Source of the DNA: Microcoleus sp. FACHB-831 | GTDB taxonomy: Bacteria > Cyanobacteriota > Cyanobacteriia > Cyanobacteriales > FACHB-T130 | NCBI RefSeq assembly: GCF_014695585.1 | Contig: NZ_JACJON010000034.1 | Location: 1-64,000 of the forward strand | DNA: 64,000 nt | Direction of reading: 5' to 3' | Shown: positions 1-64,000 of the stretch, piece by piece | How positions within the stretch are numbered: position 1 is the stretch's first letter | How the letters are laid out: each line of letters opens with the position of its first letter | Notes under the pieces: model-generated | Told to the model about the DNA's origin: nothing | Database searches by the model: none | The model's input: only the letters and a program-made list of their open reading frames with translations | Translations under genes and position numbers: made by a program

Positions 1-177
1 CCCGATTTCTCACCAATTGAAAATTGTTGGTCGAAAGTCAAAAGTATACTACGTTCGCTCAGTCCCAGAAATTATCCAGATTTAGCCAAAGCAATTGAAG
101 AAGCTTTTAATAAAGTGTCTCTACAAGATATCCGTAACTGGTTTACTCACTCCTGTTACTGTACCTCACTAGAGTAG
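1..177 (+). mobile_element. IS630-like transposase, C-terminal fragment (cut by window edge)
   Basis: The frame is open from the first base and reads PDFSPIENCWSKVKSILRS and so on, ending at TAG 175-177. The PDFSPIEN.W motif followed by a basic stretch is the C-terminal end of the DDE domain of IS630/IS-Tc1-mariner transposases, where the Glu is the third catalytic acid. Only 58 residues are visible, so it cannot be told whether the upstream part is intact. The stop is immediately followed by coding remnants of a KGK-domain gene, with no visible terminal inverted repeat between them, so the element end is probably eroded or the two were joined by a deletion. Confidence 0.75.
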
Positions 178-443
178 TAAACGCTATATATGAAATTCCT
201 AGTCGTGGTGCTGCATATAAGACTAACTGGAAGTGGTTTCGTGAAGGTAAAGATTGCGAAGTTCTAAGAATTGGTGTTAACGGCTGGAAAAAAGGAAAAA
301 TGAGAATAAAACTTACTGTAGAATTTATTCCTGATGAACCAGAAATTCCAGAAACACCAGCCAGCAAGGAGCCAGAAATTAGCCAACCACAATCACCGCT
401 TGATGATATTCGTCGGATAATTAACCAAGAAAGTCAACCGTAA
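177..443 (+). pseudogene. KGK-domain protein gene, 5' end lost
   Basis: From about base 177 the frame reads VNAIYEIPSRG, then KDCEVLRIGVNGWKKGKMRI, and ends with SPLDDIRRIINQESQP at TAA 441-443. It is clearly paralogous to the intact KGK-domain gene at 659-1084, which carries WQKGKLRF and SPLDDIRRMINQES. No start codon is visible in this frame before the homology begins, and the frame runs back into the transposase tail, so the first half (about 50 residues) is missing. Relative to its paralogue it has a short proline/glutamate-rich insertion before the conserved C-terminus. I infer that insertion or deletion by the neighbouring IS element removed the promoter and start. Confidence 0.7.
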
Positions 444-519
444 AATTAATAACTACCCCCTAAATAGACGTATTTAATTATTTATATGATGTCAGAGGGA
501 AAATTACACTATTCTCAAT

Positions 520-544
520 GTTGGGTTTCGTGCTTCAACCCAAC
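520..544. repeat. Dispersed inverted repeat GTTGGGTT...AACCCAAC
   Basis: Eight-base arms 520-527 and 537-544 flank a 9-base loop, followed by CTAC. This is the layout of a small palindromic element frequently seen between cyanobacterial genes. It lies between the KGK pseudogene and the intact KGK gene and could act as a weak terminator, although there is no T-tract. Confidence 0.5.
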
Positions 545-658
545 CTACAAGATGATTTTGTTTGTGTACCCGATAATAGAATTTTCCAGATATCTTTGCA
601 AAACTGAAATCCTAGCGGATAATAGTTAATACGATAATTACAATAAATATAAATTGAT

Positions 659-1084
659 ATGGCCGATGGATTTAAGGTACTGCAATGTAATGATGATGAT
701 GTTTTGGCATTTGCACAACATACATTTAAAGTGGGTAACTTTATAGAGCGATGGAGTAAGGAGTTTCAAAGGCGAGAAGCTGGTAGCCAAATTAGCCAAC
801 TTAGCAGTATGGCTATAGGTGAAATGCAAATTAAGTCCGGTGAAATTACCTGGAAATCACCTATTAATGGAATAGATTGTGAATTTTTAAGACTTGGAAG
901 TACAAGCTGGCAAAAAGGAAAACTTAGATTTCAGGTTGGGGTAGAAGTTGTTCCTAATGAGCGTGAACTTGAAAAGAAAGTTAAAGTTAAAGTCAGCTTC
1001 GAGTTCTGCCCTGACGTTCCAGAAATCAGCCAAGCAGAATCACCACTTGATGATATTCGTCGAATGATTAACCAAGAAAGTTAA
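659..1084 (+). CDS. KGK-domain protein
   Basis: A 141-residue protein of unknown function. The central segment (residues about 60-100) contains the conserved Trp-x-Lys-Gly-Lys motif (WQKGKLRFQVGVEV) that names the cyanobacterial KGK family, and the C-terminus carries the short element SPLDDIRRMINQES, which is also present in the truncated paralogue just upstream. No signal peptide or membrane segment is visible, so it is probably cytoplasmic. The ATG at 659 lacks a good Shine-Dalgarno sequence, but no better in-frame start is present. The pair of related genes suggests a tandem family, one copy of which was broken by the adjacent transposase remnant. Function is not known from the family. Confidence 0.75.
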   Translation: MADGFKVLQCNDDDVLAFAQHTFKVGNFIERWSKEFQRREAGSQISQLSSMAIGEMQIKSGEITWKSPINGIDCEFLRLGSTSWQKGKLRFQVGVEVVPNERELEKKVKVKVSFEFCPDVPEISQAESPLDDIRRMINQES

Positions 1085-1203
1085 TAGTAAAGTTACTCAG
1101 CAAATTACCCCCTAGTTTTATTACATGTAGGGAAACCAGAGAGTTTGACCTATGTATTAATGCTTGTCTAAAACATCTTTTCTCAACAAGAAAAAAATTC
1201 CGG

Positions 1204-1287
1204 CTGGAGGCGGGAGCCTCCCGATCAACGTTCCCAGGCGGGAGCCTGGGAACGAGAGAAGGGTGGAGCCTGGGAACGAAAGAAGGG
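1204..1287. repeat. Cluster of REP-like palindromes (GGAGGC/GCCTCC and CGTTCCCAGGC/GCCTGGGAACG)
   Basis: Two consecutive hairpins share the loop GGGA: arms 1206-1211/1216-1221 and perfect 11-base arms 1229-1239/1244-1254. A third, partial unit (GGAGCCTGGGAACGA) follows at about 1264-1279. A related palindrome with A in place of C (CGTTACCAGGTT) is found at 13036-13060. The units lie in the gap before a minus-strand gene and resemble short palindromic repeats that multiply between cyanobacterial genes. Confidence 0.65.
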
Positions 1288-1289
1288 TA

Positions 1290-1595
1290 CTATTTACCGC
1301 TATAGTAAAAAGCAATCTCTTTATCTTTCAACGGGGCAAAGTTGGCGGCTGTTAGCATCTGATTGAGTTCGTCTTGAGGAATGTGCTTTGCTCCAATGCG
1401 GACTATTCTAGAGCGCATTGTATTAGATACGCCGCTGCGCTGCCGTCCAGCCTCCAAACCCATTACTTTGTTATAAAGTTCTAGTTTGGCTGTAGGAATT
1501 GGAGAGCCATCAAAATCAACTCCCTTGGCTATAGCTACATCGATAGCATCAGCGCCTGTAGTTGTTTCAGTCTGTGGGTTAGTTTCAGTAGACAT
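1290..1595 (-). CDS. Conserved small protein of unknown function
   Basis: A 101-residue product if translation starts at the ATG 1595-1593 (MSTETNPQTETTTG); an ATG 48 bases upstream is possible but lies inside the leader of the divergent HNH gene. The first 20 residues are Thr/Glu-rich and look disordered. The rest reads as a compact soluble domain with no Cys, no signal peptide and no membrane segment, ending IAFYYSGK. I do not recognise the family. It is transcribed away from the HNH nuclease gene (35 bases between the two starts), so the two may share a regulatory region, but no functional link can be shown. Confidence 0.5.
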   Translation of the reverse strand: MSTETNPQTETTTGADAIDVAIAKGVDFDGSPIPTAKLELYNKVMGLEAGRQRSGVSNTMRSRIVRIGAKHIPQDELNQMLTAANFAPLKDKEIAFYYSGK

Positions 1596-1630
1596 TGCAG
1601 CATGGGATCGCGTGTACAGGAGTATTTTAT

Positions 1631-1876
1631 ATGAGTAAGACACCCCGAATTCGCATACCGCCAGAAGTAAGGAAATATGTTTTTGAGCGCGATCGCTACC
1701 AATGTCGCAGCTGCGGTAAAACTAAGCTAGAAACTAACCTCAGCATCGACCACATCATACCCCTAGCGCGTGGTGGCAGCAACGATATCAGCAACCTGCA
1801 CTCCCTTTGCCTCACCTGCAACCAGCAGAAAACAGACAAGTTAGATCCCCGCTTCCGCCGTCATTTCGATCTTTAG
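1631..1876 (+). CDS. HNH endonuclease
   Basis: An 81-residue protein starting at ATG 1631, preceded by AGGAG at 1618-1622 (8-base spacing), which selects this start over the ATG at 1595. It has the complete short HNH fold: CRSC (first zinc pair), SIDHIIPLARGG with the catalytic His, then N-x-x-x-L and CLTC (second zinc pair) and QQKTDK. Stand-alone HNH proteins of this size are common in cyanobacteria and bind a structural zinc plus a catalytic metal to nick or cleave DNA. They can be remnants of mobile introns or restriction systems, or phage-related, and the neighbourhood does not decide which. The divergent neighbour is an unknown protein. Confidence 0.85.
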   Translation: MSKTPRIRIPPEVRKYVFERDRYQCRSCGKTKLETNLSIDHIIPLARGGSNDISNLHSLCLTCNQQKTDKLDPRFRRHFDL

Positions 1877-1893
1877 TAACTAAAAATTAAAAA

Positions 1894-1927
1894 GGCAAAA
1901 GTAAAAGATATTTCTTTTACTTTTGCC
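1894..1927. terminator. Long GGCAAAAG-type hairpin between convergent genes
   Basis: Perfect 15-base arms 1894-1908 and 1913-1927 (GGCAAAAGTAAAAGA and its complement) with a 4-base loop. It lies between the ends of the HNH gene and the GH57 gene, where a bidirectional terminator would be expected. The same purine-rich arm sequence recurs at 6413-6447 and 54461-54506, so it is both a terminator candidate and a member of a dispersed family. Confidence 0.6.
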
Positions 1928-1963
1928 CTCGTTAGCAGGCTATGCCTGAAAATGTTTTGACTT

Positions 1964-4657
1964 CTAAGCCATCTGGTTGAACCAAACGCTAACATCGACA
2001 GCTAACTTTTGTCCCAATTGTAGGAGGCTTCGCAAAACTGCAATGCGAGTTAGAGTTTCTGGCATAGCAGCATCGCCAAAATTATCCCCCGGCTGGGATT
2101 GAAGAGCCTCAAGACACTGCGGCACAATATGGCTCTGGAGACAGCTAAAGTAAAGTTCCTGGCAGCGGTCGAGAGATAAACCAAGATTCAAGCGATCGCT
2201 CACTTCAATCATCCGCTGCAATCTTTGAACATCGCCAGCTAACGTAGTTGGGTTAGCATCGTGCAACAAGTTCCACAGCGATCGCAATATTAACCGCTCC
2301 AAAGTTGGACGTGCTTCTGGCATATTCAACTTACACCGCAGATTGTTTGCCTCAGTAGCGATCGCCTCTAATTCTGCCAAATGACGATTAATCTGTTGCG
2401 CTTCCCCAGTTTCTTGCTCCAGCGCCCTTAAAGATTTGAGGAACCGATGCCCCAACGCCACCTCAGCCGCTACCTGCAACTCTTGCGGGACTGGCAACTC
2501 ATCTCGCTGGAACGCCATCAGCACGCCGTAGTTATCCCGGTAAACCTGTGCATACAGTTTATCCAGCCGTGCTAGAGTTTCCTGACTCAATAGCCGCATG
2601 ATCCGGTGCCGTTCTTCGGCAAACAAGTTCTGCAAGCTAAACGACTGATTGCCAAACAACTCGGACATCGCCAAAATTGCATGGGCAGCACTCGCTTGTT
2701 TTAGCGATGCAAATACTTTATCTTTCAACTGACTGTAAGCGCGACGACCTGCGAAAGTTTGAATGCAGCAGTGGAAATCCCAGCCACCTAGATGCAGCAC
2801 GGCGAACACCAAATGTTCGCTTTCCCAAGTAATTTCTGAAACCATCCGCACTTGTCCGACTGCAACAGTCAGCGATCCCATGCGTTGCAACTGGTAATCT
2901 AGCTGATGGACATCGTAGCAGTAGAGCCGCTGTTGCTGGGGATACGTTGTAAATAGCGAACTGATGGCGTATTGCGCTGCCACTTGCTTGAAGCTAATCT
3001 GAGCCGATAGCACCAATTGGCGATAAACTTCAGCGCCGTGTTTAAAGAATTCCACATTGCTGGGAGCCATACCCAGCCGTTTGAGAAATCCTTTTTCTAG
3101 CTGCACTCCAGCGACATCGCCAGCCAGTTCTATAGCGCGGGAGGCATAGCGGAGAATTTGCACCCCTTCTGGGCGGGATAGTTCTTCAAAGAACCAACCG
3201 CAACTGGTGTACATCAGCAGGGCGTGGCGCTGCATTTCCAATAGGCGCAGGGCGTCTATTTGTTCGGCGGGGCTGAGTTTGCGTACTCGATGACGGGTGA
3301 GGAAGCGGTCAATATTAGCAGGAGAGCGATCGCGGATTACTTTTATATACTCATCTCGCGCCAGCCAGGGATCGCGGAAGAACTTGCGTCCAGTTTCTTC
3401 AAAAATCGGCACTAGCTGATCTCGCACCCAATTCAGCGCGTTCCGCAACGGACGCCGCCACTTTTGATTCCAACTACCGCCCCCGCCGCAACCACAATCT
3501 TCTTGCCAGCGGTCAACGCCGTGAGCGCAACTCCATGCTGTGACTGGCTTCAGTTCTACTTCCCAAGTTGGGGGATTGATGCTGAGGTAGTGGGCAAAGT
3601 TGGTAACAGTCCAACCGCGACTGCGAAACTCTTCTGTGAATGCGTAGGCTAGGCACTTCTCAGTTCCTCCCTTGTGGTGTCCGAAGGTTTCTCCATCTGT
3701 GGCGACAGAAATTAGCTGGGAGGGGCGATTATCCCCGCGCACCGCTTGCCCTATCCTACCGACTAAGTGATGGGAACTGCTGAGGACATCATTAAAACCC
3801 ATATCCCGCGATATCGGCCCGTCATAGAAAAATATATCTATATATGGCGTGTCTGTTGTGTCGTCGTTGCTGGCGAATGTCGAGCTAGTGCTGAGTGGGT
3901 CGCTATTGCTGAGGGTTGCCTTTAGGTAACAGCGATAGGGGCGTGTGGGATCGATCTGAGAGCCGCCTACCTCCAGCCACTGGGTTACGGGCTGTTCATC
4001 TGTTGGTATCATCCGACACCTCTGTGCTTGAGAGGGAGCGAGGATGATAAATTTAATACCTTCTGCTACTAGCACCTCTAGGGTGGGATAGTCTACAGCG
4101 GTTTCCGCCAGCCACATACCTTCGGGCATACGACCAAAGCGCGAACGGAAATCTTCTATACCCCAGCGAATTTGGGTGTATTTGTCGCGCTCGTTAGCCA
4201 GGGGCATGATGATGTGGTTGTATACTTGAGCGATCGCATTTCCGTGCCCGTTAAGGCGCTCGGCACTTTTGCGGTCAGCTTCTAGTATTTTTTGATACAC
4301 TTCAACATCGTAGCGTTCCAGCCAGCTCATCAGCGTCGCACCGATGTTGAAGCTCAAATACTCATAGTTATTAACGATCCCCACAACGTCCGCATAGTCA
4401 TTCAAGATCCTCGCGAAAGCATTGGGGCGGTAACATTCGTGATGTATGCGTTCGTTCCAGTCATGGAAAGGAGACGCACTCGGTTGACGTTCAATAGCGT
4501 CTAGATAAGGGTTTTCGCGGGGTGGCTGGTAAAAATGGCCGTGTACTGTAACGTAAACACCCGTAGCCGTTTTTAAGGGATCGGGGCCTAGATGGGCAGA
4601 AACATCGTTCTTAGCTATTGAAGATGCGATATCAGCAGCTGAATTCATGCTTTTCAT
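1964..4657 (-). CDS. Glycoside hydrolase family 57 protein with DUF3536 domain
   Basis: An 897-residue protein. Residues about 30-360 form a GH57-type (alpha-amylase/4-alpha-glucanotransferase-like) barrel: it begins VTVHGHFYQPPRENPYLD, continues with the YRPNAFARI and NNYEYLSFNIG segments, and contains GMWLAETAVD, where the Glu is the expected nucleophile of the family. The long alpha-helical remainder fits the DUF3536 region found fused to GH57 in cyanobacteria. A Cys/Gly-rich stretch (DCGCGGGGSWNQKW) lies near residue 400. There is no signal peptide, which suggests a cytoplasmic enzyme acting on glycogen or another alpha-glucan. The exact substrate is not known for this subgroup. The gene stands alone on the minus strand. 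Confidence 0.85.
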   Translation of the reverse strand: MKSMNSAADIASSIAKNDVSAHLGPDPLKTATGVYVTVHGHFYQPPRENPYLDAIERQPSASPFHDWNERIHHECYRPNAFARILNDYADVVGIVNNYEYLSFNIGATLMSWLERYDVEVYQKILEADRKSAERLNGHGNAIAQVYNHIIMPLANERDKYTQIRWGIEDFRSRFGRMPEGMWLAETAVDYPTLEVLVAEGIKFIILAPSQAQRCRMIPTDEQPVTQWLEVGGSQIDPTRPYRCYLKATLSNSDPLSTSSTFASNDDTTDTPYIDIFFYDGPISRDMGFNDVLSSSHHLVGRIGQAVRGDNRPSQLISVATDGETFGHHKGGTEKCLAYAFTEEFRSRGWTVTNFAHYLSINPPTWEVELKPVTAWSCAHGVDRWQEDCGCGGGGSWNQKWRRPLRNALNWVRDQLVPIFEETGRKFFRDPWLARDEYIKVIRDRSPANIDRFLTRHRVRKLSPAEQIDALRLLEMQRHALLMYTSCGWFFEELSRPEGVQILRYASRAIELAGDVAGVQLEKGFLKRLGMAPSNVEFFKHGAEVYRQLVLSAQISFKQVAAQYAISSLFTTYPQQQRLYCYDVHQLDYQLQRMGSLTVAVGQVRMVSEITWESEHLVFAVLHLGGWDFHCCIQTFAGRRAYSQLKDKVFASLKQASAAHAILAMSELFGNQSFSLQNLFAEERHRIMRLLSQETLARLDKLYAQVYRDNYGVLMAFQRDELPVPQELQVAAEVALGHRFLKSLRALEQETGEAQQINRHLAELEAIATEANNLRCKLNMPEARPTLERLILRSLWNLLHDANPTTLAGDVQRLQRMIEVSDRLNLGLSLDRCQELYFSCLQSHIVPQCLEALQSQPGDNFGDAAMPETLTRIAVLRSLLQLGQKLAVDVSVWFNQMA

Positions 4658-5259
4658 CCAAATCGAATAATTTATTTACATCCACAAATTGAAGCCCGCC
4701 CCGACTGCGCTACTAAGAGCAGACTCGGTTAAAAAATCGAGATCGAAGACTATGGGTTGCAATCAAAATTGGTGGGATCGCGTAGCCTTGCGGCCTAGAA
4801 GCATCGCGCGTTACAGCCAATCAGCATTCCGGCAGGCGTTTAAATCCATTTTCCCATTTAAAACTCACTGGAGCGATGGGTGTGGGGATCAAAGCGCTAC
4901 TAATTTAACTGCAACTTAACACATTAAACCCCACGCTTTGGGTTAGCATAACCGCCAATTGACGGATTTGCATTAATACTTTGCAATATCTACCTAATGG
5001 GTTAATAAATTAAGATTTCGTTACATAAAATGTATCGATCCCGCAATCCAAAAACAAATTTATAGTGTAATTAATTTGTCTTTTGGCTGATAAGTGAGAC
5101 AATAGCGCCTTTGCTAAATTTACTTCACTCGATAGAGTTTCCTATCAGCAGATTACGGAGGCAACCACCAAAAGAATGAATATTTAAGGGGCGATCGCGC
5201 CAGCTAAGCGATTATCCTAGAGTCTGATTCGAGACTGCTGCAAGACACGAAAAATCTTG
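4658..5259. other. Intergenic region, divergent promoters expected
   Basis: About 600 bases between the divergently transcribed GH57 gene and the first CAX gene. It is AT-rich towards the CAX side and contains a few HIP1-like sites. A 76-codon frame at 4689-4919 has no homology that I recognise, no ribosome site, and reads like random sequence. I see no RNA gene or repeat. The promoters of both flanking genes must lie here but cannot be pinned down by eye. Confidence 0.5.
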
Positions 5260-6378
5260 ATGTTAAACCTAAACACATTCATTTCCCTTCTATTGGTGTT
5301 CATCCCTGTATCCATCGCAGCGCACTTTCTACACTGGGGAGCGGCTATTATATTCATCACAGCCTGTCTGGGGATCATCCCCCTTGCCGCCTGGATGGGC
5401 ACAGCAACCGAAGAAATCGCCGTTGTTCTCGGCCCCTCAATGGGAGGGTTGTTAAACGCCACCTTTGGCAACGCGACAGAACTCATTATTGCCCTAGTTG
5501 CCCTCAACGCTGGGCTGATGGATGTCGTCAAAGCCAGCATCACCGGATCGATTATCAGCAACTTGCTCCTAGTAATGGGTTTCTCCATGCTGCTGGGGGG
5601 ACTGCGCTACAAAGAGCAGGAATTTCAGCCGATTGTGGCGCGGGTGAATGCTTCCTCCATGAATTTGGCCGTGATTGCGATTTTGCTGCCCTCGGCGATG
5701 GACTTCACCTCGACGGGGATCGATCGAGTCGCCATCCAGCAGCTTTCAATCGCTGTTGCCTTTGTGTTAATCGCAGTCTACGGTTTGACACTGCTATTTT
5801 CAATGAAAACTCACACTTATCTCTACGATGTGGGTTTAGCGGAGATGGACCCAGCTGAGTTAGCCGAGGCAAATTTGGCTCCAGACGACCCCAAAGGTGA
5901 AGTTAATCTTACGCTGTGGATTGGGGTGCTACTAGGAGCTACTCTCCTTGTGGCATATGAGTCAGAACTGCTCGTAGGTACTCTAGAAGAAGCCACAAAC
6001 CAGCTAGGGCTGTCGGCATTGTTTACCGGGGTGATCTTAGTGCCGATTATTGGCAATGCTGCGGAACACGCCACTGCTGTGACTGTGGCGATGAAAAACA
6101 AGATGGATCTAAGCGTCTCCGTTGCACTGGGTTCTAGCCTGCAAATTGCCCTGTTTGTAGCGCCTGTATTGGTTCTGGCAGGCTGGGTGATGGGTAAACC
6201 AATGGATTTAGAATTTAATCCGTTTGAGCTAGTAGCCGTTTCAGTGGCCGTCTTGATTGCCAATTCTATTAGTTCTGATGGTCGGTCGAACTGGCTGGAA
6301 GGCACATTGCTCTTGGCGGCATATTTGGTTTTGGGACTCGCCTTTTATTTCCATCCCGTAATGGTGGCAATGGGGTAA
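5260..6378 (+). CDS. Calcium/proton antiporter, CAX family (first copy)
   Basis: A 372-residue polytopic membrane protein with about 11 hydrophobic segments split by an acidic loop (residues about 190-215), the usual architecture and length of bacterial CAX exchangers. Both inverted-repeat signatures are intact: c-1 GNATELIIAL (Gly70, Asn71, Glu74) and c-2 GNAAEHATAVTVAMKNKMDL (Gly265, Asn266, Glu269, His270), followed by GSSLQIALF with Gln295. In the family these residues form the cation site that exchanges Ca2+ for H+ across the membrane. ATG 5260 is chosen over an in-frame TTG one codon upstream. The gene is followed after 171 bases by a kinase-WD40 gene, and a second CAX gene with the same kind of neighbours lies at 9676. 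Confidence 0.92.
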   Translation: MLNLNTFISLLLVFIPVSIAAHFLHWGAAIIFITACLGIIPLAAWMGTATEEIAVVLGPSMGGLLNATFGNATELIIALVALNAGLMDVVKASITGSIISNLLLVMGFSMLLGGLRYKEQEFQPIVARVNASSMNLAVIAILLPSAMDFTSTGIDRVAIQQLSIAVAFVLIAVYGLTLLFSMKTHTYLYDVGLAEMDPAELAEANLAPDDPKGEVNLTLWIGVLLGATLLVAYESELLVGTLEEATNQLGLSALFTGVILVPIIGNAAEHATAVTVAMKNKMDLSVSVALGSSLQIALFVAPVLVLAGWVMGKPMDLEFNPFELVAVSVAVLIANSISSDGRSNWLEGTLLLAAYLVLGLAFYFHPVMVAMG

Positions 6379-6412
6379 AACTAGAAAGGGCGAAGCTTCC
6401 CGCAAAGGATAT

Positions 6413-6447
6413 AAAGGCAAAAGAAAGAGAAAGAGGCTTTTGCCTTT
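6413..6447. repeat. GGCAAAAG-type hairpin after CAX1
   Basis: Eleven-base arms AAAGGCAAAAG (6413-6423) and CTTTTGCCTTT (6437-6447), followed by TGTCTTTCTTTTG. It belongs to the same purine-rich family as the hairpins at 1894 and 54461. Its position 35 bases after the CAX stop, with a T-rich flank, suggests it ends or attenuates the CAX transcript before the kinase gene. Confidence 0.5.
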
Positions 6448-6549
6448 TGTCTTTCTTTTGACTGCTACTGAATTAGTTAAATATACCGATGTGCAGAGGG
6501 TACGCGATCGCCATCATATTAAGTAAATACGACCACACCCTCGCCTCCC

Positions 6550-8634
6550 ATGCAGCTCTGCCTTAATCCCACCTGCCCCAATCCAGGCGATCCTCTGAAC
6601 GCCAATAATCCCATCTGTCGCCAGTGCGGCACCCAGTTACTGCTGCAACAGCGCTATCGAGTGATTCGCCTGCTAGGGGAAGGAGGCTTTGGCAAAACCT
6701 ACGAAATTGACGATCTGGGGACAACAAAAGTTTTAAAAGTCCTCCTAGTAAATTCTCCCAAGGCTGTTTCCCTATTTCAGCAAGAAGCCAGGGTATTAAG
6801 TCAGCTAAATCATCCCGGCATACCTAAAGTTGAGCCAGACGGGTACTTCACCTTTTTCCCCAAAGATAGCCAGTCGCCGCTGCACTGCCTGGTAATGGAA
6901 AAAATTGAGGGAATAAATCTAGAGCAGTGGTTTTTGCAGAGGAATAACGAACCCCTCTCCCAAGGGCAAGCAATTATCTGGCTGCGTCAGCTAACTGAAA
7001 TTTTGCATCAAGTACACGAGCAACTTTATTTTCACCGAGACATAAAGCCATCCAACATCATGCTGCGTCCCAACGGACAGCTGGCGTTAATAGACTTTGG
7101 CAGTGCTAGGGAAATGACTCTGACTTATCTGGTGAAAGTTGGTGGGGGGCGAGATGTCACGGGGATAGTTTCACCAGGCTACACGCCAATGGAGCAAGCC
7201 AACGGTAAAGCAGTTCCGCAATCGGATTTTTTTGCTTTGGGACGTACCTTTATTTATTTACTGACGGGTAAATCTCCTTATGACGTTCCGGAAAACTCGC
7301 GCACGGGTGAGTTGCTTTGGCGCGATTATGCGCTGCAAGTTTCAAGACCGCTGGCAAATTTGCTCGATCATTTGATGGCTCCTTTTGCAGGCAATCGCCC
7401 TCACAATGCTCAGATGATTTTGCATTGCTTGGAGGCTATTGACCTAACGAGCCATTTACCGGAGTTATCTACTCAGACGCATGAGGGTGGCTCTGGGGGT
7501 AAGAGGGGGCGATCGCCTTCTCGTGGTGGTTTTGTTGGAATCAAAAAACTGCGGACAAAAGCGGCAAAGTCCAAAAAGTACCTGGCGATCAGCTGCTCGA
7601 TGCTGCTGCTGGGATTAACACTAACTACACTCTATAACTATGTTGCAGATAACCCCTTTTTGCAGTCATCGCTATGGGTTTCACCAGACGCAGAAGACTT
7701 ACATTCTCAACTAATTTCATCTCCTATAGAAAAGGTTTCGCAGCAAAAAATTTCTCGGTTGGAAACACCCGTTGGAAATTTACGCGGAGTTAATGCGATC
7801 GCCATCAGTGCCGATGGGCAGACCATCGCTAGCGGAAATCAAAATGGCACGATTTATCTGTGGAAAATGGGCAACGGACAATTGAAAAACACTCTGAGAG
7901 GACATTCACATGGAGTGAATTCCGTCGCTATCAGCCCGTCGGGGGAAACCCTTGCCAGTGCCAGTGCAGACAACACCATCAAGCTGTGGGATCTCAAGAC
8001 AGGAGAACTCGTCCGCACCCTTAAGGGGCATTCAGCTTGGGTATCTTCTGTTGCCTTTAGTCCGGATGGTAAAACCCTCGCCAGTAGCAGCTATGACAAA
8101 ACAATTAAGCTGTGGGATCTCAATACAGGAGAAGTCGTCCGCACCCTCAAGGGCCATTCAGCTTGGATTTTTGCTGTTGCCTTTAGTCCGAATGGTGCGA
8201 CTCTGGGAAGTAGCAGTTATGACAACACCATCAAGCTGTGGGATCTGAAGACTGGAGAATTGAGAAAAAGCCTCAAGGGCGATACTGAGAGGATTTTGAC
8301 TCTTGCTATCAGCAGCGATGGGCGAACGCTGGCAAGCGGTAGTGCAGAGGGTGATATTGAACTTTGGGATATTTCCCAGGGTAAAATTCGCCATACTCTT
8401 AACGGTCATAAAGATTGGGTTCGGTCGGTTGCTTTCAGCCCCGATGGCAAGACTCTTGCTAGTGGCAGTGCAGACTACACGAGCAAGCTTTGGAACGTGC
8501 AAACTGGCGAACTGCTAAACACATTTACAGGGCATTCCGATCATGTGCGGTCGGTTGTGTTTAGCCCGGATGGGGAGACTCTTGTCAGTGGCAGTTACGA
8601 CAACACCATAAAGTTTTGGCGCTTGCAGAAGTAA
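6550..8634 (+). CDS. Ser/Thr protein kinase with C-terminal WD40 propeller
   Basis: A 694-residue protein. Residues 4-26 hold a zinc-ribbon-like CxxxxC...CxxC. The kinase domain (about 36-290) is complete: GEGGFGKTY P-loop (43-51), Lys63, helix-C Glu79, HRDIKPSN (162-169) with catalytic Asp164, and DFG (182-184). A basic linker leads to one transmembrane helix (about 344-365), so the kinase is cytoplasmic and the propeller should be on the far side of the membrane. From about residue 412 there are seven WD40 repeats of 42 residues, enough for a closed seven-bladed beta-propeller. This domain order is typical of cyanobacterial PknB-like kinases. The substrate is unknown. It lies between a Ca2+ antiporter gene and a PGB-fold gene on the same strand. 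Confidence 0.93.
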   Translation: MQLCLNPTCPNPGDPLNANNPICRQCGTQLLLQQRYRVIRLLGEGGFGKTYEIDDLGTTKVLKVLLVNSPKAVSLFQQEARVLSQLNHPGIPKVEPDGYFTFFPKDSQSPLHCLVMEKIEGINLEQWFLQRNNEPLSQGQAIIWLRQLTEILHQVHEQLYFHRDIKPSNIMLRPNGQLALIDFGSAREMTLTYLVKVGGGRDVTGIVSPGYTPMEQANGKAVPQSDFFALGRTFIYLLTGKSPYDVPENSRTGELLWRDYALQVSRPLANLLDHLMAPFAGNRPHNAQMILHCLEAIDLTSHLPELSTQTHEGGSGGKRGRSPSRGGFVGIKKLRTKAAKSKKYLAISCSMLLLGLTLTTLYNYVADNPFLQSSLWVSPDAEDLHSQLISSPIEKVSQQKISRLETPVGNLRGVNAIAISADGQTIASGNQNGTIYLWKMGNGQLKNTLRGHSHGVNSVAISPSGETLASASADNTIKLWDLKTGELVRTLKGHSAWVSSVAFSPDGKTLASSSYDKTIKLWDLNTGEVVRTLKGHSAWIFAVAFSPNGATLGSSSYDNTIKLWDLKTGELRKSLKGDTERILTLAISSDGRTLASGSAEGDIELWDISQGKIRHTLNGHKDWVRSVAFSPDGKTLASGSADYTSKLWNVQTGELLNTFTGHSDHVRSVVFSPDGETLVSGSYDNTIKFWRLQK

Positions 8635-8814
8635 GTAAGTCAAAATTTAAGAAGGGGTATTGCGATCGCGTAGCTTTAATTTAGAGTGCATCACCTCATG
8701 CTTATGGGCGACCATCTAGGATGAGTTCAAATACACCTAATAGGGCGAAGGGGAAGCATGGATGCGGCGATTACTTTGGAAATGTAGAGACAAAGTTTTC
8801 CCGGAGTATAAATC

Positions 8815-9288
8815 ATGCAATCCATCAATAAGTTTGATGCCCTGAGTTCTCAAGACGCTGCTAGCACTGCACTCAAAAAGCCTGTACTGAAACGCGGAGT
8901 TCGCGATCGCGCTGTTATCGAATTGCAACAGCTACTGGCTCATTGGGGATATTACGCCACTCCCTTCGATGATATTTTCGATATTCCAGTAGAGAATGCC
9001 GTTAAATCATACCAAAACCGCGTTTTTCTGCTAGAAGATGGCATTGTGGGTGCTAAAACCTGGCAAGCACTGTTTACTGGTGCGCCCGTTGATATGCCAG
9101 AACTGCGCGAAGGTAGCACGGGTTCTGCGGTGAAAACCCTCCAGCGTCTGCTACAGTTGAGAGTTGATGGCATATTTGGGCCGAAAACAAAGGCTGCTCT
9201 AATTACTTTCCAACGCGATCGCAAGATGCTAGCAGATGGGATTGTGGGTGCTAAAACTTGGTACGAGTTGAGTAAAATCCCCCACTAA
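8815..9288 (+). CDS. Protein with two PGB-1 (peptidoglycan-binding-like) domains
   Basis: A 157-residue protein composed of an N-terminal tail (MQSINKFDAL) and two PG_binding_1 domains: residues about 25-90 (ending DGIVGAKTWQAL) and 95-155 (VDGIFGPKTKAALITFQ...DGIVGAKTWYEL). The repeated D-G-I-x-G-x-K-T-W motif is typical of the three-helix peptidoglycan-binding fold. No catalytic domain is attached and no signal peptide is visible, so its presence in the periplasm is not evident from the sequence. It starts with the same MQSIN residues as the two small PGB genes at 12365 and 12711. It follows the kinase-WD40 gene by 180 bases and ends in a strong hairpin at 9359. Confidence 0.88.
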   Translation: MQSINKFDALSSQDAASTALKKPVLKRGVRDRAVIELQQLLAHWGYYATPFDDIFDIPVENAVKSYQNRVFLLEDGIVGAKTWQALFTGAPVDMPELREGSTGSAVKTLQRLLQLRVDGIFGPKTKAALITFQRDRKMLADGIVGAKTWYELSKIPH

Positions 9289-9358
9289 GCAACTGTTTGT
9301 CGGTATGTTGCGGTTAGGGTGCATCACTTTTATGTCGTAACCAAATATAAAATTATTG

Positions 9359-9400
9359 AGGCGATCGCTCTTGGTACACTTAGAGCGATCGCCTTTTTGC
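9359..9400 (+). terminator. Rho-independent terminator built around HIP1
   Basis: Perfect 13-base arms AGGCGATCGCTCT (9359-9371) and AGAGCGATCGCCT (9382-9394), a 10-base loop, then a run of T. Each arm contains a complete GCGATCGC octamer. It stands 71 bases after the PGB gene and fits a transcription terminator for the CAX1/kinase/PGB set. Confidence 0.75.
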
Positions 9401-9675
9401 ATTTCTTCTTTGAAGCATAGTCATATCGCCATTTGATTATAATGCTGTCTTCATTGCTTTAGATTATCTGGATAAGAATTAATTCTTTTATTTTTTATTT
9501 TCGTCAACTATCCTTAGTAGGAAATAACCCACAGCTGACAGATAAATTAATATGCATCTGTTATTTAGCTTATAGCGAGTTGCATTCAAACAACTTTCTT
9601 AGTAACAAAGCTTAGTGTAATATACTTAAATGCATTGCTTGTACTACAGCTAAGTTAATCAAAACAAAACTTGCT

Positions 9676-10791
9676 ATGGGAATCAAAAAGATTATCTCTT
9701 TTGCTCTGTTAGTCTTTGTACCAATTTCAATAGCGGCTCACTTTCTAGAGTGGAGTGCGTTAACAATATTTATCACTTCTGCTTTAGCTATCCTTCCTCT
9801 AGCTATCTGGTTAAGCACTGCTACAGAAGAAATTGCTGTAGTAACTGGGCCATCAATTGGAGCTTTATTAAATGCAGTTTTTGGCAATGCAACTGAGTTA
9901 ATTATTGCCTTAGTCATCCTTAAAGAAGGCTTGGTTGACATTGTTAAAGCCAGTCTGACGGGAACTATTATCAGTAATTTACTCCTAGTCATGGGACTTT
10001 CCATGTTTTTAGGAGGCATCCGTTATAAAGAGCAAGAATTTCAGCCAGTGGTGGCGCGGGTAAATGCTTCCTCAATGACATTAGCCGCGATCGCAATTTG
10101 TCTGCCCGCTGCGGTGATATCTACCTCAAACTTAGTTGAACCAGCAACGATTCGCAATTTTTCGATCGCCGTAGCCGTCGTGCTAATGGTAGTTTACATT
10201 TTAACTCTAGTGTTTTCTTTACGCACCCACAGCTACCTTTATGATGTGGCTGTTGTAGAAGTTGGCGATGGGGAGCAAGGATCTGAAGCAACATCAAAAG
10301 GAACTTTACCAGAGGAAACGAGTCATAAGCCTAATCTAGGATTGTGGATAGCTGTGCTATTAGCATCTACTACAGTAGTAGCAGTTGAATCGGAATTATT
10401 AGTTGGAGCCTTGGAAGAAGCAACTGCTGGATTAGGGCTAAGTCCACTCTTTACGGGGGTGATTCTTCTGCCCTTAGTTGGTGGCGCAGCCGAGTATGTA
10501 ACTGCTGTGACGGTAGCAGTAAAAAATAAAATGGATCTTTCTGTTTCCGTCGCCATGGGTTCTAGTCTTTTAATTGCTCTGTTCGTAGCTCCTCTTTTAG
10601 TTTTGGTAGGACAGGCAATTGGCCAACCAATGGATCTTGACTTCGATCCGTTTCAGGTAGTGGCTGTTGGTATAGCAGTTGTAGTGGCCAACTTAGTTAC
10701 AGTAGACGGACGCTCTAACTGGTTGGAAGGGACTCTGCTGTTAGCAACTTACACAATTTTAGGGTTGGCATTCTACTATCACCCAGTCTAA
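9676..10791 (+). CDS. CAX-family cation antiporter, divergent second copy
   Basis: A 371-residue paralogue of the protein at 5260, with the same hydrophobic profile and an acidic central loop rich in Glu/Ser/Thr (about 196-215). The c-1 signature GNATELIIAL is intact, but the c-2 signature reads GGAAEY where the family has GNAAEH: the conserved Asn is Gly270 and the His is Tyr274, while Glu273 remains. The downstream GSSLQIALF reads GSSLLIALF (Leu299 for Gln). These positions lie in the cation site of CAX exchangers of known structure, so ion selectivity or transport itself is probably altered. The ATG at 9676 follows an AT-rich promoter region. The stop is 28 bases before the secreted WD40 gene, which suggests co-transcription. 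Confidence 0.9.
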   Translation: MGIKKIISFALLVFVPISIAAHFLEWSALTIFITSALAILPLAIWLSTATEEIAVVTGPSIGALLNAVFGNATELIIALVILKEGLVDIVKASLTGTIISNLLLVMGLSMFLGGIRYKEQEFQPVVARVNASSMTLAAIAICLPAAVISTSNLVEPATIRNFSIAVAVVLMVVYILTLVFSLRTHSYLYDVAVVEVGDGEQGSEATSKGTLPEETSHKPNLGLWIAVLLASTTVVAVESELLVGALEEATAGLGLSPLFTGVILLPLVGGAAEYVTAVTVAVKNKMDLSVSVAMGSSLLIALFVAPLLVLVGQAIGQPMDLDFDPFQVVAVGIAVVVANLVTVDGRSNWLEGTLLLATYTILGLAFYYHPV

Positions 10792-10819
10792 TGTTTGTCT
10801 CCAGCAGGCTATAAGTTTT

Positions 10820-11851
10820 ATGGTTTCGGTTCGCACAAAGAATTTAATCGCTACGCTAGGAGCGATCGCAACAGTAATCGCTCCTGGCGTTGCTATTCAT
10901 GCCCGCGAGATTGTCATTGAAGCACCGAGAGTTCGGGGTTCTCAAATATACTCAAACTATTGGCAAGATGCTCAACTATACGGCATCTTGAGGGGGCATT
11001 TAAATTGGGTTAATGCTGTCGCCATTAGCCCTTCCGGACAGACTCTTATTAGTGGCAGCCGGGACAACTCCATCAAACTCTGGAATCTTTCCACAGGTAG
11101 AGTCAGGGGCAGCCTAAATGGGCATTCACGCGCGGTAATGTCCCTTGCAGTTAGCCCCTCGGGGCAGCTTCTCGCTAGTGGTAGTGAGGACAGGACAATT
11201 AAAATTTGGAACCTTTCCACTGGTCAGATCGCTCGCACCCTAAATGGACATTCAGACGCAATTGTTTCCCTCGCTGTAAGTCCTTCAGGGCGAACCCTCG
11301 TCAGCGGTAGTTTGGATCACACGATCAAAATTTGGGATATTTACACCGGACGAGAAATTCGCACCCTTGCGGGACATACAGACTCAGTTAATTCCGTCGC
11401 CATCAGCCCCGATGGGAGAACTATTGTCAGTGGAAGCCAGGACAAGGCAATCAAAGTTTGGGATTTTTCTACCGGGCAAGAAATTCGTACCCTAAAAAAG
11501 CACGTAAATTGGGTTAATTCCGTCGCCATTAGCTCTGATGGACAAACTCTTGTCAGTGGCAGTTCGGATCATACGCTCAAAGTTTGGAACCTTTCTACTG
11601 GTCGATTGCTCCGCACTCTTAAAGGGCATTTAGACTTAATTTATGCAATAGCACTCAGCCCCGATGGGGAGAGTGTTGCCAGCGCTAGCCAAGACGGTAC
11701 TATCAAAATTTGGGCTCTGAACACTGGCAAAGAAATCCGCACTCTCAGCGGTTATTCAAGCTCGGTTTATGCCCTTACTATCAGCCAAGATGGAAGGACT
11801 TTAGCTAGCGGTAGTTATGACAACACAATCAAGGTTTGGCGGGTGAAATAG
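10820..11851 (+). CDS. Secreted seven-bladed WD40 propeller protein
   Basis: A 343-residue protein beginning with a signal-peptide-like segment (residues 1-28: basic Arg/Lys, hydrophobic core, cleavage expected near AIHA-RE). From about residue 58 there are seven consecutive 42-residue WD40 repeats of the form VNSVAISPDGRTLVSGSxDxTIKxW, which make up a complete propeller and most of the mature chain. There is no catalytic domain. In the periplasm or thylakoid lumen such a propeller would act as a binding scaffold. The start is 28 bases after the CAX2 stop, so the two are probably one transcription unit. The paralogous propeller at 6550 is attached to a kinase instead. Confidence 0.88.
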   Translation: MVSVRTKNLIATLGAIATVIAPGVAIHAREIVIEAPRVRGSQIYSNYWQDAQLYGILRGHLNWVNAVAISPSGQTLISGSRDNSIKLWNLSTGRVRGSLNGHSRAVMSLAVSPSGQLLASGSEDRTIKIWNLSTGQIARTLNGHSDAIVSLAVSPSGRTLVSGSLDHTIKIWDIYTGREIRTLAGHTDSVNSVAISPDGRTIVSGSQDKAIKVWDFSTGQEIRTLKKHVNWVNSVAISSDGQTLVSGSSDHTLKVWNLSTGRLLRTLKGHLDLIYAIALSPDGESVASASQDGTIKIWALNTGKEIRTLSGYSSSVYALTISQDGRTLASGSYDNTIKVWRVK

Positions 11852-12242
11852 CTAAAATATTACCAAAGAAACCAAAGGAATAATTTGTTGTGCTGCTGTT
11901 GTCTCCAATTATTAGATAGGAAAAAAGACGCAGCATCTTTATTCAATACCCTGGCTTTATGCTGATGGTATTTCTTTTTACTTTAAATTATTACGGTTGC
12001 GGATTCACTACTATATCAGACTTAATTTTTATTATTTAAATGGTGCGTGTACTGCGTTAATATACACTACACGCTTAATATTTTCTTGACAAAGAGCCTT
12101 TTAGCTTTAGCTCTTTGCCAACGATGCTTCGCGTTTTCTACTTGTGAAGGCGATCGCGAGGTGTGCGGCTTATTTACAACAGAGTTAGCAGGGGAAACTA
12201 GGTGCAACTGGCAGCACTTATCTAATCCGCCAGAGCAATAAC
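11852..12242. other. Intergenic region without recognised gene
   Basis: About 390 bases of AT-rich sequence between the WD40 gene and the leader of the first small PGB gene. A 64-codon frame at 12047-12241 has no recognisable similarity or ribosome site. No RNA gene is visible. The promoter of the PGB pair may lie here. Confidence 0.4.
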
Positions 12243-12273
12243 ATCACCCTAAAGGATGAGCAATTAGGGTGAT
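12243..12273. promoter_or_regulatory. Hairpin and conserved leader upstream of PGB gene
   Basis: Ten-base arms ATCACCCTAA (12243-12252) and TTAGGGTGAT (12264-12273). The right arm and the following TATTTAATCTAC recur as TAGGGTGTTATTTAATCTAC upstream of the next PGB gene (about 12650-12670). The hairpin could be an attenuator or the end of an upstream transcript. The shared leader shows that the regulatory region was duplicated with the gene. Confidence 0.45.
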
Positions 12274-12364
12274 ATTTAATCTACCCGAATCGGTGAGGTG
12301 GGAGATTGGCCATCAACACTACATTGAAAGAGTCGAAACAAACACAAATTATCAAATACTGACC

Positions 12365-12619
12365 ATGCAATCTATCAATCAGACCAAAACTGAAACCCCC
12401 AAAATGCCTAACCTGCGTCGTGGTGACTCTGGTTTAGCCGTAAAAATTCTCCAAAGGTTTCTCTTTGATAGAGGATATCAAGTTAGCAATGATGGCATCT
12501 TCGGAAAGAAAACAGAAGATGCTGTGGAAACTTTCCAGCGTAGCTGTAACCTTTTGGCTGATGGACTTGTCGGGCCAAAAACTTGGCTGGCTTTGGCTAG
12601 TTTTGAACGAGATATTTAA
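12365..12619 (+). CDS. Single-domain PGB-1 protein (tandem copy 1)
   Basis: An 84-residue protein. The start ATG 12365 (MQSINQTKTE) is chosen because the same residues and the same preceding bases (AAATTAxCAAATAxTxACC) occur before the next gene; a longer in-frame extension upstream lacks this conservation. After a polar tail of about 15 residues there is one PG_binding_1 domain: LRRGDSGLAVKILQRFL, DGIFGKKTEDAVETFQ and ADGLVGPKTW. There is no signal peptide and no enzyme domain. It is the first of a tandem pair with the gene at 12711, separated by 91 bases, and is related to the two-domain protein at 8815. Confidence 0.82.
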   Translation: MQSINQTKTETPKMPNLRRGDSGLAVKILQRFLFDRGYQVSNDGIFGKKTEDAVETFQRSCNLLADGLVGPKTWLALASFERDI

Positions 12620-12710
12620 GAGCGATCGCATTCTCGTAAGTGCAAACAAATAGGGTGTTATTTAATCTACTCATTCACATTTTTGAACCCCAAATTACCA
12701 AATATTAACC

Positions 12711-12977
12711 ATGCAATCTATCAATCAAACCAACAACGACCGCAAAAAGAGTACTGACACCGATGCTATGCCGCTTCTACGTCGCGGTGACACTGGTGTT
12801 GCTGTCAGAATCCTGCAACTGCTGTTGCTGAATGGGGGTAACGCCGTAGGAGTTGACGGGGTATTTGGCGATCGCACAGAGTATGCAGTAAAAGGCTTTC
12901 AAACTAGAGAAAAACTATTGGCAGATGGAATTGTCGGTCGTAAGACTTGGTACGCTTTAAGTCAGCTACCTAAGTAA
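12711..12977 (+). CDS. Single-domain PGB-1 protein (tandem copy 2)
   Basis: An 88-residue protein with the tail MQSINQTNNDRKKS and one PG_binding_1 domain (LLRRGDTGVAVRILQLLL, DGVFGDRTEYAVKGFQ, ADGIVGRKTWYAL). It shares its first six residues and about 18 bases of immediate leader with the gene at 12365, indicating a tandem duplication including the 5' untranslated region. Like its relatives it has no signal peptide and no catalytic part. It ends about 60 bases before a palindromic repeat and is convergent with sucrose synthase. Confidence 0.82.
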   Translation: MQSINQTNNDRKKSTDTDAMPLLRRGDTGVAVRILQLLLLNGGNAVGVDGVFGDRTEYAVKGFQTREKLLADGIVGRKTWYALSQLPK

Positions 12978-13035
12978 AAAACACATTATGCGATCGCCCC
13001 AGCCCCCTTTATTGAGGCAGCAGCCCATAGATTCT

Positions 13036-13060
13036 CGTTACCAGGTTGAACCTGGTAACG
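13036..13060. repeat. REP-like palindrome CGTTACCAGGTT-G-AACCTGGTAACG
   Basis: Perfect 12-base arms (13036-13047 and 13049-13060) with a single-base loop, between the convergent PGB and sucrose synthase genes. It differs from the palindrome at 1229-1254 at matched positions in both arms, so pairing is kept by compensatory changes. It may serve as a terminator for both genes although the T-tract is poor. Confidence 0.6.
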
Positions 13061-13085
13061 AGGAAAAAGGAGGCTGGGAATCTCT

Positions 13086-15506
13086 TTAGCGATGCTTTTG
13101 CTGCTCTAGCAGTGCTTGCGCTCTTGGCTTGTAAATCAAATAAAACAATGCCTCAAGGTAGCGTAGCAAATCTTCGCGGTTTTCTTTCGAGGTGTAGTTC
13201 CAGAAGCCATAAATCCGCGCCAAAGTTAGCAGCTTATTAGTGTGAATTTTCCAGGTATAAGTGCTGTAAACTCGGTCAATGGCTCGCGTGGAAATTTCAT
13301 ACCAGTAGTTGGGATTGTGGTCGCACTTCGAGACAAACTCTAGAATTTTTTCTGCTGTCTCTTCTAAGTGCGTTGGGTTAATGTAAAACCCATTAAACTT
13401 ATCCTGAATAATTTCCAAGGGGCCACCAAACTGAGTTGCAAATGTTGGCAAGCCGGAAATCATAGCTTCTAAAATCGTCAAACCGAAAGCTTCAAACAAG
13501 GCAGGTTGTACAAAGATACCCTGGCGATCGGCAATAACTCGGTAAATTTCGCCGGAGTCAGTTTTAGACAAGCGCACGCCCAGCCAGCGGATTTTACCGT
13601 GCAGATTGTACTCGTCAATAATCCGGTAGAGTTTTACAATTTCGTCGCGTTCTTCGTTATCCCCCGATTCCTCGACTCGCAGCTTACCTGCAACTAGAAT
13701 TAAGTTGCAATGTTCTTGTAATTCCTTGCTTTTACCGAAGCATTCTGCCAAGCCAGTGAGGTTTTTAATTCGGTCGAGACGCGCAACTGAAAAAAGCGGG
13801 CGCTTGCTAGGATCGTCCAGCTTACCAAATGCCTGAGATGGGTCTTCTAGGGTAAAGAGTATTTCTTCGAGACGGGCGCGATCGCTACTAAGCCGATCTT
13901 CCATGCGCGAGTAGGGGAAATAGTAAGCCTCATTTACCCCAGGAGGAACCACGTTGAACTTAGGGCTAAATAGCTCAATCCCGCTGACCACATGGTACAA
14001 ATCCGGCATTGTGAAACATTTGTAAGACTCATATTGCCCAACGCTATCCGCCGTTCCCACAATTTCTTGGTAAGTACTGCTGATGATGAAATTAGCAGCA
14101 TTCATTGCAATCAAATCCGCTGTGAATTGTAGCGAGAAATGATACTTTTCATCCAAATCTTGCCAGTAAAGGTTACTGAACAAATATTTAGACTTTTCTA
14201 GAGCGTGGGCAATATTGCACTGAGTTACCTTCAGGCGGCGTGCCAATAAGAAAGCGACCAAATTACCATCGGAATAATTGCCAACAATTAGATCTGGCTT
14301 GCCTTGAAATTCTGCTAACAGTTCTTTTTCTGAATCGATAGCGTAGGTTTCCAGATACGGCCAAAACTCAAACCGGGATATCCAGCTATTAGTCATGTTG
14401 GGATTAAATTCCCTTAACGGCACGCGCAAAATCCAGGCATTATCTGTGCCGTGAACTTTCTCCAGACGCTGGTTACAAAGCGTGCCATCGTTATTAGGAA
14501 TTAAGCGGGTGAGGATAATAACTTTTGGCTGAACGCCCATGACATCCAAGCCAGCCAGTTTTAGATCTTCTTGCAGTTGCGTTTCTAAACTCTTGGCTTG
14601 ATCTAGGACGTAAACCACCTGTCCCCCAGTGTCGGGACGCCCTAAAACTCCCTCTTGGCCAAACCACCCGTGAGGAGAAACCAAGACGATCTTAAAGACC
14701 ATCGGGATGCGGGAGATAAAGGCTTCTAAGGTTTGGTGATCTGGCGAGTCGATGAGTTCATCGAGAATTTCTAAAGTTTCTCCTACCCGTGCTGCGGTAT
14801 TCCCCCAACCAGGCTCAAAGCCCATAGCTTGCAATTCATAGCGGAATGCTTCGTAAGGTTGGTCGGCGGGGCGATCGCTTACAAATGTTATCGCTTTTTT
14901 AACGCGCTCCGATAGCTGCTGTTGCGATTCAATCCGCCCGTTGATCATCAATTGGGTGGTGTTGCATCGGTGAACCTGCAAGAAATCAAACAAACCCTCT
15001 TGCCATTGTCGCGGGTCTTGAAAAAGTTTGCTAGATAAATATCGGTTGAGATATTCCACCCCCTTACCTATGTTTTTGGGGTCGCGAATCGTGGGGGTAT
15101 AGTCGTAAAATGGCTGAAAATCTAGCTCTAATAGGTCGCCTTCGGTGGGATGGAAGCGGTTCACAAAGCGATCGCGCAAATCGAGCAACTCCTGCACCGT
15201 CATCGGCTCAACTTTCAAATCTTCTGTCAGCCGATAAACTTCTTGCGAAGCAATTTTTGGGCGCACAATTAGGTAGGCGTTTGGCTCCTCCAAAATTATT
15301 TCTTGAGTGTAATAAATTAATTTACCTAAATTCGAGGATTGGTAAAAATATTCAGGCTTCTCATGATTGGCACAATATGCAGAGAAGGCGTTGAGGATGT
15401 CGTTACGCAGCAAGTAGCGCTTTTCTTGATGGCGCAGGTCGCTGACAAACTGGCGCAGATCGCTTTTTTGATCGCTGTCTAGCACAGCTTGGAACAGTTC
15501 GGACAT
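13086..15506 (-). CDS. susA: Sucrose synthase
   Basis: An 806-residue protein, the usual length for sucrose synthases. The N-terminal regulatory region (about 1-270) is followed by the GT-B glycosyltransferase core: VLVSPHGWFGQEGVLGRPDTGGQVVYVLDQ (about 275-305), the GNYSDGNLVA and HALEKSKY segments, and the nucleotide-sugar site with the E-x7-E pattern in FEAFGLTILEAMISGLP. It catalyses reversible conversion of sucrose plus NDP to NDP-glucose and fructose, in cyanobacteria mostly in the cleavage direction, feeding glycogen and polysaccharide synthesis. The start has AGGAGC six bases upstream of the ATG at 15506. It is monocistronic by spacing. Confidence 0.95.
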   Translation of the reverse strand: MSELFQAVLDSDQKSDLRQFVSDLRHQEKRYLLRNDILNAFSAYCANHEKPEYFYQSSNLGKLIYYTQEIILEEPNAYLIVRPKIASQEVYRLTEDLKVEPMTVQELLDLRDRFVNRFHPTEGDLLELDFQPFYDYTPTIRDPKNIGKGVEYLNRYLSSKLFQDPRQWQEGLFDFLQVHRCNTTQLMINGRIESQQQLSERVKKAITFVSDRPADQPYEAFRYELQAMGFEPGWGNTAARVGETLEILDELIDSPDHQTLEAFISRIPMVFKIVLVSPHGWFGQEGVLGRPDTGGQVVYVLDQAKSLETQLQEDLKLAGLDVMGVQPKVIILTRLIPNNDGTLCNQRLEKVHGTDNAWILRVPLREFNPNMTNSWISRFEFWPYLETYAIDSEKELLAEFQGKPDLIVGNYSDGNLVAFLLARRLKVTQCNIAHALEKSKYLFSNLYWQDLDEKYHFSLQFTADLIAMNAANFIISSTYQEIVGTADSVGQYESYKCFTMPDLYHVVSGIELFSPKFNVVPPGVNEAYYFPYSRMEDRLSSDRARLEEILFTLEDPSQAFGKLDDPSKRPLFSVARLDRIKNLTGLAECFGKSKELQEHCNLILVAGKLRVEESGDNEERDEIVKLYRIIDEYNLHGKIRWLGVRLSKTDSGEIYRVIADRQGIFVQPALFEAFGLTILEAMISGLPTFATQFGGPLEIIQDKFNGFYINPTHLEETAEKILEFVSKCDHNPNYWYEISTRAIDRVYSTYTWKIHTNKLLTLARIYGFWNYTSKENREDLLRYLEALFYLIYKPRAQALLEQQKHR

Positions 15507-15837
15507 GAAAGCTCCTATTGCAACTTATTAGTTTTTATAAAACCTAACTTACAGAATGCTACTCAACTCACCCTCTCTCTTGAGGATGGAGAGAGTGCAA
15601 TGGTCGAAAGTCCGAAGTCTGCCAGTCTGGAGTCCGGAGTCTGGGAAAAAGGGGACATTTAAGCAGAGGCGGAGCTGGAAACGCTCCGCTCAAAACTCAA
15701 TCCCCATACTCAATACTTACTTGGTGTGCAAGCAAGTATATGTCGCGTTGCTCAATAGCGGTATGGTTTCACCGCCGCCTAGCTTAGCCGTCCTCACCCT
15801 AGCCGTCTCCCAGAGCGAGAAGGGTCGGGGATGAGGG
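15507..15837. other. Intergenic gap with degenerate GGAGTCC heptamers
   Basis: Bases 15609-15645 carry degenerate copies of the AGTCCGG/AGTCTGG heptamer, related to the five perfect copies at 33485. The remainder contains a CCCTCTC-rich stretch and nothing that looks like a gene. The frame at 15556-15834 reads through this repeat and has no recognisable similarity. Both flanking genes are on the minus strand, so the sucrose synthase promoter should be near 15510-15600. Confidence 0.5.
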
Positions 15838-17361
<1,524 letters not shown>

Positions 17362-17434
17362 AATTGTGTTTTAATGCTGGTTGTATCTAGTGTGACGCAG
17401 AGTTTAGCAGTGTTATTTTTTAGTTAAATAGCGG

Positions 17435-18199
17435 CTAATCTCGAAATAATGCCATAAAAAGTGCATTTCCCCGAATATTGTCAAAATCCGAGTCTTGTTT
17501 AGCCATTTTGCAATATTTATCAGGATTCAGGGCGATCGCGGCTTTTAAGCAGTGAATTGCTAGATCGAAGTTGCCTAGCTTGGAGTACGAGCAAGCTTTG
17601 TTGTAAAAGATTGCAGGCATATCTGCACTAAGTATCAAGGCTTCATCGTAGCTAGCGATCGCGCTTTCATAGCGACCGACGTGCGCTAAGGAATTGCCCC
17701 TGTTAGTCCAAATTTCGTAGTGGTCGGGTTTGATTGTTAAAGCTTTATCGTAGCTGGCGATCGCATCTTGATAACGACCTACATCAGCTAAAGTTAGTCC
17801 TCGGTTGTTCCAAATTTCGTAGTCGTTGGGTTTAATCGCGAGTCCTTTATCGTAACTAGCGACAGCCGCTTGATAAAGACCCAGTTTGCGTAGAGAAATC
17901 CCGCGATTGTTCCAGGCGGTAGAGAGATTAGGGTTAAGGGATATTGCTTTATCGTAGCTGGCGATCGCTTCGACATGGCGATTTAGCTCTTGTAAAGAAT
18001 TGCCTCGGTTGTGCCAAGCTTCCCAAATGTCAGGTTTAAGTGCTAAAGCGAGATCGTAGCTAGCGATCGCTTTTTCATAGCGCTTTAATTTCTCTAGTGC
18101 AAGACCTCTGGCGTTCCAAACAGAGCAGTCTTGGGGGTGACTTGCCAGGTACTCATCGTATTGGGCGATCGCTTGTTCAGCGGAAAGTAAGTTTTGCAC
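17435..18199 (-). CDS. TPR-repeat protein
   Basis: A 254-residue protein made of about six 34-residue tetratricopeptide repeats of the form YEKAIASYDLALALKPDxWEAWHNRGNSL, followed by a C-terminal cap with a PDKYCKMAKQDSDFDNIR segment also found in the TPR proteins at 24491 and 26339. There is no signal peptide or enzyme domain, so it is likely a cytoplasmic protein-protein interaction scaffold. The repeats are very similar to one another at the DNA level and most carry the HIP1 octamer at the codons for Ala-Ile-Ala, indicating recent expansion. Partner unknown. Confidence 0.85.
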   Translation of the reverse strand: MQNLLSAEQAIAQYDEYLASHPQDCSVWNARGLALEKLKRYEKAIASYDLALALKPDIWEAWHNRGNSLQELNRHVEAIASYDKAISLNPNLSTAWNNRGISLRKLGLYQAAVASYDKGLAIKPNDYEIWNNRGLTLADVGRYQDAIASYDKALTIKPDHYEIWTNRGNSLAHVGRYESAIASYDEALILSADMPAIFYNKACSYSKLGNFDLAIHCLKAAIALNPDKYCKMAKQDSDFDNIRGNALFMALFRD

Positions 18200-18574
18200 A
18201 GCTTTTCCCTTCCTGAAAGATTAGACCTGAACAGGTACGCATGGGAAATTCGATCTTCCCGTCTGGGAATTAGCTGCGATGCGGCTACGGCGTTCTGGGG
18301 ATGGACAACCTATCACCTACCACCGGCTAATTACCAAGCACCCACGATCTTTTTGCACCTGTCCCTAGATCATTACGACTACTTCCTATCAAATGGATTG
18401 CAATCACCCTAGAATATATATGTTTTTTTGCAATTCCTGTGCGTAACTAGGCAGCTATAGCGTTTGAGTTTCTATAGTGTCGCCAACTAACCAGCTAAAC
18501 TTGGCTGATGTGAGCAAGCTAACTCCGCTAGCGGGCGGTAGTGCCATCAAAAGGAGCGACGCTAATACAATAAA
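18200..18574. other. Intergenic region without recognised gene
   Basis: About 375 bases between two minus-strand genes. A 72-codon frame on the plus strand lacks recognisable features. I checked it for a tRNA cloverleaf and found none. The promoter of the TPR gene should be near 18200-18300. Confidence 0.4.
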
Positions 18575-19114
18575 TTAGCTGGTGGTTATACGGTTGCCGC
18601 ATTGAGAGCAAAAGCGATCGCTCAAGTCCACACCATTACCGCAGTTGGGACAGAAACGAGATGCGCCAGTCGCAGTCGCTTCGCTACGCACTGTTGGTGT
18701 CCCCATCCGCATTTCCATATTCCCCATCCGCATCTCCATCGGCTCCATCCGCATTGGCTTCATCGGCTCCATTGGCTTCATCCCAGTCATCGGCGGCATT
18801 TGGCTAACAGCAGCATCTTGCTGTTCAAGTGGCAACACCTCCGCATCAGTTAGCGAGGGTGTATCAGTCAGAAGGATCATTGCACTGCCTTGTAACTGAA
18901 TGGCAAACTGTCCCTCTGTCCCCTGAATCCGCACAAACAATCCCTCTGGTGTGCGAAATAGCGTTGGTGCCAGCACCCAACCGCCAGTTTCAAAACTGCT
19001 GCTTTGACTTTGTTGTTGACCTGCACTAATAGTCGCTAGGGTTAATATCGTTTGTCTTCCTTGCTCTTCAACATAAAGTCGCAGACCCCCACCTAAGTCA
19101 CAAGTGTATGCCAT
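18575..19114 (-). CDS. Zinc-ribbon protein with methionine-rich linker
   Basis: A 179-residue protein in three parts. Residues 1-100 form a beta-rich domain of unknown identity starting MAYTCDLGGGLRLYVEEQG. Residues 106-138 are a linker in which 13 of 33 residues are Met, in a repeating M-K/E-P-M or M-R-M pattern. Residues 155-172 are a C-terminal zinc ribbon (CPNC, then CSQC). No signal peptide is visible. Met-rich stretches can bind Cu(I) or other soft metals or be low-complexity spacers; the sequence does not decide. The linker is encoded by imperfect short tandem repeats, so it may be unstable in length. It is divergent in function from the transglutaminase genes that follow on the same strand. 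Confidence 0.7.
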   Translation of the reverse strand: MAYTCDLGGGLRLYVEEQGRQTILTLATISAGQQQSQSSSFETGGWVLAPTLFRTPEGLFVRIQGTEGQFAIQLQGSAMILLTDTPSLTDAEVLPLEQQDAAVSQMPPMTGMKPMEPMKPMRMEPMEMRMGNMEMRMGTPTVRSEATATGASRFCPNCGNGVDLSDRFCSQCGNRITTS

Positions 19115-19192
19115 GATAATTTGTTAATAGTTGTTAATGGATAGGTTTTTATAGTCGATTGTGGTTCGTTTGTCAACGAAAAATCAACTATT

Positions 19193-20026
19193 TTAGGTAG
19201 TAGCGATCGCCTTCCCATTCCCCTTAGTCACATCCTCTGCACCCTCGACTGGCTCTACAAAAACCTGCATCTGTTCCATCTGCACTGCTCCAAACAAAGT
19301 AGCAAACGAAGCATCAGCCGCATCTCGTCCCGTGCCAATGCGAATAAAACCCATACGAGGAGCTAGTCTGGTAGCATCAAATATATACCAACGTCCCCCT
19401 AAATAAGCTTCAAAATAAGCATGAAAATCAGGGGGCGTCAGCTTATATGAATATCCTGCCACAAACCGCGCTGGAATATTCAAAGCCCTACAAAAAGTAA
19501 TTCCTAGATGAGCAAAATCACGACAAACACCAGCCCTTTCAGTTGCCGTATCGTAAGCGGAAGTCTGGGAATTCGTGCTGCCAGAAAGATATGTCACTTT
19601 ATCATAAATCCAGTCGCAGATAGCTTGTACTCTGCTATATCCAGGTTTTAAATCCCCAAATTCACTCTGACAAAGCTGCATTAATTTATCTGACTGACAG
19701 TAGCGACTGGGATAAAGATAAGATAACGTCTCAAGAGGCAAATCTGCGATGGGGACTTCAGATATTGTGTCAGGTTCAGCATAAAAATGCGATAACTCAA
19801 CTGTCGCCTGATATGAAGCTTTAAGCTTGCCCGTTGGTGCGTTGATTCTGATGTATCGAGTTTCAGCAACAGGATCGATATAATCATCAAAATCCAATTT
19901 TGGGTCAATCTGTAGATTTTCCTGCAATACCTTTTGATAGTCGTTGCTCACCACGCTGATATTAAAAACAAACGTACTGGGCTGAGCTACGCTGTAGTTT
20001 AAATTACACCCAAGGTTAAATTTCAT
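19193..20026 (-). CDS. Transglutaminase-like cysteine protein
   Basis: A 277-residue protein with an N-terminal beta region (about 1-110) and a transglutaminase/protease-like core. The catalytic triad is readable: Cys in GVCRDFAHLGITFCRALNIPAR, His in DFHAYFEAYLGG, and Asp in WYIFDATR. Proteins of this type occur next to ATP-grasp, alpha-E and Anbu genes and are predicted to process or form amide bonds in peptides. The gene is divergent from the ATP-grasp gene at 20173, with 146 bases between starts, and is distinct from the second transglutaminase-like protein at 22710. No signal peptide, so probably cytoplasmic. Confidence 0.85.
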   Translation of the reverse strand: MKFNLGCNLNYSVAQPSTFVFNISVVSNDYQKVLQENLQIDPKLDFDDYIDPVAETRYIRINAPTGKLKASYQATVELSHFYAEPDTISEVPIADLPLETLSYLYPSRYCQSDKLMQLCQSEFGDLKPGYSRVQAICDWIYDKVTYLSGSTNSQTSAYDTATERAGVCRDFAHLGITFCRALNIPARFVAGYSYKLTPPDFHAYFEAYLGGRWYIFDATRLAPRMGFIRIGTGRDAADASFATLFGAVQMEQMQVFVEPVEGAEDVTKGNGKAIATT

Positions 20027-20172
20027 AAAGATTGTAATGGAGGATGGGAAGTGGGTAATGGAAAACTGGGATGGGGAAGAGCAACTTTGGCATCTGCTGG
20101 GTATTAGCCGCTACAGCAAAAAAAACTGCTAGTCTCTATTTATATGTATAGAAGATAGTTTGATAGTAAGCC

Positions 20173-21663
20173 GTGCGATTTGACACTTATGAACCGGGGG
20201 ATTTTTATGATGAACTATTTGCAGCTAAGGGACAACCCCGCCCTGAAGCAAAGCTTTTAATCGAGAGAATCAATTCTCTAGCATCAGAAGAGTTGCGACG
20301 GCGACAACGAGCGGCGCAAACGGCTTTGATGAAAATGGGAGCTACGTTTAATGTATACAGCGATCGCCAGGGCACTGAACGCATTCTACCCTTTGATTTA
20401 ATTCCCCGCGTCTTAGGAGCGGGGGAATGGGCTGGACTAGAACGCGGACTAAAACAGCGAATTCACGCGCTGAACCTGTTTTTGGCAGATATTTACAACG
20501 AGCAGAAAATTATTTCTGATGGCGTTATCCCAGCAGAGTTAGTTAACTCAGCCACAGGATTTTTCAAGCAGTGCATTGGTTTGAAGCCGCCGGGAGGAAT
20601 TTGGTGTCACATCACCGGGACGGACTTGGTGCGCGATCGCGATGGCCAGTGGTACGTTTTAGAAGATAACCTGCGCTGTCCCTCTGGCGTTTCTTATGTC
20701 CTGGAAAATCGTCGGGTGATGAAAAGTTGCTTTCCCCAGTTGTTCGCCACCTTGGGGATTCAACCAGTAGATGATTACTCCAGCCATCTACTTGAAACGC
20801 TGCTAAATCTCGCACCAGCAAATTTACCGCATCCGACGGTAGTAGTTTTAACGCCAGGAATGTACAACTCTGCGTACTTCGAGCATTCCTTCTTAGCGCA
20901 GCAAATGGGGGTAGAACTGGTAGAAGGGCGAGATTTGGTAGTAGCAGATGGTTATCTGCAAATGCGTACAACTAAAGGATTGCAACGGGTGGATGTAGTG
21001 TATCGTCGCATTGATGACGATTTTATCGATCCTACCGTTTTCCGTGCAGATTCCATGCTGGGAGTGCCTGGGTTAATGGAAGTATATCGCGCTGGCAGGG
21101 TAGCGATCGCCAACGCACTAGGCACGGGTGTCGCAGATGATAAAGTCATCTACGCTTACGTTCCCCAGATGATTAAATATTACCTGGGTGAAGAACAGAT
21201 TTTGCAAAACGTTCCCACCTACCTTTGTTGGGAACAGAAGCAGTTAGAGTATGTACTTGCAAATCTCGATAAGTTAGTAGTCAAATGCGCTAATGAATCT
21301 GGAGGTTACGGGATGTTAGTTGGCCCCCATGCCACACAAGAACAAAGGCAAGACTTCGCACAGCGTATCAAATCTAATCCCCGTAATTATATCGCCCAGC
21401 CTACTTTATGTTTATCGCGGGTTCCTACTCTTGTAGAGGATGGTTTTGAGGGCTGTCATGTAGATTTGCGACCCTATATTTTATATGGCAAAGAAATTCA
21501 CGTTCATCCAGGTGGATTAACTCGCGTTGCGCTAAGGAAAGGCTCTTTAGTAGTTAACTCCTCCCAAGGCGGCGGAACTAAAGATACTTGGGTTTTGTGC
21601 GAACGACCTCAATCTCAATTTCAATCACAATCTCAGTCATTTCAGTCTCAATCTCAGTCTTAA
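20173..21663 (+). CDS. Circularly permuted ATP-grasp protein
   Basis: A 496-residue protein starting at GTG 20173 ([16 protein letters not shown]). It matches the circularly permuted ATP-grasp type 2 family (formerly DUF404/DUF407): [71 protein letters not shown] and the C-terminal [10 protein letters not shown]. These proteins are predicted carboxylate-amine ligases forming peptide-like bonds. It heads a plus-strand set with an alpha-E gene (62 bases on) and a transglutaminase gene. The last 19 residues are a Gln/Ser low-complexity tail ([12 protein letters not shown]) encoded by short CAATCT-like repeats, which looks like a late addition. Confidence 0.9.
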
Positions 21664-21725
21664 TATTAAGGTGAGCAATCCCCACGTTAATATTGTTCTT
21701 TCACACCCCCCATTCCCTACTTCCA

Positions 21726-22673
21726 ATGCTTAGTCGAGTTGCTGATTCAATCTACTGGCTAAATCGTTACGTGGAAAGGGCAGAAAATATTGCCCGGTTT
21801 ATTGATGTCAATTTCAATCTAATTCTTGATTCTCCTACAGGCGCACAGTGGGAACCTTTGGTACGAACTACGGGCGATTTGCCAATTTTTCAGAAACAAT
21901 ATGGTGAGGCAAACGCCGAAAATGTAATTCAATTTCTCACATTTGACAGCAAATACCCTAACTCTATACTGTCTTGTCTCCAGGCGGCGCGGGAAAATGC
22001 TCGTTCTATTCGGGAAATCATTTCTTCGGAAATGTGGGAGCAAGTAAATGCATTTTACTTAATGGTGAAAGAAGCGGCTGTACAACAGTCATTATCAGAG
22101 CTTTCTGCTTTTTTTACAGAGGTAAAATTGGCGGGTCACTTGTTTGCTGGGGTGATGGATGCCACGCTGACGCATAACGAGGGTTGGCATTTTGGACGCA
22201 TAGGGAGGTTTTTGGAAAGGGCAGATAAAACTACGCGGATTCTAGATGTAAAATATTTTATTTTGCTGCCTTCAATTAACTATGTTGGCACTGCGCTAGA
22301 TGAAATTCAATGGATGGCTTTACTCAAATCAGCTAGCGCTTATGAAATGTATCGCAAATGCAAACAACATAGAATTACGCCGACGAGGGTAGCGGAGTTT
22401 TTGATTTTGGATAGAGAATTTCCGCGTTCAATTCAATTTTGTTTGTTAGAAGCAGAGCGATCGCTGCATCAAATTACAGGGACACCCGCAGGCACTTGGC
22501 AGACTCCCGCAGAGCGTGCTTTAGGCCGCTTGCGTGCGGAGTTGGACTATATAACAATTGAAGACATTATTAAAAGGGGACTGCATGAATTTTTAGACGA
22601 TTTACAGGGGCAGATTAATGATGTTGGGGCTAAAACATTTGAGACATTCTTTTCACTTAAACCCATCGGTTAG
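21726..22673 (+). CDS. Alpha-E domain protein (DUF403)
   Basis: A 315-residue mostly helical protein. ATG 21726 is chosen because MLSRVADSIYWLNRYVERAENIARFI is the standard beginning of alpha-E proteins; an upstream TTG frame would add 11 unusual residues. The pattern of paired helices with conserved ERAxxxxRxLD motifs (YVERAENIARFIDVN and FLERADKTTRILDVKYF) is characteristic. Function is unknown biochemically, but the family is tightly linked with circularly permuted ATP-grasp and transglutaminase-like proteins, as here (62 bases after the ATP-grasp gene, 36 bases before the transglutaminase gene), so a shared operon and complex are likely. Confidence 0.9.
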   Translation: MLSRVADSIYWLNRYVERAENIARFIDVNFNLILDSPTGAQWEPLVRTTGDLPIFQKQYGEANAENVIQFLTFDSKYPNSILSCLQAARENARSIREIISSEMWEQVNAFYLMVKEAAVQQSLSELSAFFTEVKLAGHLFAGVMDATLTHNEGWHFGRIGRFLERADKTTRILDVKYFILLPSINYVGTALDEIQWMALLKSASAYEMYRKCKQHRITPTRVAEFLILDREFPRSIQFCLLEAERSLHQITGTPAGTWQTPAERALGRLRAELDYITIEDIIKRGLHEFLDDLQGQINDVGAKTFETFFSLKPIG

Positions 22674-22709
22674 CTAGCTGCTAAAAACTTTCCTACTAAG
22701 ATTAAAAAC

Positions 22710-23564
22710 TTGCGTTACAAAATTGCTCATATCACCACGTATACTTACACGCAACCTGTTGAGTTAGCGCCTCATATCGTGCGGTTGCGCCCCCGTAGCG
22801 ATCGCTCTCAGACACTCCATTCTTTTTCATTGGAAGTCGTACCCGAACCTGCTGGTATCTCTGACATCCTTGATATCGAAGGTAATTCGATTGTGCAGAT
22901 GTGGTTTAAAGAGCTAACTTCGCAACTCAAGATAGAAGTGCGATCGCAGGTTGAAACTCATTGTGAAAATCCTTTCAACTACCTTTTAGACCCTTGGGCA
23001 ACTCAGCTACAAATTGATTACCCAGCCTCAACACTCACTCAGCTACAGCCTTACTTCCACCCATTAGGAATAGCTACATCTGTAGACATGGCGGTGTCTA
23101 ATTTAGCTCAAGAAGTTTGGCACTCTACTAATGGTAATACTGTTGCTTTTCTAGGCGAACTCAATCAAAGATTATACCAAGATTGCAAGCAAACAATTCG
23201 CGAAACAGGCGAACCTCTGCCTGCTGGTATCACCTGGAATCAAAAATTAGGGTCTTGTCGCGATATAGCAATCGTATTTATTGAAGCTTGTCGTGCTGTT
23301 GGTTTAGCATCACGATTTGTTAGTGGCTATAATGAAGGCGATCCCGACCAAAACGAGCGACATCTACATGCATGGGTAGAAGTTTATCTCCCTGGTGCGG
23401 GTTGGCGCGGATATGACCCCACGCAGGGTTTAGCTGTTGCTGACCGACACATAGCCATAGTTGCTAGTGCATTGCCGCGCAATGCTGCCCCTATTTCTGG
23501 AACTATTCGCGGCGGCGGTACGCAAGCTGCTATTAATTACGATTTATCTATTGTTAGTTGTTAG
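22710..23564 (+). CDS. Transglutaminase-like protein (second copy)
   Basis: A 284-residue protein beginning at TTG 22710 (MRYKIAHITTYTYTQPVELAPH), the typical N-terminal beta-strand of bacterial transglutaminase-like proteins that accompany alpha-E genes. The triad is present: Cys in GSCRDIAIVFIEACRAVGLASRFVSGY, His in HLHAWVEVYLPGAGW, and Asp in YDPTQG. It lies 36 bases after the alpha-E gene and should be co-transcribed with it and the ATP-grasp gene. It is more similar in layout to classical transglutaminase-N proteins than the divergent copy at 19193, so the locus has two different transglutaminase-type enzymes. Confidence 0.88.
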   Translation: MRYKIAHITTYTYTQPVELAPHIVRLRPRSDRSQTLHSFSLEVVPEPAGISDILDIEGNSIVQMWFKELTSQLKIEVRSQVETHCENPFNYLLDPWATQLQIDYPASTLTQLQPYFHPLGIATSVDMAVSNLAQEVWHSTNGNTVAFLGELNQRLYQDCKQTIRETGEPLPAGITWNQKLGSCRDIAIVFIEACRAVGLASRFVSGYNEGDPDQNERHLHAWVEVYLPGAGWRGYDPTQGLAVADRHIAIVASALPRNAAPISGTIRGGGTQAAINYDLSIVSC

Positions 23565-23572
23565 TTGGAGAA

Positions 23573-23589
23573 GGTGGGCAATGCCCACC
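23573..23589. terminator. Palindrome GGTGGGCA-A-TGCCCACC between convergent genes
   Basis: Eight-base perfect arms around a single base, nine bases after the transglutaminase stop and 19 before the end of the convergent Anbu gene. It belongs to the same family as the longer palindrome at 24446-24472 and likely acts as a stop signal for both genes, although no T-tract is present. Confidence 0.5.
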
Positions 23590-23607
23590 CTACAACTCCA
23601 AAATCAT

Positions 23608-24378
23608 CTAATCGTCAGTAGAGATATCTTCTAGAATCTCTTCCCGATAATGTTCCCATTCCAGGTTCGGCATATGGTCGAAGGCTTGTTTAAGAGATGC
23701 TTCCCACAAATTGCGAATCTTAGCTAAATACGGGTCTCTCAGACGCAGTTGCAATCGATGCCTGACGGTAAATGTATCTACTTCGTACATTACCATACTA
23801 ATCGGTGGCCCCACAGAAATATTAGATTTCATGGTTGAGTCAATCGACAGTAGGGCACATTTTGCTGCTGCTTCTAAAGGAGTTTGATAAGTGAGGGTGC
23901 GATCTAAAATCGGTTTGCCATATTTAGTTTCTCCGATTTGTAAAAATGGCGTTTCTGGTGTGGCTTGAATAAAGTTTCCTTGGCTGTAAATTAGATAAAG
24001 TTGGGGTTCTTCTCCCTTAATTTGTCCGCCCAAGAGAATGCTACATTTAAAATCAATTCCATCTTGCTTTAGCCACTGTTTGTCTTGGTCGTGAATTATC
24101 CGGATTTTGTTACCAATATAACGGGCAATTTCGTATAAGCTCGGTAGCGTATGGAGATTGGATTCTTCTTGCGTTTTGAGGTCTTTACGCAGCAAAGTCA
24201 TCACGCCTTGGGTGATGGAAAGATTGCCGGAGGTACACACCAAAATAACCCTGTCTCCAGGATAAGAAAAGTCAAATAATTTTTGATAAGTAGAAATATA
24301 ATCTACTCCAGCATTGGTGCGAGAGTCAGCTGCTATGACTAACCCAGACTGGTTGATGATGCCAAGGCAATAGGTCAT
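23608..24378 (-). CDS. Anbu-type proteasome-related peptidase
   Basis: A 256-residue member of the Ntn-hydrolase/proteasome superfamily. It begins MTYCLGIINQSGLVIAADSRTNAGVDYIS, so the nucleophilic Thr is residue 2, exposed after Met removal, followed by the expected Asp and Arg/Lys positions. The family (Anbu, also called proteasome-type protease) is found in bacteria without a true proteasome and is genetically linked to ATP-grasp, alpha-E and transglutaminase genes, as here, although in this genome it lies convergent to them. In characterised members it assembles into an open helical ring. Natural substrates are unknown. Cytoplasmic. Confidence 0.9.
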   Translation of the reverse strand: MTYCLGIINQSGLVIAADSRTNAGVDYISTYQKLFDFSYPGDRVILVCTSGNLSITQGVMTLLRKDLKTQEESNLHTLPSLYEIARYIGNKIRIIHDQDKQWLKQDGIDFKCSILLGGQIKGEEPQLYLIYSQGNFIQATPETPFLQIGETKYGKPILDRTLTYQTPLEAAAKCALLSIDSTMKSNISVGPPISMVMYEVDTFTVRHRLQLRLRDPYLAKIRNLWEASLKQAFDHMPNLEWEHYREEILEDISTDD

Positions 24379-24445
24379 ATCGATTTTGAATGCACGGATT
24401 TGGAATTTTTCATTAAATTATTTACGCGCTAGGCCGCTTTAACTA

Positions 24446-24472
24446 AGTAGGGTGGGCACTGCCCACCCTACT
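24446..24472. repeat. Palindrome AGTAGGGTGGGCA-C-TGCCCACCCTACT
   Basis: Perfect 13-base arms 24446-24458 and 24460-24472 with a single-base loop, between the TPR gene and the Anbu gene. It extends the element seen at 23573 and matches a repeat widely dispersed between cyanobacterial genes. A degenerate relative is at about 63787-63812, and another appears to lie within the kinase gene at about 45498-45530. Confidence 0.65.
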
Positions 24473-24490
24473 GATAGCTAATAGCTTTTA

Positions 24491-25702
24491 TTATCCGCGA
24501 ATTAGTTCCTTAAACCTGTAATTCTTCCGCAGGGGGTTAAAAGCTGGCTCGGCGATCGCTAGTAATCGGTAGTGGCTGGGATTGAGACAAATGGCCTCTT
24601 CTAGACTTTCCAACGCTAGCTCGATCATGCCTTGTGCAGCAGCACAAGTAGCTTTACTGTACCAAGCCTCTGCATCGTTGGGATTGAGTTCGGTTGCTAG
24701 ATCAAAGCTAGCGATCGCATCTACTCGTCTTCCAATGTGGCGCAGTGCTTCACCTCGGTCGTACCACACCCAACTTGCTAAACCTAAATCTTGTCCACAT
24801 CTATTCCAGTCCGGTTGTACTTCAAGGGCTTTGTCGTAGCTGGCGATCGCTCCATCCCAGTTGCCTGACTCGCTCAAAGCGTGTGCCCGTTGATACCATG
24901 CCCAGTAATTATCCAACTTCAACTCAATGGCTTTGTCGTAGCTGGCGATCGCTCCATCCCACTGACCCAACTCAGAGTGAGCAATGCCTCGGTCATACCA
25001 AACAACATCGTTTGAGGGTGAATATTCCAGCGCTTTGTCATAGCTGGCGATCGCCTCTTCCCACCGTTCCATTCCATCTAGCACTTTCCCGCGCCCGTGC
25101 AAGGCTAAACTAGATTTTGGTTTAATTTCCAAAGCTTCGTCATAGCTGGCTAGCGCCTCCTCCGATCTACCCAGAAGCCTCAACGCCTCGCCTCGCCGAT
25201 ACCAAACGGAGTAATCTCTACGTCTAACCTTGAGGGCTTGGTCGAAACTAGCTACTGCTTCGTCACAGTTTTGCAAGTCGTACAGCGCCAAGCAGCCTCG
25301 GTCATACCAACTCCAGAAATCTTCCGGTCTAATTTGGGTAGCTTTGTCGTAGCTGGCGATCGCATCTTCATATCGTTCCAGATGCCGCAACGCTTTTGCT
25401 CGCTGATACCAACTCCAGAAATCCCCCGGTCGAACTTCCAAAGCTTTGTTGTAGCATCTGAGCGCTTCTTTGTAGCGATTTAACTCATCTAGGGCATTAC
25501 CCCGCTTGTACCACGCCCAGTAGTCTTCTGGTTTGCACGCGATCGCTTCATCATAAGATTCGATTGCTTTTTCATACCTACCTCGAATCCGCTGTGCCTC
25601 GCCGCGCCGATAGCAATCCCAGTATGCTGCTTGCTCTGCTGCCGTTTCACGGCTGCTTATTTGTATATGTTTCCCACCGACAAACTCTTGAATTTTGTTC
25701 AT
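24491..25702 (-). CDS. TPR-repeat protein with about ten repeats
   Basis: A 403-residue protein consisting almost entirely of 34-residue TPR units of the form RYEKAIESYDEAIACKPEDYWAWYKRGNAL, after a 30-residue N-terminal lead. One unit (around ALEVQPDWNRCGQDLGLASWVWYDRGEAL) is longer than 34 residues, suggesting a small insertion between helices. The C-terminal cap (LNPSHYRLLAIAEPAFNPLRKNYRFKELIRG) matches the end of the TPR protein at 26339. No signal peptide. Many repeats contain HIP1 at the same codon phase. Likely a scaffold for protein complexes; partner unknown. Confidence 0.85.
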   Translation of the reverse strand: MNKIQEFVGGKHIQISSRETAAEQAAYWDCYRRGEAQRIRGRYEKAIESYDEAIACKPEDYWAWYKRGNALDELNRYKEALRCYNKALEVRPGDFWSWYQRAKALRHLERYEDAIASYDKATQIRPEDFWSWYDRGCLALYDLQNCDEAVASFDQALKVRRRDYSVWYRRGEALRLLGRSEEALASYDEALEIKPKSSLALHGRGKVLDGMERWEEAIASYDKALEYSPSNDVVWYDRGIAHSELGQWDGAIASYDKAIELKLDNYWAWYQRAHALSESGNWDGAIASYDKALEVQPDWNRCGQDLGLASWVWYDRGEALRHIGRRVDAIASFDLATELNPNDAEAWYSKATCAAAQGMIELALESLEEAICLNPSHYRLLAIAEPAFNPLRKNYRFKELIRG

Positions 25703-25780
25703 AGCATCTATTACACAACAAAGGACGAATCTAAGTTACAGAGTCCTTCACGTTAACATACAAAATTGAAATTTTTCATC

Positions 25781-25918
25781 TCACCTGATGCTTTCAAAAT
25801 CAAAGACTGTTTTTGCTATTTTCTGATAGACGGTGGGATAAAGTTCCATCGCTCGTTGGAAGGTTTCAAGTGGTTTGTCAGCATTGCCCTTCGCTAGACT
25901 AACAGCAACCTTTGGCAT
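25781..25918 (-). pseudogene. Short TPR-like remnant
   Basis: A frame from ATG 25918-25916 to TGA 25783-25781 encodes 45 residues: MPKVAVSLAKGNADKPLETFQRAMELYP followed by TVYQKIAKTVFDFESIR. The part GNADKPLETFQRAMELYP has the shape of the second helix of a TPR unit. It lies between two complete TPR genes on the same strand and has no ribosome site, so it may be the worn end of a third copy. Chance similarity cannot be excluded. Confidence 0.3.
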
Positions 25919-26094
25919 ACCTCGTTTGGTTTTCACGCCAGGTATTTATCGATACAAGCGATCGCATTTATCATTACCCCCAGCTATTGCACAACCCATC
26001 GCCGCGCCTTTACTACGCCCAGAAGTCGTATGTTCGGCTATCTGGGGCTTGCAGAAACTGCTAGTGCTTCTTTTTAACAACCCAGATGCAAAAG

Positions 26095-26129
26095 CAATTG
26101 AGCTTAGTGATACCAAGCTCAATTGTTTT
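26095..26129. terminator. Hairpin with flanking T and A runs
   Basis: Eleven-base perfect arms CAATTGAGCTT (26095-26105) and AAGCTCAATTG (26115-26125), loop of 9, followed by TTTT and preceded by AAAA on the other side, so it could terminate in either direction. It lies in a 636-base gap between TPR genes (25703-26338) with no other recognisable gene; a 101-codon plus-strand frame there (25875-26180) looks random. Confidence 0.55.
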
Positions 26130-26338
26130 CCGGTCGCCTACCAAAGGTCTATAGATAGGAATATTCATATTAGAACCTAGCCGCTTGACATAAGATGCTT
26201 TGCTCGGAAGAACTATACACCGAGAGGAGGGTAAATAGGAGCTTTGAGCTTATAGAGAAGCCAATTAACCGCGTCTTGAGTTTTGAATTAATAGCTCATA
26301 AGAGTACGCTTAACTCCTAACTCCATACCAATTCCCTC

Positions 26339-27361
26339 TTAGTCTTTAATCAACTTCTGAATCCGCTCATAATGCCGAATTCTATCGAAATCTGAGTCAG
26401 TTCTGACTATCTGGCGGTATTTAACAGGATTCAGATTAATGGCTTGTTGTAAGGTTTGAATTGCCATTTCTACATTCTCCTGCAAAGCATAACAGCACGC
26501 CTTGTTGTACCAAGCGCTATCTTTATCGGGTTGAAGACGAATGGCTTGTTCGTAGTTAGCGATCGCTTCTTCATAGCGCCCTAAGTTATACAGCCCCAAA
26601 CCTCTAAAATACCAAGCGTCAGCGTTCTCAGGATTAATTGCCAAAGCTTTGTCATAGCTGGCGATCGCTTTGTCATGGCGACCTATATTCCTTAGCGCCA
26701 GCCCCCGGTTATACCACGCCCAATGGTAATCCGGGCTGAATTCCAGCGCTCTGTCATAGCTATTGATTGCCTGTTCGTAGTAGTTTAAGTTATATAGTGC
26801 ATTGCCCCGGCTGTTCCAAACTTCATAGAAATCTGGTTTAAACTCAACAGCCTTGTTAAAGCTAGCAAGCGTTTTATCATAACGGCCTAACTCACGCAGC
26901 GCCAGACCCCGGTTATACCAAGCCCAGTAGTAGTTTGGTTTAAACTCAATCGCTCTATCATAGCTATTAATAGCTTCTTCGTAGCAGCCTAAGTTCTTCA
27001 GCGCAATGCCGCGATTGTTCCATGCCCAGTAATAGTCGGATTTGAATTTGAGCGCTTGCTCATAGCTGGCGATCGCCTCTTCAAAGCGGCGCAAGTCATC
27101 TAGCGCATTGCCCCGATTGTTCCATGCTTCGTGGAATCCCGGTCTCAACGCCAAAGCATGGTCAAAAGACGCGAGCGCCTCTTCAAAGCGGCGCAGGTGA
27201 TACAGCGCATTGCCCCTACTGTACCAAGCATCGTGATAATCGGGTTGAATCTCTAAGGCTTTGTCGTAGCTGGCTATTGCTTTAACGTATTCTTCAGCTC
27301 TGTTCAGCTGTAATCCTTTCTGGAAAAAGAATTGAACTTCCAAATCTTGAGCAGCAATCAT
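26339..27361 (-). CDS. TPR-repeat protein with about nine repeats
   Basis: A 340-residue protein of nearly identical TPR units (for example RFEEAIASYEQALKFKSDYYWAWNNRGIAL), capped at the C-terminus by LNPVKYRQIVRTDSDFDRIRHYERIQKLIKD, which is shared with the TPR protein at 17435. The aromatic-rich consensus (YYWAWYNRGLALRELGRY) resembles TPR scaffolds of cyanobacteria. There is no signal peptide, catalytic domain or membrane segment. It is the third TPR gene within 10 kb on the same strand, so the family probably arose by local duplication followed by repeat gain and loss. Confidence 0.85.
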   Translation of the reverse strand: MIAAQDLEVQFFFQKGLQLNRAEEYVKAIASYDKALEIQPDYHDAWYSRGNALYHLRRFEEALASFDHALALRPGFHEAWNNRGNALDDLRRFEEAIASYEQALKFKSDYYWAWNNRGIALKNLGCYEEAINSYDRAIEFKPNYYWAWYNRGLALRELGRYDKTLASFNKAVEFKPDFYEVWNSRGNALYNLNYYEQAINSYDRALEFSPDYHWAWYNRGLALRNIGRHDKAIASYDKALAINPENADAWYFRGLGLYNLGRYEEAIANYEQAIRLQPDKDSAWYNKACCYALQENVEMAIQTLQQAINLNPVKYRQIVRTDSDFDRIRHYERIQKLIKD

Positions 27362-27842
27362 TAATTCCGCCTCTACCTGTAGGAGTATCTAAGTATAGAA
27401 TGCCCAAAACAATAGCATGATGCAACAACCAGGTTCGACTTTTCGTACATAAATTTTGCTTAAGCGCAAAGTCGAATCAGATTAACCATCTAGTAAGGGA
27501 TTCAGCTCCTACGGAACAAGGCAAATATACTTATCACCTGCTGCTGGCGGCAGGGCGATCGCGCCCCTTAGCTCTGTTTTAACAGACCGCTCTATTCATA
27601 GGGAGCGAATAAATACTTAGTGAGAAAATGCGTTAACGTCTCTAGCGCGGCACGCTTTGTAGTCTCGCTAGCAAAGTGCTTGAATGAAGCTTGTTAGGGG
27701 ATTGAAATATAGGTGGCGATCGCTTGTTCAAATTCCCCTGCTAGGAAAACACTTGAGCAACTTTTTCTGTAGTATTGCTCATAGCATCGAGCTTGCTGAC
27801 GTGCGATGATTTCATGTTAACGAAGACGCACAGAAAGACAGC
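27362..27842. other. Intergenic region, divergent promoters expected
   Basis: About 480 bases between the divergent TPR and aspartase genes. It contains two HIP1-related sites and an imperfect inverted repeat around TTCGACTTT...AAAGTCGAA (27436-27472). No reading frame, tRNA or repeat array can be supported. Confidence 0.4.
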
Positions 27843-29270
27843 ATGACTGAACAACCAGGCTCTGTATACCGCACCGAACGCGACTCGATGGGCGAAAGGC
27901 AGATCCCTGCCGATGCCTACTACGGCATCCAGACGCTACGGGCAACAGAAAATTTCCCGATCAGCGCCCTCAAACCTTTACCAACTTACATAGATGCCTG
28001 CGTGCTGATCAAGAAAGCAACAGCGATCGCTAACGCAGAACTTGGCTGCATTCCCGAAAATATTAGTAATGCAATTGTAATCGCCGCCGATGAAGTTCTT
28101 GGCGGTAAATTCCGCGACCAGTTCGTTGTTGATGTATACCAAGCTGGTGCTGGTACTTCGCACCACATGAATGTTAATGAAGTTCTGGCAAATCGGGCGC
28201 TAGAAATATTGGGCGATGAGAAGGGAAATTACAAGCGCGTCAATCCCAACGACCATGTAAATTACGGTCAGTCCACCAATGATGTAATTCCCACGGCTAT
28301 TCGCATTGGTGGATTGGTGGCGTTAGAGCGATCGCTAGAACCAGCATTATCATCCGCGATCGCCGCCTTGGACAACAAAGCCGATGAATTCAAAGATATC
28401 GTCAAATCTGGCCGAACCCACTTGCAAGACGCCGTGCCAGTGCGACTGGGAGAGTCTTTCCGCGCTTGGGCGCAAATCCTCTCAGAACACGTAATTAGGA
28501 TAGAAAGAGCGTCTGAAGATTTGATGAGTTTGGGGTTGGGTGGCAGTGCTGCTGGGACGGGGTTAAATACTCATCCAAAATACCGCGATCGCGTCGCTCA
28601 AATATTATCAGAATTAATCGACCAACCTTTGCGACCTGCACCGCACATGATGGCGGCAATGCAGAGTATGGCACCTTTTGTGAGCGTGTCGGGTGCGTTG
28701 CGGAACTTAGCCCAAGATTGCGTCAAAATTTCTCATGATTTGCGACTGATGGATTCGGGGCCGAAAACTGGGTTTAAAGAGATTCAACTGCCGCCAGTAC
28801 AACCAGGATCGTCAATTATGCCAGGGAAGTACAACCCCGTGATGGCAGAAATGACATCAATGGTATGTTTTCAGGTTATGGGATATGACACAGCGATCGC
28901 GCTTGCGGCTCAAGCTGGGCAACTAGAATTAAACGTGATGATGCCGCTAATTGCCTATAACCTGATTAACGGTATTGAAATTTTGGGCAATGCTATAAGC
29001 GCACTAACAAACCAGTGTATCAAGGGAATAACAGCCAAGAGCGATCGCTGTCTTGCTTATGCAGAAGGTAGTCTCGCCCTAGTCACCGCCCTCAATCCTC
29101 ACATAGGCTATCTCAATGCCGCTGCCGTAGCTAAAGAATCTTTAGAAACTGGAAAATCCCTGCGCCAGATAGTCCTAGAGCGCCAATTGATGAGTGCTGA
29201 AGACCTAGCCAAAGTGCTAGATCTCGATAAAATGAGCGCCATGCCCAGCTCTAATCCTGATAGTCTGTAG
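27843..29270 (+). CDS. aspA: Aspartate ammonia-lyase (aspartase)
   Basis: A 475-residue member of the fumarase/aspartase superfamily. The N-terminus RTERDSMGERQIPADAYYGIQTLRATENF is that of aspartases rather than class II fumarases, and the family signature GSSIMPGKYNPVMAEM (around residue 320) is complete, containing the flexible loop with the catalytic Ser. The TSxDxxP-like segment STNDVIPTAIRI and the SGRTHLQDAVPVRLG block are also present. It converts L-aspartate to fumarate and ammonia in the cytoplasm. Fumarase cannot be formally excluded without alignment, but the N-terminus argues for aspartase. Confidence 0.88.
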   Translation: MTEQPGSVYRTERDSMGERQIPADAYYGIQTLRATENFPISALKPLPTYIDACVLIKKATAIANAELGCIPENISNAIVIAADEVLGGKFRDQFVVDVYQAGAGTSHHMNVNEVLANRALEILGDEKGNYKRVNPNDHVNYGQSTNDVIPTAIRIGGLVALERSLEPALSSAIAALDNKADEFKDIVKSGRTHLQDAVPVRLGESFRAWAQILSEHVIRIERASEDLMSLGLGGSAAGTGLNTHPKYRDRVAQILSELIDQPLRPAPHMMAAMQSMAPFVSVSGALRNLAQDCVKISHDLRLMDSGPKTGFKEIQLPPVQPGSSIMPGKYNPVMAEMTSMVCFQVMGYDTAIALAAQAGQLELNVMMPLIAYNLINGIEILGNAISALTNQCIKGITAKSDRCLAYAEGSLALVTALNPHIGYLNAAAVAKESLETGKSLRQIVLERQLMSAEDLAKVLDLDKMSAMPSSNPDSL

Positions 29271-29316
29271 CTATCACCCTGTAAGCATTGCGTAAAGCAG
29301 ATTTTTGGAGATATCC

Positions 29317-29586
29317 ATGCAAGAAGGCACTACAGAAATAACATTTCATTATGACAACGGTAATGCAGAGTCGTTTAATCTTCCTCTGCCTGCTGAAGAA
29401 TTACAGCCACAAATACAGTTGTTGTTAGAAAGACCTTGGTTGATACTGCATCTGTTCGATCAAACGGTTTTTATCTGTACCGCCAGAGTTGTCAAAGTTG
29501 AAGTTAAGCCGCCTATGCCTCAACTTTATGGAGTGGGCGTGTTCGCCGATTGCGAACGGGTGACGGCACTCACGAGAAGCCGATAA
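29317..29586 (+). CDS. Conserved small protein of unknown function
   Basis: An 89-residue product (MQEGTTEITFHYDNGNAESFNLP) starting at ATG 29317, with TGGAG at 29306-29310 (6-base spacing). A TTG four codons upstream overlaps this ribosome site and is not preferred. The composition is mixed alpha/beta with no membrane segment. It reads as a small folded domain (LLERPWLILHLFDQTVFICTARVVKVEV) with no motif that I can tie to a function. It follows aspA by 46 bases and precedes the DUF362 gene by 65, so all three may be co-transcribed. Confidence 0.6.
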   Translation: MQEGTTEITFHYDNGNAESFNLPLPAEELQPQIQLLLERPWLILHLFDQTVFICTARVVKVEVKPPMPQLYGVGVFADCERVTALTRSR

Positions 29587-29651
29587 TAAGAGTTTTGAGT
29601 ATTGTAGGGGCGATCGCCCCCGTGTCCCTCGTGAGTTTTGAATTAATAAAA

Positions 29652-30617
29652 ATGATGTCACCAAGTGTTAGTTTAATTCGCGCTAACTCCTACGAGCGCC
29701 AGTTATTGCGGGCGTATTTGGAAACTCTGTTGGAGCCTTTAGGAGGGATGAGCAGTTTTGTTAAGAAGGGCGATCGCGTCCTTCTCAAACCTAACTTACT
29801 CACAGGCTCTCGTCCCGGTAAAGAATGCGTTACGCGCCCAGAGATAGTTCACTGCGTCGCCCAAATGGTGCAAGAAGCTGGCGGTAAACCGTTTTTAGGC
29901 GATGGCCCCGCTTTTGGCAGCGCGCTGGGTGTGGCGAAGGCTAATGGTTATTTGCCTCTAACTGAGGAACTGAATTTGCCTATTGTGGAATTTCACGGCA
30001 AGCGTTATGAGACGGTCAGCGAAGAGTTCAACCACCTGCTGCTGTGCAAAGAGGCGATTGATGCTGATGTGGTGATTAACTTGCCCAAGGTGAAATCTCA
30101 CGTCCAGCTAACGATGACAATGGGCGTCAAGAACCTCTTCGGCTGCGTCCCTGGCAAAATGAAGGCGTGGTGGCACATGGAGGCTGGGAAGGATAGCGCC
30201 CGTTTTGGCCAAATGTTGGTAGAAACGGCACGCGCAATTAACCCAGATTTGACGATTATCGATGGTATCATCGGTCACGAAGGAAATGGCCCCAGCGGTG
30301 GCGAGCCACGCTTCCTGGGCTTGCTAGGGGCATCTAAGGATGTGTTTGCTCTGGATCGTGCGTTGGTGGAAATCCTTAATGTAAATCCTCTGCTTGTGCC
30401 TACTGTGGAGGCTTCTATGAGGCTAGGACTTTGCTCAACGTTGGAGGCGATTGATTTTCCCCAACTGCGACCCGAGGAGCTAAAGCTGCAAGATTGGAAA
30501 CTGCCCGAGGCTTTAATGCCTATCGATTTCGGTATGCCCCGCGTAATTCGCTCGACGTTTAAGCATCTCTATATTCGCTTTATCAAAGAGCCGATGAATG
30601 CCTATGCTGGCAGATAA
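29652..30617 (+). CDS. DUF362-domain protein
   Basis: A 321-residue protein. The start is placed at ATG 29652 (a second ATG follows at once) because the longer frame would overlap the preceding gene and would translate a repeat-rich stretch containing a perfect HIP1 palindrome (29607-29620). The DUF362 hallmarks are LLKPNLL, the VINLPKVKSHVQLTMTMGVKNLFGCVPG block and DGIIGHEGNGPSGGEP. Family members often carry Fe-S clusters and are annotated as uncharacterised or ferredoxin-like, but no ferredoxin Cys motif is present here. Function unknown; presumably cytoplasmic. Confidence 0.85.
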   Translation: MMSPSVSLIRANSYERQLLRAYLETLLEPLGGMSSFVKKGDRVLLKPNLLTGSRPGKECVTRPEIVHCVAQMVQEAGGKPFLGDGPAFGSALGVAKANGYLPLTEELNLPIVEFHGKRYETVSEEFNHLLLCKEAIDADVVINLPKVKSHVQLTMTMGVKNLFGCVPGKMKAWWHMEAGKDSARFGQMLVETARAINPDLTIIDGIIGHEGNGPSGGEPRFLGLLGASKDVFALDRALVEILNVNPLLVPTVEASMRLGLCSTLEAIDFPQLRPEELKLQDWKLPEALMPIDFGMPRVIRSTFKHLYIRFIKEPMNAYAGR

Positions 30618-30706
30618 ATTGAAGGAATGTAGTGTTTAGTAAATTTTGTTACAACGGGTAATAAAAGCAGCAGCGTAAGCTAATACCACCCTCCGATTGC
30701 TTTAAG

Positions 30707-30740
30707 AAAACCGCCCTTATTGTAGAGGCGGTTTTTTATT
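30707..30740 (+). terminator. Rho-independent terminator after DUF362 gene
   Basis: Stem AAAACCGCC (30707-30715) and GGCGGTTTT (30727-30735), followed by further T residues, about 90 bases after the DUF362 stop. This is the clearest intrinsic terminator shape in this part of the window and ends the aspA/small gene/DUF362 set. Confidence 0.8.
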
Positions 30741-31127
30741 GGCTATGGGCATGACTATAAGCAAGTCGAAACGATTTCCATCCCACCAGGGAACAAGGGG
30801 TGTAATGCGCTTCAAGAGTTTTGGCTATTTTAAATATGAATCCGTTGGTTGACTGGAGGAAGGTTTGCACGGCTTGTTGGTTAATGCTGCGATCGCCATT
30901 ACCGTTACTTTAAGCGATCGCGTAGGTATATTTAACGGCTAAAAAAATTGTTCATCCCTCAAAAGTAGTAAGTAATACCGAAAAGTATATAAAAGGGTAG
31001 ATTCTAGTCGAGATTGTTTTCTAGAAGACAGTAGGCGAGTGAGGAATGGTTACAATTAAGGTTAGAGGGGTTTAAAAATTTATCCCTTGTTACGTTCAAT
31101 TGACCGAGTTGAGTTTAAAACGAATTT
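30741..31127. other. Intergenic region without recognised gene
   Basis: About 390 bases holding two HIP1 octamers and AT-rich stretches. No gene, RNA or repeat array is visible. The promoter of the following small membrane protein gene is expected near its right end. Confidence 0.4.
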
Positions 31128-31316
31128 ATGGAATCCAGTGGCTCGTCTGCCAACGCAAGTGACCAACCTCCGCCAAGGTGGGCAGAGATTTTGGGAACTG
31201 TCATTGCTGTCGTAACTCTGACGCTACCAGTGTTTGCGATCGCTAACTACTCTTCAAGCAGCAGCGTTGAGGCTTGGCAACAAAATACGTCCTCTATAGC
31301 CAGAGAGGCAAAGTAA
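31128..31316 (+). CDS. Small single-span membrane protein
   Basis: A 62-residue protein: a polar N-terminus ([20 protein letters not shown]), one hydrophobic helix (about residues 21-43, [21 protein letters not shown]) and a Ser/Gln-rich tail. A clean gene-like structure with ATG 31128 and a stop just after the tail. No function can be assigned. It resembles the many tiny thylakoid or plasma membrane proteins of cyanobacteria. It is upstream of ppa on the same strand with a 156-base gap. Confidence 0.55.
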
Positions 31317-31472
31317 TTCTGGGAAAACTGATTTTACAAGAGAACGTGATAGATGTCCTTCTTCCCGTAGAATGCGATCGCGGGGGTTAGTCGAAACTTG
31401 GTGGGAAGGCTCGACCATTACCCACAATTCTCGTGCAACCCCCCTATTCGCTGTATTGCTTGGAGAAAAGTC

Positions 31473-31988
31473 GTGGATTTATCACGCATTCCTGCTCAAC
31501 CTAAACCCGGCCTGATCAATGTTCTGATTGAGATTGCTGCCGGGAGCAAAAATAAATACGAATACGACAAGGAGTTGGAAGCCTTGGCTTTAGACCGGGT
31601 GCTTTCTTCGTCTGTGCAGTACCCCTATGACTACGGCTTTGTACCAAATACTCTAGCTGATGATGGCGATCCGTTAGACGGTATGGTAATAATGGATGAG
31701 CCAACGTTCCCAGGGTGTGTTATTGCAGCGCGTCCCATTGGGATGTTGGAAATGATCGACGGGGGCGATCGCGATGAGAAAATTCTCTGCGTCCCCGATA
31801 AAGATCCCCGCTATGCGAAGGTACGCTCCCTCCAAGATTTGGCACCCCATCGGCTAGACGAGATTGCAGAATTTTTCAAAACCTATAAGAATTTAGAAAA
31901 GAAGGTTACGGAAATTCTCGGTTGGAAAGATGTCGATCAGGTACTACCTCTGGTAGAAAAGTGCATCAAAGCCGCAAGCAAATCTTGA
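31473..31988 (+). CDS. ppa: Inorganic pyrophosphatase (family I)
   Basis: A 171-residue enzyme hydrolysing pyrophosphate to phosphate. GTG 31473 is chosen: it is preceded by TGGAGA at about 31461, gives the standard family start ([21 protein letters not shown]) and the usual length near 170, whereas the longer frame begins with unrelated residues. The metal-binding signature is [11 protein letters not shown], with the KYEYDKE substrate Lys/Glu block and [13 protein letters not shown] upstream and DKDPRY downstream. Cytoplasmic; drives biosynthetic reactions by removing pyrophosphate. Confidence 0.95.
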
Positions 31989-32017
31989 AAATAGCCGTAC
32001 AATCACTGTGGGGAGGA

Positions 32018-32038
32018 AGTAAAAAGTAAAAAGTAAAA
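32018..32038. repeat. Heptamer tandem repeat AGTAAAA x3
   Basis: Three perfect heptamers in the gap between ppa and panD. The same gap (31989-32173) contains CTTTTGACTTTTGCCTT-like stretches, degenerate copies of the GGCAAAAG family. It is of the STRR type seen elsewhere in the window. Confidence 0.55.
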
Positions 32039-32173
32039 AGGTATGCATAAAGAAAAAAGGAAGAGGAAAATATTTTTTTCAACTGACTTGAAACTTTTGG
32101 CTTTTGCCTTTGAACTTGGAGCTTTTGACTTTTGCCTTGTGCCTTTTGTCTGTTGACCCCCTAGCATCTAGCC

Positions 32174-32563
32174 ATGCAGCGCACGCTCCTTTTGGCCAAA
32201 ATTCATAGTTGCACACTCACGGATGCCAATCTAAACTATGTGGGTAGTATCAGTATTGATAAAACCCTATTATCGGCAGCCGGGATATTACAATATGAGC
32301 AGGTGCAGGTTGTGAATGTTGCTAACGGGGAGCGATTCATCACGTATGCGATCGCTGCATCGGCTGGGTCGGGGGCAATTGAACTAAATGGTGCAGCAGC
32401 TCGTTTGGGTATGAAGGGCGATCGCTTGATTATTATGACTTACGGACAGGTTAGCCCCGAAGAACTAAAAACTTACCATCCGACGGTTGTCCTGGTAGAC
32501 GAACACAATCGTCTGGTGGAAGTCCGCCGCTATGACGATCTGCTGATTAAGCAGCTCACTTAA
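32174..32563 (+). CDS. panD: Aspartate 1-decarboxylase precursor
   Basis: A 129-residue pyruvoyl enzyme that makes beta-alanine for pantothenate and coenzyme A. The self-cleavage site is intact: Tyr22-Val-Gly24-Ser25, where Ser25 becomes the pyruvoyl group. The catalytic [21 protein letters not shown] and the C-terminal half ([25 protein letters not shown]) match the family along the full length. It is eight bases before the MBL-fold gene, suggesting co-transcription. Cytoplasmic. Confidence 0.95.
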
Positions 32564-32571
32564 TTTAAAAG

Positions 32572-33477
32572 ATGGCAGATTTCGATCCAGCGACACCAAA
32601 CCCCCAGGCACTGCCTGGTAGAACCGATAGGTCAACACCTCCTACCGCCGAATTTGTTGTACAGTTTTGGGGAGTCCGAGGCCGAACTTCCGCCCCTGGC
32701 AAAGACACCATTCGCTACGGCGGTAACACTTCCTGCGTGGAAATGCGCGTAGGTGGTAAACGCTTAATTTTTGATGGCGGCACAGGTTTGCGGGTGCTGG
32801 GTAACAAAATGCTGGCGCAGATGCCTGTAGAAGGCTATATCTTCTTTACCCACTCTCATTGGGAGCGCATTCAAGGGTTCCCGTTTTTTGTACCCGCTTT
32901 CATTCGCGGTAATTGCTTTCACATCTACGGCGCAAATGCGGGTAATGGAGAATCGATGCAGCAGTGTCTCTGCAACCAGATGATGCATCCGAATTTTCCC
33001 GTCCCGATTCAGGTGATGCAGTCCGATCTGAAGTTTTATCACCTCAACCCCGGAGACACGGTGACTCTTGATGATGTCACGATTACAACGGCATCTCTAA
33101 ATGACACAAATCAGGCGATAGGGTATCGCGTTACTTGGCACGGACATAGCGCCGTCTACGCGGTGGATGCGGAAGATTCCCCTGAAGATCTAAATCAAAA
33201 TCTTCTGCACTTGGCAAGCGATGCCGATTTGCTGATTTGCAATGCCACTCCCGGCGGACACTTGCATCCTTCATCCTTTACAATTACTCCTTCATCAGAG
33301 GCGCCCTGGCAGACTAGCGTCGCCCTTGCCAAGGCAGCGGGCGTCAAGCAGTTGGTGATGTTCCGTCACGAACCGGACTACGATGACGACTTTCTGGACA
33401 TGGTGCAAGAGGAAATCCACGCAGCATTCCCTAATGGGGTAGTAGCCGCTGAAGGGATGATTTTGTCGGTGTTTTAA
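32572..33477 (+). CDS. Metallo-beta-lactamase-fold protein with a degenerate metal site
   Basis: A 301-residue protein of the MBL fold subgroup that starts with a VQFWGVRGRTSAPG and YGGNTSCVE block. Where active members have His-x-His-Trp-Asp-His, this protein has HSHWER (residues 94-99): both first-site His remain, but Asp98 is Glu and His99 is Arg. The usual middle-His segment (NHPGGALGYR-like) reads NDTNQAIGYR, and the later metal Asp in the DAxY motif reads NATP. The terminal His is kept in FRHEPDYDDD. It may therefore be non-hydrolytic or use a different metal arrangement. It follows panD by 8 bases. Confidence 0.85.
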   Translation: MADFDPATPNPQALPGRTDRSTPPTAEFVVQFWGVRGRTSAPGKDTIRYGGNTSCVEMRVGGKRLIFDGGTGLRVLGNKMLAQMPVEGYIFFTHSHWERIQGFPFFVPAFIRGNCFHIYGANAGNGESMQQCLCNQMMHPNFPVPIQVMQSDLKFYHLNPGDTVTLDDVTITTASLNDTNQAIGYRVTWHGHSAVYAVDAEDSPEDLNQNLLHLASDADLLICNATPGGHLHPSSFTITPSSEAPWQTSVALAKAAGVKQLVMFRHEPDYDDDFLDMVQEEIHAAFPNGVVAAEGMILSVF

Positions 33478-33484
33478 TGTCTGA

Positions 33485-33519
33485 AGTCCGGAGTCCGGAG
33501 TCCGGAGTCCGGAGTCCGG
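33485..33519. repeat. Heptamer tandem repeat AGTCCGG x5
   Basis: Five perfect AGTCCGG heptamers directly after the MBL gene and before the convergent TrpD-like gene. Degenerate relatives occur at 15609-15645 and, in coding sequence, within the histidine kinase genes near 50993 and 54089. A typical short tandemly repeated repetitive (STRR) element of filamentous cyanobacteria. Confidence 0.7.
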
Positions 33520-33565
33520 GAAATTAAACTCAAAACGTGCTACGTGACTACGCTAACGAAACCCT

Positions 33566-34633
33566 TTATCTAGGAGCGAGTTGTAAGGCAGCTACGGCAG
33601 CGCTGAGTTCTTGTAATTTTTGGGCAGCAATACCGTTGGTAAATAAAGCTTCTGCCTTAGTTAGACCAGATTGTAAATCTGGGGTTGCGCCACAACGCCA
33701 TAGATAAAACCCAGCATTCCAGATGGCTGCGGGCATCAATTCGCAAGATTTTCCCGCGATCGCCGCCTGCATTTGCTCAATTAACTGGCTAGCAGATTCC
33801 AGGGGGACTTCTTTACCAGCCATGTCGTAATCGCGGGGATGTAACAGCAGGCGTTCTATGTCAGAACCGGGCGAACCAAAGCCTATAATCGCCGTGCGAT
33901 CGCGTGGCAAGTCGCAGCTTCCTTCTAATCCTTTCACCGTCGTGTAATTCCCTGGCGTTCCCCGCAAAGCAACAGCCTTTTGGAACATTTGTTCTGTAGG
34001 GGGATGAACAAAACCAGAGACGACATGGGCATTACCAGCGTAGGGACACCAAATTAACTCTAAGGTGGCTATGGGCGGTCGTTTGCCCAGTTGATCGCGG
34101 TATTCCACCATTTCGTATGCTAAGGGGAAATGTTGGGGCAAATAGACGCATCCCAGCTTAGTTTTCTCGAACACTTGCTGTGCTTGGGCGAGAGTTAGTT
34201 TAGAGAAGTCTACGCCCAAACCCTGCCAAATATCGACTAGGGGGATACCGTATTTGGTGGGCATTACACCGCCACCTGGTATCACCACTGGCTGCCCAAC
34301 TGCCGTCAGGATTAAAGCGGTTAGGGGAGTGACTGGTGCGGTGCGATCGCGCCCATCATAAGGGCTATTGAAAACCATCACTGGTGGCTCTTTGCTGCCA
34401 ATTTCTTGCAACTTTGGCCCTAGTTCATCATAAGCATCCAACATTCCCGCTAATTCTTCCCCTGTTGGCCGCTTAATCCGATGAGCAATCAAAAACGCCC
34501 CTATCTGTGCGGGGGTTGCTTCCTTCATCAGCATCATCCGCATAGCAGATGCCGATTCAGCGCGACTTAAATCCTCGCTGGTGTGGGGGCCGCTGCCTAC
34601 TTTTTTCAGTAATTCCCTGAAGACCGCGCTCAT
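33566..34633 (-). CDS. Anthranilate phosphoribosyltransferase-like protein (TrpD2 type)
   Basis: A 355-residue protein of the nucleoside phosphorylase/TrpD fold: an N-terminal helical domain (residues 1-70, with IGAFLIAHRIKRPTGEELAGM) and an alpha/beta domain. The diagnostic Gly-rich PRPP loop of true TrpD (GTGGD) is replaced by SPYDGRDRTAPVTP, and GGGVMPTKYG replaces the second ligand loop, so it is not the tryptophan-pathway enzyme but the TrpD2/YbiB-like group, some of which bind nucleic acid. It follows the LysR gene at 34750 on the same strand with 116 bases between, and in cyanobacteria such genes are found near nitrate-assimilation regulators. Confidence 0.8.
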   Translation of the reverse strand: MSAVFRELLKKVGSGPHTSEDLSRAESASAMRMMLMKEATPAQIGAFLIAHRIKRPTGEELAGMLDAYDELGPKLQEIGSKEPPVMVFNSPYDGRDRTAPVTPLTALILTAVGQPVVIPGGGVMPTKYGIPLVDIWQGLGVDFSKLTLAQAQQVFEKTKLGCVYLPQHFPLAYEMVEYRDQLGKRPPIATLELIWCPYAGNAHVVSGFVHPPTEQMFQKAVALRGTPGNYTTVKGLEGSCDLPRDRTAIIGFGSPGSDIERLLLHPRDYDMAGKEVPLESASQLIEQMQAAIAGKSCELMPAAIWNAGFYLWRCGATPDLQSGLTKAEALFTNGIAAQKLQELSAAVAALQLAPR

Positions 34634-34644
34634 CTAAAAAATAC

Positions 34645-34665
34645 TGGTAATTGGTAATTGGTAAT
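34645..34665. repeat. Heptamer tandem repeat TGGTAAT x3
   Basis: Three perfect heptamers in the spacer between the LysR gene and the TrpD2-like gene, followed by a CTTTTGCTTTTTTACTTTTT-type stretch. A further STRR, here inside a probable operon. Confidence 0.55.
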
Positions 34666-34749
34666 TGGGGGTAAGGAAAAAGCTAACACGGGTAATTATT
34701 TCTTTTGCTTTTTTACTTTTTACTTTTGCTTTCCCAGTCCCTTGATATA

Positions 34750-35748
34750 TTAGCTAGCTGCCACACTTGTGGGCTGAACAAAGGCTTTGATTGTACCATT
34801 CGCATCAATTGGGGGCATTCCCAGTTCCCGCACTAGAGAGCAGAAATGCTGAATTGGGGGAATCTGGACGCGATCGCGAGTTGTTACCAAAACGACTTGG
34901 CGGGTCAAGCCCATATCAACTATCGAGTCAGCAATTTCGCGTGAGTCTAACGTCGGTACGGGGGCAATTGGGCGGATAGCCAAAGTGCTGTCATAGCGTG
35001 CCTCAACCAAAGCTGACTGAGGCAGAAGCGCAATCAGTTCTCCCTGGCGCACAACGCCTCGGAAGGCATCAAGAGTATTTAACTCCAAAGCCGCTTGGAG
35101 GCTGGCTCCCTGCCGCAAAAATCGCTCTTGCACCAAACGTTGCATACCGTAGCCATCCTTAAATACCGCTTGCGGGTAGCCGACGAGTGCTGACCAAGGT
35201 ACTCGGTCATACTGTGCGAGTGGATGATTTGCCGCCATCAAAACTTCGATGGGTTCATTGTAGAGGACTTCGACGACAATTTCTGGGCTAGCGGTTAAAA
35301 AGCGGTTATTCATGACGATCGCTACATCCACCATGCCATCGCGGAGGACTTTGAGAGCGCGATCGCTGCCTAGTGCGGTGACTCGCAACTGCACTTCGGG
35401 ATAGTCGCGACAAAATTGTTGCAATACTGGTGGCAAGTAGTGGGCGCATACCGAGTGAATCGCCGCCACGCAAAGTTCTGGCTGCTTTCCTGCCTTTAAA
35501 TCCTCTAACTCTTGGCTTGCAGTTTGCCACTCTTGACATATCTTGCGGGCGCGGGGCATAAAGCGCTCTCCGCCCAACGTTAATTTTGCCTGAGCCGTGC
35601 GATAAAACAGTGGCAAACCCAAGTCTGCTTCTAGTCCCTGGATTTGGCGGCTGATAGTAGACTGGGTGACGCCACATTTTCGCGCCGCTTGCTGAAAGCT
35701 GCCAGTTTCAGCGACAGACAGAAAGGCTTGTAACTGTTCGATCCGCAT
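34750..35748 (-). CDS. ntcB: LysR-family regulator, probably NtcB
   Basis: A 332-residue LysR regulator. Residues 1-60 are the winged HTH (MRIEQLQAFLSVAETGSFQQAARKCGVTQSTISRQIQ) and 85-300 the effector-binding domain (AAIHSVCAHYLPPVLQQFCRDYPEVQLRV). The N-terminus matches what I remember of NtcB, the nitrite-responsive activator of nitrate-assimilation genes in cyanobacteria, and the downstream TrpD2-type gene fits that neighbourhood, but no nir/nrt/narB gene is in the window. A GTG-N8-TAC sequence lies only seven bases upstream of the start (35755-35768), too close for a normal activator site. Another LysR role remains possible. Confidence 0.75.
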   Translation of the reverse strand: MRIEQLQAFLSVAETGSFQQAARKCGVTQSTISRQIQGLEADLGLPLFYRTAQAKLTLGGERFMPRARKICQEWQTASQELEDLKAGKQPELCVAAIHSVCAHYLPPVLQQFCRDYPEVQLRVTALGSDRALKVLRDGMVDVAIVMNNRFLTASPEIVVEVLYNEPIEVLMAANHPLAQYDRVPWSALVGYPQAVFKDGYGMQRLVQERFLRQGASLQAALELNTLDAFRGVVRQGELIALLPQSALVEARYDSTLAIRPIAPVPTLDSREIADSIVDMGLTRQVVLVTTRDRVQIPPIQHFCSLVRELGMPPIDANGTIKAFVQPTSVAAS

Positions 35749-35843
35749 GGTGCTGTAAGCTAGATCACATTTTGTAATGCACTGACCATAACGGATTTAG
35801 AAATGTCTTTTGGTAGAGCTTGATACAGATATGGGGGGATAGG

Positions 35844-35920
35844 GTTTTGAGTTTTGAGTTTTGAGTTTTGAGTTTTGAGTTTTGAGTTTTGAGTTTTGAG
35901 TTTTGAGTTTTGAGTTTTGT
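35844..35920. repeat. Heptamer tandem repeat GTTTTGA x11
   Basis: Ten perfect GTTTTGA heptamers and an eleventh ending in T, followed after an interruption by more copies at 35940-35955 and 35981-35993. Translation of the minus strand gives a meaningless KLKTQNS repeat. It separates the LysR and HEAT-repeat genes. Single copies of GAGTTTTGA occur near 26276, 29591 and 29633. Confidence 0.8.
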
Positions 35921-36031
35921 TAGCGTAGCCAAGTAGCACGTTTTGAGTTTTGAGTTGTAGAGACGCGATGCATCACGTCTGAGTTTTGAGTTTAATCTCC
36001 TACTCTCCCCTCCTCCCAAGACTCCGGACTT

Positions 36032-37327
36032 TTAATCGCCATTACTAATTTCTTGTCTGGCGATCGCTACTCCTTGTTTTAATGCGGGTGTCAGGCTATC
36101 ATCGGCTGCTAGTAGCTCTAATCGCTCTTTGACATGGGGAAATTTTTTCAAGGCGGCGATCGCGTGCAATCTTACGCCAGCATCTGAATCTGCCAACATT
36201 TGAATTAGTGCTGATACAGCAGGCGACTGTGCTAATTGTCCTAATCCCATAGCGAGAGCTTGTTTGACGCTGGGAGCCTGAATTGCGGGATGTTCTGAGT
36301 TTATGGCGTTAATGAGAATATTAGCCGCTAATGGGGTTAAATTTGGCTCCTCAATTCGCCCCAGAATTGTGATAATTTCCTGTAGAGACGTGGCCGATAA
36401 TGTGTTTTCATTCAATGCTTGTTGTAAATATTGTAGGGCTGTTGGAGTTGCCATCCAGCCGAGCGAGCGCACGATATAAACTTGTAAAGGCACCGGGGTA
36501 TGAGGAGAGCTGAGAACTTGAAACAGTTCCATTGCGGCGGCGTCTGTTTTTAGTCTTCCTAGTGCGATCGCGGCTTGTTGACAAACTTCTTGATTGAGGT
36601 CGAATAGTAGAGGTTTGAGGTGGTTTACCAAATCCAATTTTGTGACTAAATCAGGGCGCATACCTAAAGCGATCGCGGCTTCTTTTCTAACGGATGCGGC
36701 GGTGTCTTTGAGGGCGTTTATTAGTACGGGCGGTATGCGTTCGTCATGGAAACTACCGAGTGCTTCAATAGCAGCAACACGGACGGAGACTTCAGGATCT
36801 TCGACGACACTTAATAAAGGCGTAATGGTATCGCCCTTGCGGATTTGGGCGAGACTGCGGACTGCTAAAAGCCTAGTGTCTTCTGTTGCTAGTAGAGTAG
36901 CGAGCGAGTCAACAGTTGAGGAACCTAGATTCGCCAGTGCTTCTGCTGCTATTACGGTTAAGTCTTCATCGTCAGATGTTTGTAAAAGCGATACCAGAGC
37001 AGTTATAACAGATGGATCGTTAAATTCTCCTAATAGACGACCAGCAAACCAGCGTGCTTCTTGCTCGGCGTCTTCGTCTTCGAGGATGGAAATTAGGGGA
37101 GCGATCGCAATGCGTCCGAGTTTGGGTAAAATTTTAGCCACTTCCCAGCGTTCGTTAAAATCTCCAGATTCTAAAACTTCTAATGCAAGATTTAGGATTT
37201 GGTCTAGGTAAGCATCTGGAAGTGTTTCGCTATCTTTACCGAGTAGTTCTTGTAGACATTGATTTAGCAAAGACCAGTTTCTTTGCTGGGCGGCGATATC
37301 TGCCCGATCTAGAATATTCAACGACAT
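36032..37327 (-). CDS. HEAT-repeat protein
   Basis: A 431-residue all-helical protein. Residues about 60-420 comprise ten or so HEAT/PBS-lyase-type repeats (for example DPEVSVRVAAIEALGSFHDERIPPVLINAL and DTAASVRKEAAIALGMRPDL). The composition is acidic, with no membrane span or signal peptide. In cyanobacteria HEAT-repeat proteins include phycobilin lyases (CpcE/F, IaiH-like) and adaptor proteins. This one lacks any additional domain, so lyase activity cannot be claimed. It is a soluble scaffold by its fold. It stands alone, flanked by a repeat array on one side and a 220-base gap on the other. Confidence 0.85.
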   Translation of the reverse strand: MSLNILDRADIAAQQRNWSLLNQCLQELLGKDSETLPDAYLDQILNLALEVLESGDFNERWEVAKILPKLGRIAIAPLISILEDEDAEQEARWFAGRLLGEFNDPSVITALVSLLQTSDDEDLTVIAAEALANLGSSTVDSLATLLATEDTRLLAVRSLAQIRKGDTITPLLSVVEDPEVSVRVAAIEALGSFHDERIPPVLINALKDTAASVRKEAAIALGMRPDLVTKLDLVNHLKPLLFDLNQEVCQQAAIALGRLKTDAAAMELFQVLSSPHTPVPLQVYIVRSLGWMATPTALQYLQQALNENTLSATSLQEIITILGRIEEPNLTPLAANILINAINSEHPAIQAPSVKQALAMGLGQLAQSPAVSALIQMLADSDAGVRLHAIAALKKFPHVKERLELLAADDSLTPALKQGVAIARQEISNGD

Positions 37328-37546
37328 AATTTAAGGTGGCAGTAGCTAAAGTTTTTGGTTAATTTGGGTACAATTCCCCGTTAGATGTTTGTAATTTAAT
37401 TTGAGCAATAATAAGTTTTTAGATCAAGTGTTCTAACGGTAGATGATGTAAAAATAGCATTTATTTGTTGAAGCGATCGCACTGGGAGGTCTTGAAGAGG
37501 TAGAACCGCCGCGAGCAGAGGGGGGATAGGCGATCGCGCTTTGTCG

Positions 37547-37741
37547 TCATATAGCGCCCAAGTCGTCTACCACCATTATTTGCACTTCTGTCACCCGCCT
37601 GAGTATGGCATCGTTAGCCAAAAATGCTTCACATTCTGCTGCTAAAGCTACAACAATTTGAAAGGCATCTGGTAGTGCTAGATTGTGTCTAGCTCGAATT
37701 TTGCCAGCTTGCAGTGCGATGTCTTGGTCAATTGGTGAATT
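37547..37741 (-). pseudogene. VapC-type PIN-domain toxin, C-terminal remnant
   Basis: On the minus strand the frame ending at TGA 37549-37547 reads SPIDQDIALQAGKIRARHN, LALPDAFQIVVALAAECEAF and LANDAILRRVTEVQIMVVDDL. The PDAxQIxxALxxxCExFLxND series is the C-terminal half of VapC PIN toxins, with the Asp and Asn/Asp metal positions. The N-terminal half is absent: the frame upstream loses similarity and runs into the 3' end of the NACHT gene in another frame. No antitoxin is visible. It is a broken toxin gene next to a defence-type NTPase. Confidence 0.65.
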
Positions 37742-37761
37742 GCCCAGTAAGCAAAATCGCG

Positions 37762-40092
37762 CTATACTAATTGCGCTTTTCGTTTCTCAATTTCGGCAAT
37801 GGGTAATAACAAAGTATCCTCTATCTGGTACCGCAGCTCAACGCTCGCATAGCAATCGCTATCCAGGCACTCCATCAACAACAAAGTGGCCTCGTAGTAC
37901 TCCGCTAAATTTTTTTCCTGCTCATAGCTGAATGGCCAGTTATAAGCAATATCGCGATAATTTATCATCAAAACGTTTAATTTTTTACCCCAAATATCAC
38001 CGTTATCTTTCCACCATTTATTAAATCCTTCTTCGTTTTTATTGGAGTCAGGTAGTTCGTCTTTGAGTTGTTGTAACGCTCGCTTTAGTTCAGGCTCAAG
38101 TTGATGGTTATTAAGGACGTTATCAAGGTCATCAGCAAGGGCATTCTCCGGGGAAAATCCAGCGCTAAGGCCAATGTCAAGAGTTCGATAGAGAGCTAGG
38201 TCAAGACCAAGACCATTTTGTAGCAAAGAAGCATCCCCACACTCGACGACATAAGACTCTAGATGCTCAAGACCAAGGGCATCGGCAAAGTCAAGGCTAT
38301 TATCAATAAAAAGGTGATCTATGAAGGTATCAGCATCCTCAAGACAAAGGTAAAAAGCGCGGACAGATGCTGCTGTATAAGGAAGTTGGAGGGAAAGCGA
38401 TTTTTGATTGGCCCAGCTGAGGAAATGCTGTAACTTCTCATCATCTGCTACAAGTGCATCAACTTTTTCTTTCATTAACAGCAACAGACGGTCTGCGCTG
38501 GGCGACATTCCAACCGCTAGTAAAAAGACTTCCCGCCAGCGTTTATCCGTGATGTGGCTGACCAGATTTTGCAACGCATCCTCTGATGACTGCTTCACAA
38601 CAACAATTTCTCTAGCAGTGAAATACTCGTGAAATGTCAGATGGGAAAACGAGTAAATTCTTTTAGCTCGTTCTACCAATAAGCCGTGTTGATATTCAAT
38701 TGAACGCAGAACCAATTCGCTGTCTATTTGCAATGCTTCCGGATCGGTATTAGCATCGGGTAAATTGCGGATGTAATCTGTGATGTATTGCTCCGCTACT
38801 TTCTGCTTGAAGAAATATTCACCCCCTTCAAACGTAGTCAGGGCAATTTTGCTGAGTAACTCTTCCTTTCGCTGAACTGATAGCTTTTTGTAAACCTGAT
38901 CGCGATAAATACCGCGGTTTGCATCCCATTTTTTCAGCAGCGCATCCAGTCCTTCTTTGTATAGTTCAGAACGATTCGCCGGAAAATCCCCAGACTCTTC
39001 AAAAACCAAACAGAGCAGCGTCAGCAGCAGCGGATTAGTCGCTAGTTCTTGGATTGGTTCATTGTCCTTGAGGTATTTAATAAAAATATCAGCTTTTACA
39101 GCTTTATTCTTAAACCAGTTGTGGGCAAAAGTAGAAATTTGTTCTTTATCAAAATCAGCAACTTCCACGTCTGTGAATTTATCAAAAGTATGTTCCCGCG
39201 CTGCAATACGGCAGGTAATAACAAATTGATTGTCACGAAACTGGGCAGATAGTTCGCGAATTTCTTTTAATACGCGCCTGTGGTCTTCTTCTCTTACTTC
39301 ATCCAAACCATCCAGCAAAACTAATGCCCTACCGTGATTTATCACCTCATCTAGAGACGGTGCATGCAACCTTTCTACATCGCCCCAGGCAGAAAATTGC
39401 TGCCTAATGTATTTCAGTAAAGTTGGTTGATTTGCAGTTTCAGAAAAGTCTTTGAGTGTGACAAAAATTGGCACGCGCTTAGCCTGAAATTCGCCCCCAA
39501 TACACTGAATCGCTATATGCTTTAAAAATGTAGTTTTACCTGCTCCTGGCTTACCCAAAATCATTAGCTTGTTATATTTGCTGACAGCATCCAGTCCTGG
39601 CACTCGTTCTTCAGTGACTCTGCCCAGTCCAAAGCGATCGAAATCTTCTGAGTTATAATTTTGCAGTAATTCAGTAATTTCTTTGCGCCGCAGTCCAGTT
39701 ATTTTCTCCAGAATATTTACGTTGGTGTAAATATCGTTTAATCCGATAGGCTGAGTCATATCCAGCACACGCATTGTCCCGCAGCGCTCTTGAATGCTGG
39801 GTTTTATCTTTTCGCGTAGTTCTTGTACTAGGGCATCGATATTAACAGTGTTTTTGGGTGTTGGTTCAGCTAAGTCAGGTTCAGCGATTTCTTCCCAATC
39901 TAGACCAAGCTGAGAACAAATTTCCATGAAAAAATCGCAGTCAATAGAATTGCCTTTTAACAAGCTCCAAATTGTCTGGCGAGAACAACCCGCCTTTCCT
40001 GCCAAAAATTCCCGCGTCCATTTTTTACGTTTAAAAGCAGATTTTATTTTTTCTATGCCGTCTGAAGATGCCAGGAGCGATCGCCTTGCCAT
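37762..40092 (-). CDS. HTH-NACHT NTPase
   Basis: A 776-residue STAND ATPase. Residues about 13-63 form an Xre-like HTH (WTREFLAGKAGCSRQTIWSLL). A linker is followed by the NACHT domain: Walker A GKPGAGKTT (180-188), Walker B LVLLDGLDEV (257-266) with the double acidic pattern typical of NACHT, and sensor-like ITCRIAAREH. The C-terminal 400 residues are helical with a SFSHLTFHEYFTAREI segment typical of NACHT winged-helix regions and an acidic end. Bacterial NACHT proteins of this kind include proven antiphage sensors. The HTH could be an effector or nucleic-acid sensing module. The divergent neighbour is a Bro-N protein, and a VapC remnant follows. Confidence 0.88.
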   Translation of the reverse strand: MARRSLLASSDGIEKIKSAFKRKKWTREFLAGKAGCSRQTIWSLLKGNSIDCDFFMEICSQLGLDWEEIAEPDLAEPTPKNTVNIDALVQELREKIKPSIQERCGTMRVLDMTQPIGLNDIYTNVNILEKITGLRRKEITELLQNYNSEDFDRFGLGRVTEERVPGLDAVSKYNKLMILGKPGAGKTTFLKHIAIQCIGGEFQAKRVPIFVTLKDFSETANQPTLLKYIRQQFSAWGDVERLHAPSLDEVINHGRALVLLDGLDEVREEDHRRVLKEIRELSAQFRDNQFVITCRIAAREHTFDKFTDVEVADFDKEQISTFAHNWFKNKAVKADIFIKYLKDNEPIQELATNPLLLTLLCLVFEESGDFPANRSELYKEGLDALLKKWDANRGIYRDQVYKKLSVQRKEELLSKIALTTFEGGEYFFKQKVAEQYITDYIRNLPDANTDPEALQIDSELVLRSIEYQHGLLVERAKRIYSFSHLTFHEYFTAREIVVVKQSSEDALQNLVSHITDKRWREVFLLAVGMSPSADRLLLLMKEKVDALVADDEKLQHFLSWANQKSLSLQLPYTAASVRAFYLCLEDADTFIDHLFIDNSLDFADALGLEHLESYVVECGDASLLQNGLGLDLALYRTLDIGLSAGFSPENALADDLDNVLNNHQLEPELKRALQQLKDELPDSNKNEEGFNKWWKDNGDIWGKKLNVLMINYRDIAYNWPFSYEQEKNLAEYYEATLLLMECLDSDCYASVELRYQIEDTLLLPIAEIEKRKAQLV

Positions 40093-40239
40093 ATCTCTAA
40101 TAAAATTAATCTTGCAGTTTTATTGTAGTGGCTAACTATTACAACTTTTACAAGTCTTACATGAAGTCAAACCTTTACTCAAACTTGGTTTCAAGATCAT
40201 CATGCGATGCTGTAAAAGTACATATTTGAAGCCGTTACT

Positions 40240-40590
40240 ATGAATACCGCAGAACAAAACTACAAAGAGCTTTATTTCAACGGTCAGTTAGTCCGATTCA
40301 TCAAGACAACGGAAGCTTTAATGTTGATTGCCGTAGACCTAGTTTCTGCACTTGAACTTAGCCCTTCTGCCTCAATGAAAATTCCTGATGAGTTTAAGGG
40401 ATTGGGTTCTATCCAGAAAGACAAAGATGGTCAACTTTACCTTTGGAAACATCAAGTATTGACAGTTAAACAGGATGGACTGTTAGATGTCCTTTGCCTT
40501 GCCAATCGCAAGACTGCACTGAAATTCCAAAAATGGTATTACGAAGTCGCGCTACCTTCTATCTGGGGAACAGACAGCACCAGTGCTTGA
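40240..40590 (+). CDS. Bro-N-like (phage antirepressor) domain protein
   Basis: A 116-residue protein. It has the outline of the Bro-N fold: FNGQLVRFIKTTEALMLIAVDLVSALEL at the N-terminus, a middle QLYLWKHQVLTVKQDGLLDVLCLANRK and the closing ALKFQKWYYEVALPSIWG, which corresponds to the conserved FQxWVxxEVLPxI end of the family. Bro-N proteins are mostly phage or prophage DNA-binding antirepressors. There is no C-terminal KilA/ANT domain, so it is a minimal form. It is divergent from the NACHT gene with 147 bases between starts, which suggests shared regulation. Confidence 0.75.
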   Translation: MNTAEQNYKELYFNGQLVRFIKTTEALMLIAVDLVSALELSPSASMKIPDEFKGLGSIQKDKDGQLYLWKHQVLTVKQDGLLDVLCLANRKTALKFQKWYYEVALPSIWGTDSTSA

Positions 40591-40635
40591 GAAAACAGAA
40601 TCTGGCGGCTAGAAATCGCGGCTAGACAGACTAAG

Positions 40636-40660
40636 CCCGCGCAGGCGGGTTTTATTTTTT
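40636..40660 (+). terminator. Rho-independent terminator after Bro-N gene
   Basis: Stem CCCGC (40636-40640) and GCGGG (40645-40649), loop GCAG, then TTTTATTTTTTT. It lies 46 bases after the Bro-N stop and has a good T-tract despite the short stem. Confidence 0.7.
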
Positions 40661-40854
40661 TAGGATGGAGGAGTAGAGCGATCGCTCCTCTTTTAACATT
40701 AAGAGCGCGATCGCTTATTCATTTTTGGCAAAGATTGTCGCTGGGGGTAACTGCGGATACCTAGCGCAAATATTTATTTTTATTACCCTATACTCTAGTC
40801 AATAGTGCAGATGTACTGGTATTTATAAATTAAAGATATGGCGCTTTCAGCTGA

Positions 40855-43800
40855 ATGATTCCCCTACAACTGGTTCTAAAAAACTTCCTCAGCTATCGCG
40901 ATGCAACGCTAGACTTTAGCGGCTTGCATACCGCCTGCATCTGTGGCTCCAATGGCGCGGGGAAATCCTCCCTCCTCGAAGCTATCACCTGGGCTATCTG
41001 GGGTGAAAGCCGCGCCGCTAGTGAAGATGATGTCATCCACGCGGGTGTTAACGATGCTCGGGTTGATTTCACATTCCAAAATCAATCCGTAATTTATCGC
41101 ATCATTCGCGCCCGCACCAGAGGACACGGCGGTTCGATAGAATTTCAAGTACAAACTCCCTCTGGCTTTATCCCTTTGACTGAGCGCGGGATGAAGGCTA
41201 CTCAGCAGTTAATTCACCATCACCTCAAGCTCGATTACGATACTTTCGTAAACTCAGCTTATCTGCGTCAAGGTCGGGCTGATGAATTTATGCTCAGAAA
41301 GCCTAACGAGCGCAAACAAATTCTCGCCGATTTGCTCAAACTTTCTCACTATGAAGAATTGGCGGAGCAGGCTAAAGATGCATCGAAGCACCACAAAGCA
41401 CAGGCGGAACAACTAGAACAGAATTTACTCTCAATAGAGCAACAACTGCAACAACAGGATGCGATCGCATCTCAACGCGCTACCCTCGAAACCCAACTAA
41501 CCGAACTTCAACAAGCACAAACCGCTGACACCGAAAAGCTGCAAAGTCTCCAAGCTATTGGACACCAGCGCCAAACTTGGGAACAACAGCTCACTTTGCA
41601 TCGCCAGCAATATCGCAATCTTTCACAAGACTGCGATCGCCTCCAACAAGAAATCGCCAACAACCACCGCCAACAGCAAGAACTCGAAGCCTTACTATCT
41701 CAAGAAGACCAAATTAGCGCCGGACTCGCTACTTACCAAAACCTGCAACATCAGGAAGAATCTTTCAGCGCGAAATTTGAAGCCGACACAGAAATAAAAT
41801 ACGAACGCGGCGAAATTCAAAAACAGCTTGATAAGGAAATCACCGAACTTAATCTACAACTCAGACAAGCCGAAGGACAGTTAGAAGAAAAGCGGCGATC
41901 GCGTCAGGAAATTCAGCAAACACTCAGCCGCATTCCCGAAGTTGAAGCGGGACTTGCACGCCTCCAACAAGCACGAACTTATCTAAATTATCTCGATCAA
42001 CTGCAAGTTCAAGTAACTCCCATCCTTCAACAACGCAACTCACTCCAAACCCAACTCGATCGCGTCCATACTCGATTAAATGCCCGTTTAGACGAACTTC
42101 GCTCCTCAGCTTCGCAGCTACAAGTCCAACAGCAACGCCAACCCCGGCTACAACAAGCCGTCATAGAAGTTGTCGGACAACTCGAACAACTAGAGAAGAA
42201 GCGCGTCTATCAACAGCGCGTGCAGGAAAAAGGGCTAGAACGGCGCAGCTTTGTGGAACGTTTGCAGGAAAAGCAGCGGGAATATGAAGTAAAAATCGGA
42301 GAACTGACGCAAAAGCTGCAAATGCTGTCGGAACCTGGTGCTAGCTGTCCCCTGTGCGATCGCCCGATGGATGAAAACCACACTCACCACGTTTTGGAAA
42401 AAACCCAAGCTCAGCAACAAGAAGCCGAACAGCAATTCTGGGTAGTGCGCGAGCAATTAACGGCTTCTGAACGCGAACTCCAGGTATTGCGTCACGAATA
42501 CGCGCAATTATCGCAAGAATTGGCTCCTTATAATTCTTTGCTAGAGCAACGCGGGCAGTTAGTGGCGCAACTGGAAGCAACAGGTGATGTGCAAACTCGG
42601 TTGCAACAACTTGCACAAGAAGCAGAAGGAATAGAGCGATCGCTCTCCTCTAACGACTATGCCATCGATGTGCAAGCACAATTGCAGCTAATCGAACAAC
42701 AACTGCAACAACTCAACTACAACGAACAAACCCACGCCTTAGCCAGAGGTGAAGTAGATCGGTGGCGCAAGGCGGAAATTGAACAAGGAAAAATAAAAGA
42801 AGCAAGTAAGCGTCAGACACAAATTGATGCCGAAATACCAGCACTGTTGGAGAAAATTTCCAACTTGCAACGCCAAATAGAAGAATTGGTTTCTTCTTCG
42901 GAATTAGCGGAAGAAATTGCTTTCCTAACTCAACGAATTACTGAAATTGCCTATGATAGATCGCAGCACGATGCGCTCAAAAAGTCCGTGCGCGAGGCTA
43001 AGTCTTGGGAATTGCGCTACGAACAACTGCGACAAGCACAGCAGCAATATCCTTATGTAAGACAGCGATCGCAGGATTTGGCAGAATTGTTAGCAACTCG
43101 CCAAAAAGAGCTGCAAGCGGCAAATGTCCAGATACAAGCTGTTATCCAGCAGCTAGAGCGATCGCCGGACACCAAGCGAGAAATACAATCTCTAGAACAA
43201 CAGATATTCTTGCGGCGGCGTCAGCTTGATGGAATGCTAGCAGAGCTGGGGCGTCTGCAACAACAACAACAGTATCTAGAAAGTCTGCAAGCGCAGCATT
43301 CTTCCCTCACCACTCAACGCCAAACAGCGCAGCGACAATATCGCGTTTATCAAGAATTAGCCTTAGCTTTTGGTAAAAATGGCATCCAGGCGATGATGAT
43401 TGAAAATATTTTGCCTCAGTTGGAAGCGCAAACTAATTCTCTCTTGTCGCGTCTAAGTGCAAACCAATTGCACGTCCAATTTGTTACCCAAAGGGCTGGG
43501 CGTAGCGGTCGCTCTTCTAAAAAAGCGGCTAAACTTATCGATACCCTTGATATTTTAATTGCCGATGCTAGGGGTACGCGCCCTTATGAAACTTATTCAG
43601 GTGGGGAAGCGTTTCGGATTAACTTTGCAATTCGTCTGGCTTTGGCGCGACTCTTGGCGCAACGGGCGGGTACGGCGTTGCAAATGCTGATTGTGGATGA
43701 GGGTTTTGGGACGCAGGATCAGGAAGGGTGCGATCGCCTGGTTGCAGCAATTAATGCGATCGCCTCCGATTTTGCCTGCATCCTCACCGTCACCCACATG

Positions 43801-43881
43801 CCTTATTTCAAAGAAGCTTTTCAAGCCCGTATTGAAGTTTACAAAACCCAAAACGGTTCTCAGTTAAGCTTATCCATCTAG
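40855..43881 (+). CDS. sbcC: SbcC/Rad50-type exonuclease ATPase subunit
   Basis: A 1008-residue SMC-like ATPase. Walker A GSNGAGKS is at 31-38, two long Gln-rich coiled coils flank the zinc hook CPLC at 498-501, and the C-terminal ABC signature YSGGEAFRINFAIRLALARLL and Walker B MLIVDEGFG are complete. With SbcD (Mre11 family nuclease) it forms a complex that trims hairpins and protein-blocked DNA ends. No sbcD is in the window, so the partner must be encoded elsewhere. ATG at 40855 gives the standard MIPLQLVLKNFLSY start. Gln content in the coiled coil is high, as in other cyanobacterial homologues. Confidence 0.94.
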   Translation: MIPLQLVLKNFLSYRDATLDFSGLHTACICGSNGAGKSSLLEAITWAIWGESRAASEDDVIHAGVNDARVDFTFQNQSVIYRIIRARTRGHGGSIEFQVQTPSGFIPLTERGMKATQQLIHHHLKLDYDTFVNSAYLRQGRADEFMLRKPNERKQILADLLKLSHYEELAEQAKDASKHHKAQAEQLEQNLLSIEQQLQQQDAIASQRATLETQLTELQQAQTADTEKLQSLQAIGHQRQTWEQQLTLHRQQYRNLSQDCDRLQQEIANNHRQQQELEALLSQEDQISAGLATYQNLQHQEESFSAKFEADTEIKYERGEIQKQLDKEITELNLQLRQAEGQLEEKRRSRQEIQQTLSRIPEVEAGLARLQQARTYLNYLDQLQVQVTPILQQRNSLQTQLDRVHTRLNARLDELRSSASQLQVQQQRQPRLQQAVIEVVGQLEQLEKKRVYQQRVQEKGLERRSFVERLQEKQREYEVKIGELTQKLQMLSEPGASCPLCDRPMDENHTHHVLEKTQAQQQEAEQQFWVVREQLTASERELQVLRHEYAQLSQELAPYNSLLEQRGQLVAQLEATGDVQTRLQQLAQEAEGIERSLSSNDYAIDVQAQLQLIEQQLQQLNYNEQTHALARGEVDRWRKAEIEQGKIKEASKRQTQIDAEIPALLEKISNLQRQIEELVSSSELAEEIAFLTQRITEIAYDRSQHDALKKSVREAKSWELRYEQLRQAQQQYPYVRQRSQDLAELLATRQKELQAANVQIQAVIQQLERSPDTKREIQSLEQQIFLRRRQLDGMLAELGRLQQQQQYLESLQAQHSSLTTQRQTAQRQYRVYQELALAFGKNGIQAMMIENILPQLEAQTNSLLSRLSANQLHVQFVTQRAGRSGRSSKKAAKLIDTLDILIADARGTRPYETYSGGEAFRINFAIRLALARLLAQRAGTALQMLIVDEGFGTQDQEGCDRLVAAINAIASDFACILTVTHMPYFKEAFQARIEVYKTQNGSQLSLSI

Positions 43882-44325
43882 GTCTATCTTTACCCTGCTA
43901 TGCCCGCGTCAAGTAATATCCACCCCCGTAAAACTAAGCTGTCCTAAATTTAATTTGCCTATAGGCAGCAGTCAAACGTCTTGAAGCGCATAGCTTTTCT
44001 TTCTTTTGCCAGACAGCTTTTTAACTTTTGACTTGCTTATTGTTTGGGGGTGGATCTGCGCTCATATTAACTTCCAGTTGGGGTAAGTACTCTCGAATAA
44101 TAAATTAATTTTGTCATTGGGTACACAACATTATTTAAGGCTTTCAAGGTTTTTTTATTAATAGGCGGGCGGTTATTTTGTAATTAAGCAAATTACATTA
44201 ATTTCGGTTAAACGTTCGCCGCTAGCAGCACAAACAATCGGTTATTTTTTTAGTTTCTGGGGAAAAATGAAGACTAAGGGAAGATGCTTAAAAAGAAAAA
44301 ATGTGCTAAAATATGCTGAAAAATA
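43882..44325. other. Intergenic region upstream of kinase
   Basis: About 440 bases with CTTTCTTTTGCC and AACTTTTGACTTG stretches (about 43998-44037) related to the GGCAAAAG repeat family. No gene-like frame. The promoter of the kinase is expected near its AT-rich right end. Confidence 0.4.
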
Positions 44326-45882
44326 GTGAAGTTACAATTGTTGGCGGTACTGGCATTGGCGACTTACTTAAATTGGAACGAACTCCACACCGTCCGCGAA
44401 ATTAATGCAGCAGTAGTAAACGTGAGCGGTCGTCAGCGGATGCTATCCCAACGAACAGCAATGTTAGCATTAAGAATGGTCTGCACTACGGACAGAGAGG
44501 AACAGGAAAAATTGCGCTCTTGTTTGCTAGCAGACTTAGATTTAATGGAGCGATCGCACAACGGGCTGCTAAACGGCGATGCAGAAGCGAAGCTACCAGG
44601 TCATCCTTCAAAAGTTGTCAAGGCAATGTATTTTGAATTGCCTATTAATCTAGACCAACGGGTACGTCAATATATTAAGGAAGCTAGAGCATTGGCGCTT
44701 TCGAGAGCTGATGAACTCGCACACGATAATCTTCATCTGCGCTACATTCTTACAGCGGCTTCAAAAGAATTACTTGAATCTTTAGATGCAGTTGTCAGCC
44801 AGTATCAAAAAGAAAGTGAAGCTGAACAACTAGCTATAGAAATTAATCAAGCTGAACTATATCAACAAAGTTGTGCGGCTACTGCTCAGGCTATTGCACA
44901 AGCCAAACAATTAGAGCAAGCTTTAGAGGAACTGCGGCAAGCTCAAACGCAGCTAATTCAGACAGAGAAAATGTCAGCTTTGGGGCAGTTAGTAGCAGGT
45001 GTTGCCCACGAAATAAACAACCCTGTGAGTTTTATTCACGGCAACCTGAGCCACGCCAGCAATTATGTCAAAGATTTGCTGGAGCTAGTACAGCTTTATC
45101 AACAAGAATTAAGCAACCCCACGCCTTATTTAAAAGATCGTTCCGAAGACATCGATCTGGATTTCTTGGAGGAAGACTTACCCAAAGTTATGTCGTCTAT
45201 GAAAATGGGGGCGGATCGTATTTGCCAAATAGTGCGTAGCCTACGCAATTTCTCTCGCACTGATGAAGAAGTTATGCAGGAGGTTGATATCCACGAAGGC
45301 ATTGACGGCACCCTGTTAATCTTGCAAAATCGACTAAGAGCTTCTGGTAATTATTCAGGAATACAAGTTATTAAAAAATATGCCGACTTGCCGCAGGTAG
45401 AGTGCTATCCCGGTTTAATGAATCAGGTTTTTATGAATCTTCTGGGCAATGCCATTGATGCGCTGGAAATGGGAACCGCGCAAGATTCACCCGAAGGAAG
45501 GGTAGACGATAGGCAATGCCCGCGCCCTACTATTAGCATTCGCACTGAAGTTTCACGCCCTAATGTTGTCAGCGTGAGGATTGCTGATAATGGCTTAGGT
45601 ATGACAGAAGACGTTAAGGCGCGATTATTTCAACCCTTTTTCACTACAAAGCCCGTCGGTAAGGGTACGGGCCTGGGTTTATCAATCAGTTATTCGATTG
45701 TGGTTAACAAGCATAACGGCTCACTTGCGTGCGTGTCAGAATTAGGGCAAGGGACGGAGTTTTGCATTGAGATTCCCATCCGCCACGCCCAGGAATTATC
45801 TGCAACAAAATTAGGGGAACAGGGAAGTAGGGGAGAATTATCCCCAGTTCAACCTTTATTTCAATCCCTAATAGGAATTTAG
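44326..45882 (+). CDS. Sensor histidine kinase with PilJ-type N-terminal domain
   Basis: A 518-residue kinase from GTG 44326 (an in-frame stop lies three codons upstream, so it cannot be longer). A short hydrophobic N-terminus leads into a PilJ-like sensor (INAAVVNVSGRQRMLSQRTAM, about 28-150), a helical linker (150-215), then the kinase core: HisKA with phosphoacceptor His228 in GVAHEINNP, and HATPase_c with NLLGNAIDALE (N box), DNGLGMTED (G1), FFTTKPVGKGTGLGLSIS (F/G2). The core matches the kinases at 49300 and 52648. The N-terminal membrane helix is unusually short, so the true start or a lost first exon-like segment by frameshift deserves checking. No response regulator is adjacent. Confidence 0.88.
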   Translation: MKLQLLAVLALATYLNWNELHTVREINAAVVNVSGRQRMLSQRTAMLALRMVCTTDREEQEKLRSCLLADLDLMERSHNGLLNGDAEAKLPGHPSKVVKAMYFELPINLDQRVRQYIKEARALALSRADELAHDNLHLRYILTAASKELLESLDAVVSQYQKESEAEQLAIEINQAELYQQSCAATAQAIAQAKQLEQALEELRQAQTQLIQTEKMSALGQLVAGVAHEINNPVSFIHGNLSHASNYVKDLLELVQLYQQELSNPTPYLKDRSEDIDLDFLEEDLPKVMSSMKMGADRICQIVRSLRNFSRTDEEVMQEVDIHEGIDGTLLILQNRLRASGNYSGIQVIKKYADLPQVECYPGLMNQVFMNLLGNAIDALEMGTAQDSPEGRVDDRQCPRPTISIRTEVSRPNVVSVRIADNGLGMTEDVKARLFQPFFTTKPVGKGTGLGLSISYSIVVNKHNGSLACVSELGQGTEFCIEIPIRHAQELSATKLGEQGSRGELSPVQPLFQSLIGI

Positions 45883-46697
45883 GACGGCGATCGCGCGTAA
45901 ATATTATTGGCAATTTACGCAAATTTGTAGTAATTAATACAAATTGCGTTTAATTTCCTGCCGACTAATGCTTTGTTTGTGGTAAGAGTATCTATGCCTT
46001 GATGGGGGCGATTTCTATGTTCGCACTCAGTTTAACAATTGCACGGACATTATAATTCAGCTATTTAGCGTAGAATTATCAGTAATTTTACGGTTGAACT
46101 TTAGACACAGTTAAAAAAATAATATTACAGCTATTTAATACTGGTTTTACTTATTGAAGTAGTTAGCTAGTGGTTGATTAAAGCAAGGTTAAGAAGTCGC
46201 ATCGTGCCCAGTTAATTACAAAACAGAATGTTGTTACTGGTTCATGGTTGATTGCAATTACCGCCACCAAGTATTACATAATAGGAATATTAAGCGACTT
46301 AGTACTAACCCAACGTAAATTAAGTGTATGCGTACCTTTTTGGTTAGCTCAATCAGCGCAGAATGCCACCAAACAGCTGCGAAATTATTGCGATCGCAGT
46401 TTTTATAAACTTCAAAAGTGATCGACAACACAATGCCATTAATGGATTTGGCGTAGAATCATACCTTGTGAAAATTGACGCTGGCAATATTTACGCGAGG
46501 ATAAGCTTAACTTTTCCGCGCCTCACTAATTTTTTTGCAATAGACAAATGTCGAGTAACAGCCCTGGAAACTGCGTTATGAATTGAACGGGGAAAATTTT
46601 GCCCCTACTGTAATGAACTTGTTAAAAGGACTGTGAGTGAGATCGAAGATAGAAGTTGACATTATACAAACCAGCAATCGCGAATAGGGTGCAGACG
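45883..46697. other. Long intergenic region without recognised gene
   Basis: About 815 bases of AT-rich sequence before the GGDEF-EAL gene. A 72-codon frame at 46363-46581 has no ribosome site or similarity that I can recognise. I searched here for an H-NOX gene because the next protein carries an HNOBA domain, and found none. Promoter and possibly small RNA content cannot be resolved by eye. Confidence 0.4.
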
Positions 46698-48914
46698 ATG
46701 ACAAGCTTTTCACAAACTTTAAGAACAACTTCGAGCCTAATAAATTCTCCCGGCTTCAGTCTCTCCGCGTCTATATTGGGGTCAATTTGCCCTTTCAATA
46801 TAGTTTTCAACAAACATGGAGAAATTGTACAAGTTGGAGATACATTACACCTCGCAATCCCGGAATTGTCTACAGGGAAACATCTAAATCAGCACTTCTG
46901 CATCCTTAGTCCCCAAGTACAGCTTAAATTTGACGCTATTAAAAAACTTACTAATTCGCTCTTTATCATGAGATCCCTGGATAATGGGATGCAGATCGAG
47001 GGATATATGGTTTACGTTGAGGAAAATGATGTCATATTCTTTTTTGGTTCTCCTCCGCTAGCAGATTATAAAGACCAGAATAGGCTAGAGAGCAGCCTAA
47101 ACGACGGCGCTGTTCAAGACTCGGTAGTTGATTATATACTCCTACTACAGGCGCAATATGTTGCCTTAGCAGAGGCCAAAAATTTACCTAAAAATTTCAA
47201 TATGCAACGGTTAAACTTGGGCGATGCTGGAAGTAAACCCGAAATGGCAGCATCTGACGTGAAAGCTATATTTCAAACTTTTCCTGAATTATATTTTCGG
47301 ATGCAAGCGGATGGCACGATTGTAGATTATCATGCAGAAACATCCTCTAAACGGTACGATTCACCCAGAGGATTTTTGGGTAAAAACATTAGAGATGTTT
47401 TACCAGCAGGCGTCGCCCAGCAATTCCAACAAGCTGTTGTTCAGAGTTTGAACGCTAACTCATTAGTTGCTATTGAGTATTTTTTAGAGTTACCAAAAGG
47501 TAAAAAAAGCTTTGAGGCGAGGTTATTACCTCTTCCTGAACGACAAGTTATTGTAATTATCCGCGATGTAACAGAGCGCCAGCAGGCAGAGGAAAAAATT
47601 CGCTATCAAGCTTTGCACGATCTGCTGACTGGTTTACCTAACAGGATGCTGTTTAACGAGCGGCTTTCTATCTCCTTGACTTCTGCAAGCCAACTTGGCG
47701 GTATGTTGGCGGTATGTTTTTTGGATTTGGATCGTTTCAAGACTATTAACGATACGCTAGGCCATAAAGCAGGCGATCGCTTGTTGCAATGCGTGGCTCA
47801 AAGACTCGCAGGCTGTTTGAGAGAAGGTGACACTGTTGCCCGTTGGGGAGGCGATGAATTCATTGTGTTACTCTCTCACATCAACTGTAAAGATGACGCT
47901 GCTAAAATCGCCCAGAGGATTTTGGAAGCTTTTAAACCTAGCTTCGATCTAGATGGTCATCAACTTCATATCAGCAGCAGCATTGGCATCTCTGTCTCTC
48001 CTTATGACGGTGAAGAGGGGGAAACTTTGATCAAAAATGCCGACGCTGCCTTATATCGTGCTAAACAACAAGGCCGTAATAACTATCAGCTTTACACTAA
48101 GGCGCTTAACTCCAAAGCAGAGGAATTATTAACTTTAGAAAATAGGCTCCACCGCGCCCTAGAACAGGGAGAATTTTTGGTTCACTATCAGCCTCAAGTT
48201 AATACCTCTACCGGAGAAATTATCCAACTTGAAGCCCTAGTGCGTTGGCAACATCCAGATATCGGTCTAGTTTCTCCTGCGACATTTATCCCTCTAGCTG
48301 AAGAAACTGGATTGATCGTGCCGATTGGCGAATGGGTGTTAAAAACTGCCTGTGCCCAAAATAAAGCTTGGCATGATGCCGGATTGCCTCCTGTATGCGT
48401 GGCAGTAAACTTGTCTGCAAGACAGTTTCAGCAACCAAACTTGGTAGAAATGGTGGGGCGGATTTTGTCGGAAACAGGATTAGACCCCCGATTTTTAGAG
48501 CTAGAAATCACTGAAAGCAGCGTCATGGGAAATATGGATTTTAGCAGGGCAATGCTGCGCGATTTACATAACATGGGCGTCGGCATTTCTATGGATGATT
48601 TTGGTACGGGTTACTCTTCACTGTTGTATATCAAAAATTTCCCGCTTCACGGTTTAAAAATTGACCAATCTTTTGTGCGAGATTTAACTACCGATCCAAA
48701 TAATGCAGCAATCGTGACAGCCGTTATTGCTCTCGGGCACGGGCTTAATCTCAGCGTTGTGGCGGAGGGTGTGGAAACGGAAGAACAAAAAGATTTCTTG
48801 CGTAGTCTCCAGTGCGAAGTAATGCAAGGTTACTTGTTTAGCCGACCTTTATCAGTCTCTGATGCAACTAAGCTGCTGCAAAAATCCTGCATTAAAGCAT
48901 TAAAAGCTTCTTGA
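46698..48914 (+). CDS. HNOBA-PAS-GGDEF-EAL cyclic-di-GMP protein
   Basis: A 738-residue protein starting at ATG 46698 (AGGG 8 bases upstream; a TTG 14 codons earlier is possible). Residues about 25-165 match the H-NOX-associated domain (ICPFNIVFNKHGEIVQVG, FFFGSPPLADYKDQNRL, DYILLLQAQYVALAEAKNL). A PAS domain follows (TFPELYFRMQADGTIVDYHAE), then a diguanylate cyclase domain with an intact GGDEF (ARWGGDEFIVLLS) and a phosphodiesterase domain with EAL (QLEALVRWQHP), DDFGTGYSS and EGVET. Both catalytic domains look active. There is no membrane span. HNOBA domains normally pair with an H-NOX gas sensor, which is absent here. Confidence 0.88.
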   Translation: MTSFSQTLRTTSSLINSPGFSLSASILGSICPFNIVFNKHGEIVQVGDTLHLAIPELSTGKHLNQHFCILSPQVQLKFDAIKKLTNSLFIMRSLDNGMQIEGYMVYVEENDVIFFFGSPPLADYKDQNRLESSLNDGAVQDSVVDYILLLQAQYVALAEAKNLPKNFNMQRLNLGDAGSKPEMAASDVKAIFQTFPELYFRMQADGTIVDYHAETSSKRYDSPRGFLGKNIRDVLPAGVAQQFQQAVVQSLNANSLVAIEYFLELPKGKKSFEARLLPLPERQVIVIIRDVTERQQAEEKIRYQALHDLLTGLPNRMLFNERLSISLTSASQLGGMLAVCFLDLDRFKTINDTLGHKAGDRLLQCVAQRLAGCLREGDTVARWGGDEFIVLLSHINCKDDAAKIAQRILEAFKPSFDLDGHQLHISSSIGISVSPYDGEEGETLIKNADAALYRAKQQGRNNYQLYTKALNSKAEELLTLENRLHRALEQGEFLVHYQPQVNTSTGEIIQLEALVRWQHPDIGLVSPATFIPLAEETGLIVPIGEWVLKTACAQNKAWHDAGLPPVCVAVNLSARQFQQPNLVEMVGRILSETGLDPRFLELEITESSVMGNMDFSRAMLRDLHNMGVGISMDDFGTGYSSLLYIKNFPLHGLKIDQSFVRDLTTDPNNAAIVTAVIALGHGLNLSVVAEGVETEEQKDFLRSLQCEVMQGYLFSRPLSVSDATKLLQKSCIKALKAS

Positions 48915-49299
48915 ATATCTATTTAATAGTCCTAAATTATTTGTGAATTTTTACCCTTGCTGCTGCCTTTTCCCTAGTATGTTTAAGTTTTACAACTAAA
49001 AGGGAATTGCTATATTTGCATGATGTATTGTTGGAATTGAATATTTATTCGCGCATTGCGTGACCTTACATCCATCAAAAGTTGGGGTTTGCTGAGAATG
49101 AGCATTATCTCCGAAAGTAATCCTATGCCTTGCATCACAGCTATATTTAATCATCCTAAAAATAGTATCAAGCTACTATAAGAAATAGCGCTTATTGCTT
49201 ATTAAATATTTGGCGATAATCTTTAAAAATAAGTAATATAGAGCAAAAAACGCAGCTCTTAGGTGTCAAAAAATAAATCTAATAAATCAAGCTTTATAA
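48915..49299. other. Intergenic region without recognised gene
   Basis: About 385 bases, AT-rich, between two signalling genes on the same strand. No gene-like frame, repeat or clear terminator. The spacing argues against co-transcription of the GGDEF-EAL gene and the CHASE kinase. Confidence 0.4.
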
Positions 49300-51315
49300 A
49301 TGAATCGTCGTTATATTCCAGTATTGTTGATGCTAGGCGCGGGTACTTTTTTGTCTATTATAGGCTGCTTAACAGTATGGAATTGGGAACAAGAACGCTT
49401 GCAGTCCTCCTTCCAAAACCAGGCAGACAAAGTGACTACAGCCATCCAGCGAAGTATCGACAGCAATTTGGAAATACTCGAAGCAACTGGCAAGTTATAT
49501 GCAGCATCCGGCACGGTCGAACGCGAAGAATTTAAAATTTTCGTTGAAGATTTCTTGGTTCGTTACCCCAGTCTGCGAGCAATGAATTGGACGCGCCGCA
49601 TCCCGTTAAAAGAGCGCTCGCTCTTCGAGAAAGCAATTCGAGCAGAAGGTTTTCCCAACTTTGAGATTAAAGATAGAGATGCCGGGGGTATGCTTATTTC
49701 AGCCCGCCGACGACCCGAATATTTCCCAATCACTTATGTCGAACCATTCCAAAAAGATAATAATTTTAACAAAGCCTTCGGTTTCGATCTTGGCTCCGAT
49801 CCGATGCGTCGTCAAGGACTGAAAAAGGCACGCGATACAGGAAAAATGATTGCTACGGGAGCGATCAAAATTGTAACGACTGACCAACTTGGGTTTTTAA
49901 CTTTACTACCCATTTACCGCAAAAATCAGCCAATAAATACTGTTTCGTTACGCCGCGAAAACTTCCAAGGATTTATTACCGGCGTTTTTCAAATTGCAGA
50001 TATTATCGAAGCATCTTTGTCAGACTTGGAACTAGAGAATATTGATTTTTATCTTTTTGACAACTCTGGTTATGTTAAAGATAATTTTTTGTCTTATTAC
50101 AAATCCAGCACAAAAAAGTTAATATCAGAAGCAAATAAAAATAAATTTTCCGCTATACAATCTGCTTCGGAATGCCTGAAAAAAACTACCTGTGCGCGCA
50201 ACCTCAAAGTTGCAGATCGTCAGTGGTTATTGCTTATATTACCCACTTCAGAATATACGGCAATTCAATCCCACTGGGGAGCGTTGACGACATTAGCAAT
50301 CGGATTACTGTTAACTAGCATTTTAACTATCTACGTGCTAATTTCGCTGCGGCATACTTTTCAGGTAGAACAATTGGTGCGCGATCGCACTGCTCAAGCC
50401 AAACAACTCCACGAAACCTTGCAAGAATTACAGCAAACCCAATCTCAACTTATTCAGACCGAAAAAATGTCCAGCCTCGGTCAGATGGTGGCTGGTGTTG
50501 CTCACGAAATCAACAATCCAGTTAACTTCATCTACGGTAATATTACCCACGCAGACGAATACATTCAACAGCTACTGGAACTACTTCGCCTCTACCACAT
50601 GCACTGTAAACAAACCACCCAAATTGAGGAATATGCAGAAGCCATTGACCTTGATTTCCTAATTGCTGATTTACCTAAAATGCTGTCTTCAATGAAAATT
50701 GGAGCCGATCGCATTCGTCAGATTGTGCTATCTTTGCGGAATTTTTCTCGCCTCGATGAAGCTGAAATGAAGCAGGTTGATATTCATGAAGGTATAGATA
50801 GCACTCTATTAATTTTGCAACATCGATTGAAAGCAAAGTCAGATCGTCCGGCTATTGAAATACTTAAACAATATGATAACTTGCCCCAAATAGAATGCTA
50901 CGCCGGACAAATGAATCAGGTGTTTATGAATATTCTCAGCAATGCGATTGAAGCGCTGGAAATAGAAACTGGTGAAAAAGCGCTGTTGAATCTTGACTCC
51001 GGACTACAGACTTTCGACTCCAGACTGACAATCCCTACTATTAAGATTCGCACTGAGATATTAAAGCCCAATTATGTCAGAATAATTATTTCCGACAACG
51101 GGCCAGGTATAACGGAGGAGGTAAGTAAACGGTTATTCGATCCATTTTTCACCACAAAAGCACCTGGAAAAGGGACGGGGTTGGGGTTATCCATTACTTA
51201 TCAAATTGTGGTTGAAAAGCACGGAGGCTCTATTCAGTGCTTATCAAAACCGGGAGAAGGGGCAGAATTTTCTATTGAAATTCCCGTCAGCCAAAGTCGC
51301 CAACAAGGTAATTAA
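49300..51315 (+). CDS. CHASE-domain sensor histidine kinase
   Basis: A 671-residue membrane kinase. An N-terminal membrane helix (about 5-28) and a second (about 325-352) bracket a periplasmic CHASE-type domain (ASGTVEREEFKIFVEDFLVRYPSLRAMNWTRRIP and PITYVEPFQKDNN.AFGFDLGSDPMRR). CHASE domains bind small ligands such as cytokinin-like molecules or peptides. A coiled linker leads to HisKA with His402 in GVAHEINNP and HATPase_c with NILSNAIEALE, DNGPGITEE and FFTTKAPGKGTGLGLS. It is a paralogue of the kinases at 44326 and 52648 in the catalytic half. It has an inserted stretch of about 20 residues in the ATPase domain, related to GACTCC repeats (50993-51030). Confidence 0.92.
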   Translation: MNRRYIPVLLMLGAGTFLSIIGCLTVWNWEQERLQSSFQNQADKVTTAIQRSIDSNLEILEATGKLYAASGTVEREEFKIFVEDFLVRYPSLRAMNWTRRIPLKERSLFEKAIRAEGFPNFEIKDRDAGGMLISARRRPEYFPITYVEPFQKDNNFNKAFGFDLGSDPMRRQGLKKARDTGKMIATGAIKIVTTDQLGFLTLLPIYRKNQPINTVSLRRENFQGFITGVFQIADIIEASLSDLELENIDFYLFDNSGYVKDNFLSYYKSSTKKLISEANKNKFSAIQSASECLKKTTCARNLKVADRQWLLLILPTSEYTAIQSHWGALTTLAIGLLLTSILTIYVLISLRHTFQVEQLVRDRTAQAKQLHETLQELQQTQSQLIQTEKMSSLGQMVAGVAHEINNPVNFIYGNITHADEYIQQLLELLRLYHMHCKQTTQIEEYAEAIDLDFLIADLPKMLSSMKIGADRIRQIVLSLRNFSRLDEAEMKQVDIHEGIDSTLLILQHRLKAKSDRPAIEILKQYDNLPQIECYAGQMNQVFMNILSNAIEALEIETGEKALLNLDSGLQTFDSRLTIPTIKIRTEILKPNYVRIIISDNGPGITEEVSKRLFDPFFTTKAPGKGTGLGLSITYQIVVEKHGGSIQCLSKPGEGAEFSIEIPVSQSRQQGN

Positions 51316-51674
51316 AAATTCAATTACGTTATTAAATATATTTTTTCAAATAATATTTACAAGAAAGTCTGTGTGTTGTAATACAGATAATATAAGTGCA
51401 GAGTGCAAAAGCGCGCTCGCACAGAAAAGCTTAGAAACCCGTAAAAACACAGATTTTATTTTTCGCTAACTTGCTTAATATTTATATAGCTCAAGGGTAG
51501 ATTATAAGCTAATTGCCATAGGTGCGTCTCGAAGTTGGCAAAGAGCTTAATCTCACCATAACCTCTAGCAACTACAACCAGTACAGCAGGCTTGAGAAAT
51601 TTTGCCTATTAATTGTTTTAAAAATAATATTTGCCACACCAAAAAAAATTACCAACTCAAGGAGCCTTTACCCA
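51316..51674. other. Intergenic region upstream of PhnD-like gene
   Basis: About 360 bases. A longer in-frame extension of the PhnD-like gene begins at 51522, but it encodes a polar, repeat-free leader before the lipoprotein signal, so it is not used. No other gene is visible. Confidence 0.4.
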
Positions 51675-52637
51675 ATGCAACAGCATCTAGCTCATACAGT
51701 GAAGCGATCGCGCAGACGATCCGCAGCTAGCTTGATGCTAGCCTTAACAGTCATGGCGATCGGTGCAGGCTGTACCCAACCACCTCAGAACAGCATAGCA
51801 ACACAGCAAGATACAGCAGCGCCAACTAGCACCAGTAACAAGCCAGGGGACGAACTAGCAACCCTGAATATGGCGATCATTCCTTGGCAGGTTTCAGCTG
51901 AACAAGAGAAACAACTCCAGCCATTAGCGGACTATCTTACAAAGACTCTAAACCGACCAGTTAAATTCCAGATTTCAAAAGACTACGACACCTCGGTTAA
52001 TTTACTGGTGGAAGGAAAAGTTGATTTAGCCTACTTGGGAGCGTTCACATACATCAAGGCGCGTCTTCGCGATCCTAAAGTGCAGCCAATCGTTGCTCCT
52101 ATCGACAAAACTACAGGACGACCTTGGTACACAAGCGCGATTATTGTTAATAATGCTAGTGGGATAAAGACTCTTAAAGATTTAAAAGGCAAGCGATTCG
52201 CCTTCGTAAGTAAATCATCAACTTCAGGCTACTTAGTGCCTATGGCGCAGTTTAAAGATCTGAAAATTGTTCCGGAGCGCGACTTTAGCCAGGTCAAGTA
52301 TGCGGGTAGTCATGACAAAGTAAAAACAGCTTTAATAGCAGGGGAAGTAGATGCGATCGCAGATGATAAACGCTCGTATTTAGCCCAGCAAAAAGCAGGC
52401 AAATTCGCTCCATCAAAATACAAAATTATCTGGGAATCTAAACCAATTCCCAACTCGCCAATTGTTGCTTCCAGTAAACTTTCACCACAATTAATAGCGG
52501 ATTTGAAGAAGGCATTTGTCAATGCGCCTGATGGACTATTAGACGCTACCGGTTCCGAATCAGCTGGATACACTCTGGCACAAGATGAAGACTACACACC
52601 GATTAGAAAACTGCAAGAGCGCCTTGGATTGAAATAA
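51675..52637 (+). CDS. PhnD-type phosphate/phosphonate-binding lipoprotein
   Basis: A 320-residue periplasmic binding protein. ATG 51675 is chosen: it follows CAAGGAGC and begins a lipoprotein signal (MQQHLAHTVKRSRRRSAASLMLALTVMAIGAG-Cys), though Gly at -3 of the lipobox is weak. The mature part matches PhnD/PtxB family: VKFQISKDYDTSVNLLVEGKVDLAYLGAFTYI, DLKGKRFAFVSKSSTSGYLVP and AGEVDAIADDKRSY, i.e. the phosphate/phosphite/phosphonate-binding fold. There is no PhnC or PhnE transporter gene nearby. Instead a sensor kinase gene begins 10 bases downstream, suggesting that the protein presents its ligand to that kinase rather than to a permease. Confidence 0.88.
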   Translation: MQQHLAHTVKRSRRRSAASLMLALTVMAIGAGCTQPPQNSIATQQDTAAPTSTSNKPGDELATLNMAIIPWQVSAEQEKQLQPLADYLTKTLNRPVKFQISKDYDTSVNLLVEGKVDLAYLGAFTYIKARLRDPKVQPIVAPIDKTTGRPWYTSAIIVNNASGIKTLKDLKGKRFAFVSKSSTSGYLVPMAQFKDLKIVPERDFSQVKYAGSHDKVKTALIAGEVDAIADDKRSYLAQQKAGKFAPSKYKIIWESKPIPNSPIVASSKLSPQLIADLKKAFVNAPDGLLDATGSESAGYTLAQDEDYTPIRKLQERLGLK

Positions 52638-52647
52638 AAGCGATCGC

Positions 52648-54444
52648 ATGAAAATATTAACTAAATTTATTGGTTCTTCTGTTGCCTTTATAGGGCTAAT
52701 TGTATCTCTTACAGTTGGAAGTGAATTCCTATTAAAAAGAGTGGAGATATCTACAGAAACCAGCCACGAGAGAGTCGATCGAGCCTTCAGTGCAGCCGTT
52801 AATCTAAAACTCTCCTTAAGAGATCAAATCGCAGCACTCAGGAACTATATCATCCTCAATCACGACCCGTCAGACATGGCGAAGTACTACAAAGCTATGT
52901 CAGAATTTATACTTAGCCTGGATGATTTGCAAAGCCTGATTCCAGAAAATTCAGAACTGGCAATTATCCGCCGTCGCCACAACTTTCTCGTGCGTTTAGC
53001 AACAGAACTTCGTGACGAGCCTTCCACTCTCGAACAGACCCAGCAGGATTTCAGAACGATCAATTCTTATAGAGATGATATTGACTTCTCTCTAGATTCG
53101 CTGGTGAGTAGCGTTGAACAGCAGCATGCATTAGCGAAACAACAAGCAAATCAATTCAAATACACTACCCAAGTTGTTAGGTACACTACCACAGGTATAA
53201 TTCTGCTGTTCTTTGGCGGTCAAATAGTGCTGATATTACTTCCGGTAATTCGCTCTATCGAAAAGCTGCAAATGGGAGCAGCAAAAATTGGTATGGGCAA
53301 CTTGGATTATCGCTTGAATATCAACACAAAAGATGAAATTCAACAACTTTCCTGCGAATTCAACCAGATGGCGACAAGGCTCGCTGAATCTTATCACTCC
53401 CTAGAGGAGAAAGTAATTGATCGTACAGCCGAACTAATAAGATTAAACCAAAATTTAGAAATTGAAATTGCTGAACGCACGCTAGCAGAAACAGAACTTC
53501 AGCAAGCTCTACAAAAATTGCAACAAACTCAAACGCAACTGATTCAAACCGAAAAGATGTCTGGATTGGGTCAGATGGTTGCTGGTGTAGCTCATGAAAT
53601 TAATAACCCTGTTAACTTTATACACGGCAACCTCGTCTATCTGGACCAATACACTCAAGAACTACTAACGCTGGTACAGCTTTATCAAAAGCACTATCCC
53701 CAACCAGCAGAAGAAATTCAAGAACATACTGAAAATATTGAAATTGACTTTCTCGTTAAAGATTTATCTAAAATTCTATCTTCGATGAAGATCGGCACCG
53801 AACGCATCCGTCAGATTGTCCTATCTCTGCGAAATTTCTCTCGCCTCGACGAAGCAGAAATGAAGCCCGTAGATCTTCATGAAGGCATTGATAGCACGCT
53901 GTTAATCCTGAAAAACCGCCTGAAAACAAATTCAGGAAATAACGAAATTCAGGTGATTAAAGACTATGGCAATTTGCCATTAGTTGAGTGCTATGCGGGA
54001 CAACTGAATCAGGTGTTCATGAATATTCTCAGCAATGCGATTGAGGCGCTGGAAATAGAGACAGGGGATAAGGGATTTTTGGATATTGGCTCCAGAGTCC
54101 CTACTCCAGACTCTAAACTCCCAATCCCTACTATTAGGATTCGTACTGAGATGTTAAACCCTAATGTTGTTGCGGTGCGAATTGTGGATAATGGGCCAGG
54201 TATGACCGAAGAAGTGCAAACACGGTTATTTGACCCGTTTTTCACTACTAAGCCAGTGGGTAAAGGCACGGGGTTGGGGTTGTCGATCAGCTATGGAATT
54301 ATAGTGCAGAAGCATCAGGGGGCGCTGAGGTGCGTGTCAGAAAAGGGACAAGGAACGGAGTTTTGGATTGAAATCCCGGTGAGGCAAACTGTTGAGGTAT
54401 TAGGTAGTCAAAGGTTGAAAACTGAGGCGATGACTTCGGCTTGA
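52648..54444 (+). CDS. Sensor histidine kinase with HAMP, coupled to PhnD gene
   Basis: A 598-residue membrane kinase. Transmembrane helices at about 7-29 and 178-200 enclose a helical extracytoplasmic region of about 150 residues (CHASE3/4HB-like, RVDRAFSAAVNLKLSLRDQIAALRNYI). A HAMP domain follows (IRSIEKLQMGAAKIGMGNLDYRL, about 205-255), then a coiled coil, HisKA with His316 in GVAHEINNP and HATPase_c (NILSNAIEALE, DNGPGMTEE, FFTTKPVGKGTGLGLSIS). The ATG is 10 bases after the PhnD-type gene stop, inside a TAAAAGCGATCGC spacer, so translation is likely coupled. No response regulator lies nearby. The catalytic half closely matches the kinase at 49300. Confidence 0.92.
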   Translation: MKILTKFIGSSVAFIGLIVSLTVGSEFLLKRVEISTETSHERVDRAFSAAVNLKLSLRDQIAALRNYIILNHDPSDMAKYYKAMSEFILSLDDLQSLIPENSELAIIRRRHNFLVRLATELRDEPSTLEQTQQDFRTINSYRDDIDFSLDSLVSSVEQQHALAKQQANQFKYTTQVVRYTTTGIILLFFGGQIVLILLPVIRSIEKLQMGAAKIGMGNLDYRLNINTKDEIQQLSCEFNQMATRLAESYHSLEEKVIDRTAELIRLNQNLEIEIAERTLAETELQQALQKLQQTQTQLIQTEKMSGLGQMVAGVAHEINNPVNFIHGNLVYLDQYTQELLTLVQLYQKHYPQPAEEIQEHTENIEIDFLVKDLSKILSSMKIGTERIRQIVLSLRNFSRLDEAEMKPVDLHEGIDSTLLILKNRLKTNSGNNEIQVIKDYGNLPLVECYAGQLNQVFMNILSNAIEALEIETGDKGFLDIGSRVPTPDSKLPIPTIRIRTEMLNPNVVAVRIVDNGPGMTEEVQTRLFDPFFTTKPVGKGTGLGLSISYGIIVQKHQGALRCVSEKGQGTEFWIEIPVRQTVEVLGSQRLKTEAMTSA

Positions 54445-54460
54445 ACAATAAAAACTAAAA

Positions 54461-54506
54461 AGGAAAAAGGCAAAAGAAAGGGTAACTTTTCTTTTGCCTT
54501 TTTCCT
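54461..54506. terminator. 19-base-arm GGCAAAAG hairpin between convergent genes
   Basis: Perfect arms AGGAAAAAGGCAAAAGAAA (54461-54479) and its complement (54488-54506) with an 8-base loop, between the kinase and ftsH ends. It is the longest member of the purine-rich hairpin family and has T-rich sequence on the plus side, so a bidirectional terminator is likely. Confidence 0.7.
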
Positions 54507-54536
54507 GTTAAATTTTGCCTTTACAGGCTTTACTCT

Positions 54537-56426
54537 TTAAGTGGTGGGAGCGAATTGCTCCTTTTCAGGCAAAACCGTGTACTCAGCCACAATCTGACGG
54601 AACTCTTCGCCGTCGATAGTTTCCTTCTCGACTAGCAGATCGACTAGGCGATCGATCGCAGCCCGATTTTCCCGCATAATCCGCAGGGCATCTTTGTAGC
54701 AATGATCCACAATAGTGCGTACCTGGGCATCAATACGTGAGGCAATGTCCTCAGAGTATTCAGAGCGACTCGTCCAGTCACGACCGAGGAATACTTCTCC
54801 ACTCTGGCTTTCTAGCGATAAGGGGCCGAGGTCAGACATACCGAAGCGCGTCACCATCTGTCGCGCCAAGCCTGTCACCTGTTGCAAGTCACCGCCAGCA
54901 CCAGTGGTTATTTCAGAATCGCCAAAAATCACTTCTTCAGCAGCACGACCGCCCAAAGCGCCTGTGATACGTGCCAATAACTGAGATCTGGAAACTAAGC
55001 CAGAATCTTCACTTGGGGTAAACCAGGTTAAACCGCGTGCTTGTCCGCGTGGAACTAGGGTTACTTTCTGTACGGGGTCGTGGCCGACAATGAGCGTGCC
55101 AACAATAGCGTGACCGACTTCGTGATAAGCAATTAGCCGCTTGCTCTTGCTGTCTACGAGGGGAGTGCCTTCCATACCAGCAACTACGCGGTCAACGGCG
55201 TCGTTGATTTCCAACATGGTGATGGCATCTTTGCGACGACGGGCGGTAAGAATGGCGGCTTCGTTGAGCAGGTTGGCTAAGTCAGCGCCTGTGAATCCGG
55301 GAGTGCGGCGGGCGATCGCTTCTAATGATACTTCCGGCGCGATTTTCTTATTCCGGGCATGTACTTCTAGGACTTCCAGCCTTCCTTTGATGTCCGGGGC
55401 GTCAACTGTAACTTGACGGTCAAAGCGTCCGGGACGCAATAAGGCGGCGTCGAGTACGTCTGGGCGGTTGGTAGCGGCAATGATAATGATGCCCGTGTTA
55501 CCTTCAAAACCATCCATTTCGGTCAATAGCTGGTTGAGGGTTTGTTCGCGCTCGTCGTTACCACCGCCTATGCCTGCGCCCCGCTGACGGCCAACTGCGT
55601 CGATTTCATCGATGAAGATGATACAGGGGGCGTTTTCTTTGGCTTTTTTGAACAAGTCGCGCACGCGGGAAGCACCAACGCCCACAAACATCTCAACAAA
55701 CTCTGAGCCGGAGATGCTAAAGAAGGGAACGCCAGCTTCACCAGCGATCGCTTTCGCCAACAGTGTCTTACCAGTTCCCGGAGGGCCAACTAACAACACG
55801 CCTTTGGGAATTCTCGCACCAACCGCAGTAAACCGCTCCGGCTGTTTGAGGAATTGCACGACTTCTTGGAGTTCTTCTTTGGCTTCTTCGATACCAGCAA
55901 CATCATCGAACAAAACGCCTGTTTTAGCTTCCATGCTAAACCGCGCTTTCGATTTGCCAAAGTTCATCGCTTGACCTGGGCCACCAGGCAGGTTGCTAGA
56001 GCGCCGGAACAAGAAAAACAGCCCAGCAATTAACAGTATTGGAAAAACTAAGTTTCCCAAAAATCCCCAAATTGCCCCATCGTTGCGAACTGGATGGGTA
56101 TCTAGGCTAATGTTGGAATTTCTCGCCAGCTTGGAAATCAGCTCTGGGGAGTTGCTCGGCAGATCCACTCGCAGCACCTGCGTCCGGTTATCCAGTTCTG
56201 GATCGATTGCTTGGACAATTGCTGTCCTGCCTGAATCATAAAGATCGACGCTTTTCACCCGACCTGCATCCAGGTATTCCAAGAACCGCCCGTAAGTCAT
56301 TCTTGTACTGGCAGTGTTCTTGCCCATTTCAGCGGTAGCGGGTGCAAATGCCCCTTGCCACAGGAAAAACCCAATGACTAAAGCAGGCAGTGTCCAAAGT
56401 AGTATTACTCTCCAAGAAAATTTCAT
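54537..56426 (-). CDS. ftsH: FtsH membrane AAA+ zinc protease
   Basis: A 629-residue protease from ATG 56426 ([21 protein letters not shown]), the conserved start of the photosynthetic FtsH2/FtsH8-type subunits; a longer frame adds 15 unrelated residues. It has two membrane spans (about 5-25 and 124-142), Walker A GPPGTGKT (214-221), Walker [13 protein letters not shown], the SRH region, and the zinc site HEVGH (435-439). It forms a hexamer in the thylakoid or plasma membrane and degrades photodamaged proteins such as D1. Which of the several cyanobacterial paralogues it represents needs a tree. Confidence 0.95.
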
Positions 56427-56868
56427 AGATGTGTTGCCTCTACATAGGTCTAAAAATGAAAGCGTTTCCAAAAGAAGATGAATCTTAATTAAATTTAACC
56501 TAATTCTCAGGATTGCAGCAAGAAAGTTAATCTATATATCATAAAAAATAATATTTATCAAGTACTTAGGGAAAGTACATTCCGCGAATAGCCCAAGACA
56601 ACAAAGTTTTAGGCAGGAAGCGGAGAATACCAGCAAGGTTAGAGTTAGAAAACATTAGACATAGATAATTACAGGCATCGCGGCGTTACAAACAGGTAAG
56701 AGGCATAACTTTTCTGTAAAGGTATCTGTAGAAATTGAAGGTAAGAGGCAGCTAGCCTTTACAAATCAAAAAGCTGGTTTGGCATCTCATCTTGCGCCAT
56801 AACCAAAGGCTAGCCTAAAAAGCTGAGTTTTCTCTAGAACGCACGCAGCAACTCAACCTGTAGCATTT
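56427..56868. other. Intergenic region, divergent promoters of ftsH and TPM gene
   Basis: About 440 bases. It includes a long-loop inverted repeat GCTAGCCTTT (56751-56760) / AAAGGCTAGC (56805-56814) with a 44-base loop, and two similar GGTAAGAGGCA stretches. No gene-like frame. Confidence 0.4.
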
Positions 56869-58227
56869 ATGTTCAAACAAGCTTTCTGTGGTGGTTTTCT
56901 AAGTTTGGCTTTACTCAACTTCCCCGTGTCCAGTTCTGCTGTAACTGTAGATGAAGTTCCAAACCCAAGAAAGCTAAATGGCGGTTGGGTTGAGGATATG
57001 GCAAATATACTAACGCCTGCGACTGAAGCTGAGATTAATAGACAAATTTCAGCGCTGGAGGCTCAAAATGGTAGTGAAATCGCAGTGGTAACGGTAACGG
57101 AAACTGCGCCATCTAGAACTCCGAAAGAGTTTGCTACGGCGTTGTTCAATCGCTGGCACATTGGTAAGAAAGATAAAAACAATGGCGTCTTATTTTTGAT
57201 TTCCAAGCGCGAGCGCCGAGTAGAAATTGAGACGGGATATGGGGTTGAGACTATTCTGCCAAATGCCAAAGTAGGCAACATTATCAAGCAAGAAATTACG
57301 CCGCGATTCAAAAAAGACGACTTTGATGGCGGTACGCTAGCTGGAAGCAAAGCGCTAGTAATCAGCCTACAAGCATCAGAGCCGCTATTGAACTCTAGCG
57401 ACGAGCGTCCTTGGTATGTCGATATACCTTGGTACGATTGGCTATTCTACGGATTTACTGGTGGTTCCATAGCTGCTGCGATCGCCGCGATGTTTTACGC
57501 AAAAAAGGCAATGCCAGATGGTAGGACAAAGGCGAATTTAATTGAACCAGAGGGGCGATCGCGTAATTTGTCGCACCAATCTGTAAACTGCGCCAAATGC
57601 TTTCAACCTATGGAACAAGTAGAATCTACTAAACTCCCGCTGCATCTCAACATAGCTGAAAAATTTCTTCAAAACCTGGGTTATGTGAGATATGAAGGTT
57701 GGCAGTGTCCCAACTGTCTTCAGCATCTAACCGGACAAGGGATGCACATACACGAGATTACATTAAAGCCTTACCAAATAAGTAGCTGCCCTAGCTGCGG
57801 ACAAGTGGCAAAGACAACCCAATCGGAGGTTTTAGAAGCAGCGACAACAAATAAAACAGGCAAGCTGTTAGTTAGCGATCGCTGCTATCACTGTTCTTAC
57901 ACCCATCAGACTGAAGAAACAATTCCTCTCTTTGAAGCCGTTTCTAACATTAACAGTAGCGATAGTTCCTGGAGCAGCAGCAGTAGCGATAGCGGTAGTA
58001 GTAGCAGTAGCAGTAGCGATATTTCCTGGAGCAGCAGTAGCGATAGCGGTAGCAGTAGCGATAGTTCTTGGAGTAGCAGCAGCAGCGATAGCGGTAGCAG
58101 TTCCAGCAGCAGTAGCGATAGTTCTTGGAGTAGCAGCAGCGATAGTTCTTGGAGCAGCAGTAGCGATAGCGGTAGCAGTTTTGGAGGTGGGGATAGTTGT
58201 GGCGGTGGAGATGGTGGAAGCTGGTAA
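56869..58227 (+). CDS. TPM-domain protein with zinc motifs and Ser-rich tail
   Basis: A 452-residue protein. A signal peptide (about 1-24) precedes a TPM domain (about 35-175: GGWVEDMANILTPATEAEINRQ, RREVEIETGYGVE-type block reading ERRVEIETGYGVETILPNA), as in the photosystem II assembly/repair factor Psb32 and related proteins. A transmembrane helix follows (about 190-212), then a cytosolic part with four Cys pairs (CAKC, CPNC, CPSC, CYHC, about 240-345) suggesting zinc ribbons. Residues about 360-440 are Ser/Asp/Gly low complexity with repeated DSSWSSSS units, ending in a Gly-rich GGGDSCGGGDGGSW, the usual TPM protein end. The tail length is likely variable. Confidence 0.85.
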   Translation: MFKQAFCGGFLSLALLNFPVSSSAVTVDEVPNPRKLNGGWVEDMANILTPATEAEINRQISALEAQNGSEIAVVTVTETAPSRTPKEFATALFNRWHIGKKDKNNGVLFLISKRERRVEIETGYGVETILPNAKVGNIIKQEITPRFKKDDFDGGTLAGSKALVISLQASEPLLNSSDERPWYVDIPWYDWLFYGFTGGSIAAAIAAMFYAKKAMPDGRTKANLIEPEGRSRNLSHQSVNCAKCFQPMEQVESTKLPLHLNIAEKFLQNLGYVRYEGWQCPNCLQHLTGQGMHIHEITLKPYQISSCPSCGQVAKTTQSEVLEAATTNKTGKLLVSDRCYHCSYTHQTEETIPLFEAVSNINSSDSSWSSSSSDSGSSSSSSSDISWSSSSDSGSSSDSSWSSSSSDSGSSSSSSSDSSWSSSSDSSWSSSSDSGSSFGGGDSCGGGDGGSW

Positions 58228-58251
58228 GCGTCTATATAACCCCATTTCTCA

Positions 58252-58297
58252 CAAAAAAACAGCCCGCACAAGAGAGCTTGTAGAACTTGTGCAGGCT
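58252..58297 (-). terminator. Rho-independent terminator of petH
   Basis: Read on the minus strand: AGCCTGCACAAG, a 13-base loop, CTTGTGCGGGCT, then GTTTTTTTG. The arms (58286-58297 and 58261-58272) pair with one mismatch. The T-tract is on the minus-strand 3' side, so it ends petH, whose stop is about 80 bases upstream in that direction. Confidence 0.8.
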
Positions 58298-58376
58298 GCC
58301 GTCCCGCCTGTAATATGTAGCCTCACCCCCGACGGGTAGGAGAGGTTTGGGGGTTTATCTCCAAACAAGTACAAAC

Positions 58377-59603
<1,227 letters not shown>

Positions 59604-59627
59604 CTAGATATCTCCTAACCCAAATCA

Positions 59628-59646
59628 ACACGTTGTAGCAACGTGT
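59628..59646 (-). promoter_or_regulatory. Hairpin in the petH 5' leader
   Basis: Perfect 8-base arms ACACGTTG (59628-59635) and CAACGTGT (59639-59646) with a 3-base loop, 31-49 bases upstream of the petH ATG. In Synechocystis the structure of the petH leader helps decide which of two FNR isoforms is translated. Whether this hairpin plays such a role here is inference. Confidence 0.45.
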
Positions 59647-60102
59647 CCTTTCCAGCATATGCCAGCCTGGGTTCCGGATAACGTCCGGCTCCTAGAGCTG
59701 AGTTTCTACCTAGCGTAGCATTGTAAGGCTATGCTCATGTGTCTCCGGCGCTTAGAGCAGGCGGAGTAAGCACTTTTGCAGCAAGTTGTATTGGGAAAGC
59801 CATCATCGGCCTCCTTTAAGGTAGCGAGTAATCAATTTAGAAAATGTCACTATTGAGTCAATTTTATGTTTTTAAAAGGTGCAAATAACCGTATTCTAGG
59901 TACTGAGGCATCTGAATCCCATTGGGATAAGCCTTGTATGGGAAAGCCCGTTTTGGTAAGATCCACTATCAGCAGCTAGTAGTAAATACTCACTAGAAAA
60001 GCCCTTAAGTCTTCCCGGACGCGGATGGGGCTAGTTACAGGCTAAAGATGCTCAGTGAAGTCAGGACTCGGTTAGTAAACAATTTTTCGTTAGAGGGAAC
60101 CT
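59647..60102. other. Divergent petH-prk promoter region
   Basis: About 455 bases with no gene. I looked for an NtcA box GTA-N8-TAC and found only GTATTCTAGGTAC (59891-59903), which has N7. Regulatory sites for both photosynthetic genes must lie here but cannot be assigned with confidence. Confidence 0.4.
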
Positions 60103-61110
60103 ATGACCAGTAAGCCGGACCGCGTGGTGCTAATTGGCGTTGCCGGAGATTCCGGATGCGGTAAATCTACTTTTTTGCGCCGATTGACAGATTTGTTCGG
60201 GGAAGATTTCGTGACTGTGATCTGCCTGGACGATTACCACTCTCTGGACCGGAAGCAGCGCAAGGAAACGGGGATTACTGCTCTTAATCCGAAGGCAAAC
60301 AACTTTGACCTGATGTATGAGCAAATGAAAGCGCTGAAGAGTGGTCAGGCTATTGATAAGCCTATTTACAACCACGAAACGGGCATGATCGACCCACCAG
60401 AGAGGGTGGAGCCAAATCATATTATTGTGATTGAGGGTCTGCACCCGTTATATGATGAGCGCGTGCGATCGCTTCTAGATTTCAGCGTCTATCTTGACAT
60501 CAGCGATGAGGTCAAGATTGCTTGGAAAATTCAGCGCGATATGGCAGAGAGGGGCCACACCTACGAGGATGTGCTAGCTGCCATCAATTCCCGTCGTCCC
60601 GACTTCTCCGCTTACATAGATCCGCAAAAAGAGTTTGCGGATGTCGTGATTCAGGTTTTACCCACGAATTTGATCAAGGATGACCAGGAACGCAAGGTTT
60701 TGCGGGTACAGATGATCCAGAGAGAAGGCGTGGAAGGTTTTGAGCCTGCTTACCTGTTTGATGAGGGTTCCACAATTAATTGGACTCCTTGCGGTCGTAA
60801 GCTGACTTGCTCTTACCCTGGAATCAAGATGTACTACGGGCCAGATGCTTATTACGGCCACGAAGTCTCGATCCTAGAAGTAGATGGTCAGTTTGACAAT
60901 CTAGAGGAAGTCATCTACATCGAGAGCCATCTGAGCAAAACTTCTACTAAGTACGAGGGCGAGTTGACTAAACTCTTGCTACAGCATCGCGAATACCCAG
61001 GCTCAAACAACGGTACTGGATTGTTCCAAGTGCTGGTGGGTCTAAAAATGCGGGCGACTTACGAACGCTTGACTTCTGGCAAGACCCAGCAACTGGCGGG
61101 GAAGGCATAG
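60103..61110 (+). CDS. prk: Phosphoribulokinase
   Basis: A 335-residue Calvin-cycle enzyme phosphorylating ribulose 5-phosphate to ribulose 1,5-bisphosphate. The P-loop GDSGCGKST contains Cys19 and the next strand ends VICLDDYH with Cys41, the redox-regulated pair. The C-terminal pair lies in WTPCGRKLTCSYPG (about 230 and 236), used for assembly with GAPDH and CP12. The catalytic VIEGLHPLYD and the RRPDFSAYIDPQK block are complete. A hairpin terminator follows. It is divergent from petH, so light-regulated electron transfer and carbon fixation genes share an upstream region. Confidence 0.97.
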   Translation: MTSKPDRVVLIGVAGDSGCGKSTFLRRLTDLFGEDFVTVICLDDYHSLDRKQRKETGITALNPKANNFDLMYEQMKALKSGQAIDKPIYNHETGMIDPPERVEPNHIIVIEGLHPLYDERVRSLLDFSVYLDISDEVKIAWKIQRDMAERGHTYEDVLAAINSRRPDFSAYIDPQKEFADVVIQVLPTNLIKDDQERKVLRVQMIQREGVEGFEPAYLFDEGSTINWTPCGRKLTCSYPGIKMYYGPDAYYGHEVSILEVDGQFDNLEEVIYIESHLSKTSTKYEGELTKLLLQHREYPGSNNGTGLFQVLVGLKMRATYERLTSGKTQQLAGKA

Positions 61111-61148
61111 AAAAACCTAGCGCGATCGCTCCTAAGCTTTTATCTAAT

Positions 61149-61187
61149 AAACGCGAGATGCCTGACTTTGGCTCTCGCGTTTTATTT
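61149..61187 (+). terminator. Rho-independent terminator of prk
   Basis: Ten-base perfect arms AAACGCGAGA (61149-61158) and TCTCGCGTTT (61173-61182), 14-base loop, then TATTTTGGTTTT. It lies 38 bases after the prk stop. Confidence 0.8.
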
Positions 61188-61331
61188 TGGTTTTCTGAGC
61201 GATAATCCCTTAATAGGGCTTACTACATCGCTAGGCACGCCCCAATAAGCCAAACTCTCATGATTATTTAGTATATTGTACGATATTGACTCGCTCGTTG
61301 TAATGTATCCAAATGAGAACTGGTATTAACG

Positions 61332-61634
61332 ATGAGAGTGTGGCTCGCTAGTTTTCTCGTGCTATTCGGGACGGCAGAAGTTTACCAATGGGTGAAGCAC
61401 TTCACCCTTCCTCTGCCAATATATATTTTGGGTGGATCATTTTTAGCGATCGCTTCCAACTATAAGCGGGTTTTTGGCGTATCTTGGACTGGCGGGCTTG
61501 ACGAAACCACAGCAAGCCCCGATCGGACATCACCTTTTATGCGGAATGTGACTCAAGGAGATAAAAACCAAACGGTGCAACCCCGTCGCCCCATCTCTTT
61601 CACAATTGGTCGCTCAAACCACGAAAGGCAGTAG
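61332..61634 (+). CDS. Small conserved membrane protein of unknown function
   Basis: A 100-residue protein with two close hydrophobic stretches near the N-terminus (about 3-20, RVWLASFLVLFGTAEVYQW, and 26-43, LPLPIYILGGSFLAIASNY) joined by a short turn, then a polar, likely disordered C-terminal half rich in Thr, Pro and Arg. It probably sits in the membrane as a hairpin. The ATG at 61332 is clean. It lies after prk, separated by its terminator, and is convergent with the next gene (12-base gap). I do not recognise a family function. Confidence 0.65.
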   Translation: MRVWLASFLVLFGTAEVYQWVKHFTLPLPIYILGGSFLAIASNYKRVFGVSWTGGLDETTASPDRTSPFMRNVTQGDKNQTVQPRRPISFTIGRSNHERQ

Positions 61635-61646
61635 CATTTCGGCTCC

Positions 61647-62228
61647 CTAGCGCCCCAAGTTGCGCTTCATACTATTCAACTCGTCCTCAGTTTCCCAACG
61701 CTGGAATTGTTCTTCTAATCCCTCTGCGCCAGTATGAGTATTGCTGTTGGTGCTACTCTGATTCCAAGCGGTGCTAGCGGCTCTCTGTTCGGCTTTATTA
61801 CTATTACGTGGTGCTTGAGCTGAGGCGGCTTTTGTTTTTACCTCTTGGCGACGCAGCTGAATTTTGCGCTGTAGTTCCTTAGCTTGCTCAAGACGCTCTT
61901 TACAGCCTTGCATCTGTCCCCAAAGCTGATTCCCTTGGCGTAGCAGTGCAGCTTCTCGCTCTTGAGCAGCTTGGGCTAAATCCATTCTCCCAGAGGCTTT
62001 AGCTTTCTCTATGCGGGAATGCCAGCGCTTTATTTCTTGCGCTGTAGAGAGAATTTCATCCTGCGATCGCTTTTCCCCGCGCTGGAGGTCTGCAATCAAG
62101 CGGAGCGTGTCTTGCTCTTGCTCCCGCAGTTGCTCCTCTAGCATTTGTAACTCCAGATGGGGATTATTCCGGAGAAATTCCTCTAACTGGGTTTCTAGAA
62201 ACCGTTTGGAATCATCAAATAGTCCCAC
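61647..62228 (-). CDS. Coiled-coil protein, TIGR04376-like cyanobacterial family
   Basis: A 193-residue protein if GTG 62228-62226 is used, giving the start MGLFDDSKRFLETQLEEFLRNNPHLE, which I recall as conserved in this cyanobacterial family; an ATG 15 codons upstream gives extra non-matching residues. Residues about 10-130 are a continuous charged coiled coil (EEQLREQEQDTLRLIADLQRG, RIEKAKASGRMDLAQAAQERE). The C-terminal 60 residues are Ala/Ser/Asn-rich and end with LEEQFQRWETEDELNSMKRNL. No membrane span. Function unknown. The convergent neighbour overlaps nothing. Confidence 0.65.
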   Translation of the reverse strand: MGLFDDSKRFLETQLEEFLRNNPHLELQMLEEQLREQEQDTLRLIADLQRGEKRSQDEILSTAQEIKRWHSRIEKAKASGRMDLAQAAQEREAALLRQGNQLWGQMQGCKERLEQAKELQRKIQLRRQEVKTKAASAQAPRNSNKAEQRAASTAWNQSSTNSNTHTGAEGLEEQFQRWETEDELNSMKRNLGR

Positions 62229-62479
62229 TACACGCAATCCTTGGCGACTGTTTATTTTTTTATATGGTAGCAACAGTTAGAGCCATAGGAGCCTCGCTAG
62301 CTACAAGATATGATTAAATTTCGATAGCTAATACCGATTTAATGCGCTCGCGCTGCCTGGGATGAAGGCTTTTTTTGCACTAAAATTATACCATTCCCGC
62401 CCCATACCGCTAATGCGAAGGTGTATTAATATTTACAAACCTTAGTTGATTTAAAATAATTTAAGTTTAGGCCAAACTA

Positions 62480-63115
62480 ATGACTTTAAAAGTAATTATT
62501 TTTGATTTTGATGGCACGATTGCTGATACCCTAGATGCGCTTGTAAGTATTACAAACGATCTATCTGAAGAGTTTGGATACAAACGAGCCAATCCAGACG
62601 ATATCGAACGCCTCAAAAATTTAAGTCCCCGACAAATTATTAAACAATCAGGGATATCATTATTTAAGTTGCCTGGGCTTTTAAGGAAAGTGAAAGTTAG
62701 GTTAAATAAAGAGATTGAGCTATTAACGCCAATCTCAGGAATTAGCCCAGTGCTTATACAATTGAAAAACAATGGGCATTTATTAGGTATTATCACATCT
62801 AACTCTAAAGAAAATGTGGTGATATTCCTTAAAGCAAACGGATTGGAAGAAGTATTTGATTTTGTTTACTCAGGAACAACACTCTTTGGTAAGAGTAAAG
62901 TAATTAACAGTTTCTTGTCCAAAGAACATTTAAAACCTGAAGACGTTATTTATGTAGGAGACGAAGCCAGAGATATTGAAGCTGCCAAAGCAAGTTGGAT
63001 AAAAATTGTTGCAGTTAGTTGGGGATTTAATTCCAAAGAATTATTAACTAAGCATCACCCAGATTTTATAATTGACGCTCCCAAAGAACTGATTGAAGTA
63101 GTAGAAAATTTGTAA
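62480..63115 (+). CDS. HAD-superfamily hydrolase, phosphoglycolate phosphatase-like
   Basis: A 211-residue HAD phosphatase. Motif I is FDFDGTIAD (Asp9, Asp11), motif II is GIITSNSKEN, motif III Lys lies in GKSKVINSF and motif IV is YVGDEARDIEAAK with paired acidic residues. A small helical cap (about 16-80) is typical of the Gph/PGP subgroup. Phosphoglycolate phosphatase would serve photorespiration, but related HADs act on other small phosphates and the cap sequence is not diagnostic. The sequence is more AT-rich and Lys-rich than neighbouring genes. Cytoplasmic. Confidence 0.82.
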   Translation: MTLKVIIFDFDGTIADTLDALVSITNDLSEEFGYKRANPDDIERLKNLSPRQIIKQSGISLFKLPGLLRKVKVRLNKEIELLTPISGISPVLIQLKNNGHLLGIITSNSKENVVIFLKANGLEEVFDFVYSGTTLFGKSKVINSFLSKEHLKPEDVIYVGDEARDIEAAKASWIKIVAVSWGFNSKELLTKHHPDFIIDAPKELIEVVENL

Positions 63116-63247
63116 AAAATTAGGCGATCGCGGCTTGAAAATTATTTTCAGTTTATGAACAATAGCGCTCGCCTTGAATGTCTAATTTAAATAAAAAGCA
63201 GGTTTAACTAGAGGGATGGCGCAAGTTACCTCCAGACAACCCCGAAA

Positions 63248-63281
63248 ATAAATAAAGCCTGTTTACGCAGGCTTTATTTAT
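63248..63281. terminator. Bidirectional terminator hairpin
   Basis: Perfect 14-base arms ATAAATAAAGCCTG (63248-63261) and CAGGCTTTATTTAT (63268-63281) with a 6-base loop, between the ends of the HAD gene and the convergent small gene. Both sides have AT-rich tails, so it can serve either strand. Confidence 0.8.
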
Positions 63282-63304
63282 CTATCACCAGATTTTTCTG
63301 AGTT

Positions 63305-63748
63305 TTATAGTTTATCAGAAGGGCGAGGGGCGGTAAAAGCATCCCAAGCAGCTTTTGCAGCATCCGCAAGGCGATCGCCTAATGTGGCAACTTCCTTAAG
63401 AACCGATTCCCAATTCTTCTCAGCTTCATACTGGATGAGTTTAATTGAGTAAGCAATTCTCTCAGGATCGACTAGCTTATTTTGTTCAATGTTTTCCCGC
63501 GCCTGACGCACCGCATTGAGATAAGCATCGCGAGTTAGATCGCCAGCAGTTTGCGCCTCTGACTGCGCCCGTTTTTTAATAGCATCAATTAGTGCTTTGG
63601 TTTCGCCCTTCAGAGCATCAGATTCGCCAGCCATTTCCGCTTCCACCAGAGCATTAGTCTCCTCGCTAATATTTCCAGCAAGGGCTTTCTGCTCCTCGGT
63701 GACTTCCACAATGGCATATTCTTTGGCAATGTTACTTTCGGTACTCAT
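63305..63748 (-). CDS. Conserved helical protein of unknown function
   Basis: A 147-residue acidic, Ala/Glu/Lys-rich protein with no membrane segment or signal peptide, starting MSTESNIAKEYAIVEVTEEQKALAG at ATG 63748 after AACGAGGAAAAAC, which contains a reasonable ribosome site. The middle (about 50-140) is predicted by eye to be long amphipathic helices: KALIDAIKKRAQSEAQTAGDL, RQARENIEQNKLVDPERIAYSI, LIQYEAEKNWESVLKEVATLGDRLADAAKAAWDAF. It resembles helical stress or coiled-coil proteins but I do not recognise a family. Confidence 0.65.
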   Translation of the reverse strand: MSTESNIAKEYAIVEVTEEQKALAGNISEETNALVEAEMAGESDALKGETKALIDAIKKRAQSEAQTAGDLTRDAYLNAVRQARENIEQNKLVDPERIAYSIKLIQYEAEKNWESVLKEVATLGDRLADAAKAAWDAFTAPRPSDKL

Positions 63749-63829
63749 TGTTTTTCCTCGTTATTAAAAAGTGATTCAAGCTATTAGTAAGACGGGCAGC
63801 GCCCAACCTACTACTTTAAAAAATAGACA

Positions 63830-64000
63830 TCATCTGAGATGTATACCCTGATAGTTCTTTTTCCAGGTGGAACAACCGCAGTCGAACCACATACTGTAGC
63901 TGACTATTTGAGCTAGGAATGAGATAGCACCCCCAATGGTGGCGGCTACAGATTGAGTCAGCCTGTCGCGATTGCGAACGTGGCTCAGTTCGTGGGCGAT
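63830..64000 (-). pseudogene. HtpX-like M48 metalloprotease, cut by window edge and C-terminally truncated
   Basis: The minus-strand frame entering at base 64000 reads IAHELSHVRNRDRLTQS, VAATIGGAISFLAQIVSYSM, then WFDCGCSTWKKNYQGIHLR and stops at TGA 63832-63830. HELSH is the M48 zinc motif and the following Ala/Ile-rich segment is the HtpX membrane helix. Intact HtpX proteins continue for roughly 80-100 residues past this point, including the third zinc ligand Glu. Here the similarity ends about 17 residues before the stop, and the other frames do not resume it. The N-terminal part lies outside the window. Confidence 0.65.

Follow-up and report, generated by a model that had tools for sequence, protein, structure and literature searches.

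The window, a stretch of 64,000 nucleotides from the cyanobacterium Microcoleus sp. FACHB-831, carries downstream of panD a gene for an MBL-fold protein in which several of the residues expected to hold the metals are replaced. The question raised by this locus is whether such a gene is decaying, codes for an enzyme that works with a reduced metal site, or has been kept for a role that needs no catalysis.

The window gene is intact and codes for an MBL fold

As claimed in an earlier note on this DNA, which was made from the sequence alone, the gene is intact and follows panD closely: no stop is found inside the open reading frame, which codes for 301 aa, and its ATG lies 8 bases past the panD stop at 32563. 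The genes of the locus are the following.

31398..31988, + strand: ppa, inorganic pyrophosphatase (Pfam PF00719); the true start may be internal to the open reading frame
32174..32563, + strand: panD, aspartate decarboxylase (Pfam PF02261)
32572..33477, + strand: candidate MBL-fold pseudoenzyme, 301 aa, ppa-locus orthologue of clade X (open reading frame, Pfam, AlphaFold2 model, structure matches, tree)
33566..34633, - strand: glycosyltransferase family 3 protein, anthranilate phosphoribosyltransferase-like (PF02885; PF00591 below cut-off)

The last of these is the convergent neighbour in some relatives too. Five intergenic tandem arrays of heptamers (32017-32040, 32093-32157, 33485-33519, 34645-34668 and 35844-35919) were also seen near the locus, and one of them, with about 11 perfect copies, yields a spurious open reading frame (35765-36019) with LKTQNSK repeats.

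The protein was recognized by Pfam Lactamase_B_2 with 35 bits vs a gathering cut-off of 27, in agreement with the view that the elements of the fold are kept. The nearest NCBIfam models are those of RNase Z, and the best of them, TIGR02651, gave 47.2 bits against a cut-off of 292.95, so that the window protein is not a member of the RNase Z family; an intact orthologue reached 86 bits on the same model. The AlphaFold2 model (pLDDT 78.3, pTM 0.81, 47 sequences) has the MBL fold, and its closest solved structures are those of RNase Z, namely 2cbn with Z 25.6 and an rmsd of 2.7 over 235 residues, and 1y44 with Z 25.3. The top Foldseek match belongs to the RNase Z family as well, and complexes that contain INTS9 appear among the structure matches.

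The metal site and the catalytic loop are altered

The expected ligands, H94, H96, D98, H99, H178, D199 and one of 265/266, were derived from an alignment to RNase Z and to intact cyanobacterial copies. The corresponding features of the window protein are given below.

32851..32868, + strand: former HxHWDH motif, here HSHWER (H94, H96, E98, R99), read in the sequence
33103..33105, + strand: D178, replacing the middle metal-ligand His (alignment to intact copies and RNase Z)
33166..33168, + strand: D199, at the position of the bridging Asp in RNase Z (SGDT), retained here and in 6 of the 30 copies of clade X (alignment)
33241..33243, + strand: N224, replacing the conserved Asp of IYDA, which is kept in 19 of the 30 copies of clade X (alignment)
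33250..33309, + strand: former catalytic loop (in intact copies, TDEEY to GWGHST), which has been replaced, with H243 changed to E (alignment, model)
33364..33369, + strand: R265-H266, replacing the HH of HHDP (alignment)

The change of HxHWDH to HSHWER and the absence of the middle His had both been claimed before, and both were borne out. Residues 94/96/98/99 are H/H/D/H in all 60 intact orthologues and all 84 paralogues, and position 178 is His in the same 60 and 84 proteins, the 60 orthologues having been chosen for His at 99 and 178. The claim that a later Asp had become Asn was only half right: the Asn is real (N224, in IYDA), but residue 224 aligns with the Glu of the HEAT segment of RNase Z and not with the bridging Asp, whose equivalent, D199, is still present. 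The same holds for the last His, said to be kept, since the alignment to RNase Z places the ligand of HHDP at position 265, which is Arg in the window, whereas conservation places it at 266, where the His is kept. Gln was observed at the first His of HHDP (MYQHDP or MFQHDP) in eight otherwise intact copies of family f2 (L073, L080, L086, L088, L091, L098, L101 and L115), an observation that bears on which His of the pair is the metal ligand.

The loss of the GWGHST loop (H243 to E) had not been picked up in the earlier note. Together with N224 it is a change of the catalytic loop rather than of the metal ligands. Residues 227-241 of the loop have a pLDDT below 50 in the window model, and blocks 221-250 of an intact Lyngbya copy (L131), modelled from the same 47 sequences, have a mean pLDDT of 85-88; in the models, hence, the catalytic loop of the window protein seems to be without a fixed structure any longer. 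With E98, R99 and D178 in place, the protein does not have the site of a catalytic dinuclear MBL hydrolase; H94, H96, D199 and H266 remain.

Ligand loss is common to two groups of cyanobacterial copies

Homologues were collected from 40 and 388 genomes, including a class-wide search of the 388 with an RR protein (see below), and a further scan of named genomes was added, in which the best 80 of 569 were confirmed. This gave 254 loci in total; a single genome among the 40 and 388 searched has as many as three copies or more, and one 118-aa fragment (L040) was dropped. The copies with an altered site fall into two groups, X (30 copies, the window gene among them) and RR (31 copies), both drawn from similarity-ranked matches and not a random sample. 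In the 253-row alignment, 16 rows belong to no group: 15 are X or RR duplicates from a second collection, and the other is L097 (genome G357, gene 1479-2384, family f2), which has Tyr for His178 (LNYPNG), keeps HxHWDH and is otherwise intact; here, one residue has been lost separately from the changes in X and RR.

When seven ligands were counted (H94, H96, D98, H99, H178, D199 and H266), all 176 intact rows kept the seven, RR copies kept 4-5 (31/31) and X copies 0-5 (30/30), with three or fewer in 25 of the 30. As H99 and H178 served to select the intact set, the counts in these two columns are circular, and the other five ligands are independent; as all 176 rows keep these five, chance is not an issue.

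The X copies come from families f1 (that of the window), f4, f5, f7, f14 and f28. His178 is found in none of the 30 and Arg99 in 11, which include deep-branching copies of f1, f4, f5, f7 and f28; in the core Coleofasciculaceae copies, position 99 is Ser in 15 and Asn in 4. One check proposed earlier was whether HSHWER is fixed within cyanobacteria. It is not: among the 30 X copies the motif occurs in the window only, the others having DSQSDR, QTEIDR, QTEIAR, HCHWDR, HCHWDS, NCHWDS and so on, and the site is complete in most cyanobacterial relatives. The idea that HSHWER is fixed in cyanobacteria was thus rejected, and the loss of the DH pair is the only feature of the motif common to X. Even sister copies in the family of the window differ (D94, Q96, N178, G199). 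Some residues are newly common in X (S264 and Y266 in 23/27, D243 and L223 in 21/27), and the vacated ligand columns are more variable (mean entropy 1.59 bits vs a column median of 0.99), so that no single replacement site is common to the group.

The RR copies belong to other orders, and include those of Oculatella sp. LEGE 06141 and Phormidium tenue FACHB-886. Position 99 is Arg in all 31. Two positions that are His in intact copies are also mostly Arg: 178 (Arg in 26/31, G in 3, Q in 1 and P in 1) and 139 (29/31). H94, D199 and H265 are kept in 31/31, H266 in 29/31 and H96 in 28/31, and the GHST loop was found neither in the 23 RR rows aligned nor in those added later. About 60 positions of the fold and core are conserved to at least 95% in each of the three groups (X, RR and intact copies), and the segments of the pocket wall, FWGVRG, RYGGNT, IQGFPFF and PNFPVP, are conserved across these groups too.

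Order of the losses

Trees were built on subsets of 100, 74 and 82 rows, from which near-copies had been dropped. In the 100-row tree the 26 X rows form one clade with support 100/100. The first tree, without RR, placed X beside intact copies of family f2 (98/87), and a later one placed X+RR beside intact copies of other orders (99/92). The grouping of X with RR as a mere artefact of the common motif was considered. Trees without the active-site columns still recovered each clade: the earlier masked tree of 74 rows gave X 96/70, RR 99/98 and X+RR 88/49, and a larger one X 100/91, RR 100/98 and X+RR 94/72. Since X+RR persists in both masked trees, a single origin of the Arg99 step in X and RR is likely, although not certain; the support is moderate and leaves some room for a parallel H99R change. 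By Fitch parsimony on the masked tree, the X+RR ancestor had R99, had lost H178 and H243, and retained H94, H96, D98, D199, D224, H265 and H266, with the loss of D199 and of the HH pair placed later, inside X.

ppa, and not panD, is the constant neighbour

The position of the gene directly after panD might suggest a function linked to this decarboxylase, but as a general feature such a coupling did not hold. panD lies beside the MBL gene in 5 of the 30 X copies, all five in the family of the window (f1), and in 0/31 RR copies. Matches to panD at E 1e-3 are absent in 25 of 46 genomes, and a panD-type aspartate decarboxylase was not found at this threshold in any of the 14 RR genomes searched (e.g., G526, G561 and G410), so that beta-alanine must have another source there. 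The presence of panD is patchy in other cyanobacterial families also. ppa, on the other hand, is upstream of the MBL gene in 29/30 X loci and in 27/31 RR loci, the stretches examined for the four other RR loci possibly stopping short of it; the sole X copy without an upstream ppa, L241, also has the longest branch. Hence, a function tied to panD in general was discarded, and panD is not the functional key. The order ppa-panD-MBL is kept in intact orthologues of several other orders (L244, L245, L226, L230 and others), the MBL gene lying 14-70 bases downstream of panD; this gene order is thus old.

Selection, and alternative explanations

An assembly error or a pseudogene was ruled out by the many independent assemblies together with the open frames. 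A slower decay, in which a redundant third paralogue is losing its function and was sampled before frameshifts build up, was then weighed against estimates of dN/dS (Nei-Gojobori, on non-independent pairs and on open frames that took in some sequence upstream of the start). Within X, dN/dS was 0.085-0.283 with a median of 0.17 (the 97 pairs with dS 0.1-1.5, out of 325 among 26 X rows), against 0.084 for intact orthologues (269 pairs) and 0.129 for paralogues (35 pairs). The X proteins are therefore under purifying selection, with a constraint somewhat weaker than in intact copies, and the roughly twofold difference from the intact orthologues means that relaxed constraint accounts for part of the change. 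This difference, the variable residues at the vacated site and the two intact paralogues that remain in the genome of the window are what slow decay would predict; however, the frames are open in 30/30 X and 31/31 RR copies across several families and orders, no X pair exceeds 0.283, and the new residues of X are near-fixed. Slow decay is thus very improbable, and the earlier opinion that the gene is not simply decaying was upheld, given an altered site that extends over the clade with 30/30 open frames, the dN/dS median of 0.17 and the roughly 60 positions conserved at 95% or more.

Two further explanations were weighed, and we consider both unlikely, to about the same degree. In one of them, H94, H96 and D199, with the Asp or another residue at 178, would hold a single metal, and the protein would still be hydrolytic, as RNase J2 is reported to be with one Mn (PMC7864078). 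The window copy, which keeps H94, H96, D199 and H266 and has D178 and E98 besides, would allow for one metal, and RR is similarly well provided (H94 and D199 in 31/31, H96 in 28/31, H266 in 29/31). Against this, R99 and R178 introduce a positive charge at positions from which each metal would be missing one ligand, all have lost the GHST loop, D199 persists in only 6 of the 30 X copies and H178 in none, and the sister copies with D94, Q96, N178 and G199 belong to the very family of the window; most X members retain too few ligands for any canonical metal site. In the other, the protein would be a metal-free sensor or carrier, in which Arg99 and Arg178 of RR (Arg or polar residues in X) replace the charge of the metal and putatively hold the phosphate or carboxylate of a substrate that stays uncut. 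The occurrence of R99 in 31/31 RR and in 11/30 X copies, deep-branching ones included, of R178 in 26/31 and R139 in 29/31 RR copies, and the conserved pocket wall would fit such a role, but the core Coleofasciculaceae copies of X have not retained these replacements (S99 in 15, N99 in 4), and the intact family is likewise without a known ligand.

A proposed pseudoenzyme lineage at the ppa locus

The loss of ligands is common to the clade and the fold is kept under selection, as in a pseudoenzyme. We propose that the window gene is probably the ppa-locus member of a cyanobacterial lineage of MBL-fold pseudoenzymes, retained as a putative non-catalytic binding or partner protein. From the residues at the site, the catalysis that depends on two metals has very probably been lost in clade X as a whole. 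In the proposed course of events, the common ancestor of X and RR would have exchanged His99 for Arg and would already have been without the middle His178 and the GHST catalytic loop. Within X, the losses would then have extended to the bridging residue Asp199, to Asp224 and the HH pair, and even to HxH, so that the X proteins would have given up hydrolysis by the two-metal mechanism of MBL enzymes. A more detailed version, tentative at this stage, is that the two-metal site was initially overwritten by Arg (His99, His178 and His139, all three in clade RR), with a putative guanidinium charge in place of the metal, and was then nearly erased in X under selection, a stepwise passage from a metalloenzyme to a metal-free partner or ligand holder.

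As the likeliest retained role we hypothesize that of a partner or binding protein, in which the X proteins would act as non-catalytic subunits by means of the retained fold and pocket walls. They might hold the former substrate without cutting it. Alternatively, they might form pairs with an intact MBL paralogue present in their own cell, in the manner of INTS9 with INTS11 and of CPSF100 with CPSF73; this particular pairing, drawn by analogy, is conceivable but somewhat doubtful. An intact paralogue is available: at least one was found in each of the 10 X genomes in which the remaining copies were examined, and every X genome listed in the genome search has at least one further match. Those of the window genome (L021:3080-3931, - strand, and L022:3129-4217, + strand) have the full metal site, and adjoin open reading frames that we take, from their translations, to resemble aroC (chorismate synthase) and ribF (riboflavin kinase/FAD synthetase).

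To our knowledge, most known examples of inactive MBL-fold proteins are single subunits from eukaryotes, and no description of such cyanobacterial proteins was found in the open literature searched (titles and abstract openings). At one and the same locus, present-day cyanobacteria carry this gene in versions that are intact, half-dismantled or almost erased, and therefore the order of metal loss and its outcome are directly testable. The case is also a warning that automated annotation can mislabel entire families as 'MBL fold metallo-hydrolase'.

Comparison with known systems

RNase Z/ELAC offers the closest solved folds (2cbn, 1y44) and the best NCBIfam similarity (TIGR02651), but the window protein is below the cut-off of that model, and the ligands and the HST loop are missing. 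CPSF100 and INTS9 are described as inactive MBL proteins that partner active ones (PMC4819959); they resemble the window protein in that the MBL fold is kept, residues of HxHxDH are lost and an active paralogue is present in the same cell (PMC4819959). They differ in that the window model is one 301-aa domain without beta-CASP, whereas the known proteins are eukaryotic and have partners. RNase J2 is, like the window protein, a bacterial MBL paralogue whose site is unlike the two-metal one; it is reported to bind one Mn, to be active in cutting and to retain the three His of HxHxH together with another His and a Glu (PMC7864078), and the X copies have lost most of the ligands that RNase J2 keeps. 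The intact cyanobacterial orthologues and paralogues (e.g., Microcoleus vaginatus L145; L021 and L022 of the window genome) are 55-62% identical with the same order of elements, and the orthologues occupy the same ppa locus as the window gene; they differ from it in having all seven ligands and GHST.

Follow-up and report, generated by a model that had tools for sequence, protein, structure and literature searches.

The analysed window, a stretch of 64,000 nucleotides on contig 34 of the 6.42-Mb genome G000, encodes three histidine kinases, designated K1, K2, and K3 (Table 1). The HATPase_c domain of all three kinases scored 76.6–82 bits, above the Pfam cut-off of 26.4. HisKA scored 30.2 bits in K2, above the cut-off of 26.9, and 22.2 bits in K1 and K3, below the same cut-off. 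The gene for the PhnD-like protein also adjoins the K3 orthologues in relatives, indicating synteny. The kinase core of K2 matches 51 places in G000 at E ≤ 1e-60 and 68 at 1e-10, and K1, K2, and K3 are members of one expanded family with about 50 paralogues in this genome. An earlier note had described dispersed repeats lying in frame at the same spot of the ATPase domain in each kinase. All loop strings that it quoted were confirmed in place in K1, K2, and K3, and the three open reading frames run uninterrupted across their loop repeats.

Table 1. Kinase genes, their loops, and repeat features in the window.
Feature	Position	Strand	Basis
K1 histidine kinase: PilJ-type N-terminus, HisKA (below Pfam cut-off), HATPase_c	44326..45882	+	ORF, Pfam
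K2 histidine kinase: CHASE-HisKA-HATPase_c	49300..51315	+	ORF, Pfam
Periplasmic phosphonate-binding-type protein (PhnD-like), between K2 and K3	51522..52637	+	Pfam
K3 histidine kinase: HAMP-HATPase_c, HisKA match below Pfam cut-off	52648..54444	+	ORF, Pfam
K1 loop, between NAIDAL and PTISIRTE	45466..45525	+	
Half of the dispersed GTAGGG..CCCTAC palindrome (AGGCAATGCCCGCGCCCTAC), in the K1 loop and 45526-45530	45511-45530	+	
K2 loop, ~10 degenerate 7-bp units (ACTnnnG type), one register	50959..51033	+	
K3 loop, ~10 degenerate 7-bp units, one register, where orthologues have a repeat-free loop	54052..54126	+	
Dispersed palindrome, intergenic copy (GTAGGGTGGGCACTGCCCACCCTAC)	24447..24471	+	
Dispersed palindrome, second window copy (AGAAGGTGGGCAATGCCCACCCTAC)	23569..23593	+	
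Intergenic tandem heptamer array, AGTCCGG x5	33485..33519	+	

The loops of K2 and K3 follow the N-box helix and precede the next strand. Each keeps a single 7-bp register throughout, starting at the Glu codon that follows NAIEAL and running to CCTACTATT; set out in sevens as far as CCCTACTATT, each comprises about ten units. The units of K2 are AATAGAA, ACTGGTG, AAAAAGC, GCTGTTG, AATCTTG, ACTCCGG, ACTACAG, ACTTTCG, ACTCCAG, and ACTGACA, and GACTCCGGACTACAGACT begins at 50995. Those of K3 are AATAGAG, ACAGGGG, ATAAGGG, ATTTTTG, GATATTG, GCTCCAG, AGTCCCT, ACTCCAG, ACTCTAA, and ACTCCCA, and GGCTCCAGAGTCCCTACTCC begins at 54088. The units are degenerate, with lag-7 scores of 19 and 18 of 28 for the K2 and K3 loops, respectively, and codon shuffling gave p = 0.0002 for each loop. 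Arrays of the AGTCCGG type were found at many sites in G000, with 89 matches to a 19-mer (up to two mismatches allowed, overlapping matches counted separately) and none for the reversed control. The likeness of the two loops to these heptamers, which the earlier note had read from the letters, therefore exceeds chance. Moreover, the K2 and K3 loops agree in unit number, start, and end, and the identity between the two genes reaches its maximum at the N-box (0.92 at the nucleotide level). The two loops likely represent one common array, by descent or by conversion, that later diverged; the identity peak is compatible with both.

K1 makes a weaker case for a repeat insertion than K2 and K3 and is suggestive only. 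A 19-nt stretch of K1, GGCAATGCCCGCGCCCTAC, is a half-match to the dispersed palindrome GTAGGGTGGGCANTGCCCACCCTAC, the 17-bp core pattern of which gave 67 matches on both strands and none in the control, a count that concerns the dispersed palindrome and not the K1 copy itself. This half-match ranked first among 30 own loops and was equalled by 3 of 5450 coding segments. The K1 loop was also compared with GTAG-tagged REP palindromes, which have GTAG at one end of a palindromic stem-loop: GTAG is present at 45502 and CTAC at 45527–45530, but the RNA fold does not surpass that of shuffles, and of the two halves only the 3' one corresponds to the dispersed copies. A closer palindrome reference, which was partly modelled on K1, was dropped as circular and excluded from the evidence. 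The palindrome likeness claimed for K1 thus stands as a half-match, tempered by the coding segments that equal it and by the absence of a heptamer signal (codon-shuffle p = 0.18). The loops of the K1 orthologues are very different, with a clear heptamer array in G036. RNA hairpins were also considered for the loops of K1–K3 and rejected, as folding was no better than that of shuffles (z between −1.3 and +1.1; −0.05 for K1).

The periodicity was evaluated across 215 non-redundant kinase cores from G000, 80 named cyanobacterial loci, and several relatives. At lag 7, 17 of the regions between the N-box and DxG held windows in which 20 or more of 28 positions matched. No such window occurred in the parts upstream or downstream, even though four times as many positions were available upstream as in the loop regions. 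Lags 14 and 21 behaved like lag 7, whereas the remaining lags gave such windows in 0–2 kinases. Since 7 is not a multiple of 3, the periodicity is one of DNA, not of a coiled coil or peptide heptad. Furthermore, codon shuffling gave p ≤ 0.01 for 41 of the 215 loop regions compared with 1 of 215 control segments (Fisher p = 3e-12). The following beta-hairpin is a second array site, holding 7 of 44 arrays. A phylum scan for the N-box with GGGGANT units matched 3 of 386 genomes, the pattern being too strict to gauge spread. Chance likeness, or the compositional bias of a low-complexity coding loop, would be compatible with K1 taken alone, given its heptamer p value, and low-complexity loops are common. 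For the family, this explanation is refuted and deserves almost no credence: no lags except 7, 14, and 21 are prominent, shuffling the codons of the same loops fails to reproduce the pattern, control segments are clean, and complete elements share their centre between loops and intergenic DNA, as described below.

When the loops of paralogues and relatives were compared, as the earlier note had proposed, they were found to differ in heptamer family by kinase and by genus. In each of the three genera compared, the loop heptamers came closest to those found between genes in that genus; the fit was clear in two, one of which rests on only three own loops. In the related genus g2, a complete dispersed element, composed of (ACTGGGG)n, a centre GGGTAAGA..TCTTCC or a variant, and (CCCAATC)m, is present in four kinase loops (three from L204, one from L197), and its arms and centre recur in intergenic copies in G001 and G004. 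Both L197 and L204 have loops with the GGTAAGA..TCTT centre, which is also found in the intergenic DNA of L199, L215, and L217. In addition, one young G001 loop folds far better than its shuffles (z = −5.4), as expected from opposed G-rich and C-rich arms.

Array density was determined in about 1.9 Mb of G000, G001, G003, G004, and G005, divided into 20-kb pieces with simple ORF calling. The loop region contained 1.08 arrays per kb, compared with 0.37 in intergenic DNA and 0.034 in other coding DNA, while the remaining kinase core had none in 65 kb. The enrichment over other coding sequence, a comparison also put forward in the earlier note, was 32-fold. The density was about 3-fold that of intergenic DNA (P = 0.0002), a ratio to which G001 alone contributes 9 of the 16 loop arrays and in which the relatives are not independent. 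This excess over intergenic DNA is more than plain tolerance predicts.

The direction of change was assessed with K3 orthologues, identified from the sensor part, with the neighbouring PhnD-like gene as a further sign in several of them. Those of G007, G025, G009, and G039 (sensor identity 69%, 54%, 52%, and 38%, respectively) keep a repeat-free loop, and the repeat fill of the window K3 is therefore derived. This repeat-free loop is a conserved 16-residue type, D-x-Y-N-x-x-R-S-x-E-E-I-K-x-N-P-S; the Anabaena locus L091, possibly from the same genome as G039, has a loop identical to that of the G039 orthologue. The nearest K3 orthologue, in G003 (73%), bears a heptamer loop different from that of the window K3, as would result from two separate entries or from turnover after a single one. 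Among 237 kinases, the repeat-free loop is present in 51, in which it is well kept, and the repeat state in 44, with at least 28 changes on a FastTree tree built without the loop. The earlier note had held that ancient loop sequences, conserved in species that lack these repeats, would refute repeat entry. The loop is indeed ancient and has a conserved repeat-free form, but its repeat content is derived, as K3 indicates. The proposed entry of intergenic repeats is to be corrected in that they filled or replaced an existing loop and did not create one. A single insertion early in the history of the family, in an ancestral kinase whose duplicated copies later diverged, would account for the common units, start, and end of K2 and K3 and for their N-box identity, which point to a shared origin or conversion for this pair. 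As an account of the family it is highly improbable, because the repeat state changed so many times, the tree scatters the repeat-bearing kinases, K3 has orthologues with repeat-free loops, and the heptamers differ between genera.

Between paired orthologues of one genus, identity was 0.89 in repeat loops versus 0.957 upstream, and 0.94 in repeat-free loops versus 0.955 upstream. Repeat-loop length was kept in 12 of 13 such pairs and changed in one, the longest arrays lying outside that count. Since most lengths are kept at genus level, turnover is slow, with the longest arrays excepted. In one G001 kinase the array is almost pure and exceeds 20 units; its G004 orthologue (94–95% identical) has an out-of-frame array that is shorter by 62 nt, a difference to which assembly error in the arrays may contribute, and the same G004 gene has an additional stop in the sensor part. 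In another pair with 99% identical sensors, the loop regions measured 171 and 195 nt and the centres differed, again with assembly error possible. As 7-bp units shift the frame, the gain or loss of one unit could put a kinase out of frame and back in the manner of a phase-variation switch, and the long G001 array with its shortened orthologue would fit such a switch. However, the sensor stop makes the G004 copy look like ordinary decay and assembly error in repeats is possible; in addition, most arrays are too degenerate for slippage and most orthologue pairs have no length change. We consider this switch quite improbable.

The AlphaFold2 model, obtained with a 12-member alignment, placed the loop at residues 179–196, between the N-box helix (156–178) and a strand (201–210). 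The pLDDT of the loop was below 50, predicting disorder, and the model was moderate overall (mean pLDDT 69.9). Stops in both orientations were present in 77 of 190 intergenic heptamers (40%), compared with 9 of 92 in other coding DNA (10%), the contrast expected if only readable repeats persist. A selected use of the loop, in which its variation would diversify the approximately 50 kinases, for example by insulating partners or tuning the catalytic domain, is suggested by the array density above that of intergenic DNA, by loop lengths that are mostly kept between species within a genus, and by the crowding of so many paralogues in one genome. Yet the loop sequence drifts faster than the core, the sort of repeat tracks the intergenic families of the genome, the loop is predicted to be disordered, and many paralogues do well with a short or repeat-free loop, which makes selected use unlikely. 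It is similarly doubtful that the 7-bp arrays make some kinases phase-variable or supply selected variation separating dozens of paralogues.

The best explanation, which we regard as very probable, is that a tolerated kinase loop has been repeatedly filled by dispersed repeats, which then decay. Repeated entry into a tolerated loop of the catalytic domain, the central proposal of the earlier note, is supported by the comparison of paralogues and relatives, the enrichment, and the number of changes on the tree. In this explanation, the HATPase domain has a tolerated surface site in the loop after the N-box helix, with the next beta-hairpin used more rarely, which tandem heptamers, and at times whole hairpin elements with G-rich and C-rich arms, enter or replace. 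Such entries recur in different genes and lineages of the expanded cyanobacterial histidine kinase family, and the survivors are stop-free copies that keep the frame. Substitution then erodes the repeat character, as in K2 and K3, whereas the purest arrays keep changing their unit number and can break the gene. The data show the presence, period, and position specificity of the arrays, their enrichment and match to intergenic elements, the derived state of K3, and the many changes on the tree; neutrality and the route of entry are inferred. Repeats may have arrived by recombination, or by gene conversion with other dispersed copies, with slippage thereafter, or by insertion; no empty site with target duplication was found. 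The inserted peptide would most likely be functionally neutral, a case of neutral tolerance, and the kinase loop may be one tolerant site among many, such as disordered linkers.

Elhai and colleagues reportedly described, in 2008, small dispersed repeats embedded in heptamers in Nostoc punctiforme, and the G001 element, a small hairpin centre within heptameric arrays, resembles these by description. In Nostoc sp. PCC 7120, arrays of the G-quadruplex heptamer GGGGA(C/T)T are 68% intergenic, with the rest inside genes (PMC4692102). These are likewise dispersed 7-bp units, and the G001 loops carry the same GGGGACT sort. However, that paper names no favoured protein-family site, and its main text does not contain the terms kinase, sensor, or two-component. 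TAACTGA heptamers of Beggiatoaceae and cyanobacteria are also 7-bp direct repeats, but the unit contains forward stop codons and, unlike the kinase-loop arrays, lies mostly just upstream of start codons, where a regulatory role was proposed (PMC4679880).

A parallel in kind of site is the P6b loop of the Nostoc tRNA-Leu(UAA) group I intron, where replacement of one repeat motif by another has occurred repeatedly (PMC4476775). In both cases the repeats occupy a tolerated loop with a fixed position in a conserved molecule. The intron target is an RNA stem-loop with no reading frame, whereas the kinase loop belongs to a protein and recurs in many paralogues. REPs, which are palindromes of 20–40 bp, many of them tied to RAYT transposases, and Rickettsia palindromic elements lie in frame inside genes, and in Xanthomonas recB in-gene palindromes occupy about the same site (PMC3733652). 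The kinase loops share with these elements the presence of dispersed repeats in frame within genes. Unlike REPs, they hold mainly tandem heptamers and concern one site in dozens of paralogues and several bacterial families. In-gene heptamers, in-gene REPs, and repeats in the trnL intron were thus already known, and the kinase site and the scale appear new. No report of a repeat-filled kinase loop was found in the literature searched, which is not proof of novelty.

Differences between cyanobacterial kinase loops should be interpreted with caution, as they may be repeat noise and not adaptation. The kinase loops provide a countable case of non-coding repeats turned into protein, at a defined loop, in dozens of paralogues per genome, and in many genera. 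Both the repeat-free outgroup state and all stages from pure array to faded remnant are available in them. They thereby allow direct tests of how fast repeats enter, how stops and frame filter them, and what they do to an enzyme for which good assays exist.

In the related genus g2, the long intergenic elements centred on a GGTAAGA-type sequence have different numbers of heptamer units in its two species. Both species also encode a protein of ~880 aa that carries two separate CCCCAAT arrays in frame, neither within any kinase core detected in this analysis. In the Microcoleus genome itself, an AGTCCGG-type array (L006:2346-2378) begins ~8 bp downstream of the stop codon of one histidine kinase gene.

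The L325 kinase gene of G004 has an intact orthologue at L204 in the g2 genome G001; the L325 copy is either in decay or mis-assembled.

Features of the window and of related genomes
Feature	Position	Description
PhnD-like periplasmic binding protein gene and K3	window 51522-54444	PhnD-like gene immediately precedes K3
GTTTTGA array	window 35844-35919	perfect, 10.9 units
AGCAGT-type repeat region	window 57954-58212	long
L325 kinase gene	G004:C110, around 66395-68900	stop in sensor part; heptamer array out of frame
CCCCAAT arrays, ~880-aa protein	L203:4757-4830 and 5770-5836	first species copy
CCCCAAT arrays, ~880-aa protein	L221:15121-15184 and 16130-16179	other species copy
Long intergenic element	L197:13662-13828	G-rich heptamers, GGTAAGA-type centre, C-rich heptamers
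Long intergenic element	L194:11079-11270	same arrangement
Long intergenic element	L210:14994-15229	same arrangement
Long intergenic element	L199:2296-2448	same arrangement

The pairing of the PhnD-like gene with the orthologue of the histidine kinase K3 was retained in three relatives (G003, G007, and G009) and in the Nostocales loci L081 and L091. The PhnD-like binding protein possibly feeds the K3-type kinase.
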